The position numbers and the translations under genes are program-made. DNA of 64,000 nt from the NCBI RefSeq assembly GCF_000308215.1, contig NZ_CAJE01000013.1, forward strand, positions 62,001 to 126,000, in the 5' to 3' direction. The notes beneath the pieces are model-generated. The model saw nothing but the letters and a program-made list of their open reading frames with translations, was not told the DNA's origin and ran no database searches. Positions 1 to 64,000 of this stretch are shown piece by piece. Position 1 is the stretch's first letter, and each line of letters begins with the position of its first letter. The DNA is from Methanomassiliicoccus luminyensis B10 (GTDB taxonomy: Archaea > Thermoplasmatota > Thermoplasmata > Methanomassiliicoccales > Methanomassiliicoccaceae).

Positions 1-382
1 CTTGCGCAACGCCACTCCTTATTTTCCTAGAGATGTAACGTCAAAATGAAAGCGTAGATCTTGCCGACCACGCCCCCTAACACCCCACCGATTTCATGAA
101 TTATCATCGAGAATTCGGCGCTCGACGCCTCATTCCCTCCTTCCGGGAACTTTCGAGAACGTTTCTGCACTACTGGCCGGGCATTTTCCGATAAAAATGC
201 CGATACCGGAAAGGTCTCTCCATGTGGGGCTCTGGAAATTATCGGTCCTGTCCCCGGAGTCCTTGTTCTTTCCAAGACTTCGCTATTGATAACGACCAAC
301 TATCAAACACAGTATCGTTTTATATTGTCGCCGTCAGTTCCTCTTCCACTTCCCCCACTGGGACATATGGAGAACGAGTATC
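1..382. other. Intergenic region before the beta-helix gene
   Basis: No convincing gene is seen. A 90-residue frame on the minus strand has no recognisable domain and no clear start signal. The stretch holds an AT-rich promoter patch near its right end and is otherwise featureless by eye. Confidence 0.5.
318..326 (+). promoter_or_regulatory. Probable TATA box (TTTTATATT)
   Basis: This AT-rich box stands out from the GC-rich surroundings and lies about 57 nt before the TTG start of the beta-helix gene. Transcription would start near 350, giving a leader of about 30 nt. The call rests on position and composition only. Confidence 0.45.
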
Positions 383-1936
383 TTGAGAGACCTCACCAGA
401 AAGGCATTGCTATCGATCGTTTCATTCTTGTTGATCGCATCGCTGTTCGCTCCCCTGGGAGCGATAGGCAACGTGCAAGGAGATCCGCTCTCCCTCGAAA
501 CGCACGACGTCATACGCGTGAACAATGAAACGGAATTGAGCACCTTGATATCGAACGAGGGATGGGACGGCACCGGGAGCGCCGATGATCCGTACGTCAT
601 CGAGAACTTGAGCATCAACGCGTTAGGCTACGGTGCCGGGATATTCATCGGCAATACCACCTCGCACCTGGTGATACGCAACTGCACGATCTATGATGCT
701 GAATGGCTTCTGAGCGAATATCAGTACGGTGGCAACATCCTCCTGTACAACGTGACCAATGCCGTGATCGAGAACAACATCTGCTACGATGTCAACGGCG
801 GGGACAGCGACGGTATCGACCTGTTCTATTCTCATGACAACATCGTCAGGAACAACAATTGCAGTGACAACCGCTTCTACGGCATCTACCTTAACACCTC
901 GAACGACAACGTCATCGAGGATAACACCTGCAACTTAAATGATTACGGCATCTACCTGGAAGGCTCATACGACAACATCGTCAATAACAACATCTGCAAC
1001 TCGAATAATGACTACGGCATCTGCCTGTTCATCTCGAACGACAATGTCGTCGGGAACAATACCTGCAACTCGAATTATTGCGGCATCGGCCTGTCCGCCT
1101 CAGCCGGCATCACGATGGAGAACAACATCATCGCCGATGCCGAGCGCTATGGCATCTATGTCGCTTATACCACGGACAGCACCATATACGGCAACGCCGT
1201 CATCAACTGCGCCGAATACGGCATCCGCCTTAGCTCCTGCTACGACAACCTCCTCTACCGGAACGTCTTCGTCAACAACAATGGGGCGACGTCCGAGTAC
1301 AATAACACTCACGTCCAAGCGTACGACGACGGCGACAATGATTGGAACTCCTCGTCCTACGGCAACGTATGGAGCGACTGGATCTCGCCTGACGTGAACA
1401 GGGACGGCATCGTCGATTCGTCGTATGCGATAGACGGCGGCTTGAAAGTCGACAGCTATCCCCTGGTCACCGTTCCCCACGTCACCATAACCTCGCCTGT
1501 TAACGGGACCGTGACGAAGTCGAGCACTGTGCTGGTCAGCGGAACTGCCGATCCCGATTGCCCGCTGGTCATCAACGGAATAATGGTGCATGTCAACGAG
1601 AACGGCACCTTCTCGGTCGTCATCGCTCTGCTGGAGGGGAACAACACCATCGAAGCGACCTCGGGATTCCCGGTGCTGACCGCTGAGGACAGCGTCACCG
1701 TCACATACATTGACCAGACCCCTGGGCTGCTGGACGATATCGACGAGATCCAGGACCGCTTGGACGAGGCGTCCGACCGTATCGACGACCTCACCGCGCA
1801 GCTCAACGTCCATGATGTAAAGGCAGCGGACGACAGCTCGCTGGCCTTGATGGTCGGTGCCGTCGGCGTGGTCTTCGGCATCGTGGCCGTCGGGCTGTTC
1901 TTCTTCATGTACGTGAGGAAGCCGAGAACGCCGTGA
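383..1936 (+). CDS. Secreted, membrane-anchored right-handed beta-helix (NosD-like) protein
   Basis: The product (517 aa) has a basic N-terminus and hydrophobic signal segment (about residues 8-33). About 230 residues of parallel beta-helix repeats follow (about 75-310), with recurring N-N-x-C and YGIYL-type strands of roughly 22 residues. An Ig-like domain of the glucodextranase B type comes next (about 364-435), then a short D/E/R-rich coiled coil (about 455-482) and one C-terminal transmembrane helix (about 487-509) with a basic tail. Such proteins sit on the outside of archaeal cells, tethered by the C-terminal helix, and often bind or process polysaccharide; no catalytic residues can be assigned. 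The start is TTG because no in-frame ATG precedes the signal peptide. Many N-x-S/T sites suggest glycosylation. It stands alone. Confidence 0.85.
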   Translation: MRDLTRKALLSIVSFLLIASLFAPLGAIGNVQGDPLSLETHDVIRVNNETELSTLISNEGWDGTGSADDPYVIENLSINALGYGAGIFIGNTTSHLVIRNCTIYDAEWLLSEYQYGGNILLYNVTNAVIENNICYDVNGGDSDGIDLFYSHDNIVRNNNCSDNRFYGIYLNTSNDNVIEDNTCNLNDYGIYLEGSYDNIVNNNICNSNNDYGICLFISNDNVVGNNTCNSNYCGIGLSASAGITMENNIIADAERYGIYVAYTTDSTIYGNAVINCAEYGIRLSSCYDNLLYRNVFVNNNGATSEYNNTHVQAYDDGDNDWNSSSYGNVWSDWISPDVNRDGIVDSSYAIDGGLKVDSYPLVTVPHVTITSPVNGTVTKSSTVLVSGTADPDCPLVINGIMVHVNENGTFSVVIALLEGNNTIEATSGFPVLTAEDSVTVTYIDQTPGLLDDIDEIQDRLDEASDRIDDLTAQLNVHDVKAADDSSLALMVGAVGVVFGIVAVGLFFFMYVRKPRTP

Positions 1937-2185
1937 GACGGCGTAAACCTCTTTTCCCTTCCCTGGATATGACGATATCTGCGGGGCCGGGGCGAGGTCG
2001 CAGCGGAACACTTTCGGTTCAAACCACTTAGCATTATCATTTTTCATAGCTCGATGATTTCAGGATTGCCAGCATTATCGACCCACTTTTATCTAAATCT
2101 ACCAGGGTGGTTTTCGCTCCACTCCCTCCGCAACCGACGTTAAGATGCCTTCGCTGTCCAACACGTCCACAAGGAGACAAAACAA
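1937..2185. promoter_or_regulatory. Intergenic region with probable promoter for the small-gene pair
   Basis: An AT-rich patch near 2089-2100 (TTTTATCTAAATC) could serve as the TATA region for the gene at 2186. A purine-rich ribosome-binding site, AAGGAG, lies at about 2170. A GGTTCAAACC string near 2016 resembles a tRNA T-loop, but no tRNA folds around it. Confidence 0.4.
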
Positions 2186-2428
2186 ATGGACCAAGACAAC
2201 GAACCGAGAATGAAGATCGGGCCGAACGGCGAGAAGATGTACTCCCTAGAAGAGGTAAAGGCCCGGCTGGAACTAGTGTACGAGAGATCGTCCAAGCGCG
2301 TGGCCCCGGAGGCCCGCAAGAGCTGCTCACCCCTGGTGGTGCTCAAGGAGGCCATTGACATCGTTCAGAGGGCCATCGACGGCGACAGCTCTGAGCTAGA
2401 TGCTATCGTCAACGGCAGGAGGGCTTAG
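2186..2428 (+). CDS. Small hypothetical acidic/helical protein
   Basis: An 80-residue protein with no domain I recognise. It is charged and predicted mostly helical, with a segment (about 20-60) rich in E, K, R and L and ending in an I-V-Q-R-A-I-D helix. The ATG is preceded by a good AAGGAG Shine-Dalgarno sequence, which supports real translation. It is followed after 2 nt by another small gene that ends in a terminator, so the two probably form a bicistronic unit. Confidence 0.6.
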   Translation: MDQDNEPRMKIGPNGEKMYSLEEVKARLELVYERSSKRVAPEARKSCSPLVVLKEAIDIVQRAIDGDSSELDAIVNGRRA

Positions 2429-2430
2429 AG

Positions 2431-2640
2431 GTGGTGGATATCCAGACCGAACGAATAATGATGGCGCACACTGACGTGCTGTTCGATGACGCCGACGACG
2501 ATTGCCCGAAGAAAAAGATGGCCTACAAGATGATGGAGAGCATTCGACAGGCCAACAACCAGGAGATATTGGAGCAGATCAGAGGTATCGCCAGGACGCC
2601 GTGCAACCCTAGCTGTCGCCACCGGCATCGGGCTCGTTGA
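2431..2640 (+). CDS. Small hypothetical protein, second gene of the pair
   Basis: A 69-residue product starting at GTG, two bases after the previous stop. It has a D-D-A-D-D-D acidic patch followed by K-K-K-M, and a Cys/His/Arg-rich tail (C-N-P-S-C-R-H-R-H-R) that might bind a metal. I do not recognise a family. Tight coupling to the upstream gene and the terminator 10 nt downstream support it as a real gene. Confidence 0.5.
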   Translation: MVDIQTERIMMAHTDVLFDDADDDCPKKKMAYKMMESIRQANNQEILEQIRGIARTPCNPSCRHRHRAR

Positions 2641-2650
2641 ATAAATCAAC

Positions 2651-2690
2651 CGCCTCCCTAAACCTGGAGGCGATTTTTTTCCTTTTTTAG
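2651..2690 (+). terminator. Hairpin plus T-tract terminator
   Basis: A perfect 7-bp stem (CGCCTCC at 2651-2657 with GGAGGCG at 2666-2672, 8-nt loop) is followed directly by T7, CC and T6 (2674-2688). This looks like a bacterial-type intrinsic terminator; in archaea the T-tract alone can terminate. It closes the two-gene unit upstream and insulates ade. Confidence 0.75.
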
Positions 2691-2692
2691 TT

Positions 2693-2744
2693 AATGTGAT
2701 AACATAGGTTCTTTAGAACATGGCTCAAATGAATGCAACATGTT
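2693..2744 (+). promoter_or_regulatory. Cluster of short palindromes at the ade start
   Basis: Three inverted repeats sit within 52 bp before and over the adenine deaminase start: ATGT-GATA-ACAT (2693-2704), GTTCT-TT-AGAAC (2708-2719) and AACATGTT (2737-2744), the last overlapping the ATG. They could be regulator sites over the promoter and start. No regulator gene is adjacent. Confidence 0.3.
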
Positions 2745-4443
2745 AACTTATGGCGACCTGATCGACGAGGCGAGGGCCGATTTCATCAACGGCTTCTTCG
2801 TGGACGTGGTCCGCGGAGAGATCTATCCTGCGTGCGTCAATTTCCGCGACGGGAAGATCGTCAGGGTGGAAAGGAAGGAGTCCGCGCCTCCCTACTACAT
2901 CCTGCCCGGGCTGATAGACGCGCACGTGCACATCGAGTCGTCGATGCTCACGCCGTACCGCTTCGCCGAGAGGGCCGTGGCGCACGGGACGACCTCGGTG
3001 GTGGCGAACCCCAACGGGGCGGCCAGCGTGGCGGGGATGGAGGGCATAAGATACATGGTGGAGGACGGCAGGAGGACGCCGCTGCGCTTCTACTACGCCG
3101 CGCCTTCCAGCACGCCGTCCGCCGACGCCGGGACCAGGGGCTCGGAGATAGGATGGAAGGAAGTGCGGGCGATGCTCTCGCGCGACGACTTCGTGGCGCT
3201 GGGGGAGATCGAGGACCACCACGCGGTGCTGGATGACGACGCCGAAACGATGGCCATGATAGAGGTGGCGAGGGAGGCGGGGAAACCCATCGACGGCCAC
3301 TGCCCCGGCCTGAGGGGGTACGAGCTTGACCGCTACGTCATGAGCGGCATCTCTTCCGAGCACTCCTCGGTGTCGCCGGCAGAGGCAGCGGAGAAGGCCC
3401 GCAGGGGGATGAGGATTATGGTGCGGGAGGGGAGCTCGGCGCGGGACCTGAAATACATGCTGCTATTCGCGATGGAGAACGAGCATCTCTTGGTGACCAA
3501 CGACCTCCGCCCCTCGGACCTGATGGAGGGACATATGGACAACGTGCTCCGGAAGGCGGTGGCCGCGGGGATGAACCCCATGCAAGCGATACGCGCGGTG
3601 ACCCTTTGGCCGGCGCGGCACTACAAGCTGCCCGGCGGCTCGCTGTATCTGGGAAGCGATGCCGACTTCATCGTGGTGAACGATCTGACGGAGTTCAGGG
3701 TGCTGGAGACCTGGATCGGGGGAAAGCAGGTGGCCAGCGAGGGGCGGGCCCTGTTCGAGATGGCGCCGTCCTTCACCATGGGCTCGGGCATCGTCCCCAT
3801 CAACTTGCGGGCTGGCGACCTCGCCGTGCCGGCGGAGCGGGGGAGGGAGAGGGTGAGGGTGATCGAGGTATTGCCTGAGCGGGTGGAGAGCGGGGCGGGG
3901 ACCGCCGAGCTGTACGCGTACGACGGTGAGCTGCAGCCAGACCCGTCGCAGGACGTCCTGCTCATGGCAGTGGTGAGCCGATACCACGGGTCCGGGCCGG
4001 CCGTGGCGTTCGTTCGGGGCTTCGGGCTTCGCTCCGGGGCTATAGCGTCATCCGTGGCCCACGACGCGCACAACCTCATCGGCGTGGGGGCGGACCCCGG
4101 GAGCCTGGCGTACGCCCTCAACGAGGTGGCGGCGCAGGGCGGAGGGTACTTTGCCGTGGACGGGGAGCGCGCCTATGGCCTGGAGCTCCCGGTGGGCGGG
4201 CTGATGAGCGACCGGCCGGCCGAGGAGGTCGCTGCCGGGGAGAAGACCATGAACGAGGCGGTGTGGGGCATGGGCTCCCGGCTGTACGCTCCGTTCGCCG
4301 CCCTGTCGTACCAATCTCTCCTTTCGGAACCGGAGCTGAAGCTCAGCGACAGGGGGCTGTTCGATACCGTCAGGGGAGAGTACGTCGACCCCGTCATCGG
4401 GCGGAGGAGGATCATGTTGGATCAGAGGGCGGGGGCGCCTTGA
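2740..4443 (+). CDS. ade: Adenine deaminase
   Basis: Hydrolyses adenine to hypoxanthine and ammonia in purine salvage (amidohydrolase superfamily, cytosolic, Mn/Fe-dependent). The 567-residue length is usual for Ade. The metal-binding D-A-H-V-H-I-E-S-S motif is at residues 60-68, and the family-typical N-D-L-R-P-S-D-L segment lies near 254. The C-terminal half matches the Ade-specific domain (G-S-G-I-V-P-I-N, V-A-H-D-A-H-N). The ATG at 2740 gives a normal N-terminus. The next gene on the same strand is a phosphoribosyltransferase, so the pair would take adenine to hypoxanthine and then to a nucleotide. Confidence 0.95.
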   Translation: MLTYGDLIDEARADFINGFFVDVVRGEIYPACVNFRDGKIVRVERKESAPPYYILPGLIDAHVHIESSMLTPYRFAERAVAHGTTSVVANPNGAASVAGMEGIRYMVEDGRRTPLRFYYAAPSSTPSADAGTRGSEIGWKEVRAMLSRDDFVALGEIEDHHAVLDDDAETMAMIEVAREAGKPIDGHCPGLRGYELDRYVMSGISSEHSSVSPAEAAEKARRGMRIMVREGSSARDLKYMLLFAMENEHLLVTNDLRPSDLMEGHMDNVLRKAVAAGMNPMQAIRAVTLWPARHYKLPGGSLYLGSDADFIVVNDLTEFRVLETWIGGKQVASEGRALFEMAPSFTMGSGIVPINLRAGDLAVPAERGRERVRVIEVLPERVESGAGTAELYAYDGELQPDPSQDVLLMAVVSRYHGSGPAVAFVRGFGLRSGAIASSVAHDAHNLIGVGADPGSLAYALNEVAAQGGGYFAVDGERAYGLELPVGGLMSDRPAEEVAAGEKTMNEAVWGMGSRLYAPFAALSYQSLLSEPELKLSDRGLFDTVRGEYVDPVIGRRRIMLDQRAGAP

Positions 4444-4951
4444 GGTTGGACCGGATCACGTGAGGCGGGGGTGCGTCTTCGCATCATGGCCCCGCGGGGT
4501 TCGTACGCTGCCTTCACCATGGGGCTGCCTCGCTGAGGGAGCGTATTGTCATGCTGCCGCCGGGTCGCCTCCTTGGCGATCCCCCGGTCCCCAAACTTTC
4601 CGGTCGTCCTGTGTCAACGGAGGTCCTGGAGACACTGGCGGCTTCGATCTCGGAGATGGTGAAGTTGCCGCGAGGCATCGACGTGGGGACGCCGTGGATT
4701 CGAGATCGCCGGAGCCCCCAATATCTTCTTGAAAGGGCCTTCTTTCAATGCAGTAGCCCGACAAAATAATGAAGTGTGCGATAGTCCGATCGTCCATGAA
4801 ATTAACGAGGAGGGTCGAATGGATCTTACAGCTTGGTTTTTATCGCTCACATTCACAAAAAAGTTTTTTTCCAGAGCCGCTATCCCGTATGATAGATAGC
4901 CACGGGGAACATGCGAATTGTGCCCCCGGGGCACCGGCTGAGGGGATTCAC
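4444..4951. other. Intergenic region between ade and the phosphoribosyltransferase
   Basis: No gene is recognised in these 508 bases. A 72-residue plus frame (4551-4769) has no identifiable family. The right part is AT-rich (about 4836-4875, with TTTTTATC and an AAAAAAGTTTTTTT run) and probably carries the promoter of the downstream gene. A GAGGGGATT ribosome-binding region precedes 4952. Confidence 0.45.
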
Positions 4952-5618
4952 ATGGACAAGATCGAGAGCTTTCTGTGCAAGCTTGTAACCTATGACGAGA
5001 TAATGAAATGGACCGCCAACATTGCCAAGCAGATCAGGGCCTGCGACTGCAAGCCCACTGTCATCGTCGGCCTCACTCGGGGGGGGCTGGGTCCCTGCCA
5101 GGATGCTCTGCGACCTGCTGAGCGTGAAGAAGCTGTACGCGGTCAAGACGGAGCATTGGGGGGTGACGGCGAACCTCGACGGCAAGGCCCTGCTGACGCA
5201 GGAGCTCATCGCCGACGTGGCCAACGAGAGCGTGCTGGTGGTCGATGACATCACCGACACCGGGGAGTCGCTCATGCTGGCTATGGCGCACCTGTTCAAG
5301 AAGCAGCCGGCCGAGCTGAAGAGCGCCACGCTGCTACACATCACCCACTCCAAGATCGAGCCCGACTTCTACGCTGTTGAGGTCCCCAAGGAGAAGTGGG
5401 CCTGGTTCATCTGGCCCTGGAACCTGCACGAGGACCTCAGGACACTGCTGCCAAAGACGCTGTATGAGCCGAAGACCGTCCCGCAGATCAAGAAGGCGTT
5501 CAGAGAGCAATTCCATATCACCGTGCCGGAAAGCCACATAAGGATGACGCTGAACGACCTGGCGAAGAGGGGAGCGGTGAGAAAGAACGGGAAGGCGTGG
5601 GAGAGGAAGGTGGCTTAA
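4952..5618 (+). pseudogene. Phosphoribosyltransferase with C-terminal winged-helix domain (frameshifted as sequenced)
   Basis: Purine-type PRTase (COG2236-like) that would transfer phosphoribosyl from PRPP to a base such as xanthine, guanine or hypoxanthine. The N-terminal part (M-D-K-I-E-S-F to V-G-L-T-R-G-G) is in the frame of the ATG at 4952. The rest (W-V-P-A-R-M-L onward) continues in the +2 frame from about 5087. The run of eight G at 5079-5086 would keep frame as seven G and give a normal L-T-R-G-G-W-V-P-A-R junction. The PRPP loop V-L-V-V-D-D-I-T-D-T-G-E-S is intact, and residues after about 175 resemble a winged helix. Either a sequencing error or a recent null allele; everything else looks under normal constraint. 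Confidence 0.8.
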
Positions 5619-5786
5619 GCCGACCGTTAGGTCCGGCCGGACGCGCGCACGAGGGCGCACCGATCTTAGTGCCATCGGCCTCGCCAGGCATTGCCATGGT
5701 GTTTCCCGGCACCGCCCCCGAACATGTGGCCAGCCCGAGCCTGATGCGGCGGCGCAGCAGAAGATATGAATAATGCCAAACCGATA
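5619..5786. promoter_or_regulatory. cobN upstream region with probable TATA element
   Basis: GC-rich spacer of about 170 bases. The only AT-rich patch is GATATGAATAAT at 5765-5776, about 38-49 nt before the cobN ATG and just upstream of the palindromic operator. No cobalamin-riboswitch-like structure is evident by eye. Confidence 0.45.
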
Positions 5787-5803
5787 GGATGATGCATCCA
5801 ACG
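5787..5803 (+). promoter_or_regulatory. Palindromic operator before cobN (same type as at 12461-12535)
   Basis: TAGGAT-GATGC-ATCCAA is a 17-bp inverted repeat (5 of 6 arm positions pair) ending 10 nt before the cobN start. It matches the three repeats in the fecB/small-protein intergenic region at both arms and much of the centre. Its place between the TATA patch and the start codon is suitable for repression. Confidence 0.6.
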
Positions 5804-5813
5804 GAGATAGCGC

Positions 5814-8800
5814 ATGCCCTTGATCATTACCGTGGCCTCGGTATCAATGCCTGCCCTTGCGCAGGTCTGCAGGTACGCTGAGAAGAACAAGGACAGCGGC
5901 TTCGATTTCCGGATCCATTACTTGGGCGGGGGCGATGGTGAGCACAAGGACTGCATAGAGGAGGATGTGAGGAACGCCGATCTGCTGCTCACCGACCTCA
6001 TGGGCGCGTCCCGGGAAACATACTCCAAAGTGGTAAGATCGGCAAAGGCATGCAAAGGCCAGAGGCTGGCCATAGGGGGCATGGCGCCGTCGCTGAGCCG
6101 CTTGGGCGGTTACGACGCAGCCTCGTTCAGGATGAACAGGGCCGATGAGGAGAACCTGCACCGCATAGGGGAATGCTGGAAGCGCGCTGAATACCAGGAC
6201 ATAGATTATATCTTCACCTCGGTCCTCAAGAACTACCTTGGCCAGGACCACCTTCCGGACGTCCCCTGCTCGGAGGCCAGGGAAGGCGTGTACATAAAGG
6301 ACCCCGTTACTCTCAAGGAATACGGGTCGGCCGACGACTACTTCGAGGACCTCGGCAGCGTGCCCGGAGGGGGGCGCGTCGTCCTGACGTACAGCGGCAA
6401 CAGCTACCCGACCCGCAGCATCGAAGCGGTCCGCATGCTTTTCGAGAGGATGCGCGAGTTCGTTGATGTTCTTCCGATAGCCATGAACAGTTACAACATA
6501 CGATATGTTCCGATGATGAGATCGCTGATCGGGACCCCCAATCTGATCGTCAACGTCCTTCCGTTCCGCTTCATGGCCGGACCGATGGGCGGGGACAGCG
6601 TATCGGCCACTGAACTCCTGCGAGAGCTGGATGCGCCATACCTCTCACCGTTCTTCCTGACGAAAACGACCAGGGAGGAATGGGGGTCCCGCAAAGCAGG
6701 AACGAACCCCATGGAATTCATGCTCTATATCTTCCTGCCGGAGCTGGACGGCGCGCTGTGCACCATCCCCCTCGGGTTCAACGAGGCCGTGGGCCGCCTG
6801 GAAGGATATGACCTCCCGGTCACGGAGATCGCCCCCTTGGAGGACCGAGTGGATCGCATCGTGGGAAAGGTCCGGAGCTACATGAGGCTCAGGACGAAGC
6901 CGAACAGCGAGAAAAAAGTGGCCATCATATCGTATAATTACCCTCCCGGCGAGGGCAACCTATTTGGCGGGTCCTTCCTCGACGGCTCCGGATCGATATC
7001 CTTGATACTGGACATGTTGACATCAGAAGGGTACAGCACGAAGGCCATGCCCCCCGACGAGATCATAGATTCCTTCGTGAGGAACGGGACCCTGAATGAA
7101 GGCCAGTGGATGTCCCCGACCGACAGGATGATAACATACGATGGGGGCGGGAAACACCCGGACCAGGTTTCTAGGGCCTGGGGGCGGCCGCCCGGCAGGA
7201 TCATGACGGAGAACGGCAGGTACATGATCCCCGGGACGGTGAACGGGAACGTGTTCATAGGCCTCCAGCCGCCCCGCGTGCCGGGCTCGGAGGATGTCTC
7301 CGGGAGCTACCATGATCCGGACCTCCCCCCGCACCACCAGTATATGGCAATGTACGAGTGGATAAGGGATGTTTTCAAGGCCGATGCCATCGTGCATCTG
7401 GGAACTCACGGGACCTTGGAGTTCCTTCCCGGCAAGGAGTCCGCGGCATCCTCCGAATGCTATCCGGACATGATGATGGGCGACTCGGTCCACATATACA
7501 TCTACTACTCCGGGAACCCCTCCGAGGCGATGATCGCGAAGAGGAAGTCCCATGCGTGCCTGGTGAGCTATATGCCGCCGCCGTTCGTAAAGAGCGGGAC
7601 CTACGGCGACCTGGTAGAGCTGGAAGAGGCCATAGCGGAGTACCGGGAGAGCATCAAGACCGACATCGGCAGGAGCGAAGCACTCCGGGAGTCGATAGAG
7701 AGGAAGGCGTCGGGCATGCGCCTTCCCGCGGACATCGAGGAGCTTGAGGACGAGCTCGTATCGATACGCGAATCGCTTATTCCGAAGGGACTGCACAGGT
7801 TCGGGAAGGCCTTCGACAAAGAGGATGCCGAAAGCTACGCCATACATGCTATGGGGTTCCCTCACGACGGCGTTGTGCCTTTGGAGAGCCTGCCGGAGCT
7901 GGACGCCCATGATGTCGAGCGGATCTATCGCGAGTACAATTCGGACAGGACCGTTCCGGACGTCATAAAGGACCATACCGAGGCGATCAGGTCCCTGGAG
8001 TATGAGCACAGCCTCGTCCTCAGAGCGTCCAGGTCCGACGAGCTGGACGGCCTCCGAAGGGCATTGGAGGGCAGGTTCATCGACGTGAAGCCGGGCGGGG
8101 ACGCCATGAAGGACCCGGAGGTCCTCCCATCGGGGTACAACATCGTTCAGTTCAATCCGGACCGCGTCCCCACAATGGCGGGCTTCGAGAGAGGCAGGCA
8201 GGCCGCGGAGGACACCATATCCCAGTACGAAGAGGTCGCCGGCAGCTATCCGTGTAGCGTGGCCCTGGTCCTCTGGGGGCTGGAGACCTCCCGCACCCAG
8301 GGAATGACAGTAGGGCAGATCTGCTGGTATCTCGGACTGAGGCTGGTCAGAACGTCCGGGGACTTTGCCAGCCGGTTCGAGGTGGTCCCGCTCGAGGAGC
8401 TGGGCCGCCCCAGGATAGATGTCACTGTGTCCATGTGCGGCTTCTTCAGGGACATGTTCCCGAACCTCGTCCCGGGGCTGAGCCAGCTGTTCTCGATCGT
8501 CAGCTCTCTGGACGAGCCCGAGGACCTCAACTACTGCAAGGCCGGAACACGCCGTAACCGCGAGTTCCTGAGGTCGAAGGGGTATAGCGGCAATGAGCTG
8601 GACGACCTGTCGGAGTGCAGATTGTTCGGTCCCCCCAGGGGCGAATACGGGACATCCATGACCGGCATCGTGAACAGGTCCTCGTGGAAAGACGAGGGCG
8701 AGCTCGGCAGCTCGTTCACGGAGAGCCTCCGCTACGCATACACCCACAGCTCGCAGGGGTACGACGCAAAGGGACTCCTGGAGGTCAACCACAGGGAGGT

Positions 8801-9347
8801 CCAGGTCGTGTCCCAGGTGAGGGACAGCACGGACCGGGAGCTGATCGACCTGGACCACTATTATGAGTTCCTCGGGGGGCTGTCCAAGGCGGTGGAGATC
8901 GCGCGCGGCGGGAAGAGAGCGTCGGTCTTCGTCGTCGACGGCAGCGGCAGCAAGGTAAGGACGCTGGGCGTCAGGAGGTCCATCGAGCGCGGGGTGCGCA
9001 CAAGGCTGCTGAACCCAAAATGGATAGATGGCCTCCTGGAGGTCAGATATCACGGGGCGCAGAACATCAACGACCGCTTTGAGAACGTGCTCGGCCTCGC
9101 CGCCACCACCGGAGAGGTGGACAGCGGGGTCTTCAGCGACATGCTGAAGTGCTACGTCGAGGACCAAGACATGCGCAGGCGCGTCAGGGAGAACAATAAC
9201 TGGGCCTACATGTCCATGCTGAGCAGGCTGTCCGAGGCCAGCTCCCGCGGGTATTGGAACGCGACGGACAAGGAGCTGGAGCTGCTCAACAGCGCGTACA
9301 TGGAGTCGGAGGAGATGGCGGAGGCCGAGACGGACAGGGACAGCTGA
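5814..9347 (+). CDS. cobN: CobN/ChlH-family metal chelatase large subunit
   Basis: The 1177-residue product is the large porphyrin/corrin-binding subunit type of ATP-dependent chelatases that insert Co or Mg (CobN, ChlH/BchH). The hallmark H-L-G-T-H-G-T-L-E-F-L-P-G-K motif begins at His528, and length and the C-terminal Y-W-N-A-T-region fit the family. Classical enzymes need AAA+ partners (CobS/CobT or ChlI/ChlD); none is in this window. The ATG at 5814 follows GGAGAT. The gene is convergent with an iron/cobalamin-type ABC importer and shares an operator with that importer's promoter, so a role in corrinoid or metal-tetrapyrrole assembly linked to metal uptake is likely. True substrate and metal are uncertain. 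Confidence 0.9.
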   Translation: MPLIITVASVSMPALAQVCRYAEKNKDSGFDFRIHYLGGGDGEHKDCIEEDVRNADLLLTDLMGASRETYSKVVRSAKACKGQRLAIGGMAPSLSRLGGYDAASFRMNRADEENLHRIGECWKRAEYQDIDYIFTSVLKNYLGQDHLPDVPCSEAREGVYIKDPVTLKEYGSADDYFEDLGSVPGGGRVVLTYSGNSYPTRSIEAVRMLFERMREFVDVLPIAMNSYNIRYVPMMRSLIGTPNLIVNVLPFRFMAGPMGGDSVSATELLRELDAPYLSPFFLTKTTREEWGSRKAGTNPMEFMLYIFLPELDGALCTIPLGFNEAVGRLEGYDLPVTEIAPLEDRVDRIVGKVRSYMRLRTKPNSEKKVAIISYNYPPGEGNLFGGSFLDGSGSISLILDMLTSEGYSTKAMPPDEIIDSFVRNGTLNEGQWMSPTDRMITYDGGGKHPDQVSRAWGRPPGRIMTENGRYMIPGTVNGNVFIGLQPPRVPGSEDVSGSYHDPDLPPHHQYMAMYEWIRDVFKADAIVHLGTHGTLEFLPGKESAASSECYPDMMMGDSVHIYIYYSGNPSEAMIAKRKSHACLVSYMPPPFVKSGTYGDLVELEEAIAEYRESIKTDIGRSEALRESIERKASGMRLPADIEELEDELVSIRESLIPKGLHRFGKAFDKEDAESYAIHAMGFPHDGVVPLESLPELDAHDVERIYREYNSDRTVPDVIKDHTEAIRSLEYEHSLVLRASRSDELDGLRRALEGRFIDVKPGGDAMKDPEVLPSGYNIVQFNPDRVPTMAGFERGRQAAEDTISQYEEVAGSYPCSVALVLWGLETSRTQGMTVGQICWYLGLRLVRTSGDFASRFEVVPLEELGRPRIDVTVSMCGFFRDMFPNLVPGLSQLFSIVSSLDEPEDLNYCKAGTRRNREFLRSKGYSGNELDDLSECRLFGPPRGEYGTSMTGIVNRSSWKDEGELGSSFTESLRYAYTHSSQGYDAKGLLEVNHREVQVVSQVRDSTDRELIDLDHYYEFLGGLSKAVEIARGGKRASVFVVDGSGSKVRTLGVRRSIERGVRTRLLNPKWIDGLLEVRYHGAQNINDRFENVLGLAATTGEVDSGVFSDMLKCYVEDQDMRRRVRENNNWAYMSMLSRLSEASSRGYWNATDKELELLNSAYMESEEMAEAETDRDS

Positions 9348-9366
9348 GGGCGGAGGTGCCACAGCC

Positions 9367-10158
9367 TCAAGCGCGGTCTGCCATAGCGTCCGTTTCGGAG
9401 TCGTAGGAGCGAACGAACCGGCCGTGCCGGTCCTCCGCGATGTCGGCCGTGACCCCGTAGACGTCCTTGATCATCTTGGGCGTTATCACGTTCTCGGGCG
9501 TTCCGATGTCATAGACTTTGCTGTCGTTCAGGACCATCACGCGGTCGGAATACCGCATGGCCAGGTTCAGGTCGTGAAGGGCAACGATGAGGCACGCGTT
9601 CTTCTCGCGGATCATGTTCCTCATGATGCGCATGGTGTCGAGCTGGTTGCGCAGGTCGAACGAGCTGGTGGGCTCGTCGAAGATATAGAACTCTGGGTCC
9701 TGGGCCAGAGCGCGGGCTATGAAGGCCCTCTGGCGCTGTCCGCCGGACAGTTCCTGGACGTCCTTGTCGAGGTACATGTTCACGTTCATGGTGATCATGG
9801 CGTCCGCCGCGATCCTCAGATCGTCCCGGGAGTACGTCCATTCGACGTACGGCCTCCTGCCGATCAGCACGAGATCGTATACGGTGGAGTACCCGAAGCT
9901 CGTGGTGCTCTGAGGGACATAGCCGATGAGCTTTGCCAGCTCCTTAGTGTCCATTCCCCGCGTGTCGTTACCGTCGATGCTTATGGTCCCCTTCCTGGGA
10001 TCGTATACGCTGCACAGCGTCTTTATCAGGGTCGACTTCCCGCAGCCGTTCGGCCCCAGGATGGTCAGGAGTTCCCCGCTCTTTGCGGTGAAGCTTATAT
10101 CATCGATGACCAGATCTTTCCCGTACCCCTGGCTGAGGCCATTCACTTCTAGGATCAT
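9367..10158 (-). CDS. ABC transporter ATP-binding protein, iron-siderophore/cobalamin type
   Basis: FecE/BtuD-like ATPase (263 aa). Walker A G-P-N-G-C-G-K-S-T is at residues 35-43, signature L-S-G-G-Q-R-Q at about 137, and Walker B Y-I-F-D-E-P at about 158, followed by a switch His (A-L-H-D-L-N). The ATG at 10158 overlaps the permease stop as ATGA, which decides the start over the longer frame. Last gene of a three-gene importer operon (binding protein, permease, ATPase). It would power uptake of an iron chelate, corrinoid or similar ligand; the convergent cobN favours a cobalt/corrinoid or tetrapyrrole-metal link. Confidence 0.92.
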   Translation of the reverse strand: MILEVNGLSQGYGKDLVIDDISFTAKSGELLTILGPNGCGKSTLIKTLCSVYDPRKGTISIDGNDTRGMDTKELAKLIGYVPQSTTSFGYSTVYDLVLIGRRPYVEWTYSRDDLRIAADAMITMNVNMYLDKDVQELSGGQRQRAFIARALAQDPEFYIFDEPTSSFDLRNQLDTMRIMRNMIREKNACLIVALHDLNLAMRYSDRVMVLNDSKVYDIGTPENVITPKMIKDVYGVTADIAEDRHGRFVRSYDSETDAMADRA

Positions 10159-11339
10159 AGCTTGCCCCTCCACTTCCTGCGGGTGACCATCCAGATGAAG
10201 AACGCCCCTCCGACCAGGTACAGGATTATGCCGACCGGGATCTGGTCAGGCCTCACTATGGTCCTGGCGACGATATCCGAGAACAGGAGTATCGCCGCGC
10301 CCAAGAGCGCTGACGCCGGAAGGACGTAACGCGTGTCGTTTCCCATGACCATCCTGCACATGTGGGGCGCCATCAGGCCTATGAACCCGATCACCCCGGC
10401 GAATGCGACGCACGAGGACGCCACCAGAGTGCTGACGATCAACCCGCGGTTCCTGAGCTTCCCCACGTCCACCCCGACGTTCTTGGCTATCTCGTCCCCC
10501 GCCGACAGGCTGTTTATGTCAAGGGCCAGCTTCTCCAGGTATATCACGCACGGTATGACTATGGGGGTCAGGATCACGATGGCGCCCCATGTGGCGTTCC
10601 ACATCCCGCCCATCAGCCAGTTCGTTATCTCGCGAAGCGCCTCGTCGTCGGACACGTACTTCGAGAAAGATATTCCCGCCTGGAAAAGGTAGCTGATGAC
10701 CACCCCCGACAGCACCAGCGTCGAGCGGGACGCGTCTTTCTTGGCGATCCTCAGCACGAGCAGGATGCTGAGCATGCCGAACACGAACGACATTATGACC
10801 AGGACGATGTTCTCCACGGTCATCTTGAACCCCAGGAAGTCGAAGGTACCGTAGAACGCGCTTCCGAACAGGGATGAGCCGAACACTATGGCGATGGCCG
10901 CGCCGAACGACGCGGCGGTCGACACGCCCAGCGTGAAGGGGCTCACCAGAGGGTTCCTGAGCAGACCCTGCATCACGGTGCCTGCGGAGGCCAAGGCCAC
11001 CCCGGTCAGGAGGCACAGGAGCGTTCGCGGAAGGCGCTCCCTCATTATGATGGTATCATACCATCCCGCCTCAGGGAGGGAGATCCAGGCCGGGAACAGG
11101 TGGTGTCCGATGACCGACAGCGTGTCCCCGAACGGGATGTCGACGGAGCCTATCGCCAGCGAGCACACGAACGCGATCACGCTCAGCGCGGCCATCGAGG
11201 ATATGAACAGCAGCTTGCTCCTTAGGGATGTGTCATAGTGCCCTTCGATGAGATCGTGCTCGAGGCTCCCGCTGATGACCGACACGATGCGCTCTCGCTC
11301 GGCATCGAGATCGTCCACGCCTCCTTGAACGTTGACCAT
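10155..11339 (-). CDS. ABC transporter permease, FecCD/BtuC family
   Basis: The product (394 aa) has the FecCD fold with about ten transmembrane helices after an unusually long charged N-terminal stretch of about 45 residues. Family-typical segments include the G-x-x-M-Q-G-L-L-R-N-P-L motif, and the C-terminal P-D-Q-I-P-V-G-I region matches the conserved end of the family. It starts 12 nt after the binding-protein gene and overlaps the ATPase gene by 4 nt, so the three are co-transcribed and probably assemble as a 2+2+1 importer. Confidence 0.92.
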   Translation of the reverse strand: MVNVQGGVDDLDAERERIVSVISGSLEHDLIEGHYDTSLRSKLLFISSMAALSVIAFVCSLAIGSVDIPFGDTLSVIGHHLFPAWISLPEAGWYDTIIMRERLPRTLLCLLTGVALASAGTVMQGLLRNPLVSPFTLGVSTAASFGAAIAIVFGSSLFGSAFYGTFDFLGFKMTVENIVLVIMSFVFGMLSILLVLRIAKKDASRSTLVLSGVVISYLFQAGISFSKYVSDDEALREITNWLMGGMWNATWGAIVILTPIVIPCVIYLEKLALDINSLSAGDEIAKNVGVDVGKLRNRGLIVSTLVASSCVAFAGVIGFIGLMAPHMCRMVMGNDTRYVLPASALLGAAILLFSDIVARTIVRPDQIPVGIILYLVGGAFFIWMVTRRKWRGKL

Positions 11340-11351
11340 GGATTCACCGCG

Positions 11352-12416
11352 TCAAGCCACTTCTACGATGAGGTTCTCCGTGCTGTAGTGCAGGCCGAAA
11401 GCGTCGTTGAACGCCTGGACCATCTCCTCCGCCTTGTCGCCGACATCGGCGCCGAACGCGTCCGCGTACAATATGCGGGAGATGCAGGACAGCGCCCCGT
11501 TGACACAATCCGTGGAGAGGGCGTACACTTGCTTGTTCTTGACGCATGTAAGTTGTGTGTAGTCTACGTTCTCCCCAGAGGACAGGAACTGCTGGTAGTT
11601 CTGCTCGGGAGTGTCCATGCTATACAGGAACAGGTAGTCCAGGGTGTACCTGCCGTCGAAGTTGATAAGGACGGACGGATCCTGATAGAAGTACACGGTA
11701 TCCTTGACGGTCGGGTCGATGGTGCGGGTGTAGCTCTTTCCGGAAACGCTTTCGACGACCTTCACGGCGGCGGATGCGTGGGTCTGGTAGAACCCCGACG
11801 AGGCCATGTGCAGCACGAAGTTCTTGTCCTTGGTGTCGCTGAGATCGAACTGATCAACGAAAGTCTGGCATTCGTTGAAAAGTTCCATGTACCTGCTGTA
11901 GTTGGTTTGGGCCGCCTCTGTCGCCCCGAACAGATTGATGAGCAGCCTGAGATTATCGCCGATCACGTACGGGTCCGTGAGATCGATGTATATTACCTCG
12001 ATCCCCACCTCTTTCAGCGCGTCCGCGTTGGTAAGCCCCATGGTGACAGGGGTAAGAATGACCTTGGAACCATGACTGATCATGGTGGCCCCGTCCGGCG
12101 CGGAATAGTCGCCTATGGAGAATGAGTTGTCAAAGTACTCCGTGAACTTCATGCCGTAGGTGGAATCCAGTCCGGCGACCTGGTCCTCGACGCCAAGGAT
12201 CTTCATGAAGATCGGTATGTACTTGTGGACCACGGATACGTTCGAGATGGGCGTTGCAATGGAGTGCTTGTAGCCCTTCGCGTCGGTGAATGTATACTTC
12301 TCTCCCTGATCCTCATCGCCGCCGTCGCCTGCGTTCAGATGTTGCGCTACTGACACTGCCGCTACGACGATGACGGCAACAACTATGATGGACAGTATCT
12401 TCACTTTCTTATCCAT
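11352..12416 (-). CDS. Periplasmic-binding-type substrate-binding protein of the FecBDE-like importer
   Basis: The product (354 aa) has one N-terminal hydrophobic helix (about residues 6-24) followed by an acidic linker (G-D-G-G-D-E-D-Q-G) and a class III substrate-binding fold (about 40-354). No lipobox cysteine is visible, so it is probably held by the uncleaved helix. It would capture the chelate outside the membrane for the adjacent permease. It is the first gene of the operon. A TATA-like element (12447-12458) lies about 31-42 nt upstream, next to a palindromic operator, and the promoter is divergent from the small-protein genes on the other side. Confidence 0.9.
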   Translation of the reverse strand: MDKKVKILSIIVVAVIVVAAVSVAQHLNAGDGGDEDQGEKYTFTDAKGYKHSIATPISNVSVVHKYIPIFMKILGVEDQVAGLDSTYGMKFTEYFDNSFSIGDYSAPDGATMISHGSKVILTPVTMGLTNADALKEVGIEVIYIDLTDPYVIGDNLRLLINLFGATEAAQTNYSRYMELFNECQTFVDQFDLSDTKDKNFVLHMASSGFYQTHASAAVKVVESVSGKSYTRTIDPTVKDTVYFYQDPSVLINFDGRYTLDYLFLYSMDTPEQNYQQFLSSGENVDYTQLTCVKNKQVYALSTDCVNGALSCISRILYADAFGADVGDKAEEMVQAFNDAFGLHYSTENLIVEVA

Positions 12417-12446
12417 GGCTCGTCCCGCTGGAAGGGAACGCCTAGT

Positions 12447-12458
12447 GAATATTTAATC
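12447..12458 (-). promoter_or_regulatory. TATA element for the importer operon
   Basis: On the minus strand this reads GATTAAATATTC. It lies 31-42 nt before the binding-protein start and only 2 bp from the first operator repeat, so a protein on that repeat would cover the TFB recognition region. Confidence 0.55.
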
Positions 12459-12460
12459 AA

Positions 12461-12535
12461 TTGGTCGATACATCCAACAACACGTCTATTCAGGATATAC
12501 ATCCAATGACATATCTAATTGGATTATACATCCAA
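12461..12535. promoter_or_regulatory. Triple palindromic operator array, 29-bp period
   Basis: Three 17-bp sites end in the identical ten bases ATACATCCAA, at 12468-12477, 12497-12506 and 12526-12535, spaced exactly 29 bp. The third (12519-12535) is a perfect TTGGAT-N5-ATCCAA inverted repeat; the first (12461-12477) is TTGGTC-N5-ATCCAA; the second is half conserved on the left. The outer sites abut the TATA boxes of the two divergent promoters. A fourth copy precedes cobN. A metal- or corrinoid-responsive regulator is the likely ligand, but none is encoded nearby. Confidence 0.7.
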
Positions 12536-12538
12536 CAG

Positions 12539-12546
12539 TTTATATT
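12539..12546 (+). promoter_or_regulatory. TATA box for the small-protein genes
   Basis: TTTATATT lies 3 bp after the third operator repeat and 30 nt before the ATG at 12576. This places the transcription start within about 10 nt of the start codon (short or absent leader). Confidence 0.6.
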
Positions 12547-12575
12547 CGCGGAGAACATCACTGCCCCCGAGTCTT

Positions 12576-13145
12576 ATGGCGTTAGCGAAGTCTCAAAAAT
12601 ATCTCGTGGTCGGCATTGTGGTCGTACTTGCCGCGGCGATCGTCGCGGGCGCGTGGTACCTTGGCAAGGACACCGATGCTCAGGAGCCTGGAAAGAACGC
12701 GAAGGACCTGGCAAGCAAGTTCGCCGAGAACTACGACGGTTCGTTCGGACAGTTCGAGCTGAACTCCACCTCCACGTCCGACCACGCCGTAGTGGTGAAC
12801 GAGACTGGAAGTTCCTATCTGAAATACAGCATGATCAACTACGTATCTACGTCGGACGCGCAGAGCCAGTTCGATGAGATAAAGCTGAAGATCGAGTCCA
12901 TGGAAGGAGTCATGGGCGGGACCCCTACCGAGATCGAGAACATCGCCGGGTTCGATGGGATATGCGCTTACAAGATGGACATTAAGATCATGCAGAAAGA
13001 GTTCACCCTGGTCTACTTCGTGGCCTACGTTGACTGGGTGCTCATCGATGCATCAGAGGGCCCTCTGTACCACTCGGGTTCGTGGGCTACGGAGACTGAG
13101 ATCACGGAACTCTTCGCGGCGGTCTCGGCCTCCCTCTCCCCGTGA
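12576..13145 (+). CDS. Membrane-anchored small protein with a repeated unknown domain
   Basis: 189 residues: one N-terminal transmembrane helix (about 9-30), then an outward domain of about 150 residues. The domain contains K-F-A-E-N-Y-D-G-S-F-G-Q-F-E and a hydrophobic E-F-T-L-V-Y-F-V-A-Y-V strand pair. The start is the ATG 30 nt after the TATA box; an upstream in-frame ATG lies inside the operator and is rejected. The next gene is a shorter relative without the membrane helix. Shared control with the importer suggests a role in metal or corrinoid handling at the cell surface. No known family is recognised. Confidence 0.75.
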   Translation: MALAKSQKYLVVGIVVVLAAAIVAGAWYLGKDTDAQEPGKNAKDLASKFAENYDGSFGQFELNSTSTSDHAVVVNETGSSYLKYSMINYVSTSDAQSQFDEIKLKIESMEGVMGGTPTEIENIAGFDGICAYKMDIKIMQKEFTLVYFVAYVDWVLIDASEGPLYHSGSWATETEITELFAAVSASLSP

Positions 13146-13154
13146 GGCGATAGG

Positions 13155-13604
13155 ATGGTCAGGCCGAACGCGCTGGACATGATCGATGCTTTTATTTCGT
13201 CGTATGAAGGGATGTTCGGAAGGTTCTCCAAGGACGATGAGACCGCGCCCATGTCGGCGTCGGCCTCATCTCCCGACGGGGACAACGTCAGCGTCGTTCG
13301 CTTCGACATCCCTGATGACGTCGTGTCGGAGTTCGAGAACCGCAAAGCGTTCATCGAGTCCAAGCGCGGCAGGCTGGGTCCGATGGGGAAGCTGCAGCCG
13401 TTCGATTGCCGGTGCGATTTCGAGGATTCCTTCGGCGGCATCCTGAACTTCAACCTTCTGGGAAAGGTCGGAGGATTCTTCTTTTTCACGGCACACAAGA
13501 ACGGGGTCCTCCTGTTCATACAGGCGTATTCGACCGCCGGCAAAGGGCAGGTCCCCGACCTGGAACGGGACGAGATCATCGAAGCTGCCTACAGGACCAT
13601 GTGA
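13155..13604 (+). CDS. Soluble paralogue of the upstream membrane-anchored protein
   Basis: 149 residues with no signal or membrane segment. It shares with the previous protein the motif (A-F-I-S-S-Y-E-G-M-F-G-R-F versus K-F-A-E-N-Y-D-G-S-F-G-Q-F) and the later strand pair (G-F-F-F-F-T-A-H-K-N-G-V-L-L-F-I). This indicates a tandem duplication in which one copy lost or never had the anchor. It begins 9 nt after the upstream stop, so the two are co-transcribed. One copy would act outside, the other in the cytosol. A C-x-C pair (D-C-R-C-D) sits mid-protein. Function unknown. Confidence 0.7.
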   Translation: MVRPNALDMIDAFISSYEGMFGRFSKDDETAPMSASASSPDGDNVSVVRFDIPDDVVSEFENRKAFIESKRGRLGPMGKLQPFDCRCDFEDSFGGILNFNLLGKVGGFFFFTAHKNGVLLFIQAYSTAGKGQVPDLERDEIIEAAYRTM

Positions 13605-13610
13605 GCCCCG

Positions 13611-13670
13611 AAAACGTTTTCCTTGGCACTGCTGCGCGCAGTGCTGACCATTTAATGAATGGCGAGCCAT
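13611..13670. repeat. Cluster of inverted repeats between genes
   Basis: Three perfect dyads lie in 60 bases: AAAACGTTTT (13611-13620), GCACTGC-N5-GCAGTGC (13626-13644) and ATGGC-GA-GCCAT (about 13658-13669). They follow the stop of the soluble paralogue and could form a transcript-end structure or regulator sites for hpt. No T-tract follows, so it is not a classical terminator. Confidence 0.4.
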
Positions 13671-13777
13671 TTTCCACTCGGCAGATGCGCATATTCTCTG
13701 GCCCCATGCCTGGGAGGGGCAGTTTGTTCTTTGAGCAGCGAAGCAGCCTTAAATCATCCGTCATCGTTCGGTCCATC

Positions 13778-14335
13778 GTGCTGCAGCGTTTCAAGAAGAG
13801 CCTGGCCGACGCCCCGGTCATCAAGGTGGGCAAGTACGACTACTTCGTTCACCCCATGACCGACGGCATCCCCCGCGCCGACCCCGAGGTGCTGGACGAG
13901 GTGGTAAAGGAGATGCTGCGGATAGGCAGCTTCGACTGCGACGTCATCCTCGCCCCCGAGGCCATGGGGATCCCCATCGCCGTCCCGCTGTCCCTGGAGC
14001 TGAGGATACCGTACAGCGTCATAAGGAAGCGCGGCTACTCGCTGCCCGGCGAAGTGCGGGTGGACCAGCAGACCGGGTACTCCAAGGGCGCCATGTTCGT
14101 CAACGGCCTGAGCAGGGGGGACCGCGTAGCCATAGTGGACGACGTTCTGTCGACCGGAGGGACCCTCAGGGCCGTGGTCCTCGCCCTCAGGAGCATCGGC
14201 GTGGAGATCGTCGACGTCCTGGTGGCGGTGGAGAAGGGCAACGCGAAGGAGAGGCTGGAGGCCGAGCTCGGCATCGGGATCAAGACATTGGTCAAGGTCG
14301 AGGTCCGAGACGGGCGGCTGGTCGTCCTCACTTGA
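13778..14335 (+). CDS. hpt: Hypoxanthine/guanine phosphoribosyltransferase, archaeal type
   Basis: Converts hypoxanthine or guanine plus PRPP to IMP or GMP (cytosol, purine salvage). The GTG at 13778 gives 185 residues starting V-L-Q-R-F-K-K-S-L, the usual archaeal Hpt length and N-terminus. A TTAAAT TATA-like element 24-29 nt upstream supports a leaderless GTG start; longer in-frame starts run through non-conserved sequence. The PRPP loop V-A-I-V-D-D-V-L-S-T-G-G-T is present, as is the H-P-M-T-D-G-I-P segment. The gene ends 8 bp inside the convergent ABC permease gene. With ade it covers adenine to IMP. Confidence 0.92.
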   Translation: MLQRFKKSLADAPVIKVGKYDYFVHPMTDGIPRADPEVLDEVVKEMLRIGSFDCDVILAPEAMGIPIAVPLSLELRIPYSVIRKRGYSLPGEVRVDQQTGYSKGAMFVNGLSRGDRVAIVDDVLSTGGTLRAVVLALRSIGVEIVDVLVAVEKGNAKERLEAELGIGIKTLVKVEVRDGRLVVLT

Positions 14336-15131
14336 TGAGCCGCTTCTTCATCAGGTACAGCGCGGGGAAGAACGTGACCAGCGTCAGCACCACCAAGTAG
14401 ATGGTCGAGTAGACCCAAATGGAGTCGCCGATGCCCAGGGCCATGTTCCTCACCAGTATGCTGACGTGGGTGAGCGGGAGGAAGTACGCGATGGGTTCCG
14501 CCGGGCCGAGCTGAGAGATGGGGAAGAAAGTACCGCCCAGCAGGAACATCGGGGTGACCAGCAGGAAGAAGGGGTAGTTGAACGAGTCGATGTTGGGCAC
14601 CAGGGCGGTGAAGATCATGGCGATGGAGGAGAACATCAGCCCGCCCAGGAACGCGAACGCTGGGATCAGGAGGAGCGTCCCCGCAGTGAACAGCACCGAC
14701 GGGAAGAAGGTCAGCCCCATCAGCAATATCACCGCCAGCACGATGGTGGAGTTGATGAAGCTCTTGGTCGCCCCCCACAATATCTCGCCGGCGATGACGT
14801 CCTCGATGCTCACCGGAGTGGCGATGATGGCGTCGAACGTCTTCTGGTAATGCATCCGCACGAACGAGCCGTAGGTGCACTCGAAGAACCCCCCGTACAT
14901 GATGGATATGGCGATAAGGCCGGGCGCCAGGAACCGCACGTAGCTGATGTCGTGGCCGGCGTACTGCAGCCCCACCACCAGTCCGCCCAGCCCCGCCCCC
15001 ATGGCCACCAGGTACAGCAGCGGCTCGAAGATGGACGGCAGGAAGTTGACCTTCCAGGTCTTGAGGTACACGTCGGCGTTGCGCCTCCACACCATGAGCG
15101 CGCCGGGGCCGATGTTGGAGAGCATGCTCAT
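14328..15131 (-). CDS. ABC-2 type transporter permease
   Basis: 267 residues with about six transmembrane helices and the ABC-2 membrane fold (N-terminal V-W-R-R-N cytosolic stretch, central F-x-x-x-x-A-T-P-V-S segment, G-T-F-F-P-I-S-Q-L near the C-terminus). It is the membrane half of a drug/lipid-type exporter with the ATPase encoded just upstream. The ATG at 15131 overlaps the ATPase stop as ATGA. The upstream extension of this frame runs out of phase through the ATPase gene and is not coding. Confidence 0.92.
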   Translation of the reverse strand: MSMLSNIGPGALMVWRRNADVYLKTWKVNFLPSIFEPLLYLVAMGAGLGGLVVGLQYAGHDISYVRFLAPGLIAISIMYGGFFECTYGSFVRMHYQKTFDAIIATPVSIEDVIAGEILWGATKSFINSTIVLAVILLMGLTFFPSVLFTAGTLLLIPAFAFLGGLMFSSIAMIFTALVPNIDSFNYPFFLLVTPMFLLGGTFFPISQLGPAEPIAYFLPLTHVSILVRNMALGIGDSIWVYSTIYLVVLTLVTFFPALYLMKKRLIK

Positions 15132-16042
15132 TCCCGCAGCCTCCGGCCGGTGAGCTTCAGGAACACGTCCTCCAGGGTGGCCGGGCGCACCGTGGAATAC
15201 ACATCGGGCAGCTGTGCCCGGAAGTCCTTCTGCACCAGCTGGCAGTTGTCGGCGTACACGTAGATGCGGTCCGCCGAGCGCTCGATGTGCTCTCCCCTCG
15301 ACCTCAGGTACTCTTCCGCCAGGGTCCCCTCGGGGTCGATGACCTCCATGACGCACGGCCCCACCGCCTCCCGGATGAGCTCCTTCGGCCTTCCCTCCAC
15401 GAGGAACCTTCCGTCCTCCATGATGACCAGGCGGTCGCACAGCTGCTCGGCCTCGTCCATGTAGTGCGTGGACAGGATGATGGTGGTGCCCCTCTTCTTC
15501 AGCTCCCTGATTTTCTCCCATATGAGGTGCCGGGCCTGAGGGTCGAGACCGGTGGTCGGCTCGTCCAGGATGACCAGGTCGGGGTCGTTGATCAGCGCCC
15601 TCGCCACGATGAGGCGGCGCTTCATCCCCCCGGACAGGTTCTCGATCTGCTCGTCCGCCTTCTCGGTCAGCTGCATGAACTCCAGCAGCTCCCGGGACCT
15701 GGTCATCGCCTGGACCTTGGGGATGCGGTAGTACCTGGCAAAGGTGACGAGGTTGTTCAGGACGGAGAAGTCGGGATCGAGGTTCGTCTCCTGCGGGGCC
15801 ACCCCGATGCGGCCCTTGATCTCCCGGGACCGCGTCCGCGCGTCCATGCCCAGTACGTCCAGGCATCCGGAGGTGATGGGCGACACGCACTGGATCATGC
15901 GCATGGTGGTGCTCTTGCCCGCACCGTTGGGACCGAGGAAACCGAAGATCTCGCCCTGCTCGATGCGGAACTCGATGTGGTCCACGGCCGTGAACGAACC
16001 GAACTGCTTCACCAGGTCCCTGGCCTGAACCACAACGGTCAT
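15128..16042 (-). CDS. ABC transporter ATP-binding protein, drug-resistance (DrrA-like) type
   Basis: 304 residues: Walker A G-P-N-G-A-G-K-S-T near residue 37, signature L-S-G-G-M-K-R-R near 138, Walker B L-V-I-L-D-E-P-T-T-G-L-D near 158, and a C-terminal ~75-residue tail typical of DrrA-type ATPases. The ATG at 16042 is preferred over the TTG four codons upstream. It pairs with the overlapping ABC-2 permease as a two-gene exporter; the cargo cannot be read from sequence. Confidence 0.93.
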   Translation of the reverse strand: MTVVVQARDLVKQFGSFTAVDHIEFRIEQGEIFGFLGPNGAGKSTTMRMIQCVSPITSGCLDVLGMDARTRSREIKGRIGVAPQETNLDPDFSVLNNLVTFARYYRIPKVQAMTRSRELLEFMQLTEKADEQIENLSGGMKRRLIVARALINDPDLVILDEPTTGLDPQARHLIWEKIRELKKRGTTIILSTHYMDEAEQLCDRLVIMEDGRFLVEGRPKELIREAVGPCVMEVIDPEGTLAEEYLRSRGEHIERSADRIYVYADNCQLVQKDFRAQLPDVYSTVRPATLEDVFLKLTGRRLRE

Positions 16043-16135
16043 AATGTTCCCCAAAATCCACGTCGGTCGTATATATTTCCAGCGTATACTACGAGCAGGG
16101 GTCCGTATTAACCTTCTGGCGGTCGAGAGGGGCAG

Positions 16136-17716
16136 GTGGACCTCGCTATGCTGTTGGCGGTATCGTACTTCGCCCTGCTAGGCTCGGCCCTGGGGACGTT
16201 CACCGGGGTGGTGCCGGGGATCCACGTCAACACCCTGGCCCTGCTCCTGGTGACCCTGTCGCCCGCGCTGCTCCCTCTGATGGGGAGCGCCGCCGAGCTA
16301 CTGGGGGCCGGGAGAGACAGCGCGGTCCTGCTCATGCTCGCGGTCATCGTGTCCGCGGCGGTGGCGCACTCCTTCCTGGACTTCGTCCCCTCCATATTCC
16401 TGGGGGCGCCCGATGAGGACGAGGCGCTCTCCATCCTACCAGGGCACCGGCTGCTGATGGACGGGCGGGGCGCGGAGGCGGTCCTGGCCGCCGCTTCCGG
16501 CAGCTTCATGGGCGCGACGGTGGCGGTGGCGCTGTCGTTCCCCCTCTACCTGGTGCTGGGCCCTCCCCTGGAGCTGTATCGCGTCCTGGATACGATCATC
16601 CCGGCGGTCATCGTTCTCGCCCTCATCTCCCTGGTCATGTCGGAGAAGGGCGGGAAGGAGGCTAGCGCGAGCATCAGGGTGCGCAAGGCGGAAAGGTGTC
16701 CTCTCACGGTGAGCATCGTCCGCCCGGTCCCGGTGCATCGCCAGGCCGTAACGTTGTGCGGCACGGCGGTCCGCGTTCCGCTGAGGGGGCGATGGCTCCG
16801 CAACGGGACCGGGGAGTGGAAGGTGCGCGGCCGCGTTCCCATGGGGAGCGTGCGCGTGGAGGGGGAATGGACCGTCCGCCGTCCGCGGTGGAAGAAGCGG
16901 GCCCTGGCCTCGTTCCTGATCCTTATCTCCGGGCTCCTCGGCCTTACGGCCACGGAGGGCCGCCTCCCCGTGGTCGGCGCGTTCCTCGGCCTCGACCACA
17001 GCATCATGTTCCCGCTGCTCACTGGGCTGTTCGGCCTGCCCGCCCTCATCCTATCAGGCAACGCCCGGCCGCTCCCTCCCCAGTCCGAGGCGGAGGTGAC
17101 GGAGTTCGACCTGCGCTCCGGGATCGTAGGGGCGCTCTCCGGCGGCCTGGTGGGGTGGTTCCCGGGGATCAGCTCCACCACCGGGGTCATCATCGGCTCC
17201 GCCTTCGGGAAAGAGGGGCGGGGAGCGCAGTCGGCGAAGAGGTTCATCACCATGGTCTCCGCCGTAGGCACCTCCTCCACGGTGTTCGGGCTGCTGGCCC
17301 TGGCCATCGCCTACAAGGGGCGCTCCGGGGCGATGCTGGCGGCGAAGGATGTCCTGGGGAACGACGGCGCCTCGCTGATGTCCCTGCCCTCGCCGTACTT
17401 CCCCATGCTCCTGGGGGCGGTGCTCGTCTCCGCGGCGGTGTCGTTCCACATCACCATACGCGTGGGCGAGCGGTTCTCCCGGAAGGTCGCCGGGAGGCCC
17501 CTGGGGCGGGTGAACGCCGTTCTCATCGTCGCCATGGTCGTCCTCGCCCTGGCGTTCTGCGGCCTCCCCGGACTGGTCATACTGGCCGTTTCGACGCTCC
17601 TCGGCCTGGTCCCTCCGCTGCTGGGGGTGAACCGGGTCCATCTCACCGGCTGCCTGCTCATCCCCTCGCTACTTTTCTTCATGGGCTGGAAGGACGCCTT
17701 GCTGTCCTTTCTTTGA
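16136..17716 (+). CDS. TctA-like (DUF112/COG1784) membrane protein with a soluble insertion
   Basis: 526 residues, about ten transmembrane helices, with the family-type G-x-x-x-G-x-x-P-G-I-H-V-N-T motif near the N-terminus and a second copy-like segment (G-W-F-P-G-I-S-S-T-T-G) in the second half. A basic, beta-rich insertion of about 80 residues (about 185-260; R-V-P-L-R-G-R-W, V-R-G-R-V-P-M-G) between the halves looks like a small OB-type barrel and is not part of bacterial TctA. Bacterial relatives carry tricarboxylates with TctB and TctC; neither partner is here, so the substrate is open. GTG start. The 3' end overlaps the convergent polymerase gene by 48 bp. Confidence 0.85.
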   Translation: MDLAMLLAVSYFALLGSALGTFTGVVPGIHVNTLALLLVTLSPALLPLMGSAAELLGAGRDSAVLLMLAVIVSAAVAHSFLDFVPSIFLGAPDEDEALSILPGHRLLMDGRGAEAVLAAASGSFMGATVAVALSFPLYLVLGPPLELYRVLDTIIPAVIVLALISLVMSEKGGKEASASIRVRKAERCPLTVSIVRPVPVHRQAVTLCGTAVRVPLRGRWLRNGTGEWKVRGRVPMGSVRVEGEWTVRRPRWKKRALASFLILISGLLGLTATEGRLPVVGAFLGLDHSIMFPLLTGLFGLPALILSGNARPLPPQSEAEVTEFDLRSGIVGALSGGLVGWFPGISSTTGVIIGSAFGKEGRGAQSAKRFITMVSAVGTSSTVFGLLALAIAYKGRSGAMLAAKDVLGNDGASLMSLPSPYFPMLLGAVLVSAAVSFHITIRVGERFSRKVAGRPLGRVNAVLIVAMVVLALAFCGLPGLVILAVSTLLGLVPPLLGVNRVHLTGCLLIPSLLFFMGWKDALLSFL

Positions 17717-19876
17717 CCTGCCCTCGTCCCTGGCCCTGAGATCCTCGAAGGCCCATCCAAAGGGAGAGAGGAGCTCGCCGGCACCGCGGAGAGCGAGGTC
17801 GACGTAGCGTTCGGCATCGTATCGCTCGCTCCCTTCCAGGAACGGTGCCGCCCTCACCCGGTCCCGGGAGCTCCTGCTCCCGGGGTCGAGGATAAGGTAC
17901 TCCACCGCCTGCCCCGGCTGCAGTTCGAAGCCTTCGTCGTTCAGCTGCCGCAGCGCCGCCACGGAGTCGTTGAACTGCACATAATCCTCCAAGCGCTGGG
18001 ATATTCTCTTGCGCAGGATCAGCCGGTCCACCGGCACGGCGCCGTCGCGAAGCTTCGATATGCAGCCGTCGAGGATATCGAGGGAGGATGGCACCGCGGC
18101 CAGGAAGGACGCGGCGTCCCTCGCTTCCGACAGCCGCTCCAGCATGTCCCTCTGAAGGTCCTCTACCAGCACCGGGGTGTCCCTGCGGCGGAGCGCTATC
18201 CCCCGCAGCTTGAGCTCGCCGCTCTCGAACCGGCCGTAGTAGCGGTTCAGCGCCCCCACCCCGGTAGATATGTTGGGCAGGAACACGATCCAGTCGTAGC
18301 GGCCCTCCAGCTGCAGGTCGATGCCGACCTCCCTGGTCACTTCCCCGCAGTACGAAGCGATGTCCCCCTCGCCGAGAAGCCACAGCGAGTCCACGATTCC
18401 GTGCAGGACCTCGAAGCCCCGCTTCCCCGCCAGATCGGCCGACCGCACCAGGATGTCCCGGCCGAACGCGTTGATGGCCTCATGGCACTCGATGCGCCCG
18501 AACCGGGCGTTGCGGTACCCGGTGTAGCCGAAGCAGGTGACCAGGAGCCACTTGAGCATCTTGGAGCGCTGCTCGTACATCTCCCGCTTCGCCCCCTCCT
18601 TGTTCTTCAGGTCCTTGTACAGCCGGCGGCGCTTGAGCACCGGCACCAGCACGTGGGGGATGAGGCCGGTGCGCCTCTCGCATATCCGGTAGCCCAGCTC
18701 CGGCACGACGTGGCGGGACTGGGGGCAGCAACCGCACATCATCGTCTCCGGGGAGATGTTGTGGCGGACCATGATGCTGGGATAGAGAGAGAAGAAGTCC
18801 ACCTCCCACACTCCCCCGTGCACCCCGACCTTGGGCTCGTAGATGAAGCCGCCGCGGTCCGAGGCGATAAGGGCCATGGCGGTCTTGAAGTCCTCGGGGC
18901 GGTTCTTCTTCCACTGCACGACGTGGCCGGTGCGCAGGGCCTCGTTGATCTGCATGGAGCTGATAGCGCTGCCAGGGGACATGCGGGAGAGGTCCTGGAT
19001 CGTGATGAGGGAGAGGCGGGAGAGCTCGATGAGGCCGTGCATCCCGCTCTCGGCGAAGATGAAGGAAGTTTCCCGGTCGATGTGCACCCGGCCGCGCAGC
19101 TTGTAGGCAGGGGGCTTGTACAAGATGCGGCCATAAGTGAAGTAGCTCTTGCCCCGGGCGGTCCTCCGCCCCCGGTCCCGGCCGAGCTCCAGCTCCATGC
19201 CGTTGGCCTCGGCCCTCTTCTGCAGGTAGGGCAGGACGAAGCTGTCCCCCTTGCGGGTGTAGATCACGTCGGGGTCGCGCTTCCGGATGAGCGCCTGCAG
19301 CTCCCCGATGACCTTGTCCTCCGGGCCGTCGATCTCGGCGCCGTCCACCGTGACCGACGCAATGGGGTCGCCGAAGGTGGGGATGCTCCCGCCCCCCGCG
19401 CGGACTCCGAGGTCCACCGACCTCAGCCTTGGTATCGGATAATCGATGCGCAGGTTCGAGTCGAGGGAGCGCAGGGACGGCAGCTCCGTGAGCCCCATAG
19501 GGAAGATCTTCCGGTCCGTGAAGTATCGCTGGTCCATGCGCAGGTCCACGTCGTACAGCAGGTAGTCGCGGTAGCCACCCCACATGTCTATCGTGACCGC
19601 CAGCGGCTGGATGCTGGAGTAATCGGGCACGGCGATGGAGAGCACTTCTCGCTTCTCCTCCCCCAGCCCGGTGCGGCGGCGCACCTTCGACACTCCTTTC
19701 ACACCTATCATGGCAAGGTCATTGACCAGCTTCCCCGTGCGGCCCTGGGGGGCGCGCACGCAGATGCGGGGGACGAACTCTTCCTCGATGCGTTCCGCTC
19801 CCGAGTTGGTCTTGAACCACGTGACCATGCGGTTCGTCTCGTGGTCCGCGTAGCAGTCGAGGACCCAGCCTTTCAT
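17669..19876 (-). CDS. Family B DNA polymerase of the degenerate PolB2 type
   Basis: 735 residues with the PolB layout: N-terminal domain, exonuclease-like domain (about 150-330), palm/fingers (about 355-520) and thumb. Polymerase motif A D-F-F-S-L-Y-P-S is intact (Asp360). Motif B is altered (K442-W-L-L-V-T-C-F-G-Y in place of K-x-x-x-N-S-x-Y-G). Motif C reads H-G-I-V-D-S: the first Asp of D-T-D-S is Ile494 and only Asp496 remains. ExoI has D155-L-G157 rather than D-x-E, and ExoII/ExoIII carboxylates also look lost. This fits archaeal PolB2, some members of which act in DNA-damage tolerance. Last gene of a three-gene cassette with a 4-nt overlap upstream. Confidence 0.9.
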   Translation of the reverse strand: MKGWVLDCYADHETNRMVTWFKTNSGAERIEEEFVPRICVRAPQGRTGKLVNDLAMIGVKGVSKVRRRTGLGEEKREVLSIAVPDYSSIQPLAVTIDMWGGYRDYLLYDVDLRMDQRYFTDRKIFPMGLTELPSLRSLDSNLRIDYPIPRLRSVDLGVRAGGGSIPTFGDPIASVTVDGAEIDGPEDKVIGELQALIRKRDPDVIYTRKGDSFVLPYLQKRAEANGMELELGRDRGRRTARGKSYFTYGRILYKPPAYKLRGRVHIDRETSFIFAESGMHGLIELSRLSLITIQDLSRMSPGSAISSMQINEALRTGHVVQWKKNRPEDFKTAMALIASDRGGFIYEPKVGVHGGVWEVDFFSLYPSIMVRHNISPETMMCGCCPQSRHVVPELGYRICERRTGLIPHVLVPVLKRRRLYKDLKNKEGAKREMYEQRSKMLKWLLVTCFGYTGYRNARFGRIECHEAINAFGRDILVRSADLAGKRGFEVLHGIVDSLWLLGEGDIASYCGEVTREVGIDLQLEGRYDWIVFLPNISTGVGALNRYYGRFESGELKLRGIALRRRDTPVLVEDLQRDMLERLSEARDAASFLAAVPSSLDILDGCISKLRDGAVPVDRLILRKRISQRLEDYVQFNDSVAALRQLNDEGFELQPGQAVEYLILDPGSRSSRDRVRAAPFLEGSERYDAERYVDLALRGAGELLSPFGWAFEDLRARDEGRSKKGQQGVLPAHEEK

Positions 19877-20112
19877 ATCCTCTCCTTCAGCCGGCGGATC
19901 TCCTTCTCCTGCTCCAGAAGAATGGAGAGCAGCGCCCCCTCCACGGGATCGGAGAACGCCGCGTACGAGGACGCGGAGGCGTGCATCCTCGCCCGGTTGA
20001 CCATCTGGTCGAACGCTTCTCGGTCCTCTCGGGGGAGCGCCCGCCTGAAGTCGTCCCAGCTGCCGATGATCGACTCCAGCGTCGTCCGGTAGGTCGGAAC
20101 GGTCCTGCCCAT
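19873..20112 (-). CDS. Small conserved helical protein in the PolB2 cassette
   Basis: 79 residues, mostly helical and charged: an N-terminal R-T-V-P-T-Y-R-x-x-L-E segment, W-D-D-F-R-R-A-L-x-x-x-D-R-E-A-F-D in the middle, and a C-terminal E-Q-E-K-E-I-R-R-L-K-E-R coil. Its stop overlaps the polymerase start (ATGA) and its start is close to the RecA-like stop, so it is made together with both. I infer an accessory or bridging role for the polymerase; the sequence shows no catalytic motif. Confidence 0.8.
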   Translation of the reverse strand: MGRTVPTYRTTLESIIGSWDDFRRALPREDREAFDQMVNRARMHASASSYAAFSDPVEGALLSILLEQEKEIRRLKERI

Positions 20113-20113
20113 G

Positions 20114-20842
20114 CTATCGCCTCGCGAACTCCCCCAAGGTGGTCTGTCCCCGCGGCACGGGGCGGTAGAATACGCTCTCCCCTCGGAGAGGGAGGGTTAT
20201 GCGCAGCGCCCGGGAGGCGTTCTCGACGCGCATGATCTCGTCTGCCCCCTCGTAGACGAGGTCACGGAGGCCAGGGGGCATCGGCCCCCGGCTGGTCACC
20301 AGCACCGCTACCTTGTCAGAACTGGCTATCGCGCGCAGGCGCTCCATGCATCTCCTGACCAGCTGGTGCGACTCGGACCTGCGCATCTCCTTGTCCTGGA
20401 ACATCTCAGGGAGACAAGAGATGACCACCATGCCCGCGCCAGTCCTGGCGACCTCCTTCTCCAGCCGCTCGTCGATGAGGTCGACGAGCTGATAGGCGGT
20501 GAAGGCCCTTGCCACGTTGATGCTGTCCAGGACCTCGGCGCGGCCCATGCCGCGGCGACGGCAGGCCCGTCCGATCTCATAGGGGTCCACGGTGCAGCCG
20601 CCGTCCACCCACACCACGTCCCGCTCCAGATCCCTTATCCCATTTACGCAGAGTGCGGGGATGAGATCCAGGAGCACGCGGCCGGGGCTGTCGATCAGAG
20701 TGACGCTGCAAGGGCGGAAGCCCTGGAAAACGGCGTCCAAGACCGGGATGGAGGTGCGCACGCACCTCTCCTCCGCCGCCGAGGGAGGGGGCATCGGGCC
20801 GCCCGCCGGCATCCTCTCTGTCCAAACCGAACCGCTCATCAT
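20114..20842 (-). CDS. RecA/RadA-superfamily protein with lost Walker A
   Basis: 242 residues. The opening R-T-S-I-P-V-L-D-A-V-F-Q-G-F matches the start of RadA/RadB-type core domains, but the P-loop position reads D-S-P-G-R-V-L-L-D-L (51-60) with no G-K-S/T. The Walker B strand reads G-M-V-V-I-S-C-L-P without Asp. Later strands (V-A-V-L-V-T-S-R-G) keep the fold. It is probably a non-hydrolysing partner that binds DNA, RadA or the polymerase, by analogy to ImuA in bacteria. The ATG pair at 20842/20839 follows AAGAAGGG and an AT-rich TATA patch (about 20862-20878). First gene of the cassette. Confidence 0.8.
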   Translation of the reverse strand: MMSGSVWTERMPAGGPMPPPSAAEERCVRTSIPVLDAVFQGFRPCSVTLIDSPGRVLLDLIPALCVNGIRDLERDVVWVDGGCTVDPYEIGRACRRRGMGRAEVLDSINVARAFTAYQLVDLIDERLEKEVARTGAGMVVISCLPEMFQDKEMRRSESHQLVRRCMERLRAIASSDKVAVLVTSRGPMPPGLRDLVYEGADEIMRVENASRALRITLPLRGESVFYRPVPRGQTTLGEFARR

Positions 20843-20859
20843 ATCCCTTCTTCCTCTTT

Positions 20860-20880
20860 GAAATATAATTATAAATTGAT
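20860..20880 (-). promoter_or_regulatory. Promoter of the PolB2 cassette
   Basis: An AT-rich block (minus strand TTTATAATTATAT) lies about 20-35 nt before the RecA-like start, with a purine-rich AGAGGAAGAAGGG stretch between. It is one of the most AT-rich promoters in the window. No LexA-like or other clear palindrome is seen in it. Confidence 0.5.
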
Positions 20881-21054
20881 AGGAGAGGGAGGTGCCCGAA
20901 AGTGCGGATGGAGGTCGGCGGATCTGGCTCGATGCAAAGAGGACCGCAAGCGCTTCCGGCCCGAGCGGGATCATTTCAAGACCCGCCACGTCCCTTCGGT
21001 CCTTGCTGGAACCGTAAGGATAATTTTAACTATCGAACCAGTTATGGAAAGTTC

Positions 21055-22032
21055 GTGTCGGAGAGAGCTTTGGAGATCAGGCTCGGGAACGGGGTGGAGG
21101 TCCTGGGCGAGGAGGAGTTCTACTTCGACGCCGAGACCATCGGGACCTCGGGCACTTTCTGCATATCCCACGCGCACTCGGACCATCTCCCCAAAAGGGT
21201 GGAGGGGCGCGAGGTGGTCTGTTCCGATGTAACGCTCAAGTGCATCGAGGGACGGACCAAGCACCCTCTGAACAAGATAGACCATCCCGGCGTGGCGATG
21301 TTCGACGCCGGGCACATGGCCGGCTCCCGGATGTTCCAGGCGGAGCAGTGCGGGAAGAGGGTGCTGTACACCGGGGACCTGTGCACCCGCGACCGCTTCG
21401 GTTGTGCGGGAGCGAAGCCGGTGAAGACGGACGTGCTGATCATCGAGTCCACCTACGGCCGCCCCGGCTACGTGTTCCCGCCGAGCGAGGAGATGGGCAG
21501 GGTCATGCACGACTGGGCCGAGGACACCATCTCCCAGGGGCACTCGGCGGCCATGTTCGCCTACCCCTTCGGGAAATCGCAGGACCTCATCAAGATACTG
21601 GACGACATGGACCCGCTGACCGACCAGTCAGTGTACAACGCCACCTCTGCCATAAGCTCGGAGCGCGATCCATACAACTTCCGCCTGTACTCTGAAGAAT
21701 TGGCTAACGATCCGTTCGTGGTGGTATGCACTCCCTGGTTCCGCAAGTCCTCGCAGGCGGACTGCTGGCGCCGCAACGGCATGAGGACCGCGGCAGTGTC
21801 CGGCTGGGCCCTGGACCGCGGGTACCGGTACAAGATGCGCGTGGATGAGGCGTTCCCGTTCTCCGACCACGCCGATTTCGAGGAGCTGCTGGCGTTCACC
21901 AAGGCCTGCGAGCCGTCCGTCGTCCTGACGCACCACGGTTTCGACGCCGACCTGGCAAGGGAGATCGAGAGCAGGCTGGGTATCGAGGCTAGGCCCCTGA
22001 TCAAGAACCAGAGGTCCCTGCTGGAGTTCTGA
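21055..22032 (+). CDS. Beta-CASP metallo-beta-lactamase exonuclease/mRNA 3'-end processing-like protein
   Basis: 325 residues from GTG 21055. Metallo-beta-lactamase motifs: H-A-H-S-D-H near residue 40, an H-M-A-G-S-R motif, a G-D-L metal Asp and the D-H-A-D-F-E beta-CASP motif; E-S-T-Y-G is also present. Relatives (COG1236, Ysh1-like) cut or trim RNA or DNA using two zinc ions. The longer in-frame extension upstream is not conserved-looking, and a TAATTTTAA element about 28-36 nt before the GTG supports a nearly leaderless start. It is divergent from the PolB2 cassette, so a link to repair is possible but unproven. Confidence 0.88.
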   Translation: MSERALEIRLGNGVEVLGEEEFYFDAETIGTSGTFCISHAHSDHLPKRVEGREVVCSDVTLKCIEGRTKHPLNKIDHPGVAMFDAGHMAGSRMFQAEQCGKRVLYTGDLCTRDRFGCAGAKPVKTDVLIIESTYGRPGYVFPPSEEMGRVMHDWAEDTISQGHSAAMFAYPFGKSQDLIKILDDMDPLTDQSVYNATSAISSERDPYNFRLYSEELANDPFVVVCTPWFRKSSQADCWRRNGMRTAAVSGWALDRGYRYKMRVDEAFPFSDHADFEELLAFTKACEPSVVLTHHGFDADLAREIESRLGIEARPLIKNQRSLLEF

Positions 22033-22084
22033 GGCCCGTTCCACGGTCAGGCAAGCATTAAGCACGTTGCCCGGCCACGTGGAC

Positions 22085-22504
22085 ATGGGAGATACGATGG
22101 GAGAGTACGAGGACACCTTGGACGATATCAGGAAGACCCTCGGGATAGTGCCTGGTTTCATGAGCGCTCTGCCGGAGGATGTTCTGATCCACGACTGGGC
22201 ATTAATGAAAAAATACCAGTGGGGCGAGTCGGTGATAGAGCCAAAGCACCGGGAGCTCATCGGGCTGGCCGTGGCCGCCAACCTGAAGTGCCCGTACTGC
22301 CAGCTGATGCATCTCAACATGGCCAAGGCCAGGGGCGCCACGGACGAGGAACTCGCGGAGCTGTTCTACCTCGCCTCCTTCACCTCGCGGTGGAGCTCGA
22401 TGCTGCACGCCCAGCACTATGATTTGAAGCAGTTCGAGAAGGAGGCCGCCAAGATCGGCGATCATCTCTCGAACAAAGAGAAGGTCGTGCAACAGGTCCT
22501 TTAA
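22085..22504 (+). CDS. Carboxymuconolactone decarboxylase/AhpD-family protein
   Basis: 139 residues, all-helical CMD fold. The redox motif C-P-Y-C-Q-L-M-H sits near residue 76 with a preceding K-H-R-E-L-I-G-L-A-V, as in AhpD-like disulfide reductases or alkylhydroperoxidases. The ATG at 22085 is chosen over the TTG six codons upstream because a GCATTAAG TATA-like element lies about 25 nt before it. It is followed after 14 nt by an unknown gene on the same strand. Likely a thiol-based peroxide or electron carrier function. Confidence 0.88.
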   Translation: MGDTMGEYEDTLDDIRKTLGIVPGFMSALPEDVLIHDWALMKKYQWGESVIEPKHRELIGLAVAANLKCPYCQLMHLNMAKARGATDEELAELFYLASFTSRWSSMLHAQHYDLKQFEKEAAKIGDHLSNKEKVVQQVL

Positions 22505-22518
22505 AGCGGCGACCAGCT

Positions 22519-23688
22519 ATGACAAGGGCGATGGAGCGGGGAACGGCCGCTGCGCTGGCCGGGGACCTCATGCTCGACTTCGCCAAGATAACCGGGTTGG
22601 CGCCGGCGGGCCCGGCGCCGAAGCGCTACCTGTGGACCGACGCGTTCGCGGTGTGCAACTACCTGGAGCTGTTCCAGGACAGCGGCGATGCCGAGTACCG
22701 GAACATAGCGCTGGAGCTCGTGGACGAGGTGCACCATGTCCTGGGGAAGCACCGCTCCGACGACGGTGAGAGGGGGTGGATAAGCGGCCTCGATGAGTAC
22801 GAGGGGGAGCGCCATCCCACCGCCGGGGGCCTGCGCATAGGCAAGCCCCTCCCGGAGCGCCTGCCCGGCGAGCCGGCGGACCCGCAGCGGGAGTGGGAGC
22901 AGGACGGGCAATATTATCACTACCTCACCAAGTGGATGCATGCCCTGAGCAGGGTCGCCGCGGCGACCGGGGACCCCCAGTACCTGAGGTGGGCGGTGGA
23001 GCTGGCCAAGGCCGTTCACCCGGCGTTCATATATTCGCCGCGGGGCGGGCGCAAGAGGATGTACTGGAAGATGAGTATCGATCTCTCCCGCCCTCAGGTC
23101 GCCTCGATGGGGCAGCACGACCCCCTCGACGGCCTCGTCACCTACAGCGAGATCGCGTCGAGGGCTCGGAAGCTCGGCGTCAGAACGGACCTGGACGGGG
23201 AAATCGCCGACATGGCCGGCATCGTTCGGGAAGGCCGCCTCCTGACCGATGATCCCCTGGGCGCGGGCGGCCTGCTCTCCGACGCGTGGCGGATCGTCCA
23301 GCTCACGGCGGCGGGCGGCCTGGACCGCCCCGGGCTGCTGGAGAAGGTGCTCGGCTCCGCCCCTCTCAGCGTGCAATTCATCGCCGAGAGCGATCTTCTC
23401 GGACTTCCGGCCGCTCACCGCCTGGCGTTCCGAGAACTAGGGCTGGCCATCGGGCTGAAAGGGATGGAGCGCGTGAAGGACTGCATGTCCATGAAGCCGG
23501 GCCTGTTCAGCAGGGACGCGGCGCACAGTGCCGAAGCGCTCAACGCGTTCCTACCCCTGGCGGGAGCGATAGACCGGTTCTGGACCGACGGACGGAACTG
23601 GACGGTGAGCACGTGGAGGGAGCACCGCGAGATCAATATGGTCATGCTCGCCACGAGCCTTGTCCCCGGAGAGTTCCTGCGCGCCTAG
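22519..23688 (+). CDS. Conserved-looking unknown protein, possibly alpha/alpha-barrel
   Basis: 389 residues with no signal peptide. Aromatic-rich helix pairs recur (Y-L-W-T-D-A-F-A-V-C-N-Y-L; Q-Y-Y-H-Y-L-T-K-W-M-H-A-L; Y-L-R-W-A-V-E-L), reminiscent of six-hairpin (alpha/alpha) glycosidase- or epimerase-like folds. A W-x-x-H-R-E-I-N motif near the C-terminus is notable. I cannot assign a family with confidence. It is close behind the AhpD-like gene and may be co-transcribed. Confidence 0.75.
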   Translation: MTRAMERGTAAALAGDLMLDFAKITGLAPAGPAPKRYLWTDAFAVCNYLELFQDSGDAEYRNIALELVDEVHHVLGKHRSDDGERGWISGLDEYEGERHPTAGGLRIGKPLPERLPGEPADPQREWEQDGQYYHYLTKWMHALSRVAAATGDPQYLRWAVELAKAVHPAFIYSPRGGRKRMYWKMSIDLSRPQVASMGQHDPLDGLVTYSEIASRARKLGVRTDLDGEIADMAGIVREGRLLTDDPLGAGGLLSDAWRIVQLTAAGGLDRPGLLEKVLGSAPLSVQFIAESDLLGLPAAHRLAFRELGLAIGLKGMERVKDCMSMKPGLFSRDAAHSAEALNAFLPLAGAIDRFWTDGRNWTVSTWREHREINMVMLATSLVPGEFLRA

Positions 23689-23731
23689 GCGCCGGATAGC
23701 ATTATTAAATCATGGCCGGCGATATCGGCTC

Positions 23732-24082
23732 ATGGCCGAGGTCGGAGAGGTCGCCAGGGAAAGGATGGCGAAGCTGGGGGAAGCGAACCCCGGCAGGAAG
23801 TTCGAGGATGACTACATGGACACCGAGTTCGGGACCAGGGGGCTCATCAGGGTCTTCGGGTACGAGGACGACGTCGTTGCCTTGGAGTTCATCGAGCCGG
23901 AGGAGATGTGGGCCGACCCTGATGCGCTGGAGGAGTACAGCGAAACGCTGTCCGATGGCATCGGCGTCAGGGTCATCGTGCCCGCAGAGGAGAAGCGCGA
24001 CGCCGCGGACATGCTGCGCGAGATCATCGGCAAGGCAGTGGTCCTGGGCTACGACGAGCTCGGGAAGTTCCTTGAGATCTGA
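23732..24082 (+). CDS. Small acidic hypothetical protein
   Basis: 116 residues, strongly acidic, with a probable alpha/beta fold (G-L-I-R-V-F-G-Y-E-D-D-V-V-A-L-E-F-I; I-G-V-R-V-I-V-P). The ATG at 23732 lies about 25 nt after an ATTATTAAAT promoter element (23701-23710), consistent with leaderless expression; the longer frame crosses the promoter and is rejected. No family recognised. Confidence 0.65.
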   Translation: MAEVGEVARERMAKLGEANPGRKFEDDYMDTEFGTRGLIRVFGYEDDVVALEFIEPEEMWADPDALEEYSETLSDGIGVRVIVPAEEKRDAADMLREIIGKAVVLGYDELGKFLEI

Positions 24083-24156
24083 ATAAAGCTCGGGACGTCT
24101 TCCGGCCCTTCGCGCGCCCACCGTATTATATCCGATGGCGTCCCCACGTGCTCAGC

Positions 24157-24579
24157 ATGAGCACAAAGGCCGCCCACCACAATGACAAGGCCTCCCCACG
24201 AAAGAAGGCAACGAAGAAGGAAAAGCGGAGCGAGGATGACTATCTTCTGGAGCTGCCCATGGGCCGTTTGGCGGATGTTCCCATGCCCTTCCGGTTCATC
24301 GGCCTCGATATAGGCAAGATATTCCAGAAGGATTTCATGGATAGTTTGGATGCGAGCATCTCCAAGCCCATGATGTTCATAGTCAAGGTCAATTGTGCGG
24401 GGGACGATCCTTTCACGGACACCCTCATCCTGAGCATCATGCTGGTGGGAAAGGAGGCAGAGTGCATCGTGCTTCCTGCCCCGGACATCCCATATGAAAC
24501 GATCAAGGAGATCATCGAGCCGCTGGGCGGAAGGGAGGCGCCCATGAGGGATTTTGATGCGATGGGCCTGTCCTATTGA
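24157..24579 (+). CDS. Hypothetical protein with basic N-terminal tail
   Basis: 140 residues. A lysine-rich disordered N-terminus (about 1-28; P-R-K-K-A-T-K-K-E-K-R) precedes a compact alpha/beta domain of about 110 residues. A TTATAT element near 24125-24130 fits the ATG at 24157 or the GTG at 24148. The stop overlaps the convergent acetyltransferase by 7 bp. No family recognised; the basic tail could bind nucleic acid. Confidence 0.6.
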   Translation: MSTKAAHHNDKASPRKKATKKEKRSEDDYLLELPMGRLADVPMPFRFIGLDIGKIFQKDFMDSLDASISKPMMFIVKVNCAGDDPFTDTLILSIMLVGKEAECIVLPAPDIPYETIKEIIEPLGGREAPMRDFDAMGLSY

Positions 24580-25070
24580 GACCGCTCGACGGCCTCGCCG
24601 AAATCGTTCTCCGTGAGCCTGAAAGTGACCCACGGGATCTTCTTTCCGCCCATCCTCTCGTAGAAGGAGTGCGCCCCGACGTTCCAGTCCAGGGCGGTCC
24701 ACTCCATCCGCCCGCACCCGCGGCGCTTCGCTTCCTGCACGCAGAACGAGAACAGCTTGGAACCGATGCCCCTCTTCCGATGCTCTTCCAGCACGAAGAT
24801 GTCCTCCAGGAACAGGGTGGGCTTGGCCAGGAAGGTGGAGTAGGTGAAGTACACGGTGGCGAAGCCTATGGCCTTCCCGTCGAGGACGGCCAGGAACGCC
24901 TCGGCCATGGGCGGGTCGGCGATAAGGTCCCTCTTGAGGCGGAGCCTGGCCGCCTCGTTCGGCCCCTCCAGGCGCTCGAAGTCGGCGAACTCCTGGACCA
25001 GTCGCAGGAACTCCTCGATGTTCTTCCGGTCTACCCTGACCGTCTGGACGCTGCCGCTCTCTATGGCCAT
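24573..25070 (-). CDS. GNAT-family N-acetyltransferase
   Basis: 165 residues from ATG 25070 (a start 11 codons earlier is possible). The acetyl-CoA binding motif A is L-E-D-I-F-V-L-E-E-H-R-K-R-G-I-G-S-K-L near residues 88-106, followed by W-N-V-G-A-H-S-F-Y-E-R-M-G typical of the diamine/spermidine acetyltransferase branch. It would acetylate an amine, amino acid or polyamine in the cytosol. Confidence 0.88.
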   Translation of the reverse strand: MAIESGSVQTVRVDRKNIEEFLRLVQEFADFERLEGPNEAARLRLKRDLIADPPMAEAFLAVLDGKAIGFATVYFTYSTFLAKPTLFLEDIFVLEEHRKRGIGSKLFSFCVQEAKRRGCGRMEWTALDWNVGAHSFYERMGGKKIPWVTFRLTENDFGEAVERSQ

Positions 25071-25133
25071 GAGCCCCAATAATAGCCTGGACGCATAAGT
25101 CATTTGGGACCGTTCCGCCGATCCTTCCCGGGG

Positions 25134-25895
25134 CTATGGGCGGCCGGCGCGTTGTTGTGATGCCAGTACGCTCTGGATGAAGATCGCCGATAACAGGCCC
25201 AGGACCATGAAGCCAGAGACGGCCTCGAACACTACCAGCCATTTGCCCAACCCCACCGGGGAAACGTCGGAGTATCCCAGCGTGGTGAAGACCAGGCCGC
25301 TGAAGTAGAACGCATCGTCAAAGCCCATGGGGGCACCGGAACTGGTCCTAAGGAAGCCCTGAACATAATAGATGGAGGCGAAGATGTAGATCGTCAGGAA
25401 GATGGTCAGGAACACCAGGAACAGTGATGCGCGCGGATCATCCTGGACGGTGCCCTTCCTGACGACCGACCATATCAGGATGCTGACCACGAACAACAGA
25501 GGGACCACGACCACCATCGAGATCGCCATCCTGACCATTGGGAGGACCTCGTTCCCGAACAGCGCGATCGATGCGGTGAGGAGAGAGAACATGGTTATGG
25601 GGGCAACGATCAGGAAGACCACTGCGCGCCCGGTCCTCCGCATTTCCGCCGGCGCTTTCCCGTTGAACGCCGCCAGCGCCGCGGCGGCCAGATAGAAGGA
25701 AAGGTTCAGGATGGTGAATATGGAGATGGCTTCCAGGACCCTTTCCGAGGATCTGCTGGGGTCGCCCAGCAGCGGCACGATGACGAATATCGAGAAGAAC
25801 GTGAGGACGGCCGCTCTTGATGGCCAAGGAGCGGTCCGGAAGAAGAGACGGAAATAATCGTAGGTTCCGCCCAGGACATGGGGCCGAGATTGCAT
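25134..25895 (-). CDS. Potassium-channel-family membrane protein
   Basis: 253 residues with about five to six hydrophobic helices and a C-terminal ion-channel pore module: pore helix Y-F-S-G-L-V-F followed by filter T-T-L-G-Y-S-D-V-S-P (about 205-220), close to the canonical T-x-G-Y-G-D, then the last transmembrane helix. No RCK/TrkA-N domain follows, so gating is not by a cytosolic nucleotide domain in this protein. It stands alone on the minus strand. Confidence 0.85.
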   Translation of the reverse strand: MQSRPHVLGGTYDYFRLFFRTAPWPSRAAVLTFFSIFVIVPLLGDPSRSSERVLEAISIFTILNLSFYLAAAALAAFNGKAPAEMRRTGRAVVFLIVAPITMFSLLTASIALFGNEVLPMVRMAISMVVVVPLLFVVSILIWSVVRKGTVQDDPRASLFLVFLTIFLTIYIFASIYYVQGFLRTSSGAPMGFDDAFYFSGLVFTTLGYSDVSPVGLGKWLVVFEAVSGFMVLGLLSAIFIQSVLASQQRAGRP

Positions 25896-26241
25896 TCAAT
25901 GAGTTTAATCACCACCACGAGGCGATAAAAATATGGAACGGCGGGGGAAGGCCGCAGGGCATCTTGGCATGATGCCGCACAGACACCACCCGGTCACTCG
26001 CTCGACGAGCACGTTCGGCCGCCGGTGCAGAGGCTTCCCGGCCTTTGCCTGCGGTCTGCCGGGCTCCGGGCGTAGCCTGGTGCATTTGCGCAAGGTGGCC
26101 TTGAGCCACAGAACGGTCAAGGGCCGAAGGGGCTGCAGCATCCCCTTCGCAAGGCCCTTCGAGGCAAGAGAAAATATAGCATTTACAAACAGTGCTAAGC
26201 TATTTCCTGCCCCTGCGGCAATCCCCTGAAGGGAGGATGAG
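25896..26241. other. Intergenic region before the HTH_10 regulator
   Basis: These 346 GC-rich bases hold no convincing gene. The right end carries AT-rich sequence (about 26166-26210, GAAAATATAGCATTTACAAA) that should be the regulator's promoter, and GGGAGG before the start is a good ribosome-binding site. A short dyad (AAGGGG/CCCCTT near 26127-26146) is present. No known structured RNA was recognised. Confidence 0.4.
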
Positions 26242-26886
26242 ATGAGACGCGTGGTTCTCTCGTACAAGATGGTCAATGAGCACATCTGCAGCAACTTCCT
26301 TCCTCATCTGGCCAAGTGCGGAATGGATGTGAACGTGTTGCGATGCGCTCCGGTGGGACCGCGCTCCGGCTACAGCCTGGTAAGGGTCCAGGGACCTCAT
26401 GAACTGTGCGAGGCCGAGCTCGCCAACATCCAGGACCGGGTCGGGGGGTGGTGCTCGGTGGAGCTGTCCAAGACCGCGCCGGGGGACTATATCGCCATGG
26501 TCTCCAACCGCGACTGCGCCATCTGCCATCTGTTCACCAGCTCCCAATGCTTCCTGGAGTCCTGCAGCCTCAAGGAGGACGGCACGGTGACGTGGAGCGT
26601 GGTGGGGCCGGATAGCGGCTCCATCGGCCGGCTCATCGGAGCGCTCAGGGAGACCGGGAGGAACGTGATCGTTCACAGCACCCATGAGCGCGGCTCCAGC
26701 AGCGCCCTCACCTTCCGGCAGAAACAGGCGCTCCTCCTGGCCTTCGACATGGGTTTCTACGACATACCCCAGAGGACCACCCTGGACGAGCTGGCCACCC
26801 AGGTCAAATGCTCCAAGTCCACTCTCAATATCGTGCTGAGGCGGGCCGAGCGCAAGGTCCTGGGGGATTATCTCACTCGTTCCTAA
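26242..26886 (+). CDS. HTH_10 (bacterio-opsin-activator-like) transcription regulator with Cys cluster
   Basis: 214 residues. The C-terminal HTH_10 domain (about 152-214) shows L-T-F-R-Q-K-Q-A-L-L-L-A-F-D-M-G-F-Y and C-S-K-S-T-L-N recognition-helix sequence. The N-terminal sensor half carries C-A-I-C-x8-C-x4-C (about residues 92-108), which could hold an Fe-S cluster, zinc or heme. It is convergent with an MtbA-like methyltransferase/MFS region. In methylotrophic methanogens, regulators near methyltransferases often control them, so it may sense redox or methyl substrates; this is inference. Confidence 0.85.
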   Translation: MRRVVLSYKMVNEHICSNFLPHLAKCGMDVNVLRCAPVGPRSGYSLVRVQGPHELCEAELANIQDRVGGWCSVELSKTAPGDYIAMVSNRDCAICHLFTSSQCFLESCSLKEDGTVTWSVVGPDSGSIGRLIGALRETGRNVIVHSTHERGSSSALTFRQKQALLLAFDMGFYDIPQRTTLDELATQVKCSKSTLNIVLRRAERKVLGDYLTRS

Positions 26887-26942
26887 GAAAAAGTTTCGAC
26901 GGGGCGGGAGGAAAGGTGGGTTTCGCGCCCCGTCACGGAGGA

Positions 26943-28004
26943 TTACCACTTCTTGGGCAGGTTCTTCACCATATCGACCATGGCCGCGATGTTGTCCCGG
27001 CTGATCATGGCCGACAGGCCGCACCCGGCGGAGATGACGTTGAAGCCGGCGTCCACGGACTTCAGGGCCATCTCCCGGACCTGTTCAGGGGTTCCCTGCA
27101 GCAGGGGGCGGACCACTCCGACGTTCCCGATAAGGGCGGCCCGGCTGTCCACCAGCTTGACCGATCGATACGGGTCGCTCTTCTCCTCGATGGACAGCCC
27201 GTCCGCGCCGGTGGCGATCATGTTCTCCAGCCCGTCGACCATGTTGCCGCAGATGTGCAGCACCTTCTTGGTGTGCTCCATGCCGCTGAACGTCTCCTGT
27301 ATGTACGGCAGAGCGAACTCCCGGAACGACTCCGGGGAGATCATGTCCAAGGAGGCGGAGGGCTCGCTCATCTGGACGATGTCGACCCCCAGCTTGTCTA
27401 CGATCTTGAGCCATTCCTTCTCGTAGGTCGCCGCGAACTTGACGAACTTGTGCACCAGCTCCGGGTCGGTGAGCACCCACAGCAGGAGGTTCTCCGTTCC
27501 CACCAGGTGCCCGGCGATGGTGAAGGGGCCGGTAACTCCCACGATAGTGGGGCGGTCCCCCGCTCCCTCCTTCATCATCCTGGCGGCGTCCAGGATCACC
27601 TTGTTCCGGGCGATCCTGGGTATCTCCGACCGCTTCGGCAGCACCAGGTCCGCGTCGAAATTGTCCTTGTAGGGGTGCGATTTCACCATGGGGGTGCTGT
27701 TCTTGGTCCCCAGGAAAACGTTGCACCCCAGGGCCTCGGCCTCGTAGCTGAGGCAGTACGGCACCCGGGCCGACTCCAGGCCCAGGTAGGGGTATGCCGC
27801 CAGGGCCAGGCGGGACATCTTCACCGCGTCGGTATGAACCTCTGGCCACGCCGCATTGGCATAATCCATGAGCTGGACGGTCCCCGACGTGGTCATCCCG
27901 GCCACCGGGGGACGGTCGTTCTCCTTGCACGCCAGAGCACGGAGCATGCGTTCCCGCATCGTCACTCCGCTCTCGTCTTTGGGTCTTGCAACTGTCGTTG
28001 TCAT
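26943..28004 (-). CDS. Methylcobamide:CoM methyltransferase-like protein (MtbA/MtaA, UroD family)
   Basis: 353 residues of the uroporphyrinogen-decarboxylase fold. The zinc ligands typical of MtaA/MtbA are present: H250-x-C252 (L-H-I-C-G-N) and C328 (S-A-G-C-G), with a 76-residue spacing like that of known enzymes. Such proteins move a methyl group from methyl-corrinoid protein to coenzyme M in methylotrophic methanogenesis. No corrinoid protein or substrate-specific methyltransferase is adjacent; the MFS transporter gene upstream on the same strand may supply the substrate. Assignment to methylamine versus methanol use cannot be made here. Confidence 0.87.
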   Translation of the reverse strand: MTTTVARPKDESGVTMRERMLRALACKENDRPPVAGMTTSGTVQLMDYANAAWPEVHTDAVKMSRLALAAYPYLGLESARVPYCLSYEAEALGCNVFLGTKNSTPMVKSHPYKDNFDADLVLPKRSEIPRIARNKVILDAARMMKEGAGDRPTIVGVTGPFTIAGHLVGTENLLLWVLTDPELVHKFVKFAATYEKEWLKIVDKLGVDIVQMSEPSASLDMISPESFREFALPYIQETFSGMEHTKKVLHICGNMVDGLENMIATGADGLSIEEKSDPYRSVKLVDSRAALIGNVGVVRPLLQGTPEQVREMALKSVDAGFNVISAGCGLSAMISRDNIAAMVDMVKNLPKKW

Positions 28005-28071
28005 GTGATCACTTCCGTCGAACTATGAGCAAAGGAACGAGGGCACAGGGCCCTCAGATAGCGTTTTGACC

Positions 28072-29418
28072 TCAGCCCGAGGCCTGTCCCTTCTTGTCCG
28101 CGTCCACGGGGACCGTCACCGGAACGCGTTCCTTCTCCTTGGACAGGAAGGCGGCCACGGTGGCGATAAGCATGCACACGAACATGAACAGCCAGATGGT
28201 CTGGTATGACCCCAGGGTGCGGTCGATGAGCATCAGGCCCGAGATCTGCTGCAGGATGGCCCCGCCGGCGAAGGGGAATATGTTCAGGGCGGCAGTGGTG
28301 GTCCCCACTATGGCTATGGGGAACAGCTCCTTGATCTGGGCGTAGCTTACCACGAAGAAGCCCCCGAAGAAGCCGAACACGAAGTTGATGGCCATGTAGG
28401 CCACCGTGCTGGTGATGTGCCCGGCAGTGAGCCAGATGACCGCCCAGGTGATGGTGTAGACCACCGTGCCGATGATCAGCACCTTCTTGCGGGACTTCAG
28501 GACCTTGTCAGATATGAAACCAGCCAGAGGGCACCCGACGATCATGCCGATGCCGATGAAGGTCAGCACCATGCCGTAGGTGGCCTTGTCCCATCCCAGC
28601 ACGTCGTTGAAGAACGGCCCCGCCCACAGTCCCTGATAGACCATGATGCTGCCGTACATGAAGAAGAACCAGATCGCCAGGGGCCAGAATTTCATGCCTG
28701 CCCCGAAGGTCATCTTGAGGGCCTTCACCATAGGGATCTTCTCCACCTGCTTTGCCTCGGGGATCGGCTCCCCCTTCTCTTCCGCCTCTACCTCCTGGAT
28801 GGACGGAAGGCCCATGTCCTGGGGGCGGTCCCTGGTGATCACCCAGGCCACTACCGCGAGGACCACTGAGATCACGCCCAGGATGATGAACACCTGCTGC
28901 CATCCCAGGGCATCCGACATTAGGGCCAGGGGGCCGGCGGCGCTGAGGGCGCCGATGTTGCCCACGGCCAACAATATGCCGCTGAGGGACGCGAACTCGT
29001 TCTTGCGGTACCAGGTGGCCAGGATCTTCATGATGGGGATGTACACCATTGCCACCCCCACCCCGATCAGCAGCCTGCCGGCGATGACCATCACGAAGGT
29101 GGTGGCGATGCCGGTCATTATGGCGCCGATCGCGGCGACCATGGTGAAGACGCCTACCGTCTTCCGCGGCCCCCAGCTGTCTGTCAGTAATCCAGACGGG
29201 AGCTGCATTATAGTATATGCGTAGAAGTACGCCGAGCTCAACAGGGCGATGGACGCCGCGCCTACCCCAAAGCTTCCCTGAAGATCTGTCGATACCACCG
29301 CCGGGGACACCCGGTGGAAGTACACGAAGAAGTAGGCGAACGCCAGTATCCCGAACACCGCCCAGCGGTAGCTCAGGACCTTCTTTACCTTGCTTTTTTC
29401 CAATGCCAAGACACTCAA
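28072..29418 (-). CDS. MFS transporter
   Basis: 448 residues, 12 predicted transmembrane helices, with the MFS loop 2-3 signature (G-L-L-T-D-S-W-G-P-R-K-T) and a charged central loop (about 205-228). The N-terminal F-V-Y-F-H-R-V-S-P-A-V resembles the oxalate/sugar-phosphate-like branch. It lies 67 nt upstream of the MtbA-like gene on the same strand and may be co-transcribed; import of a methylated compound is plausible but unproven. Confidence 0.9.
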   Translation of the reverse strand: MSVLALEKSKVKKVLSYRWAVFGILAFAYFFVYFHRVSPAVVSTDLQGSFGVGAASIALLSSAYFYAYTIMQLPSGLLTDSWGPRKTVGVFTMVAAIGAIMTGIATTFVMVIAGRLLIGVGVAMVYIPIMKILATWYRKNEFASLSGILLAVGNIGALSAAGPLALMSDALGWQQVFIILGVISVVLAVVAWVITRDRPQDMGLPSIQEVEAEEKGEPIPEAKQVEKIPMVKALKMTFGAGMKFWPLAIWFFFMYGSIMVYQGLWAGPFFNDVLGWDKATYGMVLTFIGIGMIVGCPLAGFISDKVLKSRKKVLIIGTVVYTITWAVIWLTAGHITSTVAYMAINFVFGFFGGFFVVSYAQIKELFPIAIVGTTTAALNIFPFAGGAILQQISGLMLIDRTLGSYQTIWLFMFVCMLIATVAAFLSKEKERVPVTVPVDADKKGQASG

Positions 29419-29588
29419 CTCCTCCTATCATCGGACCGGGACGATGAGCCCTTGCCCTAGAAATCGGCGGAGAGTTACATGGTCCGCACGGCGAATATGT
29501 TCGTTCGGGGCGAGATATAAAACAGATGCGGCGAACCTGTTCAACGCCTTTCCGGAGGTCCGCTATAAACATTGGGTCGCCCGAGGGG

Positions 29589-30545
29589 TCACCACATCTT
29601 CGGATAGGTGCCGGGGAGCATGTACACCCGGTCGGTGGAGACGGCCACCCCGTCCTTGGCCCTGGTCATCTCCTCGGCGGCCATCTTGGCGGTGCCCACC
29701 GCCACGGCCTCCCCCTTGGCGGTGAACATCGCCACCACCGTCTCCTTTTGCACGGAGCCGTCGACCTGTACCACGCCCACCACCGCGAGGTCCGCGCCGT
29801 GCGCTACCGCGTCCACCGCGCTGTCCTTGAGCACGACCTTCGGCAGCGGGTCGAACAGCACCTCGAAGGGCAGGACCATGCTGCGCAGCCAAGAGTCGTC
29901 GCCGTCCTCTTTCCACATCACGTAGGCGTCCTTGATGTCCTGCAGGGTGACGGCCCTGTCCTCGATCATGTCCCCGGAGCGCGTCCTCCGCAGGTCCTCC
30001 ATGCTCGCCCCCACCCCCAAAGCGTCTCCGATGTCCACGCACAGAGTGCGTATGTACGTCCCGGCATCGCAGCGCACCCGGAACAGCACGTCCCGGCCCC
30101 GGACCTCCAGCACATTGATGGAGTGGATGGTCCGAATGCGCATCTGCCTTTTGACGGCGGAGCGGACCGGGGGGGTCTGGTAGATCCTCCCGACGAAGGA
30201 GGCGATGACCTTGCGGATATCCTCCTCCTTGCGGTCGCGGTGCAGCCGCATCAGGCAGACGTACTCCTTGTCGGACCTGAGAACGAGATTGAGGGCTCGA
30301 ACAGCGCGCCCGGTAGCGACGGGCAGCACACCGGACACCTTGGGGTCCAGCGTCCCTCCGTGGCCGATCTTCTCGGTGTGCAGGATCTCCCGCACCCACG
30401 CGGTGGCCTGGTGCGAGGTGGGCCCCTGGGGCTTGTCCATGATGATCATGCCGGCGTCGAGCAGCTCCTCGATGCTCCTTTCCGAAGGCCGCTTCCCCGC
30501 CTTCAGCTCCAGGGGCGCCTTGTCGCGGACGAGCATCTTAGCCAT
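29589..30545 (-). CDS. truB: tRNA/rRNA pseudouridine synthase, TruB/Cbf5 family
   Basis: 318 residues: TruB catalytic domain with the G-H-G-G-T-L-D-P-K-V-S-G motif (catalytic Asp about residue 67), then a C-terminal PUA domain (about 235-310). In archaea this protein makes Psi55 in tRNA and is the catalytic core of H/ACA RNPs (with Nop10, Gar1 and L7Ae). It is the last gene of the ribosomal-protein operon and overlaps cmk by 8 nt. Confidence 0.95.
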   Translation of the reverse strand: MAKMLVRDKAPLELKAGKRPSERSIEELLDAGMIIMDKPQGPTSHQATAWVREILHTEKIGHGGTLDPKVSGVLPVATGRAVRALNLVLRSDKEYVCLMRLHRDRKEEDIRKVIASFVGRIYQTPPVRSAVKRQMRIRTIHSINVLEVRGRDVLFRVRCDAGTYIRTLCVDIGDALGVGASMEDLRRTRSGDMIEDRAVTLQDIKDAYVMWKEDGDDSWLRSMVLPFEVLFDPLPKVVLKDSAVDAVAHGADLAVVGVVQVDGSVQKETVVAMFTAKGEAVAVGTAKMAAEEMTRAKDGVAVSTDRVYMLPGTYPKMW

Positions 30546-31074
30546 CCAGCGCCTCCGCGGCCTCGACTATGCCCGAAGCGACCTCTTCCGGGGACAGGCG
30601 GGTAGTGTCGATGACGAGGTCATATATCGCGCGATCGCCGATATCGATATTGTAGAATGAAAGGTACCGCTTGGCCTCGCAGGCCTCCCGGGCAAGGATC
30701 TCCTGCTTGCGCCGGGCAGGATCGCCGCCCTCGCGCTCGGCGACCCTGGCGGCGCGGACGTCGACGTCTGCGTCCAGGAGCACCCGGAGCGCAGGGATGC
30801 CGTTCCGGGTGAGCATGTGAGCGGTAAGCCTCCCTTCCAGGATGACGCCCTCGCTGCCCCGGGCGATCTCCACCATCCGGTCATCGAGAAGCCTGTCCAC
30901 CTCGGGGTCCTCCTCGCACATCCTCCCGAAATCGCCGAGGGACATGCCACGGTCCTTGGCCATCTGCCGGAAGATGTTCCCGGAGATCACGACCTCCAGA
31001 TGGAGGCGTTCCCCCAGCATCCTGCAGACGGTGGTCTTGCCGGAGCCGGGGGGGCCGCTGATGGTTATTCTCAT
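30538..31074 (-). CDS. cmk: Cytidylate kinase, archaeal type
   Basis: 178 residues from the ATG at 31074: P-loop G-P-P-G-S-G-K-T-T near residue 7, then the CMP-binding G-N-I-F-R-Q-M-A and a late R-Y-L-S-F-Y-N-I-D segment. It phosphorylates CMP/dCMP with ATP. The start overlaps the stop of the EMC3-like gene as ATGA, which excludes the longer upstream extension. Placed between the EMC3-like gene and truB, as usual in archaea. Confidence 0.94.
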   Translation of the reverse strand: MRITISGPPGSGKTTVCRMLGERLHLEVVISGNIFRQMAKDRGMSLGDFGRMCEEDPEVDRLLDDRMVEIARGSEGVILEGRLTAHMLTRNGIPALRVLLDADVDVRAARVAEREGGDPARRKQEILAREACEAKRYLSFYNIDIGDRAIYDLVIDTTRLSPEEVASGIVEAAEALDG

Positions 31075-31745
31075 GCGCTTTCCGCCTTGATCTCGTTCAG
31101 CCTCTTCCTGAACTCGAAGTAGCGGAGGGCGCGCATGAGCACCTGGCTGAAGGGTATGCTGATGAGCGAGTACAGCAAGATCCAGTGCGGGAGCACCGTC
31201 GACGCGGTCAGCGACACCGAGAAGGCCCACGGCAGATGCACTATGGCGGCCGGATTGAAGCCGTGTATGAACACATCAAGCCAGGCGAACACGGGAATGA
31301 TGACGATCATGGTCAGCGGCATCAGCTTCATCTGGGTGGTGGACATTTCCATGGACTTGGTCATGATGTTCTGCTGCTGCTCGACCAGCTTCTTCATCTT
31401 GTACTTGTTGTTCTCCACCCGGGCCTGGCGCAGCTCCTTGTTGAAGGAGGACACTATCTTCTGGCTCTCGGCCTGCCCGATGTAATCGGTGAAGAAGTGA
31501 CGGATGATGGTGGTCAGCCCGACCATCACGATGCCCGCGAGGAACAGCGTGACCACGGGATACTCGCCGCCCAGGCCCACGGTGGGCTGGAGGGCCAGCC
31601 CGGCGATCTCGCCGAGCCAGCGGCGGAGGCCCTGGTCGAACATCACGAACATGGCGAATATGAAGACGAATATCGTCACGAACGTGCTGGCCTGCTTCTT
31701 TGCATCAGGGGCCGGCCTTGCCGGCAACGGAGTAGTTCCTTCCAT
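31071..31745 (-). CDS. EMC3/TMCO1-like membrane insertase (DUF106)
   Basis: 224 residues with three core transmembrane helices, a cytosolic coiled-coil between the first and second (K-E-L-R-Q-A-R-V-E-N-N-K-Y-K-M-K-K-L), and an extra N-terminal hydrophobic segment. It belongs to the Oxa1/YidC superfamily branch found in archaea and eukaryotes. Its position 2 nt after secY fits a role in co-translational membrane insertion with or beside the translocon. Confidence 0.92.
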   Translation of the reverse strand: MEGTTPLPARPAPDAKKQASTFVTIFVFIFAMFVMFDQGLRRWLGEIAGLALQPTVGLGGEYPVVTLFLAGIVMVGLTTIIRHFFTDYIGQAESQKIVSSFNKELRQARVENNKYKMKKLVEQQQNIMTKSMEMSTTQMKLMPLTMIVIIPVFAWLDVFIHGFNPAAIVHLPWAFSVSLTASTVLPHWILLYSLISIPFSQVLMRALRYFEFRKRLNEIKAESA

Positions 31746-31747
31746 TC

Positions 31748-33328
31748 TCAGTCACCTCCGAAGAAGCCCCTCAGCATGGGGTGCATCTCCATCATCTGCT
31801 CACGGCCCAGCGCCTCATAGAACTGGATCAGTATGCCCACTGCCAGCAGGACACCGGTACCGGACGCGTTCCCGACCGTACCTATGAGGTCGGCGCCGGC
31901 GGCGAGGGCGCCCACCAGCGCACCGGATATCACCGTGACCACGGGGATGTACCTCTCCAACACTCTCTTCAGCACCCTGGGGTCGCGCCTGAACCCGGGG
32001 ATCTGCAGGCCGGAGGACTCGATCTGGCGAGCCACCGCTTCCGGCCCCATGTTGGTGGTCATTATCCAGAACTTGGCGAAGACCACCGAGCCCAGCACCA
32101 TCACCGTGAAGTAGATCAATACTTTTGCCAAGATCTGCAGGGAGCTATGGCCGAACACGTACGATGAGTACGTGACGGGATCGAGCATTGGCAACAGCCA
32201 GCTCGAAAGCCCCTGCGGCGTGGAAAGATACCATGCCAGTCCTCCCGTGGGGGTCGAGGACCCCGCCGAGAAGGAACCGAGCATGGGGTTCCCTCCGATG
32301 AGCGGTATCTGCGACAGGGTGGGGTTGGTGTACAGCAGCAGCGAGAACATCGCCACGTTCGCCAGCACCGCGGCCATCAGGATGACCGGGATGTTGGAAG
32401 CGTACAGCAACTTGATGGGGTAGCGTCCCCTCGCTCCCCTGGCCGTACCGTGCGACAGCGGCAACTCGATCCTTGCCGACTCTATGTACGCCACGAACAG
32501 GAAGATCGCTATCGTCCCGATGAGCGCGACCATGGGGTTGGGCGGACTGAGCAATATCTGCTCATAGCCTCCGCTGGCCAGCGACGCCGCTGACATGTTG
32601 AACAGGAAATAGAAGGTTTTGGGGATGGTACCCACCGGCGGATTGTCCAGGCTGGTCGCGGAGCTGGCGTCCGCGGGGTACCAGTTCAGGGTACCAGTGA
32701 AGAGGGCCTGAGCTACGCCGGCGGCGATGAACAGCGATATGCCGCTGCCCACCCCCCATTTGGACACCACTTCGTCCATCAGGAACACCAGGTACGAGCC
32801 GATGAACAGCTGCAGTATCAGCACCGCCTGTGCAAGGCTCGTTCCATTGATCATCCCCGAGTCGCCCACCAGGCCGTTCAGGTTGCTCACGAAGGCGCCC
32901 GAGGGCACCAGGTAGCCGAACACCTGAGGCACGGCCTCGATCAGGATCATGACCAGCACCAGGAACTTCTGGGTTCCCTGGTACACGGCCTTGTCCTCAT
33001 CGTTGGTGAGGTCCAGCTTGATGATCTTCGCGCCGACGAACAGCTGCATGATGATCGACGCCGTGACTATCGGCCCGATGCCCAGATGCATTAGGGAGCC
33101 CTGAGCCCCAGCCAGGATAGCACGGTACGGACCGAATAGGTCAACGACACTTTCCTGGTCCAGCCCGTAGAGGTATACGTTGGTCATCACGAAGTAGAAG
33201 ACCAGCATCAGGATGACCCACATGATCTTGGTCCGGAAGTGCACGTGCCCTTCCGGACGCTTGACCGCGGGGAGCCTCTCCGTCAGAGGTTTCAACTTGT
33301 ACAGCATGCTCTTGTGTTCGTCGGCCAT
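31748..33328 (-). CDS. secY: Protein translocase subunit SecY
   Basis: 526 residues with ten core transmembrane helices; M-A-D-E-H-K-S start preferred (a GTG/ATG just upstream is possible). It forms the channel through which nascent proteins cross or enter the membrane, with SecE and Sec-beta. The plug region after TM1 (Y-G-L-D-Q-E) and the large loop with P-x-x-F-R-R-D-P-R are present. It is longer than typical (about 450-490 aa), mainly from periplasmic loop insertions around residues 205-240 and 320-370. Confidence 0.95.
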   Translation of the reverse strand: MADEHKSMLYKLKPLTERLPAVKRPEGHVHFRTKIMWVILMLVFYFVMTNVYLYGLDQESVVDLFGPYRAILAGAQGSLMHLGIGPIVTASIIMQLFVGAKIIKLDLTNDEDKAVYQGTQKFLVLVMILIEAVPQVFGYLVPSGAFVSNLNGLVGDSGMINGTSLAQAVLILQLFIGSYLVFLMDEVVSKWGVGSGISLFIAAGVAQALFTGTLNWYPADASSATSLDNPPVGTIPKTFYFLFNMSAASLASGGYEQILLSPPNPMVALIGTIAIFLFVAYIESARIELPLSHGTARGARGRYPIKLLYASNIPVILMAAVLANVAMFSLLLYTNPTLSQIPLIGGNPMLGSFSAGSSTPTGGLAWYLSTPQGLSSWLLPMLDPVTYSSYVFGHSSLQILAKVLIYFTVMVLGSVVFAKFWIMTTNMGPEAVARQIESSGLQIPGFRRDPRVLKRVLERYIPVVTVISGALVGALAAGADLIGTVGNASGTGVLLAVGILIQFYEALGREQMMEMHPMLRGFFGGD

Positions 33329-33347
33329 GATCATCACATGAAGCCAA

Positions 33348-33782
33348 TTACGGCTGGGTCACCGAGCCCCCTGCCGCCTCGAGCTTTTCTTTGGCCCGGG
33401 CAGAGGTCTCGGCGACCACTATATCGAAGGGGTTTGCTACCTTTCCGAATCCAAGGAGTTTGTCGACGCCCATATTGGCTAGGTTGATTTTTATTTTACC
33501 CTCTTGCTTCACGGCGAACCCTTGCTTCATGAGGTCCTCCATTCTCTCGTCCAGATCCCCTACGTTAAGAGTTATCTTGGCGGAGACGACCTTCTGGGGG
33601 CGCTTGAAGCCGTGACGGCCGAAGTGCATGGGGTCGTACTTGAGCACGCTGATGGTCTTATGCTTGTGGAGACCGGCGTTGCCGTGGCCTCCCATCTTGC
33701 CGGCGCCTCTACCGCTCTTCTTGCCGCGTCCGTGCGTCCGGGAGCCTCTGAACTTGTTAGTTCTGCTTACCATCTCATCCAC
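33348..33782 (-). CDS. rpl15: Ribosomal protein uL15
   Basis: 144 residues. The glycine-rich basic N-terminus (R-G-S-R-T-H-G-R-G-K-K-S-G-R-G-A-G) threads into the 23S rRNA core, and the C-terminal globular part follows. It lies just before secY, the usual archaeal and bacterial order. Confidence 0.97.
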   Translation of the reverse strand: MDEMVSRTNKFRGSRTHGRGKKSGRGAGKMGGHGNAGLHKHKTISVLKYDPMHFGRHGFKRPQKVVSAKITLNVGDLDERMEDLMKQGFAVKQEGKIKINLANMGVDKLLGFGKVANPFDIVVAETSARAKEKLEAAGGSVTQP

Positions 33783-33783
33783 C

Positions 33784-34248
33784 TCACAGCATCTTGTCGA
33801 TGAGGGCGTTTATCCTCTCGCCCCGGTACCCCAGGGACCCGTGGGTCTTGAGGTCCTTCTTCACGGCCTCGTACCCCTGCTTTGGGGGGTGCAGCCGGAA
33901 CAGCGGCTTCACGTCCTTCAGCTCGGAGTACTTCACCTCATCCTTCACCACGCTCTGGGCGAACGCGTCCACCGAAGGGTACGAGGAGTTCGCTCCCACG
34001 TACGCGTCGTCGATGGGCTTGTCCCCCATGAGGCGGCCGCGGGTCCTAATCATCTTGGCGAGGGTCTCGTCCGAAACCTCTCCCCAGGTGATGAAGTCCT
34101 TGGCCTTCTGGAGCATGCCTTTCATGACATCGTTCTCAGGTATCACCACGCAGTGGTTCACGCGGGTGAGGCGGAGCATGCACATGGTGTCCTCGATGTC
34201 CTTGTTGATCTTCCTGTGTCCGCGAACCCTGATTACCGCGAATGCCAT
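33784..34248 (-). CDS. rpl30: Ribosomal protein uL30
   Basis: 154 residues, the long archaeal/eukaryotic form with the ferredoxin-like fold (M-A-F-A-V-I-R-V-R-G start) and a C-terminal extension of about 90 residues. The start at 34248 keeps the usual N-terminus; an earlier GTG gives only three more residues. It sits between uS5 and uL15. Confidence 0.96.
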   Translation of the reverse strand: MAFAVIRVRGHRKINKDIEDTMCMLRLTRVNHCVVIPENDVMKGMLQKAKDFITWGEVSDETLAKMIRTRGRLMGDKPIDDAYVGANSSYPSVDAFAQSVVKDEVKYSELKDVKPLFRLHPPKQGYEAVKKDLKTHGSLGYRGERINALIDKML

Positions 34249-34253
34249 CTCAA

Positions 34254-34949
34254 TCACGCTTCCTTCAGCGCTTCGGCGTCGCCCTCCACGGGCGCGCCGG
34301 CAACGTGGACCCTGGTGGGACCACTGATGATCCTGAGGCGCTTCTCCTGCTCCTCCGTTACTCTCAGCTCAGAGGTGCGCTTGAGGGCGTCGAAGGTGGC
34401 CAGGGCGTAGTTGACGGTGGTCTTGGTGTGCCCGCGGGCGAAGCCCCAGGAGTCCTTGACCCCGGCCAGGCTGACGATGCTCTTGGCAACGTCGCCGATG
34501 GCCAGCCCGATGCCGCGGGGGGCTGGTCGGAGGGTCACTTCCACGGACCCGCACTTGCCCACCACAGCCATGGGGAGCGAGTGAGCTTGACCGCACCCGC
34601 ATTCCCAGGAGCCGCAACCCCTCTTGATCTCGATCATTTCCAGCTTGGCATTGTCGATCGCCTTGCGTATGGTCGGGCCGACCTCCTTTCCCTTGGCGCG
34701 GCCGAGGCCGACGAACCCGTCGCCGTTGCCGACCGCGCAGGTGACCGCAAAGCGCACCCTGCGGCCGGAGTCGGTCATCCTCTGGACCATGTTGAGGTCG
34801 ATGACCTCGTCCTTCAGCTCGGGGAGGAGGATGTCGACTATCTCGGGCTCCCTCAGGGGGAGCTTGGTGGCCAGGGCCTGGCTCATGGTGGTGACCTCAC
34901 CGCTCAGGACCATCTTGCCCAGCCTAGTTTTCGGAACCCATTCTGCCAT
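34254..34949 (-). CDS. rps5: Ribosomal protein uS5
   Basis: 231 residues, archaeal form: double-stranded-RNA-binding-like N-terminal domain with G-N-G-D-G-F-V-G-L-G-x-A-K and the C-terminal S5 fold. It contributes to mRNA-entry helicase function and decoding accuracy in the small subunit. The ATG at 34949, two bases after the uL18 stop, is chosen over a longer non-conserved frame. Confidence 0.96.
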   Translation of the reverse strand: MAEWVPKTRLGKMVLSGEVTTMSQALATKLPLREPEIVDILLPELKDEVIDLNMVQRMTDSGRRVRFAVTCAVGNGDGFVGLGRAKGKEVGPTIRKAIDNAKLEMIEIKRGCGSWECGCGQAHSLPMAVVGKCGSVEVTLRPAPRGIGLAIGDVAKSIVSLAGVKDSWGFARGHTKTTVNYALATFDALKRTSELRVTEEQEKRLRIISGPTRVHVAGAPVEGDAEALKEA

Positions 34950-34950
34950 C

Positions 34951-35451
34951 TTACTCAGCCTCCATCCGGCTCTTGACGTCCTCAATCATCTTCTCGATAT
35001 TCCCGTCGATGTGCTGGCCCTTGAGCCTGGCCTCGGCAGGGATGACATCCTCGCCGTGGGGTATCTCAATGCCCGCATCGAGCATGCCCTTCAGGGCGGC
35101 GAAGACATTGGAGCCCTTCGCCGGCACCTTCTGGCCTATATCCAGCACCGCTTCCTCGACCCCGCTCTTGGCGGCCCTCTTGCCGGCCAAGTAGCCGGTG
35201 AGGTAGGCGGCGGGCAGGTTCCCGGTCGCGGCGGTCCATCCGAGCTCGGGGAGCTCCTTGGAGGTGGCCGCGGCCAGGATCTGGTCGCCCTTCTCGTCGT
35301 AGGCGATGAACTGGACGTTCGCGTTCTTGAGCGACAGGCGCACTACCGCCCTCGGGACCCGAGAGCGGAGCAGGCGCTGCCTGTATCTGTAGTCGGTCCT
35401 TCCCTCCCTTCTCCTGCGGAAGGGTACTCTGTACCTTGGTCCCGTTGCCAT
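34951..35451 (-). CDS. rpl18: Ribosomal protein uL18
   Basis: 166 residues; 5S rRNA-binding protein of the large subunit. The archaeal-type N-terminus (M-A-T-G-P-R-Y-R-V-P-F-R-R-R-R-E-G) and the Y-L-T-G-Y-L-A-G-K segment are clear. Start shares one base with the eL19 stop (TAATG). Confidence 0.96.
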   Translation of the reverse strand: MATGPRYRVPFRRRREGRTDYRYRQRLLRSRVPRAVVRLSLKNANVQFIAYDEKGDQILAAATSKELPELGWTAATGNLPAAYLTGYLAGKRAAKSGVEEAVLDIGQKVPAKGSNVFAALKGMLDAGIEIPHGEDVIPAEARLKGQHIDGNIEKMIEDVKSRMEAE

Positions 35452-35912
35452 TACTGTCCCTCCTGCAGGTGCCCGTCGGCCTTGAGGTGCGAGACCAGGT
35501 GGGCGCGGTTCTTGAACACGCCGCCCTTGGCCTTCATGTAGAACTCCCGGTAGACCGTCTTGGAGATCTTGCCGGAGTCGCGCAGCTCCCGCAGCTCGGA
35601 GCGGATGGGGCGTATGGTCTGGATCCAGTCCCTCTTGGTGGGGGACCTGGCGCCGGCCCTTCCCTTCCTGCTGCCGGGCCCGCGCTGCCTTCCCTTCCTG
35701 CGCTGGGCGAGGTTGTGCCTGGTCCGGCCGCGAGAGATGCCCTGCTTGGGCGCCGCCCTTATGGTGCCGGACTCTATAGCTGTGCGGATGTCCGCCCTGG
35801 TGATGGCGTCGGCGAGGTCCTCGATCCGGTTGGGGTCGATCCACACGCGGTTCTGACCGCATCCCAGGATCTCGGCCGCCATACGCTTCTGGTTCTTAAG
35901 GTCCATTTTCAT
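35451..35912 (-). CDS. rpl19e: Ribosomal protein eL19
   Basis: 153 residues, very basic and helical (R-M-A-A-E-I-L-G-C-G near the start; R-R-K-G-R-Q-R-G-P-G-S-R-K-G in the middle). Archaeal/eukaryotic only; it bridges the subunits. ATG at 35912 overlaps the eL32 stop as ATGA; a second ATG two codons in is possible. Confidence 0.96.
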   Translation of the reverse strand: MKMDLKNQKRMAAEILGCGQNRVWIDPNRIEDLADAITRADIRTAIESGTIRAAPKQGISRGRTRHNLAQRRKGRQRGPGSRKGRAGARSPTKRDWIQTIRPIRSELRELRDSGKISKTVYREFYMKAKGGVFKNRAHLVSHLKADGHLQEGQ

Positions 35913-36643
35913 CCCGTCCTGTTCAAGACACGAATGCCCAGCTCGTCGGCCTTCTTCTCGATGACCTGCCTCTTCTTGAACCCGACGCTGCTGCCGATCC
36001 TGACGGCCTGCACCTTGGGGTCCACGGAGTCGAGCTGGTCGGCGTTGAACACCATGACCTCCTGGAACCCGGAGGGGTGCAGCCCGCGGACCTGCTTCGG
36101 TCCGCGATATCCGATGCTCACGACGTTCGGCCTGTACTGAACGTGGCGGCGCATCTTGCTGTGCATGCCGCGGGGGCGCCTCCACTTCTCGCCCAGGCGG
36201 GGGAAGCGGAACCACTCCTGCCTGAGGAAGGCGATGCGGTCATGGCTCATGTCGTACCTGAGGGCCAGGAGCTTCTTGGTATCGGCATCCAGCTCGGGCT
36301 TCTTCTTCACCACGTAGCCGCCCTCTTCCACGACCTCGGCCGCAGGCTCCACTATCTCGACCTCGGCCTTCTCCTTCTTGGCCTTGGCCAGCTTCTTCCC
36401 CTCGGCGGGGACGATGGCCGTCTCCCCGGTGTCCTTCAGAAGGGACTTCCAGGTGGAGACGGTCTTCGGCCCGACGCCGCTGAGTTCCTCCTGGATCTTC
36501 TTGGATTGGGACCTGTCGGCGAGAGCCGCTTTCAGCTGGGGCAGGGACTCGATGCCCATGTCCTTGAGCTGGGCGGTGAACTCCGCCTTGTAGTTGGGAA
36601 GGTCCTCCAGCTGGTCGATCTGTTCCTTCTTGGCCTTGCTCAT
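35909..36643 (-). CDS. rpl32e: Ribosomal protein eL32 with N-terminal helix-hairpin-helix extension
   Basis: 244 residues. The eL32 domain occupies about the last 130 residues (F-x-R-Q-E-W-F-R-F-P-R-L-G). It is preceded by an extension of about 110 residues with a helix-hairpin-helix-like segment (L-S-G-V-G-P-K-T-V) and an acidic/Lys linker. Similar extensions are known in some euryarchaeal groups. The extension could bind rRNA or DNA. Confidence 0.96.
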   Translation of the reverse strand: MSKAKKEQIDQLEDLPNYKAEFTAQLKDMGIESLPQLKAALADRSQSKKIQEELSGVGPKTVSTWKSLLKDTGETAIVPAEGKKLAKAKKEKAEVEIVEPAAEVVEEGGYVVKKKPELDADTKKLLALRYDMSHDRIAFLRQEWFRFPRLGEKWRRPRGMHSKMRRHVQYRPNVVSIGYRGPKQVRGLHPSGFQEVMVFNADQLDSVDPKVQAVRIGSSVGFKKRQVIEKKADELGIRVLNRTG

Positions 36644-37191
36644 TGGCTCACCTTCTTGGCTTTGGTGGTGATGTATATGCCGTCCTGGAACACCCTGGGA
36701 TCGTATCCCCAGATGTGGGTCGCCCTCTCGATGTTGGCGGCGGTCTGGCTCACGGCCTCGATGTCGATGCCGGTGAGGGACACCTCATTGCCCTTCACCT
36801 GGATCTTGGTGTCGCCCATGATCTTGGCCACGCGGGGGGCCCTCTCACCGAGGAAGTTCTCGATGAGGAACTTGTCTCCCTTCACGGCGGTCTTCATGGG
36901 GAAGTGGGAGTAGACGATCTTCATCTCGTACTCGAACCCCACGGTCACGCCCTCTATCATGTTATTGATGTGCGCAGCGAAGGTGCCTACCATGGCCTTG
37001 TCCTTCACGCGGGGGAGCTCGCAGCTCACCACCACGTGGTCGCCGTCCTTGGACACCTTGGTCTTGGGATTGTAGAAGTCCCTGACCAGGGTACCCTTGG
37101 GGCCTTTGACGGTGACCTTGCTGCCTTCGACGGTGACTGTGACCTTCTCGGGTATGGCCACCTTCTCTTCGATCAGTCCGCTAAGTGTCAT
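36640..37191 (-). CDS. rpl6: Ribosomal protein uL6
   Basis: 183 residues from ATG 37191 (a longer upstream frame is non-conserved). Two tandem L6 beta-folds; the conserved G-Y-D-P-R-V-F-Q-D-G-I-Y lies near the C-terminus. It sits near the sarcin-ricin loop of the large subunit. Overlaps eL32 by 4 nt. Confidence 0.97.
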   Translation of the reverse strand: MTLSGLIEEKVAIPEKVTVTVEGSKVTVKGPKGTLVRDFYNPKTKVSKDGDHVVVSCELPRVKDKAMVGTFAAHINNMIEGVTVGFEYEMKIVYSHFPMKTAVKGDKFLIENFLGERAPRVAKIMGDTKIQVKGNEVSLTGIDIEAVSQTAANIERATHIWGYDPRVFQDGIYITTKAKKVSQ

Positions 37192-37201
37192 CTCGTTCCC
37201 C

Positions 37202-37591
37202 TCAGTACACGTAGGCCAGAAGCTTTCCGCCCACCCCAAGCTCCTTGGCCTTGGCATGGCTCACGACGCCCTCGGTGGTCGTCAGTATGAGCACTCCGAA
37301 GTCCTGAGCGGGTAGGTATCTGGATTCGAACTTCTCCAGATCATTCTTCTGAACCGAGTATCTCGGCTTTATCACGCCGCAATCGTTTATCTTGCCCTGT
37401 ATCCTTACCTTGAACACGCCGGCCTTTCCGTCCTCGACGAACTCGAACTGGTTGATGTAGCCGTATTCCTGCATGACCTTGAGCACGCGTCCGATGAGCT
37501 TCGAGGACGGGCGGATCATGCATTCGTTCTTGCCGACTGAGGCCGCGTTCTTGATGGTCGACATGGCGTCGTTAAGTGGGTCGCTCTGCAT
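37202..37591 (-). CDS. rps8: Ribosomal protein uS8
   Basis: 129 residues, typical archaeal length ([13 protein letters not shown] start; T-T-E-G-V-V-S-H-x-x-A C-terminal motif). It binds the central domain of 16S rRNA early in assembly and can repress its own operon in several organisms. Confidence 0.97.
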
Positions 37592-37600
37592 GTCATCACC

Positions 37601-37747
37601 TCAGCTGTACTTCTTGAATCCTATCTCTGGTGCGATCTCACGGAAGCACTGCCGGCAGACGTGCATGCCATAGCGGCGCACGATCCCCCGCTTCCTTCCG
37701 CAGCGCAGGCAGCCCTTCTTCCTTCCGAACTCCTTCTTTGTCTTCAC
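37601..37747 (-). CDS. rps14: Ribosomal protein uS14, zinc-binding form
   Basis: Only 48 residues, so easily overlooked. It starts at GTG, overlapping the uL5 stop as GTGA, and reads [10 protein letters not shown], then [23 protein letters not shown] and ends G-F-K-K-Y-S. The two CxxC pairs hold zinc. Place and length match archaeal uS14 between uL5 and uS8. Confidence 0.95.
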
Positions 37748-38256
37748 TCGACCACCTCGACGTTGTAGCGCTCCTTCATGAAGCCGATGGCCTCAGCCCT
37801 GGTCATGCGGTGCTCCTTAGGGACGGTCTTGGCCATGATGCGTCTCTTGGCCACTCTGTAACCGGGCCTCTTGAAGACCACGTTGACATCCATGCCGAAT
37901 ATGCCGATCTCGGGGTCGTACTTCATGCCCTCGAAGTCAGTGTAGTCGGAGATCCCGAAGGACAGGTTGCCCTGCGGGTCGAAGGAGTAGGAAGCTACCC
38001 TGTTATCGCGGATCGCCAGGGCCTTCCTGAGGAACCCCTCGGCGGTCTCGCCCCTCAGGGTGACCTTGCAGCCGATCGGCATGCCATGCCTGACCCCCAG
38101 GTCCCTGTTGGTGACCTTGGCGGTGGTGATGACAGGCTTCTGCTTCGCCACCATGCTCAAGACCTTCTGGGCCTTGTTCAGGCGCTCGCCGGCCTCGCCG
38201 ACGCCGATGTTGATGACGACCTTCTCGATGCGGGGTGCCCGCATGATGTCGCTCAT
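37744..38256 (-). CDS. rpl5: Ribosomal protein uL5
   Basis: 170 residues from ATG 38256, overlapping the eS4 stop by 4 nt (ATGA). 5S rRNA-binding protein of the central protuberance; the N-terminus ([16 protein letters not shown]) is highly typical. The upstream extension of the frame is an artefact. Confidence 0.97.
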
Positions 38257-38963
38257 ATGGCAGCCTCCTCGGGCAGCTCGACCTCGGAGCCCTTGGCACC
38301 GACGACGAACACATTGCTCTTGATGGTGGAGGTGCCGTTGGTGAACTTCACCAGGTTGTCGGCGGAGAGGCGGGTCACGGTGTACTCGTCGACCGTGGCG
38401 GTCTCGCCCACGTGGGAACCGGAGGTGATCAGGGCCATGCTGCCCTTGTCCAGCCTGTAAACGTCCAGTATCTTCTGGGAAGGGACCTCGATCTTGAGCA
38501 CGTCCCCGGTCTTGTACCCGTCCTTCTCCACCAGGATGTTCCTGCCGTCGTGGAGGTTGAGCTGGGTCTTGCCGCCGGGCACGGTGGTCTTGTCCTCGAT
38601 CCGGCACAGCTTCCAGGAGGCCTTGGCCCCGGGGACCTGGACCAGCTGGAGCTTGCCCCTCCGGTCCATGACCACGCGGTAGTGGGTGTCGATCTTGGGC
38701 AGGGACAGCACGTCCATGAGGCCGAGGCCCTGCTTCAGGTTGGTGGCGACCTTGCCGTCCACCAGTACCAGCTTGTCGTGCAGCATCTGCCTGACCTCCT
38801 GGGCCGTCTGGCACAGGTGCAGCAGGTCGCGAAGCACCACGTTGACCGGGATGCTCTCCTCGATGGCGTGAGCGCCGGGGGAGGGCTTGGTGATCCAGGC
38901 CGAGGTCTTCCTCTTGACCGGCCAGCTGCGGGGCGCGGTCAGTCTCTTCATTTCGTTGCTCAT
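38253..38963 (-). CDS. rps4e: Ribosomal protein eS4
   Basis: 236 residues: N-terminal basic segment, S4-like RNA-binding domain (about 40-105), central eS4 domain and a C-terminal KOW motif. Archaeal/eukaryotic-specific small-subunit protein. Overlaps uL24 upstream by 4 nt. Confidence 0.97.
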   Translation of the reverse strand: MSNEMKRLTAPRSWPVKRKTSAWITKPSPGAHAIEESIPVNVVLRDLLHLCQTAQEVRQMLHDKLVLVDGKVATNLKQGLGLMDVLSLPKIDTHYRVVMDRRGKLQLVQVPGAKASWKLCRIEDKTTVPGGKTQLNLHDGRNILVEKDGYKTGDVLKIEVPSQKILDVYRLDKGSMALITSGSHVGETATVDEYTVTRLSADNLVKFTNGTSTIKSNVFVVGAKGSEVELPEEAAI

Positions 38964-39337
38964 TGTGAAACCTCCTTGGCCTTGGTGAGCTTATCCTTCC
39001 GCTTGCCGTCGGAAAGGTCCAGCTTCATTATCATGACCTTGGACGCGTGCACGGGTCTGGCCACCTGGGTCCCGTCCGCCTTGGCGGTGGTGACGCCCTC
39101 GACCACGACCCTACCGGTCTTGGTGATGACCTCGGTGACCCTGCCTTCGACACCGTTGATGTCCTCGTCACCGCGCATGACCTTCACGGTGTCCCCCTTT
39201 ATGACCTGAGTGGACCGCACCTTGTACTCCTTGCGCAGGTCGTCGCTCAAGTGGGAGGCCACCATCTTCCTCCGGACGTGGACGGGAGCGTTGTAGAAGG
39301 CCTTTCTCTGCTTCCTTGCTTTCTTGCTCTCTACCAT
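38960..39337 (-). CDS. rpl24: Ribosomal protein uL24
   Basis: 125 residues with a KOW motif (V-I-K-G-D-T-V-K-V-M-R-G) and the archaeal N-terminus K-A-R-K-Q-R-K-A-F-Y-N-A-P. It is one of the first proteins to bind 23S rRNA and lies at the peptide tunnel exit. Confidence 0.97.
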   Translation of the reverse strand: MVESKKARKQRKAFYNAPVHVRRKMVASHLSDDLRKEYKVRSTQVIKGDTVKVMRGDEDINGVEGRVTEVITKTGRVVVEGVTTAKADGTQVARPVHASKVMIMKLDLSDGKRKDKLTKAKEVSQ

Positions 39338-39347
39338 TTTCTCACCT

Positions 39348-39746
39348 TCAGATGATCGTCGAGGCGGTCGCCGCTATGCGGGGCCACCTCTCCGCCGCTT
39401 CCCTCGCCACAGGTCCCTTTATGTCCGTCCCCTTGGTCTCGCCCTCTTCGGTGGTGATCACCGCGGCGTTGTCCTCGAAAGAGACCATGACCCCGTCAGC
39501 GCGCCTGAACGGCCTGCGCTGGCGGACCACGATCGCGTAAACGACCTGCCGCCTCATCTCCGGGGTGCCCTTTTTCACGGACGCGATCACTATGTCCCCA
39601 ACACCGGCGCTGGGGTACCGGCGGTTGGTGCCGTGGTACCCGGGCACGGTGATGATCGCGATCGTCTTGGCTCCCGTGTTGTCGATAACGTTGAGCACGG
39701 TCCCCGTGTGGACACCGCGCGTCTGTCTGCCAGCGACTCCCTTCAT
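39348..39746 (-). CDS. rpl14: Ribosomal protein uL14
   Basis: 132 residues from ATG 39746. Five-stranded barrel with the conserved D-N-T-G-A-K and V-V-R-Q-R-R-P-F-R-R segments; it lies at the subunit interface. Upstream in-frame codons belong to the uS17 gene on a different frame and are excluded. Confidence 0.97.
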   Translation of the reverse strand: MKGVAGRQTRGVHTGTVLNVIDNTGAKTIAIITVPGYHGTNRRYPSAGVGDIVIASVKKGTPEMRRQVVYAIVVRQRRPFRRADGVMVSFEDNAAVITTEEGETKGTDIKGPVAREAAERWPRIAATASTII

Positions 39747-39751
39747 CACGT

Positions 39752-40081
39752 TCACCTCTTCTCGACGATCACGAAGGAGACGGTCTTGCTCAGCGGGCGG
39801 CATTCCATGATAGTAACCTGGTCGCCGGCCTTCACTCCCAAGCAGGGAGGGTTGTGCACTGAGTAGTGGCTCGTCCTCTTCTCGTATCTCTCGTACTTCT
39901 GCTGATATTTCAGGTAGTTCTTCTCGACCACCGCGGTCTTGTCCATCTTAGTGGAGATGACCACTCCCTCGATGGTCTGACCCTTCACCGAAAGCTCCCC
40001 GTGGAAGGGGCAGTGCTTATCGGTGCAGGTGGTCTCGGGAACTTTAACATCGATTCCGATATCCTTGACTTCGTTAGCCAT
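39752..40081 (-). CDS. rps17: Ribosomal protein uS17
   Basis: 109 residues (M-A-N-E-V-K-D start) with the archaeal N-terminal C-T-D-x-x-C-P-F-H-G segment and OB-fold ending V-T-I-M-E-C-R-P-L-S-K-T. Primary 16S rRNA binder. Located between rnp1 and uL14, the standard order. Confidence 0.96.
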   Translation of the reverse strand: MANEVKDIGIDVKVPETTCTDKHCPFHGELSVKGQTIEGVVISTKMDKTAVVEKNYLKYQQKYERYEKRTSHYSVHNPPCLGVKAGDQVTIMECRPLSKTVSFVIVEKR

Positions 40082-40086
40082 TGGGA

Positions 40087-40353
40087 TCACCTAATCTTCT
40101 TAATCCGATCCTCAGGTCGGTGCTGGATCTCCGAACCATGAATTAGGACCATTTCGCCCTGGTATGTGAACATGAACTCGTGGTAGGGCTTGGGCACGGT
40201 GACCTCGCGGTCCCCCTTGCGTATGACGAAGGTGTTCTTGGTCTCATCCTTCACTACCCCGCTGAAGTCCTCGCTCCCCCGGGTGGTCGAATGGACCTGA
40301 ACCTCCAAGCCTATGAGTTCCGAGCGCATGAAATCCCTCTTGTTCACGTTCAT
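40087..40353 (-). CDS. rnp1: RNase P protein component 1 (Rpp29/Pop4)
   Basis: 88 residues, Sm-like barrel (L-I-G-L-E-V-Q-V, G-V-V-x-D-E-T-K-N-T-F-V-I). It binds the RNase P RNA specificity side with Rpp21 during tRNA 5' maturation. Its place inside the ribosomal operon is characteristic of euryarchaea. It overlaps the eIF1-like gene by 4 nt. Confidence 0.95.
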   Translation of the reverse strand: MNVNKRDFMRSELIGLEVQVHSTTRGSEDFSGVVKDETKNTFVIRKGDREVTVPKPYHEFMFTYQGEMVLIHGSEIQHRPEDRIKKIR

Positions 40354-40649
40354 CTAACATCCGTCTTGAAGCCCATCTGTTCGAGGACCTCTTTGACCTT
40401 CTTCTTGTGGTCGCCCTGCAGCTCGATGCGGCCTTCTTTGGCCGTACCTCCGGCAGCGCACTTGCTTTTCAATTTCTTGGCCAGGTCGTCCATGTCGATG
40501 TCGTTCTCGTCGATCCCTTCGACCACGGTGACGATCTTGCCATAGCGCCTGCTGTCGGTGCTGATCCTTACGGTCTGCTGCTCACGGGCGATCTCTTCGC
40601 ACATGCACAGCTCTTTGGGCAGTCCACATACCGGACAGATCTCAGCCAT
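40350..40649 (-). CDS. Translation initiation factor eIF1/SUI1
   Basis: 99 residues: an N-terminal small zinc-knuckle-like stretch (C-P-V-C-x6-C-x-C) precedes the SUI1 fold (G-K-I-V-T-V-V-E-G-I-D, G-G-T-A-K-E-G-R-I-E-L-Q-G-D-H). It promotes start-codon fidelity on the small subunit. Overlaps uL29 by one base (TAATG). Confidence 0.95.
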   Translation of the reverse strand: MAEICPVCGLPKELCMCEEIAREQQTVRISTDSRRYGKIVTVVEGIDENDIDMDDLAKKLKSKCAAGGTAKEGRIELQGDHKKKVKEVLEQMGFKTDVR

Positions 40650-40852
40650 TAGTGCTTCTCCTCCTCCTTCTGGATGGTCTCGATCCTAGCGATGTTCGTC
40701 CTGAGGGCCCTGATCTTCCCGGGGTTGGTGGGAGCGCCGCCCATGGCGGCGGTCCCCCTCTCGTGCATGAGCTCGTCGCGGAGCTCGCGCAGCTTCTTGG
40801 CGCGGTCCTCGACGGGCATCTCCCTGATCTCCGAGGTCCTGAGAAGGGCCAT
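40649..40852 (-). CDS. rpl29: Ribosomal protein uL29
   Basis: 67 residues, two-helix hairpin (K-K-L-R-E-L-R-D-E-L-M-H-E-R; R-A-L-R-T-N-I-A-R-I). Surface protein near the tunnel exit. Overlaps the uS3 stop by one base. Confidence 0.96.
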   Translation of the reverse strand: MALLRTSEIREMPVEDRAKKLRELRDELMHERGTAAMGGAPTNPGKIRALRTNIARIETIQKEEEKH

Positions 40853-41592
40853 TACTGCTCACCCTCCTTGGCCTCGGTGATCTCGGGCTCGGCTTCCTCA
40901 GCGGGCGCCTCCTCGACGGGTTTCGTCTCCACCGGCGAGAAGTCATCCTTCTTCTCCATCATGGGAGCGAGGTCAGGGAACTTCTCGACCGCTTCCGCCG
41001 GAGCGGTGACGTCGATCTCGTCAGGCAGCTTGGCGGTAGGGCGCATGATCTCGACGGTGACGCCGATGACGCCGGGCTTGAGCTTCGCCACGGCGTAGCC
41101 CTTGTCGACGTCCTTCAGCTTGGGCTCGCCGCAGAACTTGATGTAGCCCTCCTTGAACTTCTCGGTCCTGTGCCTCTGCCCAGTGAGCTTGCCGGCTATG
41201 ATGATGTGGCAGCCCCTGGCGCCGTTGTCCATGACCCTCCTGATGGTGGAGTGCCCGGCGCGGCGGAAGTGCCAGCCCCTCTCCAGGGCGAAGGCCAGCT
41301 TCTCGGCCATGATCTGGGCGTTGAGGTTGGGGTTCTCTACTTCCTGGACCTCCACCTGGGGGTTGTCGAACTTGAAATCCTCCTCGATGGCGCGGGTCAG
41401 GTTCTTGATTGCGGCACCGCGGCGGCCGATGACGATCCCGGGGCGCTCGGTGACGAGCGTGACCCTGGTCCCCATGGGGGTCCTCTGCACGTCCAATCCG
41501 CCGAACCCAGCTCTGGTCACTTCCTTCATAAGGTATTCCTTGAGGAGGACCCGCCGGGTGTTCTCGGCGATGAACTTCCTTTCGCTTGCCAT
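40852..41592 (-). CDS. rps3: Ribosomal protein uS3
   Basis: 246 residues: KH domain (G-I-V-I-G-R-R-G-A-A-I) in the first half, S3 C-terminal domain after, and a long acidic tail (about 205-246, rich in E and A) common in archaea. It helps unwind mRNA at the entry tunnel. Confidence 0.97.
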   Translation of the reverse strand: MASERKFIAENTRRVLLKEYLMKEVTRAGFGGLDVQRTPMGTRVTLVTERPGIVIGRRGAAIKNLTRAIEEDFKFDNPQVEVQEVENPNLNAQIMAEKLAFALERGWHFRRAGHSTIRRVMDNGARGCHIIIAGKLTGQRHRTEKFKEGYIKFCGEPKLKDVDKGYAVAKLKPGVIGVTVEIMRPTAKLPDEIDVTAPAEAVEKFPDLAPMMEKKDDFSPVETKPVEEAPAEEAEPEITEAKEGEQ

Positions 41593-41593
41593 A

Positions 41594-42040
41594 TTACTGT
41601 ACCTCCTCTAGGATGACCTCGATGTTCACCGTCTGCTGGTTCCATTGGGTGCTCCTGCCGTAGGCGCGGGGCATGTACCCGGGGATGACGCGTCCCAGGT
41701 TGGCGGTGATGACCTTGACCTTCATGTTCTCGGAGTCAAGGCCCTTGTACTCGGCGTTATGCTTGGCGCTCTCGATGACCTTGAGGATCGCTTCCGCCGA
41801 CTTCTTGGGGTAGCGGCCAGGTCCGACGCCGGGCTTGTGCGCCACGCCCGTGTTATAGCGGGCGAAGGGCACCGGCCTCTTGGCATCTATGACCTCCTCG
41901 AGCATCTTGATGGCCATGGAGACCTTGCGGCCTCTCAGCATGCGGCACACCTCGCGGGAGTCCTTGGGGGAGATGGGCATCTCCTTCCCGATGGCCCTGG
42001 AGGTCTTGTCCGGATCAGTGTATTGAGTGTATCCAGCCAT
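41594..42040 (-). CDS. rpl22: Ribosomal protein uL22
   Basis: 148 residues with the extended archaeal beta-hairpin that lines the exit tunnel (Y-M-P-R-A-Y-G-R-S-T near the C-terminus). The start M-A-G-Y-T-Q-Y fits; 9 nt after the uS19 stop. Confidence 0.97.
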   Translation of the reverse strand: MAGYTQYTDPDKTSRAIGKEMPISPKDSREVCRMLRGRKVSMAIKMLEEVIDAKRPVPFARYNTGVAHKPGVGPGRYPKKSAEAILKVIESAKHNAEYKGLDSENMKVKVITANLGRVIPGYMPRAYGRSTQWNQQTVNIEVILEEVQ

Positions 42041-42049
42041 GTTACCACC

Positions 42050-42511
42050 TTACTTAAGCGGCAGGAACTTGGAACCCCTGGTGGCACCGACGCCCGGTCC
42101 AGAGTGCTTCACTTCGTGCCTGGTCATGCTGAACTCCCCGGTGAAGTGCCCGATCATCTCGGGCTTGATCTCGAACTCGAAGAACTCCTTCCCGTTGTAT
42201 ACGGCGACCCTCTTCCCTACGAACTGGGGGATTATGGGCACATCGCGGCGGTGGGTCCTGACGACCTCCTTCTTGCCGGCCTTGATGGTCTCGAAGGCGG
42301 TCTTCTGCTCGTCGTTCATCCCGCGGGTAAGCGTCCTTCTGGTCCTGCTCGGGAGCAAGGTGACCATCTCGTCGAAGGGCATCTCCAGCAGCTCCTCCAT
42401 GGTGAAGCCGCGGAAGGTGAACTCCTTCTTCCTGCGGGCGGTTATGCCGCCCTTCTTCTTCCGCTGCTTCCTTCTCGCGGCCTTCTGGCCGCCAATCTTC
42501 TCCTTTGCCAT
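42050..42511 (-). CDS. rps19: Ribosomal protein uS19
   Basis: 153 residues; archaeal N-terminal basic extension (about 1-32), then the S19 fold with V-A-V-Y-N-G-K-E-F and G-H-F-T-G-E-F. It sits in the small-subunit head beside the A-site tRNA. Confidence 0.97.
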   Translation of the reverse strand: MAKEKIGGQKAARRKQRKKKGGITARRKKEFTFRGFTMEELLEMPFDEMVTLLPSRTRRTLTRGMNDEQKTAFETIKAGKKEVVRTHRRDVPIIPQFVGKRVAVYNGKEFFEFEIKPEMIGHFTGEFSMTRHEVKHSGPGVGATRGSKFLPLK

Positions 42512-42516
42512 CTAGA

Positions 42517-43212
42517 TCACTTCCTCCGCTTGGGCGAGAGACGGCCGACCTTACGACCGGGCGACGCGTTCCTGCTGACGGTGCTGGGCTTGCCGACGTG
42601 CGGGTGACCGCCACCACCGTGGGGGTGGTTGACGGGGTTCATGGCTACACCTTTGACCTTGAAGTAAGCCTTGCTCTTGCTCCGGTAGGCGTGGAACTTG
42701 TTCCCCGACTTTCCGAAGGGCTTCTCCTTCTGACCGCCTCCTGCGACCACGCCTACCGAGGCGCGGCAGCGGGGGTCGAAGGTCTTGAACGACCCGGAGG
42801 GCATTAGGACAACGACCCTGTCGCCCCTGCTGACCAGGGTTGCAGAGGTGCCCGCGGCGCGGACGAACTTGCCGCCGTCGCCGGGCTTGCCCTCGATGTT
42901 GTAGATATAGCTGCCCTCGGGGACCTTGCTGAGAAGCACCACGTTGCCGGGGGACATGTCAGCGTTGGAATCGCCGTAGCTGACCTCGTTCCCGACCGTC
43001 ATCCCCTCAGCGGCGATCATGAGGACGTTCTTGCCGGCGAAGTTGATCTTTGCCAGGGGTCCGCTCCTGCCGGGGGCGTGTATGAGGTCGGTGATCGTTC
43101 CGGCGGTGGCGTCCACCTTAGGATACCGTATGTCGCCGATGTGCCTGTGACCGGGGCTGCGGTACACCGAGGTGCCCTGGCCCCTTCTCTGCTGTCTGAG
43201 TTGTTTTCCCAT
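42517..43212 (-). CDS. rpl2: Ribosomal protein uL2
   Basis: 231 residues with the conserved C-terminal G-V-A-M-N-P-V-N-H-P-H-G-G-G segment containing the functionally important His, and an SH3/OB-type RNA-binding core. It supports peptidyl-transferase-centre assembly. Confidence 0.98.
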   Translation of the reverse strand: MGKQLRQQRRGQGTSVYRSPGHRHIGDIRYPKVDATAGTITDLIHAPGRSGPLAKINFAGKNVLMIAAEGMTVGNEVSYGDSNADMSPGNVVLLSKVPEGSYIYNIEGKPGDGGKFVRAAGTSATLVSRGDRVVVLMPSGSFKTFDPRCRASVGVVAGGGQKEKPFGKSGNKFHAYRSKSKAYFKVKGVAMNPVNHPHGGGGHPHVGKPSTVSRNASPGRKVGRLSPKRRK

Positions 43213-43221
43213 ACTATCCCC

Positions 43222-43503
43222 TCAGAACACTCCGATTCTCATTCCGATATCCTCTGCCGAGTAGCCCTCGGCGAGCTGTATCGTGGCGCGCTTGCCATCC
43301 TTGGTGATCTTGGTCCAGACCCTCTTGACCTTGACATCGAACTGCTTCTCGAAGGCCACCTTGATCTCCTGCTTGTTCGCTTCCTTGAGCACGACGAACT
43401 CGATCTTGTTGCCGTCCTTGAAATCCTGGGTAGGAGTGCCGGCCATGTAGTTCATCGTCTTTTCCGTCACATAGGGGTGGAGCAGAATGTTGCTCTTGGC
43501 CAT
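43222..43503 (-). CDS. rpl23: Ribosomal protein uL23
   Basis: 93 residues (M-A-K-S-N-I-L-L-H-P-Y-V-T-E-K). Tunnel-exit protein and docking site for SRP. The ATG at 43503 is preceded by GGAG; the alternative GTG three codons earlier overlaps uL4. Confidence 0.96.
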   Translation of the reverse strand: MAKSNILLHPYVTEKTMNYMAGTPTQDFKDGNKIEFVVLKEANKQEIKVAFEKQFDVKVKRVWTKITKDGKRATIQLAEGYSAEDIGMRIGVF

Positions 43504-43505
43504 GT

Positions 43506-44276
43506 CTACCACTCTCCTACCTGCTTGAGGGCGGACTCAGAGAACACCGTCAGCCTCCCGGCGGCGCCGCCGGGGGCGAGCTTTCCGGCGCTCAGGCCCT
43601 CGGTCGAGGTTATCTCCACGCCGGGCAGGTTGTTGGCGCCCATGAACACCGGGGCCTCCTTGGCGGAAACGACCACCAGGATGCTCCGGGGGGTCTTGTA
43701 CTTCCTGCTCCTCATCTTGCCGCGTCCAGCGCGGACCTTCTTGCCGTCCTTGGCGCGGTCCAGGTCGGCGGAGATGCCGATACCGGCGAGCGCTTCCACG
43801 ACCTCGGAGGTGGTGGCGAGCTTCTCGAAGTCGTCCTCGACGACCACGGGCAGGGTGATGCCGTCCTCGAACTGGTGGCCTCTCAGCTTCACCATCTCGA
43901 CGTCGCTGAGGGCAGCGAGCGCGGACAGCTTGGCCTTGGTCTTCTCCTTGCGGTTGACTTTCTTGGAATAGTCCTTCTCCGGCTTGGGCGGGAAGGCCCT
44001 GCGGCCGCCCACGTTGTTGGGCGACTCGGCGGCCTTGTTGCCCTGGGTAAGGCGCTGGACCCTGGAGGTACCGCGGCCCTTGCCCCATTGGGAAACAGCA
44101 TGTCGCACCCCCGCCGTGGGGGAGGGGCCATAGGGCTGGCGCTTGTTGGCCATCTCGGCATCGGCGGCCCTCTTGATCACGTCCGGCCTGAACTCAGTGG
44201 CGAAGGCGGAGGGGAGCTCCACGCTCTTCACGACCTCGCCCTTTACGGAATATATGTTAACATTGCTCTTGGCCAT
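43506..44276 (-). CDS. rpl4: Ribosomal protein uL4
   Basis: 256 residues, archaeal form with the long loop containing W-G-K-G-R-G-T-S-R-V that enters the tunnel wall (about 75-95), and a globular Rossmann-like part. In several systems uL4 also represses its own operon. Confidence 0.97.
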   Translation of the reverse strand: MAKSNVNIYSVKGEVVKSVELPSAFATEFRPDVIKRAADAEMANKRQPYGPSPTAGVRHAVSQWGKGRGTSRVQRLTQGNKAAESPNNVGGRRAFPPKPEKDYSKKVNRKEKTKAKLSALAALSDVEMVKLRGHQFEDGITLPVVVEDDFEKLATTSEVVEALAGIGISADLDRAKDGKKVRAGRGKMRSRKYKTPRSILVVVSAKEAPVFMGANNLPGVEITSTEGLSAGKLAPGGAAGRLTVFSESALKQVGEW

Positions 44277-44281
44277 GATCT

Positions 44282-45283
44282 TCAGGCCCCCTGCTTGGAT
44301 TCAGTAGATACATATACCAGGTTGGGCGCCTCCTTAAGCACAGCGCCGGTGGGCCTCACGGGGTCGCGCAGACGGATGAGCCTCTTGGTGGGTCCGGGCA
44401 CGGAGCCGTGGATGAGCACGTAGCTGCCCCTGACGGCGCCATAGTGCACGAAGCCGCCCTTGGGGTTGACCTCATCCCCCTTTTCCCCGACCTTGAGGAT
44501 GCGCTTGTTGAACTCGGTCCTCTGGTGGTAGCCCACCTGGCCGGCCTGCGGGACGGTGGGCCTGACGAAGCCGGGCCTCTTGGGACCCAGGTTGCCTACC
44601 ATCCTGCGGTGCTTGGAGTTCTTGTGGGAGAGCAGCTTGACGCCCCACCTCTTGATGGCGCCCTGGAACCCCTTTCCCTTGGTGACGGCGGCAACATCGA
44701 TGATGGCGCCGTCCTTGGCGAACTCGGTGACGGTGATATCCTTTCCCAGGAGCCCCTTGGCGTACTCCAGCCTCTGTTCGAGGGAACCACCGCCGACGCG
44801 GGTCTCCATGAGGTCAGGGACCTTCTTGGGGACGCCGGTGATGAGCTTTGGCTGGGTATAGGTGAGCACGCGGACATCCTCGATGTCATTCTTGTTGAGC
44901 TCTGTCCAGGCCTTCTCGAAGTCGTAGTTCTTGGGTATGGGCAGCTTCCTCTTCAGCGCCTCGTCGACGCTGGGTGCCCAGACTTCCCCGGCGGTCTTGA
45001 GCCCATAGCGGGTGTTCTCATAGACCCTGACCGCGGCGACCTTCATCGGAGGCACCTCCAGAACGGTCACGGGGACCTGAATCTCCTGCCCGGTGGTGAG
45101 GCTGCTCTTGCGGAAGTCCACCACGAACGCGTGGGTCATGCCCGCCTTATAGCCCGCGAAGTCCTGAAGCTTAGGGCCTTCGCTGATCTCGGGCCAGGAG
45201 TCTAACCTGGGTGTCTGGCTTACTGCTCGCTTTCTCGGCGAATATGCTTTCGAGCCTTTCTTTGGACGTCTCTTGTTTGGCAT
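44282..45283 (-). CDS. rpl3: Ribosomal protein uL3, first gene of the ribosomal operon
   Basis: 333 residues, archaeal/eukaryotic-length uL3 with K-G-K-G-F-Q-G-A-I-K-R-W-G and H-K-N-S-K-H-R-R-M-V near the peptidyl-transferase centre. It heads the long operon of 23 ribosomal proteins plus eIF1, rnp1, secY and others. A TATA element lies about 210 nt upstream, so the leader is unusually long. Confidence 0.97.
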   Translation of the reverse strand: MPNKRRPKKGSKAYSPRKRAVSQTPRLDSWPEISEGPKLQDFAGYKAGMTHAFVVDFRKSSLTTGQEIQVPVTVLEVPPMKVAAVRVYENTRYGLKTAGEVWAPSVDEALKRKLPIPKNYDFEKAWTELNKNDIEDVRVLTYTQPKLITGVPKKVPDLMETRVGGGSLEQRLEYAKGLLGKDITVTEFAKDGAIIDVAAVTKGKGFQGAIKRWGVKLLSHKNSKHRRMVGNLGPKRPGFVRPTVPQAGQVGYHQRTEFNKRILKVGEKGDEVNPKGGFVHYGAVRGSYVLIHGSVPGPTKRLIRLRDPVRPTGAVLKEAPNLVYVSTESKQGA

Positions 45284-45503
45284 GATTCTCCCTCTCGTTT
45301 TTTGAGAGAATCCACTCTCTGTGCTTGCGCCTCTGATCCCTTCGATTGCTCGAGGTCAGCACCTTCGACCGTGGCGCGGTATCCACCCTCCGAGAATGGA
45401 GTTAGAGGGGAAATTGGGATGCTAGAGCATTGCCCATGGCGTCTGGTCGAACGTCCTCAGCGCGTTTAGCGTGCCTGTCGGATAATAGTTATGGTATTTA
45501 AAG
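45284..45503 (-). promoter_or_regulatory. Promoter and long leader of the ribosomal operon
   Basis: On the minus strand a clear CTTTAAATACC TATA element (45493-45503) lies about 210 nt before the uL3 ATG. If it is the only promoter, the leader is about 185 nt. The leader contains a tiny frame and a longer basic, out-of-phase frame (start near 45386) running into rpl3. Either the leader regulates translation, or a closer unseen promoter is used. Confidence 0.5.
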
Positions 45504-46032
45504 TTATCCTGCCATCACGCCGGCATGCTGGCTAGGCCGGATTCCCATTTTGTGGAAGCATGCGAAAGGATGGCAGGGAGGCGCCTCTCCACATTGGGAA
45601 AGGATCATGAAATGGTCGGTCTGAGTCCCAGCGGCTTTCGTAAGTTGATTGAGAGCAACATATTATGCAACATATTAAAACAGCAGAACAACATTGCACT
45701 GGACACGCGGGACCATCGGATGCCTCGCAAGAGGAAAGGCATTCTCCCTGAGAGCAAAACGGCTGAAGTTCCGATACTCTGGTCCCGAACATCGCCCATA
45801 GGAGCATGATGCCGGCGACAGCATGTGGGAAAGGCATTGAGCGCGCCCCTGTGAGCAGGCCGCCTAACGCATCGCACGGTGCTCGTTGCCCCTTGCGGGC
45901 AGGAGCCAGCCGAATGCAGCGGGCGTTGATGCCGAAGGTCATTGGATAAATGGGGCAGAGTGTGGCTTCAAGCCCACGAATGATCGTGAGCGGCTGACGT
46001 TCCCACATCACGTCCGCTGGCGGGGAGCGGAG
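45504..46032. other. Intergenic region after the ribosomal promoter
   Basis: No convincing coding gene: the 94-residue plus frame (45525-45809) and the overlapping minus frame both look random. A GGATAAATGG patch near 45943-45952 could be the promoter of the small gene at 46033. Structured RNA cannot be excluded, but no known RNA consensus was seen. Confidence 0.4.
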
Positions 46033-46239
46033 ATGAAGGTCAAGGAGATCAAGGGAGGGCAGAAGACCCTGTTCAACTTCGACATAGGGGATCCCTTCGA
46101 GGCGCCCTCCATGGACGTGTTCAAGGACCAGTTCAGGCGTCTGCACGGCCGCAACCCCTCCGCATCGGACATCTCGGCCTACTACGACAGGCACCCCAAG
46201 GAATTGGAGCGCGTTCCCGGCCGGACCGGGAAGCGATGA
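46033..46239 (+). CDS. Small hypothetical protein
   Basis: 68 residues from an ATG preceded by GGGGAG. Compact sequence (F-N-F-D-I-G-D-P-F-E-A-P; D-Q-F-R-R-L-H-G-R-N-P-S-A-S-D-I-S-A-Y-Y-D-R-H-P-K-E) that looks like a real helical domain with a short strand start. No family recognised. The longer in-frame extension contains no conserved-looking sequence. Confidence 0.6.
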   Translation: MKVKEIKGGQKTLFNFDIGDPFEAPSMDVFKDQFRRLHGRNPSASDISAYYDRHPKELERVPGRTGKR

Positions 46240-46279
46240 ACTCGGGGCGGCCCCCGGGGACTTTTTCGGGCCCAGGATC

Positions 46280-46600
46280 TCAGAGCTTGCCGTCCTTGGC
46301 CTTCTTCTGCAACCTCTTGGAGCGCTCCTTGGTGTTGAACCCTGTGGCCTTCTCCATGAACTCGTTGTACTTGCGGTTCGACTCGACCATGGCCTCCGTC
46401 GGCGCTGCCTTGTCCGAAGTGGTCGCCACCGACAGGGCGGTCTTGCTGATCAGCTTGACCTCGAAGCGAGTGGTGGCGCCGAACGATGTGACGTAGGCGC
46501 CACCTTCCTCCTTCACTGCGCCGAAGACCTCGGTCATCAGGTTCTTCAGGCCGTCCCCTTCCAAGCTCGCTCCGTGCCCCTTCTTGATGTCGAAATCCAT
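46280..46600 (-). CDS. Hypothetical archaeal protein (DUF5611-like)
   Basis: 106 residues, alpha/beta, beginning M-D-F-D-I-K-K-G-H with a D-G-L-K-N-L-M helix and a Lys-rich C-terminal tail (K-R-L-Q-K-K-A-K-D-G-K). Resembles an uncharacterised Thermoplasmatota family I know as DUF5611; moderate certainty. It lies 12 nt downstream of the RaSEA gene and is probably co-transcribed. Confidence 0.7.
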   Translation of the reverse strand: MDFDIKKGHGASLEGDGLKNLMTEVFGAVKEEGGAYVTSFGATTRFEVKLISKTALSVATTSDKAAPTEAMVESNRKYNEFMEKATGFNTKERSKRLQKKAKDGKL

Positions 46601-46612
46601 ATTATTGTCTCC

Positions 46613-47614
46613 TTAATCGAACTCCAGCTCGCTGCTCAGGTACCGTGAGATGTCCACGCTGGTGCCCATGGTGTCCTGGACGTCCATGACGGCCGCCCAT
46701 TCCTTCCGGCACCCGCACTGCAGGCCCTCGAACTCCCCTGCGTCCTGATTGAAGGAAAAACGCTGGACGGCGTCAAGAATCTTTCTGTCGCAACGGTCGC
46801 AGTTGTGCACGCCCCTCGCGGTCCCTCCCCCGGAGGGCGAGGACATCACCCTGCATCCGCTGACCTCCTTGCCCTGCCTCAGCACTTCTACCAGCGACCA
46901 CAGGTAAGGCGGGCGGTAGTTGCCCCGGCGCCACAGCGCCTCTACCACGGTGTCCCGCTGCACGTTCACCGGGTTGACGCTGACGCTCTCGGAGAACTGG
47001 GAGGAGTACTGTATCGAGCTGATGGCGTCCTCTACCGCAGCGCGCTCCGTGAGGTACGGCGGCTTCAGCAGGAGGTACGTCCTGAGGGGGACCTTCCGGT
47101 CCAGCATCACTTCGGCAGCGCGGGTGTAGTCGGCCACGGTGAAGCCTTTGCGCACGCTCTTCCGGAGGATCTCCTCGTTCGAGCTCTCCAGCCCGATGGC
47201 GATCGCGGACCGCGCGCAGTCGATGCGGGACAGCGAATCATCGGTGATGAACTCCGGGCGGCTCTCGAAGAGGATCCGGTCGGCCTTGCCGAAGGCGGAG
47301 AACACCTCGTCCCGGACCTCCGGGGGCACCTCATTCTCATCAAGGAACGAGCCAGAGGTGTACAGCTTCACCATCCTCTCGCCGCGGTAGCGCTCCGTGG
47401 CCTTGGCCAGTTGAGCCTTCAGGTCCTCGATCGTGACCGCGCGGGAGCTGGCGGCGTTGTAGCCGCACATTAGGCACCCGCCCTGGTAGGACCACCAGCA
47501 CCCGGTGGTGCGGAATATGAGAACGAAAGCTTCCGCTCTCTCCCCGGCGATCATGTCCTCTTCCCGCCACATGCTGACGGGGACCTGCAGCTCTTCCCTG
47601 GTCAATCGGGCCAT
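46613..47614 (-). CDS. Archaeosine biosynthesis radical SAM protein RaSEA
   Basis: 333 residues. The radical SAM cluster cysteines are in C39-W-W-S-Y-Q-G-G-C47-L-M-C50-G-Y, the unusual spacing of the COG1244 family. The C-terminus carries a zinc-ribbon-like C-D-R-C ... C-G-C. RaSEA works with ArcS to convert preQ0-lysine tRNA to archaeosine (G+ at tRNA position 15). ArcS and ArcTGT are not in this window. Confidence 0.9.
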   Translation of the reverse strand: MARLTREELQVPVSMWREEDMIAGERAEAFVLIFRTTGCWWSYQGGCLMCGYNAASSRAVTIEDLKAQLAKATERYRGERMVKLYTSGSFLDENEVPPEVRDEVFSAFGKADRILFESRPEFITDDSLSRIDCARSAIAIGLESSNEEILRKSVRKGFTVADYTRAAEVMLDRKVPLRTYLLLKPPYLTERAAVEDAISSIQYSSQFSESVSVNPVNVQRDTVVEALWRRGNYRPPYLWSLVEVLRQGKEVSGCRVMSSPSGGGTARGVHNCDRCDRKILDAVQRFSFNQDAGEFEGLQCGCRKEWAAVMDVQDTMGTSVDISRYLSSELEFD

Positions 47615-47708
47615 ATTACACCTGAGCTTACAGTGGACATGACAAGTGGAATAACTACCTTTGCCCGGGGAAGCGCTTAAGGGCGGTACGGTCCGGACCG
47701 CTCCTGAC

Positions 47709-49313
47709 TCAAAGCTCGCCCTTGACCATGTTGACGATGGCCCGTGCGGTCATGCTCTCTATGTTCAGGTCCCCCTTCCGGTTGGCATCGACGATCCGGC
47801 CGAGGTCGGTGTCGTACTCCTCGCGGCAGACCCGGATGGCCTCCTTGACCTCGTTGCTGCCGAAGTTGTAGGCCAGCCGGATGAACCTCCTCGCTACGTT
47901 GTTCTTGAGAGCGATGCGGTCCCAGCCTTCGTAGAGGGAGCTGCCCCATTTCAGGTTGTGCTCCCAGCAGTTCAGGAACAGCTCGCTGTAGGTCCTGCTC
48001 ATCTGCTGCAGATCGAAGGACTTGCACCCGTCGTTCAGCTCGCCGGTGGCCACGAAGAACAGCGGGACAATGAGGGACCGGAAGCCGTGCAGGCGGTCCA
48101 CCAACTCGCTGGTCATGGCCACGTCGCTCTCCGTTTCCCCAGGCAGCCCCATGATGATAGTGGCGCAGGGTACCCAATGGTTATCCTCCAGCACCTGGAA
48201 GGCCTGCACAACCGTGTCGGGCCATTGCTCGCACTCAAAGGGGCGGCACTTGCCGCGCATGTATCGGGCCATGAGCCGGGGGCTTCCGGTCTCCACCCCG
48301 GTCTGTCCTCCCAGCCACCTGCTCCCGTCCAGCTCAAGGATCTCGGAGATCTCTGCCACCGCGCGAGGCGCGCTGGCCACGGAGGCCAGGGCAAAGTGGG
48401 AGATGCCCACCTTGGTCACTCCGGGCCGGCCCTTCACCGCGCGGAACAGGCCCACCACCTTCTCCTCGTCCACCGCGATGGACTTGGCACCATAGCGCAG
48501 CACGTCCTCGGCATGAAGGATGGGCTGCCGCCCCGCCCGGAGGTTCAGGTCCACGTCGCGGCAGATGTTCTCCACCGGCAGGCACCGGTACTTCTGCAGC
48601 TGGGGCACGCAGAACTCGCAGCCCCGGCCGCATCCCCGGGCGATCTCCACGATCCCGTTCAGCGTGGCGTGCTCCAGCTGGGGTATCTCCTCAATGGGCG
48701 TCACCTCGCCCATGACCATTCTGGGGATGTCCTCGCCGGACATGGCCTTGCGGAACAGGGGCCCCACCACCCTCTCGGCCTCCCCTATCACCACGCAGTC
48801 CACACCGATCGATTCCCTGGCTCCCCGCTCCGCCAGCTGCCAGGACCCTGGGCCGCCCAGGATTATCCTGGGGTGGTACTTCTGGACGGAGGGATGGCGG
48901 ACCAATTCCTGGAGCTTCAGCTTCATGTGGGGCTCGCCGCCCAGGATCTGGGTGAACGTCGAGGTGGCCGGGCCGATGCCCAGAGGATCGTTCTCCGTCA
49001 ACCCCAGGACCTTGGTGTCCGGCCCGATGACCAGATGCAGCTTGTCAGGATGAGCGACGATGATGTCGTCCTGGGAGAAGCCGCTCCGGAGCAGGGCCGC
49101 CTCGATCTTCCGCATTCCGCAGGGCGCAACGCTCACCGAGCCGTCCTTGTCCGCCTCGATGGAAGGACAGAGCAGGTTGAAGTAAACATTGTCGGGGACG
49201 GTGCCCTTCGGCAGGCACGCGCTGAACCCCATGAACAGTCCTCCGCCGTACTCGCTCATCAACGTCCGATCGGAAGTCAGGACGATCGGATACCCTCCAT
49301 TATGGCTGCGCAT
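47709..49313 (-). CDS. B12-binding-domain-type radical SAM protein (COG1032)
   Basis: 534 residues: an N-terminal domain resembling the cobalamin-binding fold (about 1-200; P-R-I-I-L-G-G-P-G-S near 150) and a radical SAM core with I-A-R-G-C-G-R-G-C-E-F-C near 230. Substrate unknown; relatives act on tRNA, lipids or cofactors. A TTTAAA box immediately precedes the ATG at 49313, so a slightly downstream start (for example M19) is possible. Confidence 0.85.
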   Translation of the reverse strand: MRSHNGGYPIVLTSDRTLMSEYGGGLFMGFSACLPKGTVPDNVYFNLLCPSIEADKDGSVSVAPCGMRKIEAALLRSGFSQDDIIVAHPDKLHLVIGPDTKVLGLTENDPLGIGPATSTFTQILGGEPHMKLKLQELVRHPSVQKYHPRIILGGPGSWQLAERGARESIGVDCVVIGEAERVVGPLFRKAMSGEDIPRMVMGEVTPIEEIPQLEHATLNGIVEIARGCGRGCEFCVPQLQKYRCLPVENICRDVDLNLRAGRQPILHAEDVLRYGAKSIAVDEEKVVGLFRAVKGRPGVTKVGISHFALASVASAPRAVAEISEILELDGSRWLGGQTGVETGSPRLMARYMRGKCRPFECEQWPDTVVQAFQVLEDNHWVPCATIIMGLPGETESDVAMTSELVDRLHGFRSLIVPLFFVATGELNDGCKSFDLQQMSRTYSELFLNCWEHNLKWGSSLYEGWDRIALKNNVARRFIRLAYNFGSNEVKEAIRVCREEYDTDLGRIVDANRKGDLNIESMTARAIVNMVKGEL

Positions 49314-49749
49314 TTTAAATCCCTCTGGGTCCTGCGCGGTACCTTGTGAAGCGACGCCACGCCGGGGGCCGTTCCTCGACCGCGCGTATGCGTTGAAAGT
49401 ATCGTTAACCGATATATCGGCATAAACCTATTCGAACGAATGTCCATGGAAATAATTCCACCAGCACCTGCGGCCAGGACCCCCTCCTCAATGGGAGGGG
49501 GCCGTGGCCTGCAGTCGGGCCGGCCGCCCGCTGGCAAGCTCAAAGGCCGCATGGTCACCAGCTTGGCCCCCGGCCCGTTTGGACCAGGTCGGAGGGCAGC
49601 ATCGGGAGATCTTGATGGTGCGGGACATCCCATCACGCAACGCTATTCTGCCGGATCACGCTCGTCGCGGCTCATCCCGGCCTTTGAAAAGGCGGGTTTC
49701 TGGTGATACTTATTATAATGCCATTCGTATCAGGAATGAAGGTCGGGAA
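49314..49749. other. Intergenic region upstream of the flavoprotein gene
   Basis: No gene is recognised. It contains a perfect 12-bp palindrome (49409-49420), a TTCGAA dyad shortly after, and a CTTATTATAATG promoter element at 49707-49718 about 32-43 nt before the flavoprotein start. Confidence 0.5.
49409..49420. promoter_or_regulatory. Perfect 12-bp palindrome
   Basis: CCGATATATCGG reads identically on both strands. It sits 96 nt upstream of the radical SAM gene on the minus strand and about 330 nt before the flavoprotein gene, and is followed by TTCGAA (49431-49436). It could be an operator for the radical SAM gene. Confidence 0.35.
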
Positions 49750-51099
49750 ATGGCCAAGAAGATAGTTGTCATCGGCTCGGGCGCGGCAGGCATGACCGCG
49801 GCCTCCTCCGCCCGCGAGGCGAACGAGGACGCGGAGATCGTGGTCTTCACCGAAGAGGAGCACGTTTCGTACTCCCCCTGCGCCATACCCTTCGTCCTGG
49901 AAGGCAAGATCAAGGATTTCGATTCCATCATCATGCATACCCCGGAATGGTACCGCAAGGAAAGGAGCATCGAGGTAAGAACCAGGACCAAGGTCACCGG
50001 CGTGGACGTAGACAAGAAGACCATCGCGCTGGCCGACGGGACCTCCGCCCCCTATGACTCCCTGGTACTGGCCACCGGGGGCACCGTGTTCGTCCCGCCC
50101 ATCGAGGGGGCCGATCTCCCCGGCGTGCACAAGGTACGCTTCATCAAGGACGGCATGGACATCCAGAAGGCCATGGCCTCTGCCAGGCACGTCGTGGTCG
50201 CCGGCGCCGGCGTCATCGGCCTGGAGGTGGCCGTTGCGCTCCGCCACGCCGGGCTGGAGGTCACCGTCGTCGAGATGTTCCCTCAGGTCATCCCCCGGAT
50301 CTGCGACGCGGATATGGCCAAAGAAGTGCAGTCTTACTGCGAGTCCCTGGGAATTAAGTTCGTCATGGGCGCCCCGCTGCAGGCCATCCAGGGCGAGGGC
50401 AGGGTCCAGAAGGTCGTCGCCGGGGGCAAGGAGCACCCGGCCGACCTGGTAGTCATGGCTACAGGGGTGAGGGCGAACCTTGAGCTGCCCAACCAGATGG
50501 GACTGGAGATAGGGGGCCTCGGCGCGGTTAGGGTCTCCCCGACCCTGCAGCCATACCGGAAGGGGCGCCTGATGAGGGACGTGTTCCTCGCCGGCGACCT
50601 GGTCATGTGCGAGAGCGCCGCGGCGCCCGGCCCGACCATGAGCCAGCTCGGCGGCACCGGCGTGCGCATGGGCCGCGTGGCCGGCATCAACGCCGCCGGG
50701 GGGTACGCCACCTTCCCCGCAGTGGTGAGCCCGTGGGTATCCCAGATAGGCGACGTTCAGATCGCCGGCACCGGACTCTCCTGCGGCCTTGCCGACTACT
50801 ACGGCATGAGTGTGGTTGAGGGCCGCAGCACCGGCACCACCAGGGCCCGCTACTACCCCGGCGGCAAGAAGCTCATCGTCAAGCTCCTGGCCGACAGGTC
50901 CACCCACCGCATCGTAGGCGGGCAGATACTGGCCGGGGAAGAGGCCACCGGCAGGATCAACTGGATCAGCGCGGCCATCCTGAACGGCGCGACGGTGGAG
51001 GATTTCGTGACCTCTTACGAGAACGCCTACTGCCCGCCGACCTCCATGGTCAAGGATGTGGTGAACCGGGCGGCCGAGGACCTCCTGTCGAAGTTCTAA
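49750..51099 (+). CDS. CoA-disulfide reductase/NADH oxidase-like flavoprotein
   Basis: 449 residues: FAD-binding G-S-G-A-A-G-M near residue 9, the redox-active Cys in Y-S-P-C-A-I-P-F near 44, NAD(P)-binding G-A-G-V-I-G-L-E near 155, C-terminal dimerisation domain. The single catalytic Cys places it with CoA-disulfide reductases and NADH oxidases, cytosolic enzymes of thiol and oxygen/peroxide defence. The ATG at 49750 is chosen because the upstream frame lies across the promoter. Confidence 0.9.
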   Translation: MAKKIVVIGSGAAGMTAASSAREANEDAEIVVFTEEEHVSYSPCAIPFVLEGKIKDFDSIIMHTPEWYRKERSIEVRTRTKVTGVDVDKKTIALADGTSAPYDSLVLATGGTVFVPPIEGADLPGVHKVRFIKDGMDIQKAMASARHVVVAGAGVIGLEVAVALRHAGLEVTVVEMFPQVIPRICDADMAKEVQSYCESLGIKFVMGAPLQAIQGEGRVQKVVAGGKEHPADLVVMATGVRANLELPNQMGLEIGGLGAVRVSPTLQPYRKGRLMRDVFLAGDLVMCESAAAPGPTMSQLGGTGVRMGRVAGINAAGGYATFPAVVSPWVSQIGDVQIAGTGLSCGLADYYGMSVVEGRSTGTTRARYYPGGKKLIVKLLADRSTHRIVGGQILAGEEATGRINWISAAILNGATVEDFVTSYENAYCPPTSMVKDVVNRAAEDLLSKF

Positions 51100-51449
51100 C
51101 CCGGCGCCTCCGGGCGCCATCTTCAAAACCCCTTAAAATGTTTTATTCCGCCCAGACCGCCATGGATGCCATTATATCCTTCCTGATCGCAAATATTTCC
51201 TGTCGGAGGGATCGGTGTGCGAGACTCGGAGATTTTGCAGGCCAAAATAGCGGTGTGGATACTGAGCGGCATGGACGATCGCGGCGAGGAGGAGACGTGG
51301 TTCAGGGCCTCTAATCCCGCTCAGGAAATGGACAGCGAGGATGGCGGGAAGCAGACCCGCGATCGGGTAGCTGATCAATCGGACGCCTTTACCCGGCCAT
51401 CAAGTTAGAAGAAAAGATAGGGTAAGGGGTTTTCGAGGATCGCTCTTCC
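51100..51449. other. Region between flavoprotein and glnA genes
   Basis: Contains only a weak 63-residue frame (below). An AT-rich patch occurs near 51134-51142 (TGTTTTATT) and another around 51172-51195; either could drive the small frame. No terminator hairpin was seen. Confidence 0.35.
51217..51408 (+). CDS. Possible small acidic protein
   Basis: A 63-residue frame starting GTG (M-R-D-S-E-I-L-Q-A-K-I-A-V-W), acidic and helical in its first third and disordered later. It has an AT-rich stretch 20-40 nt upstream and a GGAGGG at about 51205. No family recognised; coding status uncertain. Confidence 0.3.
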   Translation: MRDSEILQAKIAVWILSGMDDRGEEETWFRASNPAQEMDSEDGGKQTRDRVADQSDAFTRPSS

Positions 51450-52904
51450 TCAGCAGCTGTAATACAGGAAGAACTCGGCGGGGACCGGCCTGAGGCGAAC
51501 GAAGTCGTTCTCCTTGGTCCTCTTGTATTCGATCCAGTTCTCGATGAAGTCCTTGCTGAAAACCCCACCCTGTAGCAGGAAGTCGTGGTCGGCCTCCAGC
51601 GCGCTGAGGGAGGCTTCCAGGCTGCCGGGGACGGTTTTGATCCTGGATATCTCTTCCTTGGACAGCTCGAACATGTCCATGTCGTGGGCCTCGCCGGGGC
51701 TGATCTTCTTCTTGATGCCATCCAGGCCGGCCAGCAGCATCGCGGAGAACGCCAGGTAGGGGTTGCTGGTGGAGTCTGGCGGGCGGTACTCGATCCTCTT
51801 GGACTTGGGGCTCTTGGAGTAGACCGGTATCCTGACCGCGGCGGAGCGGTTCCTCTGGGAGTATACCAGGTTCACGGGCGCCTCGAAGCCGGGGACCAGC
51901 CTCCGGTACGAGTTGGTGGAAGGGTTGGTCAGACCGAGCAGGGCGGGAGAGTGGGCCAGCAGGCCGCCGATGTAATACAGGGCGGTCTGGGACAGCAGGG
52001 AGTAGCCCTTCTTGTCGTAGAAGGTGTTCTCGCCGCCCTTGAACAGGCTCTGGTGGGTGTGCATGCCGGTGCCGTTGTCGCCGAACAGGGGCTTGGGCAT
52101 GAAAGTAACGGTCTTGCCGAACTCCTTGGCGGTGTTCTTCAGCACATACTTGTACAGCATGACGTTGTCGGCCATCTTGGTCAGGGTCTGGAACTTCATC
52201 CCGATCTCGCCCTGGCCGGCGGTCGCCACCTCATGGTGGTGAAGCTCGGTCTCTATGCCGGCGGCCATGAGGTTCAGGACCATCTGGGACCTGAGGTCCT
52301 GCAGGCTGTCGGCGGGGGGGACGGGGAAGTAGCCCTCCTTGTTCTTGGGGCGGTGCCCATGGTTGGGGGTGCAACCCTCCTTGCCGCAGTTCCAGATGCC
52401 CTCATCAGAGTCGATATGATAGTATCCGAAATGCTGGTTCTGGTCGAACCGGGCGGAATCGAAGATGAAGAACTCCAGCTCGGGGCCGAAGAAGGCAGTG
52501 TCGGCTATGCCGGTGGTCTTTAGGTACGCCTCGGCATTCTTCGCGATGCCCCGGGGGTCGCGCGGATATGGGGACCCGGATATGGGGTCGGCCACGTCGC
52601 AGACCACCGACAGGGTGGGGACCTTGCATGCGGGATCCATGATCGCGGTCTCGATGTCCGGCATGAGGAGCATGTCGCTCTCGTTGATGTGCGCGAAACC
52701 CCTGATGGAAGAGGCATCGAAGCCAACGCCGTCGACAAGGAGGTCCTCGTCCAGCCTCGCGGCGGGATAGGTGATGTGCTGCCAGGTGCCAGGGACGTCG
52801 GTGAACTTGAAGTCCACCATTTTCACGGCGCCGGACTTGGCTAGCTCCAGGGTCGCGGCCTTGCGGTCGCTTGAGCTTGCTTTTTTCTTGGATGATGGTG
52901 CCAT
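51450..52904 (-). CDS. glnA: Glutamine synthetase type I
   Basis: 484 residues: beta-grasp N-domain, then the catalytic domain with G-P-E-L-E-F-F near 140, N-G-H-R-P-K-x-K-E-G-Y-F-P-V-P region, H-H-E-V near 223, G-T-G-M-H-T-H-Q near 278, and R-I-E-Y-R near 368. The layout, with insertion, resembles the beta subtype. The adenylylation Tyr (N-L-Y-D-L-P) is replaced by M-F-E-L-S, so it is probably not controlled by adenylylation. The basic Ser/Lys-rich N-terminal tail (S-S-K-K-K-A-S-S-S) is odd. Confidence 0.95.
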
Positions 52905-52942
52905 ATTGTCATTCCCTCTCTATTCGCCTAGTCAGGGCCTTT

Positions 52943-52967
52943 TTCACAGGACATTTGTCCGCGTGAA
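52943..52967. promoter_or_regulatory. Compound inverted repeat upstream of glnA
   Basis: GGACA-TT-TGTCC (52949-52960) is nested inside TTCAC...GTGAA arms (52943-52947 and 52963-52967), 39-63 nt before the glnA start. GACAAAT also recurs at 53073-53079 and 53104-53110, within AT-rich sequence. This could be an operator for a nitrogen regulator; it is not the GGAA-N6-TTCC form known for NrpR. Confidence 0.4.
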
Positions 52968-53459
52968 ACGCCCTTTTGCGCTTTGCCCGAGAGCGCCGTC
53001 CGCCTTATTAAGGCTCCGTTGGCGCCGCAACCTCATCGACCTATGGTTGGACTCTCAAGGCGATGTCCTATAGACAAATACATAATTAAAAGTTTTCTTA
53101 CGAGACAAATGAACATATGAGTCCTAAGAGAATATACATCCCCGCCTGCGATTCAAATCTACCGTCCCCGCCGGCCGGGAGAGGGCCGGGCAGGACCAGA
53201 TATTGCGATTCCGGGGGATGTCCCCTGGCCCCGAGAGAGCGATCTCGCCGGGGTCGAGGGAGGACGAGAGCGGACGAAGGGAATCAGGGTTTTTCCGGGC
53301 CGGATGGAGGAGCGGGGGCGACGGCCTCGGAAGAGCCAGATACGCCGGTGCGGCCGGAAGCCCTTTCATGGCATTGTCCGGAGATCCGCTTCCCGCGGCA
53401 CCATTTCCGTGCCTGACATAATGACTTTATAATCCCCTGGCAATCAAGGCCCGATCCAC
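52968..53459. other. Intergenic region between glnA and tyrS
   Basis: No gene seen. The left half carries an AT-rich block (about 53062-53120) with TGTC-CTATA-GACA (53065-53076) and two GACAAAT copies, probably the glnA promoter side. At the right end GACTTTATAATCCC (53422-53435) is a good TATA element for tyrS. Confidence 0.5.
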
Positions 53460-54509
53460 ATGGACATCGAAGAGAGGTATGAACTGCTGGCGCGGAACAC
53501 CGAAGAGATAGTCACCGCGGATGAGCTGAGAGGCCTTCTCGCCAAGGACGTCGCGCCGAAGGCATATATCGGCTTCGAGCCGTCCGGGTTGGTCCACCTG
53601 GGGTGGGTGGTCTGTGCCAACAAGATCAGGGACTTCGTGGACGCGGGGTTCGAGATGACCATCTTCTTCGCGGACTGGCATGCCTACATCAACGACAAGC
53701 TGGGCGGGGACATCGAGAGGATCCGCCTGTGCGCCTTGTACATGCAGGACTGCTTCGAGGCGCTGGGAGTGCCCCGCGACAAGGTCAAGTTCGTGATGGC
53801 CTCCGAGATCATGGACGGCATCGGCTACTGGGAGAAGGTCATGAAGGTCGGCAAGGTCACCTCGCTCTCCCGGATCAAGAGGTCCATGACCATCATGGGC
53901 CGCAAGGAGGACGACGCCGAGCTCGATTCCTCGAAGTTCCTTTACCCTTTGATGCAGGCTACTGACCTATTCATGATGGACATCGATGTCGCCTACGCGG
54001 GCATCGACCAGAGGAGGGTCCACATGCTGGCCAGGGAAGCGGCCGAGAAGCTGCACTGGAAGGTACCGATCGCATTGCACACTCCCCTGCTCCCCGGGCT
54101 GAAGGGAGTGAACCGCATGGACCCCATAGCCACCAAGATGTCCAAGTCCGACCCGGACAGCGGGATATCCATACATGACTCCCCCGAGGACATCAACAGG
54201 AAGATCAAGAAGGCGTTCTGCCCGGAAAAAGAAGTGGAGGGCAACCCCATGATGGCAATATGCAAGCACATCCTGTTCCAGGAGTCCTCGGATTTCGTCA
54301 TCGACCGGCCCGAAAAATTCGGCGGGAAGTTGGTGTTCCATTCGTACGACGAGCTGGCGTCCGCCTACGCCGGCGGGGACCTTCACCCCGTGGACCTCAA
54401 GCAGGGCGTGGCCAAGGGCCTCATCGACAAGCTGGCCCCCGTCCGCGCGTACTTCGAGAAGAACCACCAGAACCTTGACGCCCTGAAGAGGTCGCTCGGC
54501 ATCGCGTGA
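53460..54509 (+). CDS. tyrS: Tyrosyl-tRNA synthetase
   Basis: 349 residues, archaeal/eukaryotic short form without the bacterial S4-like C-terminal domain. Class I motifs: P-S-G-L-V-H-L-G-W (HIGH-like) near 42, K-M-S-K-S near 225. Tyr-binding residues appear in Y-I-G-F-E-P-S-G. It charges tRNA-Tyr. The ATG lies about 25-30 nt after a TTTATAA element, so the transcript is nearly leaderless. Confidence 0.95.
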   Translation: MDIEERYELLARNTEEIVTADELRGLLAKDVAPKAYIGFEPSGLVHLGWVVCANKIRDFVDAGFEMTIFFADWHAYINDKLGGDIERIRLCALYMQDCFEALGVPRDKVKFVMASEIMDGIGYWEKVMKVGKVTSLSRIKRSMTIMGRKEDDAELDSSKFLYPLMQATDLFMMDIDVAYAGIDQRRVHMLAREAAEKLHWKVPIALHTPLLPGLKGVNRMDPIATKMSKSDPDSGISIHDSPEDINRKIKKAFCPEKEVEGNPMMAICKHILFQESSDFVIDRPEKFGGKLVFHSYDELASAYAGGDLHPVDLKQGVAKGLIDKLAPVRAYFEKNHQNLDALKRSLGIA

Positions 54510-54622
54510 GCCCCGGCCGAGCTAGAAACGCCTTCGATCTCAATATTTTTCGGACTTTTCGGACATTACAACAAGGACACAGCGCAGATATCTCCCTGCT
54601 GCCCCTAACATCTGACGAGACC

Positions 54623-54793
54623 ATGCCCGCCGCCAAGAAGACCAAGACCGAAGGAGTCTGCCTGTTCATGACCGCCCTGGCATTCCTATCCGCGCTGGCC
54701 GAGATTGGAATATTGGCTCTGGCGTTCATGGCCTGCGGGTTCGCCGCCATCGCCTTCGAGGAGGCGTCGGAGAGGCGCCCCGCCGTAAAGTGA
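54623..54793 (+). CDS. Small two-helix membrane protein
   Basis: 56 residues: a basic K-K-T-K-T N-terminus, then about 40 hydrophobic residues forming one long or two short transmembrane helices with two small-residue motifs (A-x-x-A-L-A-E-I-G-I) and an acidic/basic tail. The CAATATTTTT patch near 54540 is the only promoter-like sequence. Its stop touches the next gene. Confidence 0.55.
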   Translation: MPAAKKTKTEGVCLFMTALAFLSALAEIGILALAFMACGFAAIAFEEASERRPAVK

Positions 54794-54822
54794 TATCATC
54801 CCTCAAGTGCGTTCAATGGACC

Positions 54823-55065
54823 ATGGTATATCCCCGGGAGGTCCTGAACCGGCTGCGCTGGACCGAGGGGCTCGGCCTGGAGGACGCAGTAATCACCTAC
54901 CTGCACCGGGGAGCGCCGGGCGACCTCATGGCCGTGAAGGGCTCGAACATCATGGAGCTGGAGCGCTCCTTCTTCGTCACCGTCGACTCCAAGGTCCCGT
55001 ACCACCGCATCAGGAAGATCGAGTACCGCGGGAAGGTGCTCTATGAGGAAATAACGGAAAAATAG
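54823..55065 (+). CDS. UPF0248/DUF504 family protein
   Basis: 80 residues from ATG 54823. The opening Y-P-R-E-V-L-N-R-L-R-W, and the later S-K-V-P-Y-H-R-I-R-K-I-E-Y-R-G match the archaeal UPF0248 (DUF504) family, a small conserved beta-rich protein also seen fused in some eukaryotes to 2'-5' RNA ligase-like enzymes. Function unknown, possibly RNA-related. Confidence 0.8.
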   Translation: MVYPREVLNRLRWTEGLGLEDAVITYLHRGAPGDLMAVKGSNIMELERSFFVTVDSKVPYHRIRKIEYRGKVLYEEITEK

Positions 55066-55101
55066 GGTCCTAGAAGCGGTTTCGTTCCTGGGCCGGCGCT
55101 C

Positions 55102-55731
55102 TCACTTGGGGGCGCCGCAGGTGGGGCAGTTCCTCATGAAAGAGGGGTACTCCTTCCCGCAGCTCGCGCATTTGGTCGAGTCCACGGGGGCCTGGGCCGG
55201 CGCCGCCGGAGCAGCAGGGGCCTGCGCAGGGGCGGGCGGGTACTGCGGAGCGGACTGAGGATACTGCGGCGGGGCCGGCGGGGAGTACTGCTGGGGCTGC
55301 TGGTAATACTGAGTAGGATACTGCTGCTGCCCCTGGGGCTGCATGGCCTCCTGCATGCGGATGAACGCGATCAGGAAGAACAGCCCCGGGACCACCAGGC
55401 AGAAGATCAGACCGATGACGCCCCATATCAGGAGGTGATCGCTGGCCTCCTTGAAGCGGCCCTGGTCTATCGGGTCGAAGACCGTGTTGTTCATGAGGAA
55501 AATAAGCAGCGCGCAGACGGCGGCGAATATGAGCCACATCACGCCGCCGATGTTCAGGGTGACCAGCGACACGACGCCGGCGATCACGGAGATCAGGAAC
55601 ATCAGGTACAGCAGGAGGTGTCCATAGTAAGCGAACCGTCTCCCCTCGGCGGCCGCGGCAGGAAGCCAGGCCGGCCCGTTGCTCTTTGACATATATGGCA
55701 GGTTTGCCAATTCTGGCGGCAGGTCGTTCAT
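55102..55731 (-). CDS. Membrane protein with Pro/Gln-rich linker and C-terminal zinc ribbon
   Basis: 209 residues. Four hydrophobic helices (about 35-125), then a low-complexity Q/P/Y/A-rich linker (about 132-185), then a zinc ribbon C-A-S-C-G-K-E-x-P...C-P-T-C-G. The ATG at 55731 follows GGGAGGT, a strong ribosome-binding site that excludes the longer frame. Similar DUF4870-like arrangements are common in archaea; function unknown. Confidence 0.8.
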   Translation of the reverse strand: MNDLPPELANLPYMSKSNGPAWLPAAAAEGRRFAYYGHLLLYLMFLISVIAGVVSLVTLNIGGVMWLIFAAVCALLIFLMNNTVFDPIDQGRFKEASDHLLIWGVIGLIFCLVVPGLFFLIAFIRMQEAMQPQGQQQYPTQYYQQPQQYSPPAPPQYPQSAPQYPPAPAQAPAAPAAPAQAPVDSTKCASCGKEYPSFMRNCPTCGAPK

Positions 55732-55966
55732 ATTGTTACCTCCCATCCATCGGGGCGCCGCGTCGCGGCGGCGCCTAGATGCTCGGGACGAATGAACTCC
55801 CTCGTTCATATAAAACCTTCCTGCCTTCGCTACCGGAGAGCGGAACGGGGGCCGGCCCCACCGCTCGAAGCGGGGAAATGCTTGGGCTGACCTGTTTTTT
55901 TAGTCGATATATTTAATAGATAGAGGGGTTTACGAAATCCCATATTCATTCGATAGGTTGAAATTC
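55732..55966. promoter_or_regulatory. Intergenic region with divergent promoters
   Basis: The segment separates the zinc-ribbon membrane gene from the nuclease pair. CGATATATTTAATAGA at about 55904-55919 is a strong TATA element for the CDIN1-like gene (start 55967). Confidence 0.5.
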
Positions 55967-56779
55967 ATGAAGTATGAAGAGTTCAGGGCCCTCTACGACC
56001 GGCTTTGCTCCTACAAGGACGTCAAAGGCCTGTCGGAACAGACCGGCCTTGATGAGGAGCTTCTCAACGTCATCTACACCCAGAGGACGGTGAGGGAAGC
56101 CACCAAGCGCCATCACATTATAAAGAGGAACGCTCCCCGCATGTTGCGGGAGTGGAAGTCGGGAAGCAGCCTGCTCAGCGTCGCCCAGAAGTGGAACTTC
56201 CCGCCGGTGCTGACCGGGCTCATCCTGTTCCAGGAGAACGGATACTCCAAGAAGGAGTTCTGGAAATACGTGCGAGAGCCTGATTCCATACCCAACCCCC
56301 GGCTCAAGAAGGAGATCGTCGAGATAACCGAGGCGGACAGCATATATTCCCCCTGGGGGAACGAGGTCCAGTACAAGCGCGGGGCGTGGGGGGAGACCAA
56401 GCTGCAGGAGTGGCTGGCATCCCACAACATCTCCTACCGCACCGAGAAGGACCTGCGGGGCAAGTTCGCCAAGACCCCGGACTGCCTCCTGGACGAGCCG
56501 CTGAAAGTGAACGGCTGGACCATCAACTGGATCGAGTCCAAGGCGTCCTTCGGCGATCGCGTGGAGTTCAACAAGAACATCAGGGGACAGCTGGCCCAGT
56601 ACGTTGACATGTTCGGCCATGGCCTGGTGGTATACTGGTTCGGGCATGTCGACGATATGGAGTGCCCTCCTGGGATCGAGATCATCGATGCCTGCCTGTG
56701 CGACCTGGCCTGCGAGAAGGCCGCAGCGGGCGCGGCGGACTTCTGCCCGGAAGAGATACCCAATAACTCCCAGGCCTGA
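55967..56779 (+). CDS. Archaeal CDIN1/C15orf41-like TPD-family nuclease
   Basis: 270 residues. The N-terminal half is helical with a HTH-like part, as in the eukaryotic protein; the C-terminal half is a PD-(D/E)XK fold: T-P-D172 (K-T-P-D-C-L-L), E190-S-K192 in W-I-E-S-K-A-S-F-G-D, and G-H-G-L-V-V-Y-W-F-G after it. These signatures match human CDIN1 (C15orf41; congenital dyserythropoietic anaemia type Ib) and its archaeal relatives. The ATG at 55967 is chosen over TTG 55958. A strong TATA element lies 50-60 nt upstream. The next gene, a Cas4-like membrane nuclease, begins 62 nt downstream on the same strand. Confidence 0.85.
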   Translation: MKYEEFRALYDRLCSYKDVKGLSEQTGLDEELLNVIYTQRTVREATKRHHIIKRNAPRMLREWKSGSSLLSVAQKWNFPPVLTGLILFQENGYSKKEFWKYVREPDSIPNPRLKKEIVEITEADSIYSPWGNEVQYKRGAWGETKLQEWLASHNISYRTEKDLRGKFAKTPDCLLDEPLKVNGWTINWIESKASFGDRVEFNKNIRGQLAQYVDMFGHGLVVYWFGHVDDMECPPGIEIIDACLCDLACEKAAAGAADFCPEEIPNNSQA

Positions 56780-56841
56780 GACCTCAGGGCCGACATCCAC
56801 GTCGGCACTGATAGATACGTAATGGGCCCATTCGAGGCGCA

Positions 56842-57825
56842 ATGGAGAGCATCTCCGCCAGCGACCTCGAGAAATTCTGTTATTGTCCGCTGAGCTGGCA
56901 GCTCAGCAAGGGCGCCGACACCACCTCCGACGCCACTCGGAGAGGGAAGGAGGAGCACGACGCTCTCGGCAACGACCTCTCCGAGATGGTCACCAAGGAG
57001 CGCCGGGGCGCGCTCTACGAGAAGGTGATCCTGTGGTCCTCGGTCCTCGCTACCGCGCTAGCTCTGACCGGGCTGTTCTTCTTCTACTCCGACGACCTCA
57101 TGCTGAGGTGGAAGGTATTGGGGATCCTGGCCCTGCTTTGGGTCATCGTCGCCATGTACCTCCTCTACCGCTCCACCTGGGAGAAGGAGGCAATAAAGAA
57201 GGAGAGAAGCGAAAGGCTCATCTCGGTCCTGGCCATCCTGGCGATGATCGCTGCGCTCAACGGGGTACCCTTCTTCGGCATCAGCCAGGACGAAGCCCTC
57301 ATCTATGAGGCGGTGGCCCTCATCCTCCTGATGTGCGCATGCGTGGCGCTGTATCTGTCCTACTACTCCGAGGAGGACGCCAAGCGCATCCGGCGGAACA
57401 TGGACGTGAAGGGAAGGGTGGCGTACATCGGGGAGGGCGACGATATCTCCAGGGCGCTGCGCTCCAAGGAGCACGGGCTCACCGGACGTCCGGACTACGT
57501 GCTGGAGATGGAGGGCGAGCTGGTTCCAGTGGAGGTGAAGACGGGGCGGGTGCCGAGAGGCCCGCTGTTCTCCCACATCCTCCAGGTCGCGGCGTACTGC
57601 CTCATCCTCGAGGAACAAGGCGACAAGGTCTCCCGCGGAATTCTACGGTACGGGGAGGTGGAGCACGAGATAGAGTACGACGAAGCGCTCCGGTCCTTGC
57701 TGCTGGCGAAGCTGGAGGAGATGCGCCGGGCCATCGGGACCGGCGAGGTGCATCGGAACCACGAGCGGCCCGGCAAGTGCCGCTCCTGCTCCCGCCGGGT
57801 CCGCTGCCCGGAACGACTGGAGTGA
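56842..57825 (+). CDS. Membrane-embedded Cas4-like PD-(D/E)XK nuclease with probable 4Fe-4S cluster
   Basis: 327 residues. Nuclease residues of the RecB/Cas4 type: R-R-G-K-E-E-H39, D218 (G-R-P-D), E231-V-K233 (V-P-V-E-V-K), Q248-x-x-x-Y252. Cluster cysteines in the Cas4 pattern: C15 (C-Y-C-P) near the N-terminus and C313, C316, C322 near the end. Between His39 and D218 lie four predicted transmembrane helices (about 62-82, 91-109, 126-146, 152-174), absent from ordinary Cas4. So the cysteines and catalytic core must be on the same, probably cytosolic, face. No cas1, cas2 or CRISPR array is near. The partner is likely the CDIN1-like gene upstream. Confidence 0.85.
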   Translation: MESISASDLEKFCYCPLSWQLSKGADTTSDATRRGKEEHDALGNDLSEMVTKERRGALYEKVILWSSVLATALALTGLFFFYSDDLMLRWKVLGILALLWVIVAMYLLYRSTWEKEAIKKERSERLISVLAILAMIAALNGVPFFGISQDEALIYEAVALILLMCACVALYLSYYSEEDAKRIRRNMDVKGRVAYIGEGDDISRALRSKEHGLTGRPDYVLEMEGELVPVEVKTGRVPRGPLFSHILQVAAYCLILEEQGDKVSRGILRYGEVEHEIEYDEALRSLLLAKLEEMRRAIGTGEVHRNHERPGKCRSCSRRVRCPERLE

Positions 57826-57876
57826 ACTGCTCGCCCACAAGGTCCTTGCCTCTGACGAGGCGGCCCGGGAGTCCGG

Positions 57877-59667
57877 TCAATCCACGGTGACGCTCTTGGC
57901 CAGGTTCCTGGGCTTGTCTATGGGGCAGCCCCTCTTCTTGGCCGCGTAGTACGCTATGAGCTGCACCACTACCGTCAGGGGGACCGGGGAAAGTATCGGC
58001 GCCACGTGCGGTATGGTAACGAGCTTGTCGGCCACCGCCAACAGTTCCTCGTCCCCCTCCTCGCCGATCGCCAGTATCGGGCTGTCCCTCGCCGCCGTCT
58101 CCGAGATGTTGGACAGCATCTTCTCGTAGGTGTGGTCCTTGATGCACGCCGCCACCACCGGAGTGGAGGCATCCAGAAGTGCCAGGGGGCCGTGCTTCAG
58201 CTCCCCCGCGGCGTAGCCCTCGGCGTGGATGTAGGATATCTCCTTGAGCTTCAGGGCCCCTTCCAGCATGGTGGGGTAGTTGATGTTGCGGCCGAGGAAG
58301 AACACGTCCCTGGCCTCCACCAGCATGTCGGTGGAATCATCCACCTCGGAGGCGCGGTCCAGGACCCCCCTGACGTACTGGGGCATCGATCTAAGCTCGG
58401 AGGACAGGCTGCGGATCTCGTCCCTCCCCATGGCCTTGCGCAGGTACCCCAGCCTCAGCCCGAGAAGGTACATGGCCATGAGCTGGGTGGAGTAGGTCTT
58501 GGTGGCGGCGACGCCGATCTCCGGCCCCGCCTTGGTGTAGAACACCGAGTCGACCTCGCGGGCGATGGTGGAGCCGACCACATTCGTCACCGCGAGCGTG
58601 TGGCAGCCCCTCCGCTTGGCCTCCCTCGCTGCCGCCAAAGTGTCGGCCGTCTCCCCGGACTGCGTGACCATCACGGTGAGGGGGTTCTCCCCGGTGCCGG
58701 GCGAATAGCGGTACTCGGAAGCCAGCTCGACGGTGACCGGTATCTTGGCCAAAGCCTCGATGATGTACTTCCCCACCATGGAGGCGTGGTACGAGGTGCC
58801 ACAGGCCACCAGCTTCACCGCCCCGAAGTCCTGGTCGACCAGGGAGCCCTCGGACATTATCTCGTCCAGGCTGCCCAGGAGCGAGTTGTGGATGGCAGTG
58901 GGCTGCTCGTATATCTCCTTGAGCATGTAGTGCTCGAAGCCGCCCTTCTGGGCGTCCTCGATGGTCCAAGAGATTGTGCTGGGCTCGCGGACCACCACGT
59001 CGTTGTTCCGGTCGTAGATGGTCACCTTGTCGGCGGTGAGGGACACCGTCTCCCCGTCCATCACGTACAGCGCCTTCTGGGTATAGTTCAGCATGGCCGT
59101 GACGTCGGAGGCCAAAATGTTCTCCCCCACTCCCAGGCCGACCACCAGGGGGTTCTCCTTCCGCGCCGCCACGATCTCGTTGCTGTCGGTCCTGAGGGCC
59201 ACCACCGCGTAGGTGCCCTTGACCTCCTTCAGCGCGCTTATCAGGGCGGCGCGGAGGTTGCCCCGGTAATGCTTCTCCAGCAGGTGTACCAGCACCTCCG
59301 TGTCGGTCTCAGAAGTGAACTTGTGGCCTTCATCGGTGAGCTGCTTCCTCAGGGCCTGATAGTTCTCGATGATCCCGTTGTGGACGACGGCGGTCTGATT
59401 GGTGCAGTCCACGAAGGGATGGGCGTTCTGCTTGGAGGGCTTCCCGCAAGTGGCCCACCTGGTGTGCCCGACCCCCAAGTTCCCGCGTATCTCGGGCATG
59501 GAGGTGTAGAGCTTGGAGATCTCCCCCTTGTCCTTGAAGACCTGCAGCCCGCTGCCGACGATAGCCACTCCCGCGGAATCATAACCCCGGTACTCCAGCC
59601 TCCTCAAACCGTCCAGGAGGACCTCTTGCGCGTTCCGGGGGCCCGCATATCCTATGATGCCGCACAT
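57877..59667 (-). CDS. glmS: Glutamine--fructose-6-phosphate aminotransferase (isomerizing)
   Basis: 596 residues: class II glutaminase domain (Cys2 nucleophile in M-C-G-I-I-G-Y-A; about 1-230) and two SIS domains (about 280-590) ending in K-S-V-T-V-D. Makes glucosamine-6-phosphate from fructose-6-phosphate and glutamine, the entry to UDP-GlcNAc for surface glycans and N-glycosylation. The gene follows the sugar-nucleotide transferase with a 1-nt gap, so the two form an operon. Confidence 0.96.
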   Translation of the reverse strand: MCGIIGYAGPRNAQEVLLDGLRRLEYRGYDSAGVAIVGSGLQVFKDKGEISKLYTSMPEIRGNLGVGHTRWATCGKPSKQNAHPFVDCTNQTAVVHNGIIENYQALRKQLTDEGHKFTSETDTEVLVHLLEKHYRGNLRAALISALKEVKGTYAVVALRTDSNEIVAARKENPLVVGLGVGENILASDVTAMLNYTQKALYVMDGETVSLTADKVTIYDRNNDVVVREPSTISWTIEDAQKGGFEHYMLKEIYEQPTAIHNSLLGSLDEIMSEGSLVDQDFGAVKLVACGTSYHASMVGKYIIEALAKIPVTVELASEYRYSPGTGENPLTVMVTQSGETADTLAAAREAKRRGCHTLAVTNVVGSTIAREVDSVFYTKAGPEIGVAATKTYSTQLMAMYLLGLRLGYLRKAMGRDEIRSLSSELRSMPQYVRGVLDRASEVDDSTDMLVEARDVFFLGRNINYPTMLEGALKLKEISYIHAEGYAAGELKHGPLALLDASTPVVAACIKDHTYEKMLSNISETAARDSPILAIGEEGDEELLAVADKLVTIPHVAPILSPVPLTVVVQLIAYYAAKKRGCPIDKPRNLAKSVTVD

Positions 59668-59668
59668 T

Positions 59669-60862
59669 TCAGACCACTACGCTCCTGTTGTCGAGGTTTC
59701 TCCTCACCACGACCCCATCCTCAATCTGGCAATTGGTCCCTATGACCGCGCCGGGAGATATGACCACCCGCGAACCGACGGTGGAGTCCTGTCCGATCAG
59801 CGCCCCCACGTTGGGGAGGTTGAAAGTATCCCGGTCCACCCTGGCGGAACAGCCGCCGGAGGGGGCGAACACCCCCGCCCGGGTCTTGACCCCGTCGCCG
59901 AGGACCGAGTGCGAGAAATGAGAGTGAGAACCGATGCGCACGTTGTTCATGACCAGGCTATGCTGGATAAAGGTGAACGGCTCGACCTGCACCCCGTCCC
60001 CTATGCTGGTGGACGACAGTATGGTCACGTTCGGCCCGATGTCGCAGCCCTCGCCGATGCTGACGGGACCCTCGATGTAGCACCCCGACCTGATGCGGGT
60101 GCCCGCACCGATGGACACCGCCCCCTTGAGGGTGACCCCGGGCTCGATGGTGCCGCCCACGCCCTGCCCGTGGAACTCCAGGGCCGCCGCGTTGACATCC
60201 AGGAGGTCCCACGGATACACCGCGTCGATCCACTTGCCGGAAGTGGGCACCGCGCTGAGGTTGACGTCCTTGACCACCGGCGCCAATACCTGGGTGATCC
60301 CACGCTCCACCGCGAACTCTTGGTCCTTGAACACCTTGAGCATATCGGCGGTGAAGTAGTAAACTCCCGTATTGATGATATTCCCGATCTTCCACTCGGG
60401 CTTCTCCACGATGCCGACGACCTTCCCGCCCTCGACCTTTACCACGCCGTACTTCGAGGGGTTCTCGCTCTCGGTGACCATCATGGACGAACCGTTCTTC
60501 TTTCCCAGCAGGTCCGCCACCGTGCGGGCGTCGATGAGGTTGTCCCCCGCCACCACCATGAAGCCGGCGCCGTCGAGGTCCTTGCTGGCGAGCGCGAGGG
60601 CTTGGGCGGTCCCCAGCTGCTTCTCCTGGACCACGTACTTGATGCGGGCGCCGAACTTCCGGCCGTCCTCGAAGTGCGACAGGATGGTATCGCGGCGGTA
60701 GCCGACCACCATCACAATGTCCTTCACATCGTTCTGGACCAGCGCCTCGACGATGTACTCCATGATCGGCCGGTTCCCCACTGATATCATGCCCTTCGGC
60801 CTGGAAATGGTGAAGGGACGAAGCCTCGTCCCTTCTCCTGCTGCAAGAACCACCGCTTTCAA
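59669..60862 (-). CDS. Sugar-1-phosphate nucleotidylyltransferase/acetyltransferase, GlmU-like
   Basis: 397 residues: N-terminal nucleotidyltransferase (A-A-G-E-G-T-R-L-R-P-F-T near 7; G-D-N near 105) and a C-terminal left-handed beta-helix of hexapeptide repeats (about 245-395). Probably the archaeal bifunctional enzyme that acetylates GlcN-1-P and adds UTP to give UDP-GlcNAc, working right after GlmS. The exact sugar is not provable from sequence. First gene of the two-gene operon. Confidence 0.92.
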   Translation of the reverse strand: MKAVVLAAGEGTRLRPFTISRPKGMISVGNRPIMEYIVEALVQNDVKDIVMVVGYRRDTILSHFEDGRKFGARIKYVVQEKQLGTAQALALASKDLDGAGFMVVAGDNLIDARTVADLLGKKNGSSMMVTESENPSKYGVVKVEGGKVVGIVEKPEWKIGNIINTGVYYFTADMLKVFKDQEFAVERGITQVLAPVVKDVNLSAVPTSGKWIDAVYPWDLLDVNAAALEFHGQGVGGTIEPGVTLKGAVSIGAGTRIRSGCYIEGPVSIGEGCDIGPNVTILSSTSIGDGVQVEPFTFIQHSLVMNNVRIGSHSHFSHSVLGDGVKTRAGVFAPSGGCSARVDRDTFNLPNVGALIGQDSTVGSRVVISPGAVIGTNCQIEDGVVVRRNLDNRSVVV

Positions 60863-61096
60863 CTTCCGCCCGCTCCCACGTACTCCGATTCAGTTCGGTA
60901 TTCATATAACTTTTTCAAGAGCGCGACCGCCCTGCTGCTGGACCGGGGCATGTGCGGAGCATCGCAGAACATCGTCATGGCGCACCTGCACTTGAACAAA
61001 ATGCTAAATTTATAAATATTTATAAAAGTAAGGAGGCGATCGAGCGGCCGCAGCGGTGAAATGGCCGAGCCTGCTGCCCATGAGGGACGCTAAGGC
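60863..61096. promoter_or_regulatory. Intergenic region with promoter of the sugar operon
   Basis: A very AT-rich block (about 60998-61027; TTTATAAATATTTATAAA) is the strongest promoter-like sequence in this part. It could serve the minus-strand glmU-like gene. A TGGCCGAGCC string near 61063 recalls a tRNA D-arm but no tRNA folds. Confidence 0.5.
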
Positions 61097-61309
61097 TTAT
61101 TCGACTTCCTCGGCGCTGATGGTGCCGTAGATGGAGGCTTTCATGCTCTCCCGGTTCTGGACGGTGGCGCGAAGATACATATCGCACTTGATCTTGGGCC
61201 TCACTACCAGCTTTTTCTTCTGGCAGTAGATCAGGCCGCCCTGTATGCCCGACTCAGGCCGCCTGTCGAGATATAAGCAGGATGGGCAGAGGCTCTCTTC
61301 TTGGTTCAA
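61097..61309 (-). CDS. Small zinc-ribbon-like protein
   Basis: 70 residues with C-P-S-C near the start, then Y-C and K-C (C8, C11, C29 and C42 approximately). The order suggests one zinc site. Short segments (G-G-L-I-Y-C-Q-K-K-K-L-V-V-R-P-K-I-K-C) look conserved. No catalytic motif; could be a nucleic-acid or protein-binding ribbon. Confidence 0.65.
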   Translation of the reverse strand: MNQEESLCPSCLYLDRRPESGIQGGLIYCQKKKLVVRPKIKCDMYLRATVQNRESMKASIYGTISAEEVE

Positions 61310-61342
61310 TGCCGATGCACACGCCGAGGAGCTATTTATTGA

Positions 61343-62373
61343 TTATGACCGCTCCAAGCGCGCTACCAGGAACGCGGCGAGGTCCCTGACCTCCATCATG
61401 CTGGTCCGGCCCAGGTTCACCACGCAGAAGGGGCAGGGGGCCAGAACCATGTCCGCACCGGCATCCCGGGCCGCCGCCATCCTGGCCTGGGCCATCCTCG
61501 CCGCCACCTCCGGCGCGGCCGACGCCACTCCCCCGCCCCGCCGCAGCAGTCGTCCTGACCCGGGTGATCGAGCACCTCGACCCCGGGGACGGCCTCGAGG
61601 ATGCGCCTGGCGTCGTCGATGGTGTGCGGCCCCACCGACCTGGCGAGATGGCAGGGGCGGTGGAGGGATACTCTCACCTTAGGCGCCTCAGGGTCGAAGG
61701 GGAGCTTGGCCCCGCGCTCCGCCAGGAACTCCAGCAGATGCAGGGGGTCTTTGCCGTACCCCCTCCGGAGCTGCATGGTGCAGCCGGGGCAGGAGGCGAC
61801 CAGCACCTCCGCCCGGTCGAGCAGGGGCAGGTTGGCCTCCCTGACCTTCCTCAGGCGCTCGGTGTCCCCGATCTTCTCCAGCGGGGAACCGCAGCACATC
61901 CATCCCCCCGGCACATAGGGCTTTCCGCCGGCGGCGCGGATGAGGGCGAGGGCGCTCGATGTCGCTTCGCCGGAACGGCCCTCCCCGATGCAGCCGGGGA
62001 AGAACAGGACATCGCCTTCCGCGGGGCGCTCGCCGGCCTTTCGCTCGGGGAGCACCGTCCTCCCGGTCCGGTCCACGTTCTCCAGCATCCTGCGGTGCCC
62101 TTCCGATAGGGGGCCGGGGCCGCTCAGCCGCTTCCTGACCTCCACCACCGCATCGGGGAGAGGGAGCCGGGAGGGGCACGCCGCCTCGCAGCGGGCGCAG
62201 GTGGTGCACAGCGCCAGCGGGGACCTCAGGCCTTCGAGCTCGCGGTTGAAGCGGGGGCCCTCCACCGCCAGCTGCCTCGGCCCCGGGAAGACGCCGGGAC
62301 CCTCCTGCCTCAGCACCGGGCATTCCCTCACGCAGGCGCCGCACTTGATGCAGCCGTCGAGGACCTTCGTCAC
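61343..62373 (-). pseudogene. glpC: GlpC/HdrD-like iron-sulfur subunit (frameshifted as sequenced)
   Basis: Electron-transfer subunit of an anaerobic glycerol-3-phosphate dehydrogenase. It has two 4Fe-4S ferredoxin motifs (C-I-K-C-G-A-C-V-R-E-C-P; C-T-T-C-A-R-C-E-A-A-C-P) and two CCG cysteine-rich domains. The second CCG domain breaks at D-C-C-G-G-A-G; the expected G-V-A-S-A-A-P-E-V...C-P-F-C continuation is in another frame to 61343. A one-base loss in a C run at 61530-61534 (plus strand; five, six needed) explains it. The GTG start overlaps the glpB stop (GTGA). Relatives pass electrons to menaquinone or other carriers in the membrane. Confidence 0.8.
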
Positions 62374-63464
62374 AGCGCCTCCCTTACCGCGCCGGCGGTC
62401 TCCCATGCGTTCAGGATCACGGGGCCGAGCCCCTTTCCCAAGGGGTAGGACATCCCCGGGAGCATCGAGCCGGCGATGAATATGTTGCCCGATCTCCGCC
62501 CTCCCGCCGCGACCGCCCTTCCTCCCCTGGCCTCCACCCCGGTGGCCAGAGCTGCCCGGAGAGCCTGCGATCCGATCCCTTTCCCCCGCGCCTCCCTGGT
62601 GCCGAGGGCGAGCACGGGCTCCCGGACCATGGTGCCGTCGATGGCGAGGCCGCCCCCGATAAGGTTCCCGCACGCCATTACCAGGGCCTTGATCTCGAAC
62701 CGGACCTCCCTGATGCCAGAGGCCGCCGTCGCCGACAGGGCGTCCCGGCCGTCCATCTCCACTTCGGCAAGCCAGCGGTCCTTGAGCAAGGTGACGCCGC
62801 ACCTCGCCGCGGCCTCCTCCAGGCAGGACTGGGCCCTCTGCCCGGGGCAGGACAGCGGGGTCATGGGCTCGCGCATCTTCCGGCCGCTCTTCCTCTCCAG
62901 CAGGCGGAGCGCGTCGGCCCCGCCGCGCCCCGGGAACAGGGGCGGCAGCACCACCGTCCCCTGCGGAACGTCCTTCAGGACCTCCGACAGCACATCGACG
63001 ATCTCGTCCCGGCCCATCGAGCGCCACGGACCGATGTCCGCCCAGTACGGGACCGCCCTGGCCTTCCGAGAACGCGCCGCCGCGCTGCACAGCAGGTCGG
63101 GGTCCAGGTCAGGGTGGCCCGCCAGCCCCAGGACCGCCGCGTCGGAGTCCTCCGAGAGCCAGTCATGGTCCGAGGAGAGGGACTGTGCTGACATCGTTCC
63201 CATGTTGGTCCATGCCTCCCGCCGGCCGACCGGCCCTTGGAACAGTCCCCAGGGCCCGCCGTGCTCCTTGAGGAACCTGATAGGCTCGCCGGCGCTCCCC
63301 AGCTCGCCATCGGTGAAGGAGACGCGCCCGGTGGACAGGGCGGTGGCGGTGGTGCCGCGGCCGATCAGCGAGACCCTGAGGCCGAGCGAGGCTAGGCGGG
63401 CGGCGGTGACGCACCCGGCCGCGCCGTGCCCGGCCACCAGGACGTCGCAGCTCTCCTCCCTCAA
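62370..63464 (-). CDS. glpB: Anaerobic glycerol-3-phosphate dehydrogenase subunit B
   Basis: 364 residues: FAD/NAD-type flavoprotein fold with A-G-H-G-A-A-G near residue 10 and a C-terminal G-N-I-F-I-A-G-S-M-L-P-G segment. Works with GlpA and GlpC to oxidise sn-glycerol-3-phosphate to DHAP. TTG start overlaps the glpA stop as TTGA; upstream in-frame sequence belongs to another frame of glpA. Confidence 0.85.
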   Translation of the reverse strand: MREESCDVLVAGHGAAGCVTAARLASLGLRVSLIGRGTTATALSTGRVSFTDGELGSAGEPIRFLKEHGGPWGLFQGPVGRREAWTNMGTMSAQSLSSDHDWLSEDSDAAVLGLAGHPDLDPDLLCSAAARSRKARAVPYWADIGPWRSMGRDEIVDVLSEVLKDVPQGTVVLPPLFPGRGGADALRLLERKSGRKMREPMTPLSCPGQRAQSCLEEAAARCGVTLLKDRWLAEVEMDGRDALSATAASGIREVRFEIKALVMACGNLIGGGLAIDGTMVREPVLALGTREARGKGIGSQALRAALATGVEARGGRAVAAGGRRSGNIFIAGSMLPGMSYPLGKGLGPVILNAWETAGAVREAL

Positions 63465-64000
63465 TGCCTCACCCCCCTGGAGTGATCGATGTCGTACACC
63501 TTGAACAGATGCGCCTTGAAGACCTCCTGCCGGAGCTGCTCGCCGCAGAGCACTGGCTCCACGCCCTTCCACCTCTCGCCGAGGTGCTCCCGCACGTCGG
63601 CGATGGGGTCCTGGGAGCCCAGCGCGGACACCAGCCTGAAGGCGCACAGGCCGGACTGGCAGAAGCCCATGCCCGCCCTGGTCCGCCTCATGAGGTCCCC
63701 GGGGGACGATACGTCGGGGGACGCGGCGAAATACTCCAGCTCTCCCTGGGAGACCCCCTCGCAGGAGCAGGCGTCCTCGGCGCCCCGCGGGGACGGGAAG
63801 GAGGCGATGATGTCGCCCGCCGAGCCGTACTTCACGAGGAGGAGCCTGGCGCGGAACGAACCCGCATCTTTGTTGCCAGGGGGCACGATCTCCTCCCTGG
63901 CGGTGCGGCACGCCGCCGACCGCCCGAGGTGCTCCATGACCGCGTCGGAGACCTTCTCGGCCATGAGCCGGTAGGTGGTCAGCTTCCCTCCCGCCACGCT
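63461..64000 (-). CDS. glpA: Anaerobic glycerol-3-phosphate dehydrogenase subunit A, C-terminal part (cut by window end)
   Basis: 180 codons visible, 5' end outside the window. Contains the GlpA/GlpD late motif A-G-G-K-L-T-T-Y-R-x-M-A and a C-terminal BFD-like [2Fe-2S] domain (C-S-C-E-G-V ... G-F-C-Q-S-G-L-C). With glpB and glpC it forms a complete operon: oxidation of glycerol-3-phosphate, with electrons through FAD and Fe-S centres. Confidence 0.88.
   Translation of the reverse strand, partial: SVAGGKLTTYRLMAEKVSDAVMEHLGRSAACRTAREEIVPPGNKDAGSFRARLLLVKYGSAGDIIASFPSPRGAEDACSCEGVSQGELEYFAASPDVSSPGDLMRRTRAGMGFCQSGLCAFRLVSALGSQDPIADVREHLGERWKGVEPVLCGEQLRQEVFKAHLFKVYDIDHSRGVRH

Follow-up and report, generated by a model that had tools for sequence, protein, structure and literature searches.

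Cas4 is regarded as a soluble nuclease, and we know of no role for its stand-alone forms. These forms were described as solo-Cas4 by Hudaiberdiev et al. in 2017 and reported as mostly vertical in archaea (PMC5704561). Our search of the open-licence literature turned up neither a membrane-bound nor a split Cas4, and an earlier description may exist elsewhere. Here we analysed a window of 64,000 nucleotides from Methanomassiliicoccus luminyensis B10, in which a plus-strand gene at 56842..57825 (327 aa, with an ATG start and the stop included; hereafter cas4m) encodes a Cas4-like nuclease with a hydrophobic insertion, and we compared its residues, predicted topology, relatives and gene neighbourhoods with those of the closest described systems.

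Family assignment and membrane insertion

By curated cut-offs, the protein belongs to the Cas4 family (82.5 bits against TIGR00372 cas4, cut-off 65; 38.7 bits against PF01930, cut-off 22.7), with Pfam matches to PDDEXK_1 (4.6e-16) and Cas_Cas4 (1.4e-9) that each exceeded their own cut-off, and its gene lies outside cas loci, as is the case for solo-Cas4. The open reading frame is real, and the residues that a preliminary description had named from the sequence alone (C15, H39, D218, E231-x-K233, Q248-x3-Y252 and C313/C316/C322) are all at the positions given there; they make up the RecB-type motifs (H, D, E-x-K, Q-x3-Y, with minor substitutions at E231 and Q248) and the four-cysteine signature of Cas4, with one N-terminal (C15) and three C-terminal (C313, C316 and C322) cysteines. 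Three plus-strand segments carry these residues: an N-terminal module (residues 1-50, 'ISASDLEKFCYCPLSW...GKEEH', 56842..56991) with Cys15 (56884..56886), a proposed Fe-S ligand, and His39 (56956..56958), the metal-site histidine of Cas4/RecB nucleases; a PD-(D/E)XK core (residues about 190-300, 57409..57741) with D218, E231-x-K233, Q248 and Y252, delimited by Pfam/NCBIfam, Foldseek and residue conservation; and a C-terminal cluster motif, 'HRNHERPGKCRSCSRRVRCPE' (57751..57816), with C313/C316/C322. Catalytic and cysteine residues were retained in homologues: across an 81-sequence alignment, C15, H39, K233, Y252, H304, H307, C313, C316 and C322 did not vary, with D218 and Q248 close to invariance, the substitutions being E231 to Asp in some homologues, Q248 to Arg/Lys in some and D218 to Asn in L019 alone, and C15 and H39 were also conserved in the split pairs described below. 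Going by its family and residues, the protein would very likely be an active Fe-S nuclease.

Between His39 and the catalytic core, where the preliminary description had seen a four-helix module, four strongly hydrophobic segments were found. They form two hairpins on the plus strand, the first at residues 52-116 (56995..57189; TM1 about 61-80, TM2 about 91-109) and the second at residues 117-180 (57190..57381; TM3 about 126-144, TM4 about 152-172). In the 81 homologues, the segments had mean hydrophobic moments of 0.11-0.15 and charges were rare, so they are non-amphipathic, not the soluble amphipathic helices that would have counted against that description. Mean K+R counts (81 homologues) were 3.9 on the N-terminal side, 4.0 in loop 2 and 4.4 beyond TM4, against 0.6 and 0.3 in loops 1 and 3, respectively. 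This is the standard positive-inside pattern, and it places both the N and C ends in the cytosol. We are therefore highly confident, as far as sequence can tell, that cas4m is membrane-integral with a cytosolic nuclease, an arrangement in which C15 and the C-terminal cysteines could meet, as the preliminary description required. The two hairpins are also related: a profile comparison of hairpin 1 with hairpin 2 by hhalign gave a probability of 99% (E 5e-18; controls at most 2.1% for 30 column-shuffled profiles and 3.4% for the reversed profile), showing that TM1-2 are homologous to TM3-4 and that the insertion in the window is a duplicated two-helix hairpin. Weak likenesses to other families (7TMR-DISM, DUF1345, EPS_sugtrans and SLATT) were set aside as compositional, with scores under their cut-offs; SLATT-type membrane effectors, for example, were matched at 12.7 bits (SLATT_5, against 60) and 10.2 bits (SLATT_4, against 55).

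Structure models, made with AF2, which takes no account of membranes, gave a pLDDT of 80.9 and a pTM of 0.78 for the window protein, with values mostly of 92-98 in the core and 54-75 in the helix bundle. A two-helix homologue (L140) was modelled with high confidence (pLDDT 95.6, pTM 0.88); its two continuous helices (H31-83/H87-125), 53 and 39 residues long, form one hairpin that connects the N-terminal motif to the core, such that the predicted molecule consists of a long hairpin stalk with the nuclease as its head. Matches by Foldseek were to Cas4, Dna2, MGME1 and ACE1.

Distribution, hairpin number and a two-gene form

The architecture was shared by far too many homologues to be a chance feature of one genome. 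Among 84,980 species scanned there were 154 relatives, the best 80 of which had the same architecture and were apparently all from Thermoplasmatota, and 252 of 390 sampled Thermoplasmatota genomes had a match (helices were checked in part of these, and some may be ordinary Cas4). Among the relatives of the window genome, cas4m was found in 38 of 61, and it was mostly single-copy per genome. Family f2, which probably corresponds to the gut Methanomethylophilaceae, lacked the gene in nearly all of its genomes, as did some genomes of f1 (for example, G001, G003 and G005), which indicates that it is not essential everywhere. A viral origin was rejected on scans in which viral contigs and phages yielded no cas4m relative and plasmids yielded only weak, partial matches to ordinary Cas4/PD-(D/E)XK proteins. 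In a tree built on 190 columns, with the membrane part omitted, several multi-member families formed supported groups (for example, f8, f9, f13, f24 and f35+f43), and deep branches were poorly resolved.

Helix number was even in each lineage examined (2, 4 or 8, corresponding to one to four hairpin copies), as would be required if the N-terminal Cys/His module is to meet the core without a membrane between them; entries scored with three helices were four-helix proteins in which the weaker TM4 fell below the cut-off. One hairpin was found in ten loci (L138-L140, L142, L143, L145, L148, L193, L194 and L224) and four in a further five (L137, L141, L144, L146 and L150); two are present in the f35/f43 loci and in proteins of the window type. 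The minimum number of changes on the tree was six for the single-hairpin forms, three for the four-hairpin forms and at least two for the split described next. Four eight-helix loci adjoin ribosomal L15e, and the eight-helix homologue L141 / L211 has a C-terminal extension that resembles a TRAM domain by appearance.

In three families (f9, f34 and f7), cas4m is replaced by two adjacent same-strand open reading frames, of which 19 distinct pairs were recovered from 18 genomes, with one genome (G191) carrying two different pairs, L159 and L182. ORF A encodes the Cys15/His39 module, here a separate small protein, and ends directly past one hydrophobic helix; ORF B has a single hydrophobic helix at its start, followed by the nuclease with the three C-terminal cysteines. 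Of 30 aligned entries (some loci counted twice), all retained C15 and D218/E231/K233, and 29-30 retained the C-terminal cysteines. Sequencing error was rejected as the source of the split, which recurs in several genera, including in single-contig genomes, with differing relative frames and stop codons; a programmed or conserved frameshift was likewise rejected, given that the frames differ between pairs and that start codons sit at the stop in many (ORF B starting at -4, 0 or +1 relative to the ORF A stop). Three pairs (L159, L161 and L164) had no standard ORF B start near the ORF A stop. The halves very likely form one enzyme, and from their sequences we infer that they would assemble as a heterodimer. 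This natural split also indicates, independently of topology, that the part with C15/H39 and the cysteine-bearing core can meet. If so, the split form would offer a clear example of two membrane proteins supplying the ligands of one Fe-S cluster, and both it and the two-helix form are small and testable.

Gene neighbourhoods and candidate functions

Conserved neighbours were present, and they varied between groups. In Methanomassiliicoccales, the immediate upstream neighbour encodes a TPD-motif protein (PF14811, CDIN1/C15orf41-like PD-(D/E)XK; 55958..56779, plus strand, in the window), which occupied this position on the same strand in 25 reference loci as well as the window, and cas4m is convergent with glmS-glmU. 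The TPD gene was rejected as an obligate partner, however, since it persists in genomes without cas4m, including those of f1 and f2 noted above, and was present in 59 of the 61 genomes. In the window, the tyrosyl-tRNA synthetase gene (tRNA-synt_1b; 53460..54509, plus strand) lies 2.3 kb upstream of cas4m. In f9 it directly follows the split pair, and a same-direction operon, smc-scpA-A-B-tyrS, was conserved in 10/10 genera (L195-L200), with 4-base overlaps in several. The SMC protein of this operon has SMC_N and hinge domains, and its kleisin was identified as ScpA by a profile match to PDB 6ivh (E 5.6e-5). In another group, comprising 21 loci (L059, L063, L069-L072, L074, L080-L109), the gene that immediately precedes the nuclease, same-strand and within tens of bases of its start, encodes a secreted protein with lamin-tail and PLD domains (LTD-PLD), and in about half of these the LTD-PLD and nuclease frames appear to overlap by some 150 bases. 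Further neighbours across loci included GlmS/GlmU, L15e and Dus. Two conserved membrane proteins were also observed, one with a C-terminal zinc-ribbon-like motif, encoded upstream on the opposite strand (55102-55809 of the window, minus strand) and kept in about 20 loci, and a small one of ~106 aa, weakly holin-like, whose gene is convergent with that of the nuclease and lies immediately past it (L193:4366-4683 and about 20 other loci). A window frame suspected by its length of encoding an SMC protein (5814-9347) proved to be CobN.

The reading that we favour, and consider rather probable, is that cas4m is a solo-Cas4 planted in the membrane, a housekeeping DNA end-processing enzyme with an Fe-S cluster and a chromosomal rather than a CRISPR role. 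On the cytosolic side, a long stalk formed by a helical hairpin would carry at its end the RecB/Cas4 core with the Fe-S cluster; the distal part of the stalk would span the membrane, with a single hairpin in the simplest homologues and two in tandem in the window protein. Going by its family, the enzyme would most likely trim single-stranded DNA ends as an exonuclease like Cas4, MGME1 or Dna2, and it would act on cellular DNA at the membrane, probably in chromosome organisation, segregation or repair. In split lineages, the halves may pair via their single membrane helices, with the Cys15/His39 half completing the cluster and metal site in trans. We infer enzymatic activity, Fe-S content and a chromosomal role alike, and among these the specific assignment to chromosome maintenance is the tentative one, although a serious candidate. 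That cas4m is widespread, mostly as a single copy, and has housekeeping genes beside it suggests a cellular role; the f9 condensin operon points to chromosome organisation or segregation. That operon is limited to one family, and the varied neighbours elsewhere could be mere housekeeping adjacency; the chromatin proteome of Thermoplasma acidophilum lists no Cas4-like protein (PMC7325993). More speculative still, and possible but doubtful, is a two-polypeptide nuclease with its active site and Fe-S cluster assembled in the membrane and coupled to an SMC-ScpA condensin, which, if true, would link DNA processing in Thermoplasmatota with the organisation of the chromosome at the membrane. On either reading, cas4m would be a candidate for a physical tie in archaea between DNA processing, condensin and the membrane.

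The preliminary description had offered three roles for a nuclease at the membrane, acting on incoming DNA, on the nucleoid or in defence. Its chromosomal option is the one favoured by the phylum-wide spread, the lack of a cas or virus link, the housekeeping neighbours and the f9 smc-scpA operon; the other two fared less well. Defence at the DNA entry point is the main rival: here a membrane nuclease would degrade foreign DNA entering by virus ejection, conjugation or uptake, possibly triggered by SMC-type DNA sensing as in Wadjet/MksBEFG. A part for solo-Cas4 in uncharacterised defence has been proposed (PMC5704561), SMC complexes can carry nucleases (PMC10586767), and in one group the adjoining gene encodes a secreted LTD-PLD protein whose PLD portion matches DrmC profiles. 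Yet cas4m is phylum-wide and mostly present in one copy per genome, its neighbours include no defence genes, phages and viral contigs have no relatives of it, and the f9 SMC gene is followed by scpA at a locus that has no JetD-type gene, such that we regard a defence role as unlikely, if well worth bearing in mind. Less probable again is the processing of taken-up DNA, as food or in transformation, alongside secreted nucleases such as the LTD-PLD neighbour. That neighbour fits extracellular DNA or lipid work equally, and its position directly upstream, on the same strand and within tens of bases, holds across a sizeable group of loci, but it is confined to particular lineages, since different neighbours are seen in the window genome and in the majority of the others, and no uptake genes (for example, ComEC) were noted near cas4m.

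We consider it very improbable that the helices are a soluble hydrophobic dimerisation bundle or a compositional artefact instead of a membrane domain: the low AF2 confidence for the bundle of the window protein and the compositional nature of its weak likeness to unrelated membrane families would fit such a view, but the low hydrophobic moment, near-absent charge and positive-inside pattern, the even helix number in all lineages, a split that always falls between two helices and the pLDDT of 95.6 for the two-helix homologue speak against it.

The CRISPR question can be answered more briefly. As the preliminary description had stated, no cas genes lie near cas4m; the sole other Cas4 match and both Cas1 genes of the genome are on other contigs, and cas4m is not encoded with cas1/cas2 as CAS-Cas4 is. 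M. luminyensis B10 has a subtype I-C CRISPR system (PMC4153887), and the window genome has a separate cas operon with its own I-C-type Cas4. A displaced adaptation Cas4, still serving Cas1-Cas2, is hardly credible: the TIGR00372 cut-off was exceeded, but the genome already has that Cas4 inside its cas operon, 26 of the 38 genomes with cas4m had no cas1 match, and across the 61 genomes cas1 showed no association with cas4m (12/38 with versus 8/23 without; Fisher p = 1), on which a CRISPR link was rejected. One of the Cas1 genes (G000:C15:160089-160982, 416-aa frame) lies apart from the cas operon and may encode a casposase; M. luminyensis is mentioned in the casposon literature.

Comparison with known systems

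The nuclease domains of MGME1 and Dna2 have the same PD-(D/E)XK fold, as matched by Foldseek, and act in cellular DNA end-processing; neither protein is membrane-integral, MGME1 has no cluster and Dna2 carries a helicase. CRISPR Cas4 (type I-C, 8d3l; Cas4/Cas1 fusion, 7mi4/7mi5) provided the best structural and sequence matches and has the same catalytic and cluster motifs, but it is soluble, has a short link between its Cys/His module and core, and acts in spacer acquisition within Cas4-Cas1-Cas2. ACE1 (an Argonaute-associated Cas4 family; PDB 9iab/9iac) likewise shows the Cas4-family fold outside CRISPR, but it is associated with Argonaute and, going by the entry title, has no membrane hairpin. 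Wadjet and MksBEFG (PMC10586767, PMC10123090) resemble the f9 operon in that an SMC complex and a nuclease are encoded together, but they combine a Toprim protein (JetD/MksG) with a MukBEF-like SMC, whereas f9 has a hinge SMC, ScpA and a Cas4-type membrane nuclease, and the MukB-like JetC, JetA/JetB and Toprim JetD that define Wadjet were not found at the f9 operon. The solo-Cas4 proteins (PMC5704561) share the Cas4 core, the four cluster cysteines and a location outside cas loci, and are described as apparently mostly vertically inherited in archaea; the main text of that paper describes no transmembrane insertion, hairpin duplication or split gene. A phylum-wide, membrane-fixed Cas4 with a repeat-built anchor and a natural two-subunit split may offer a concrete handle on solo-Cas4 function.
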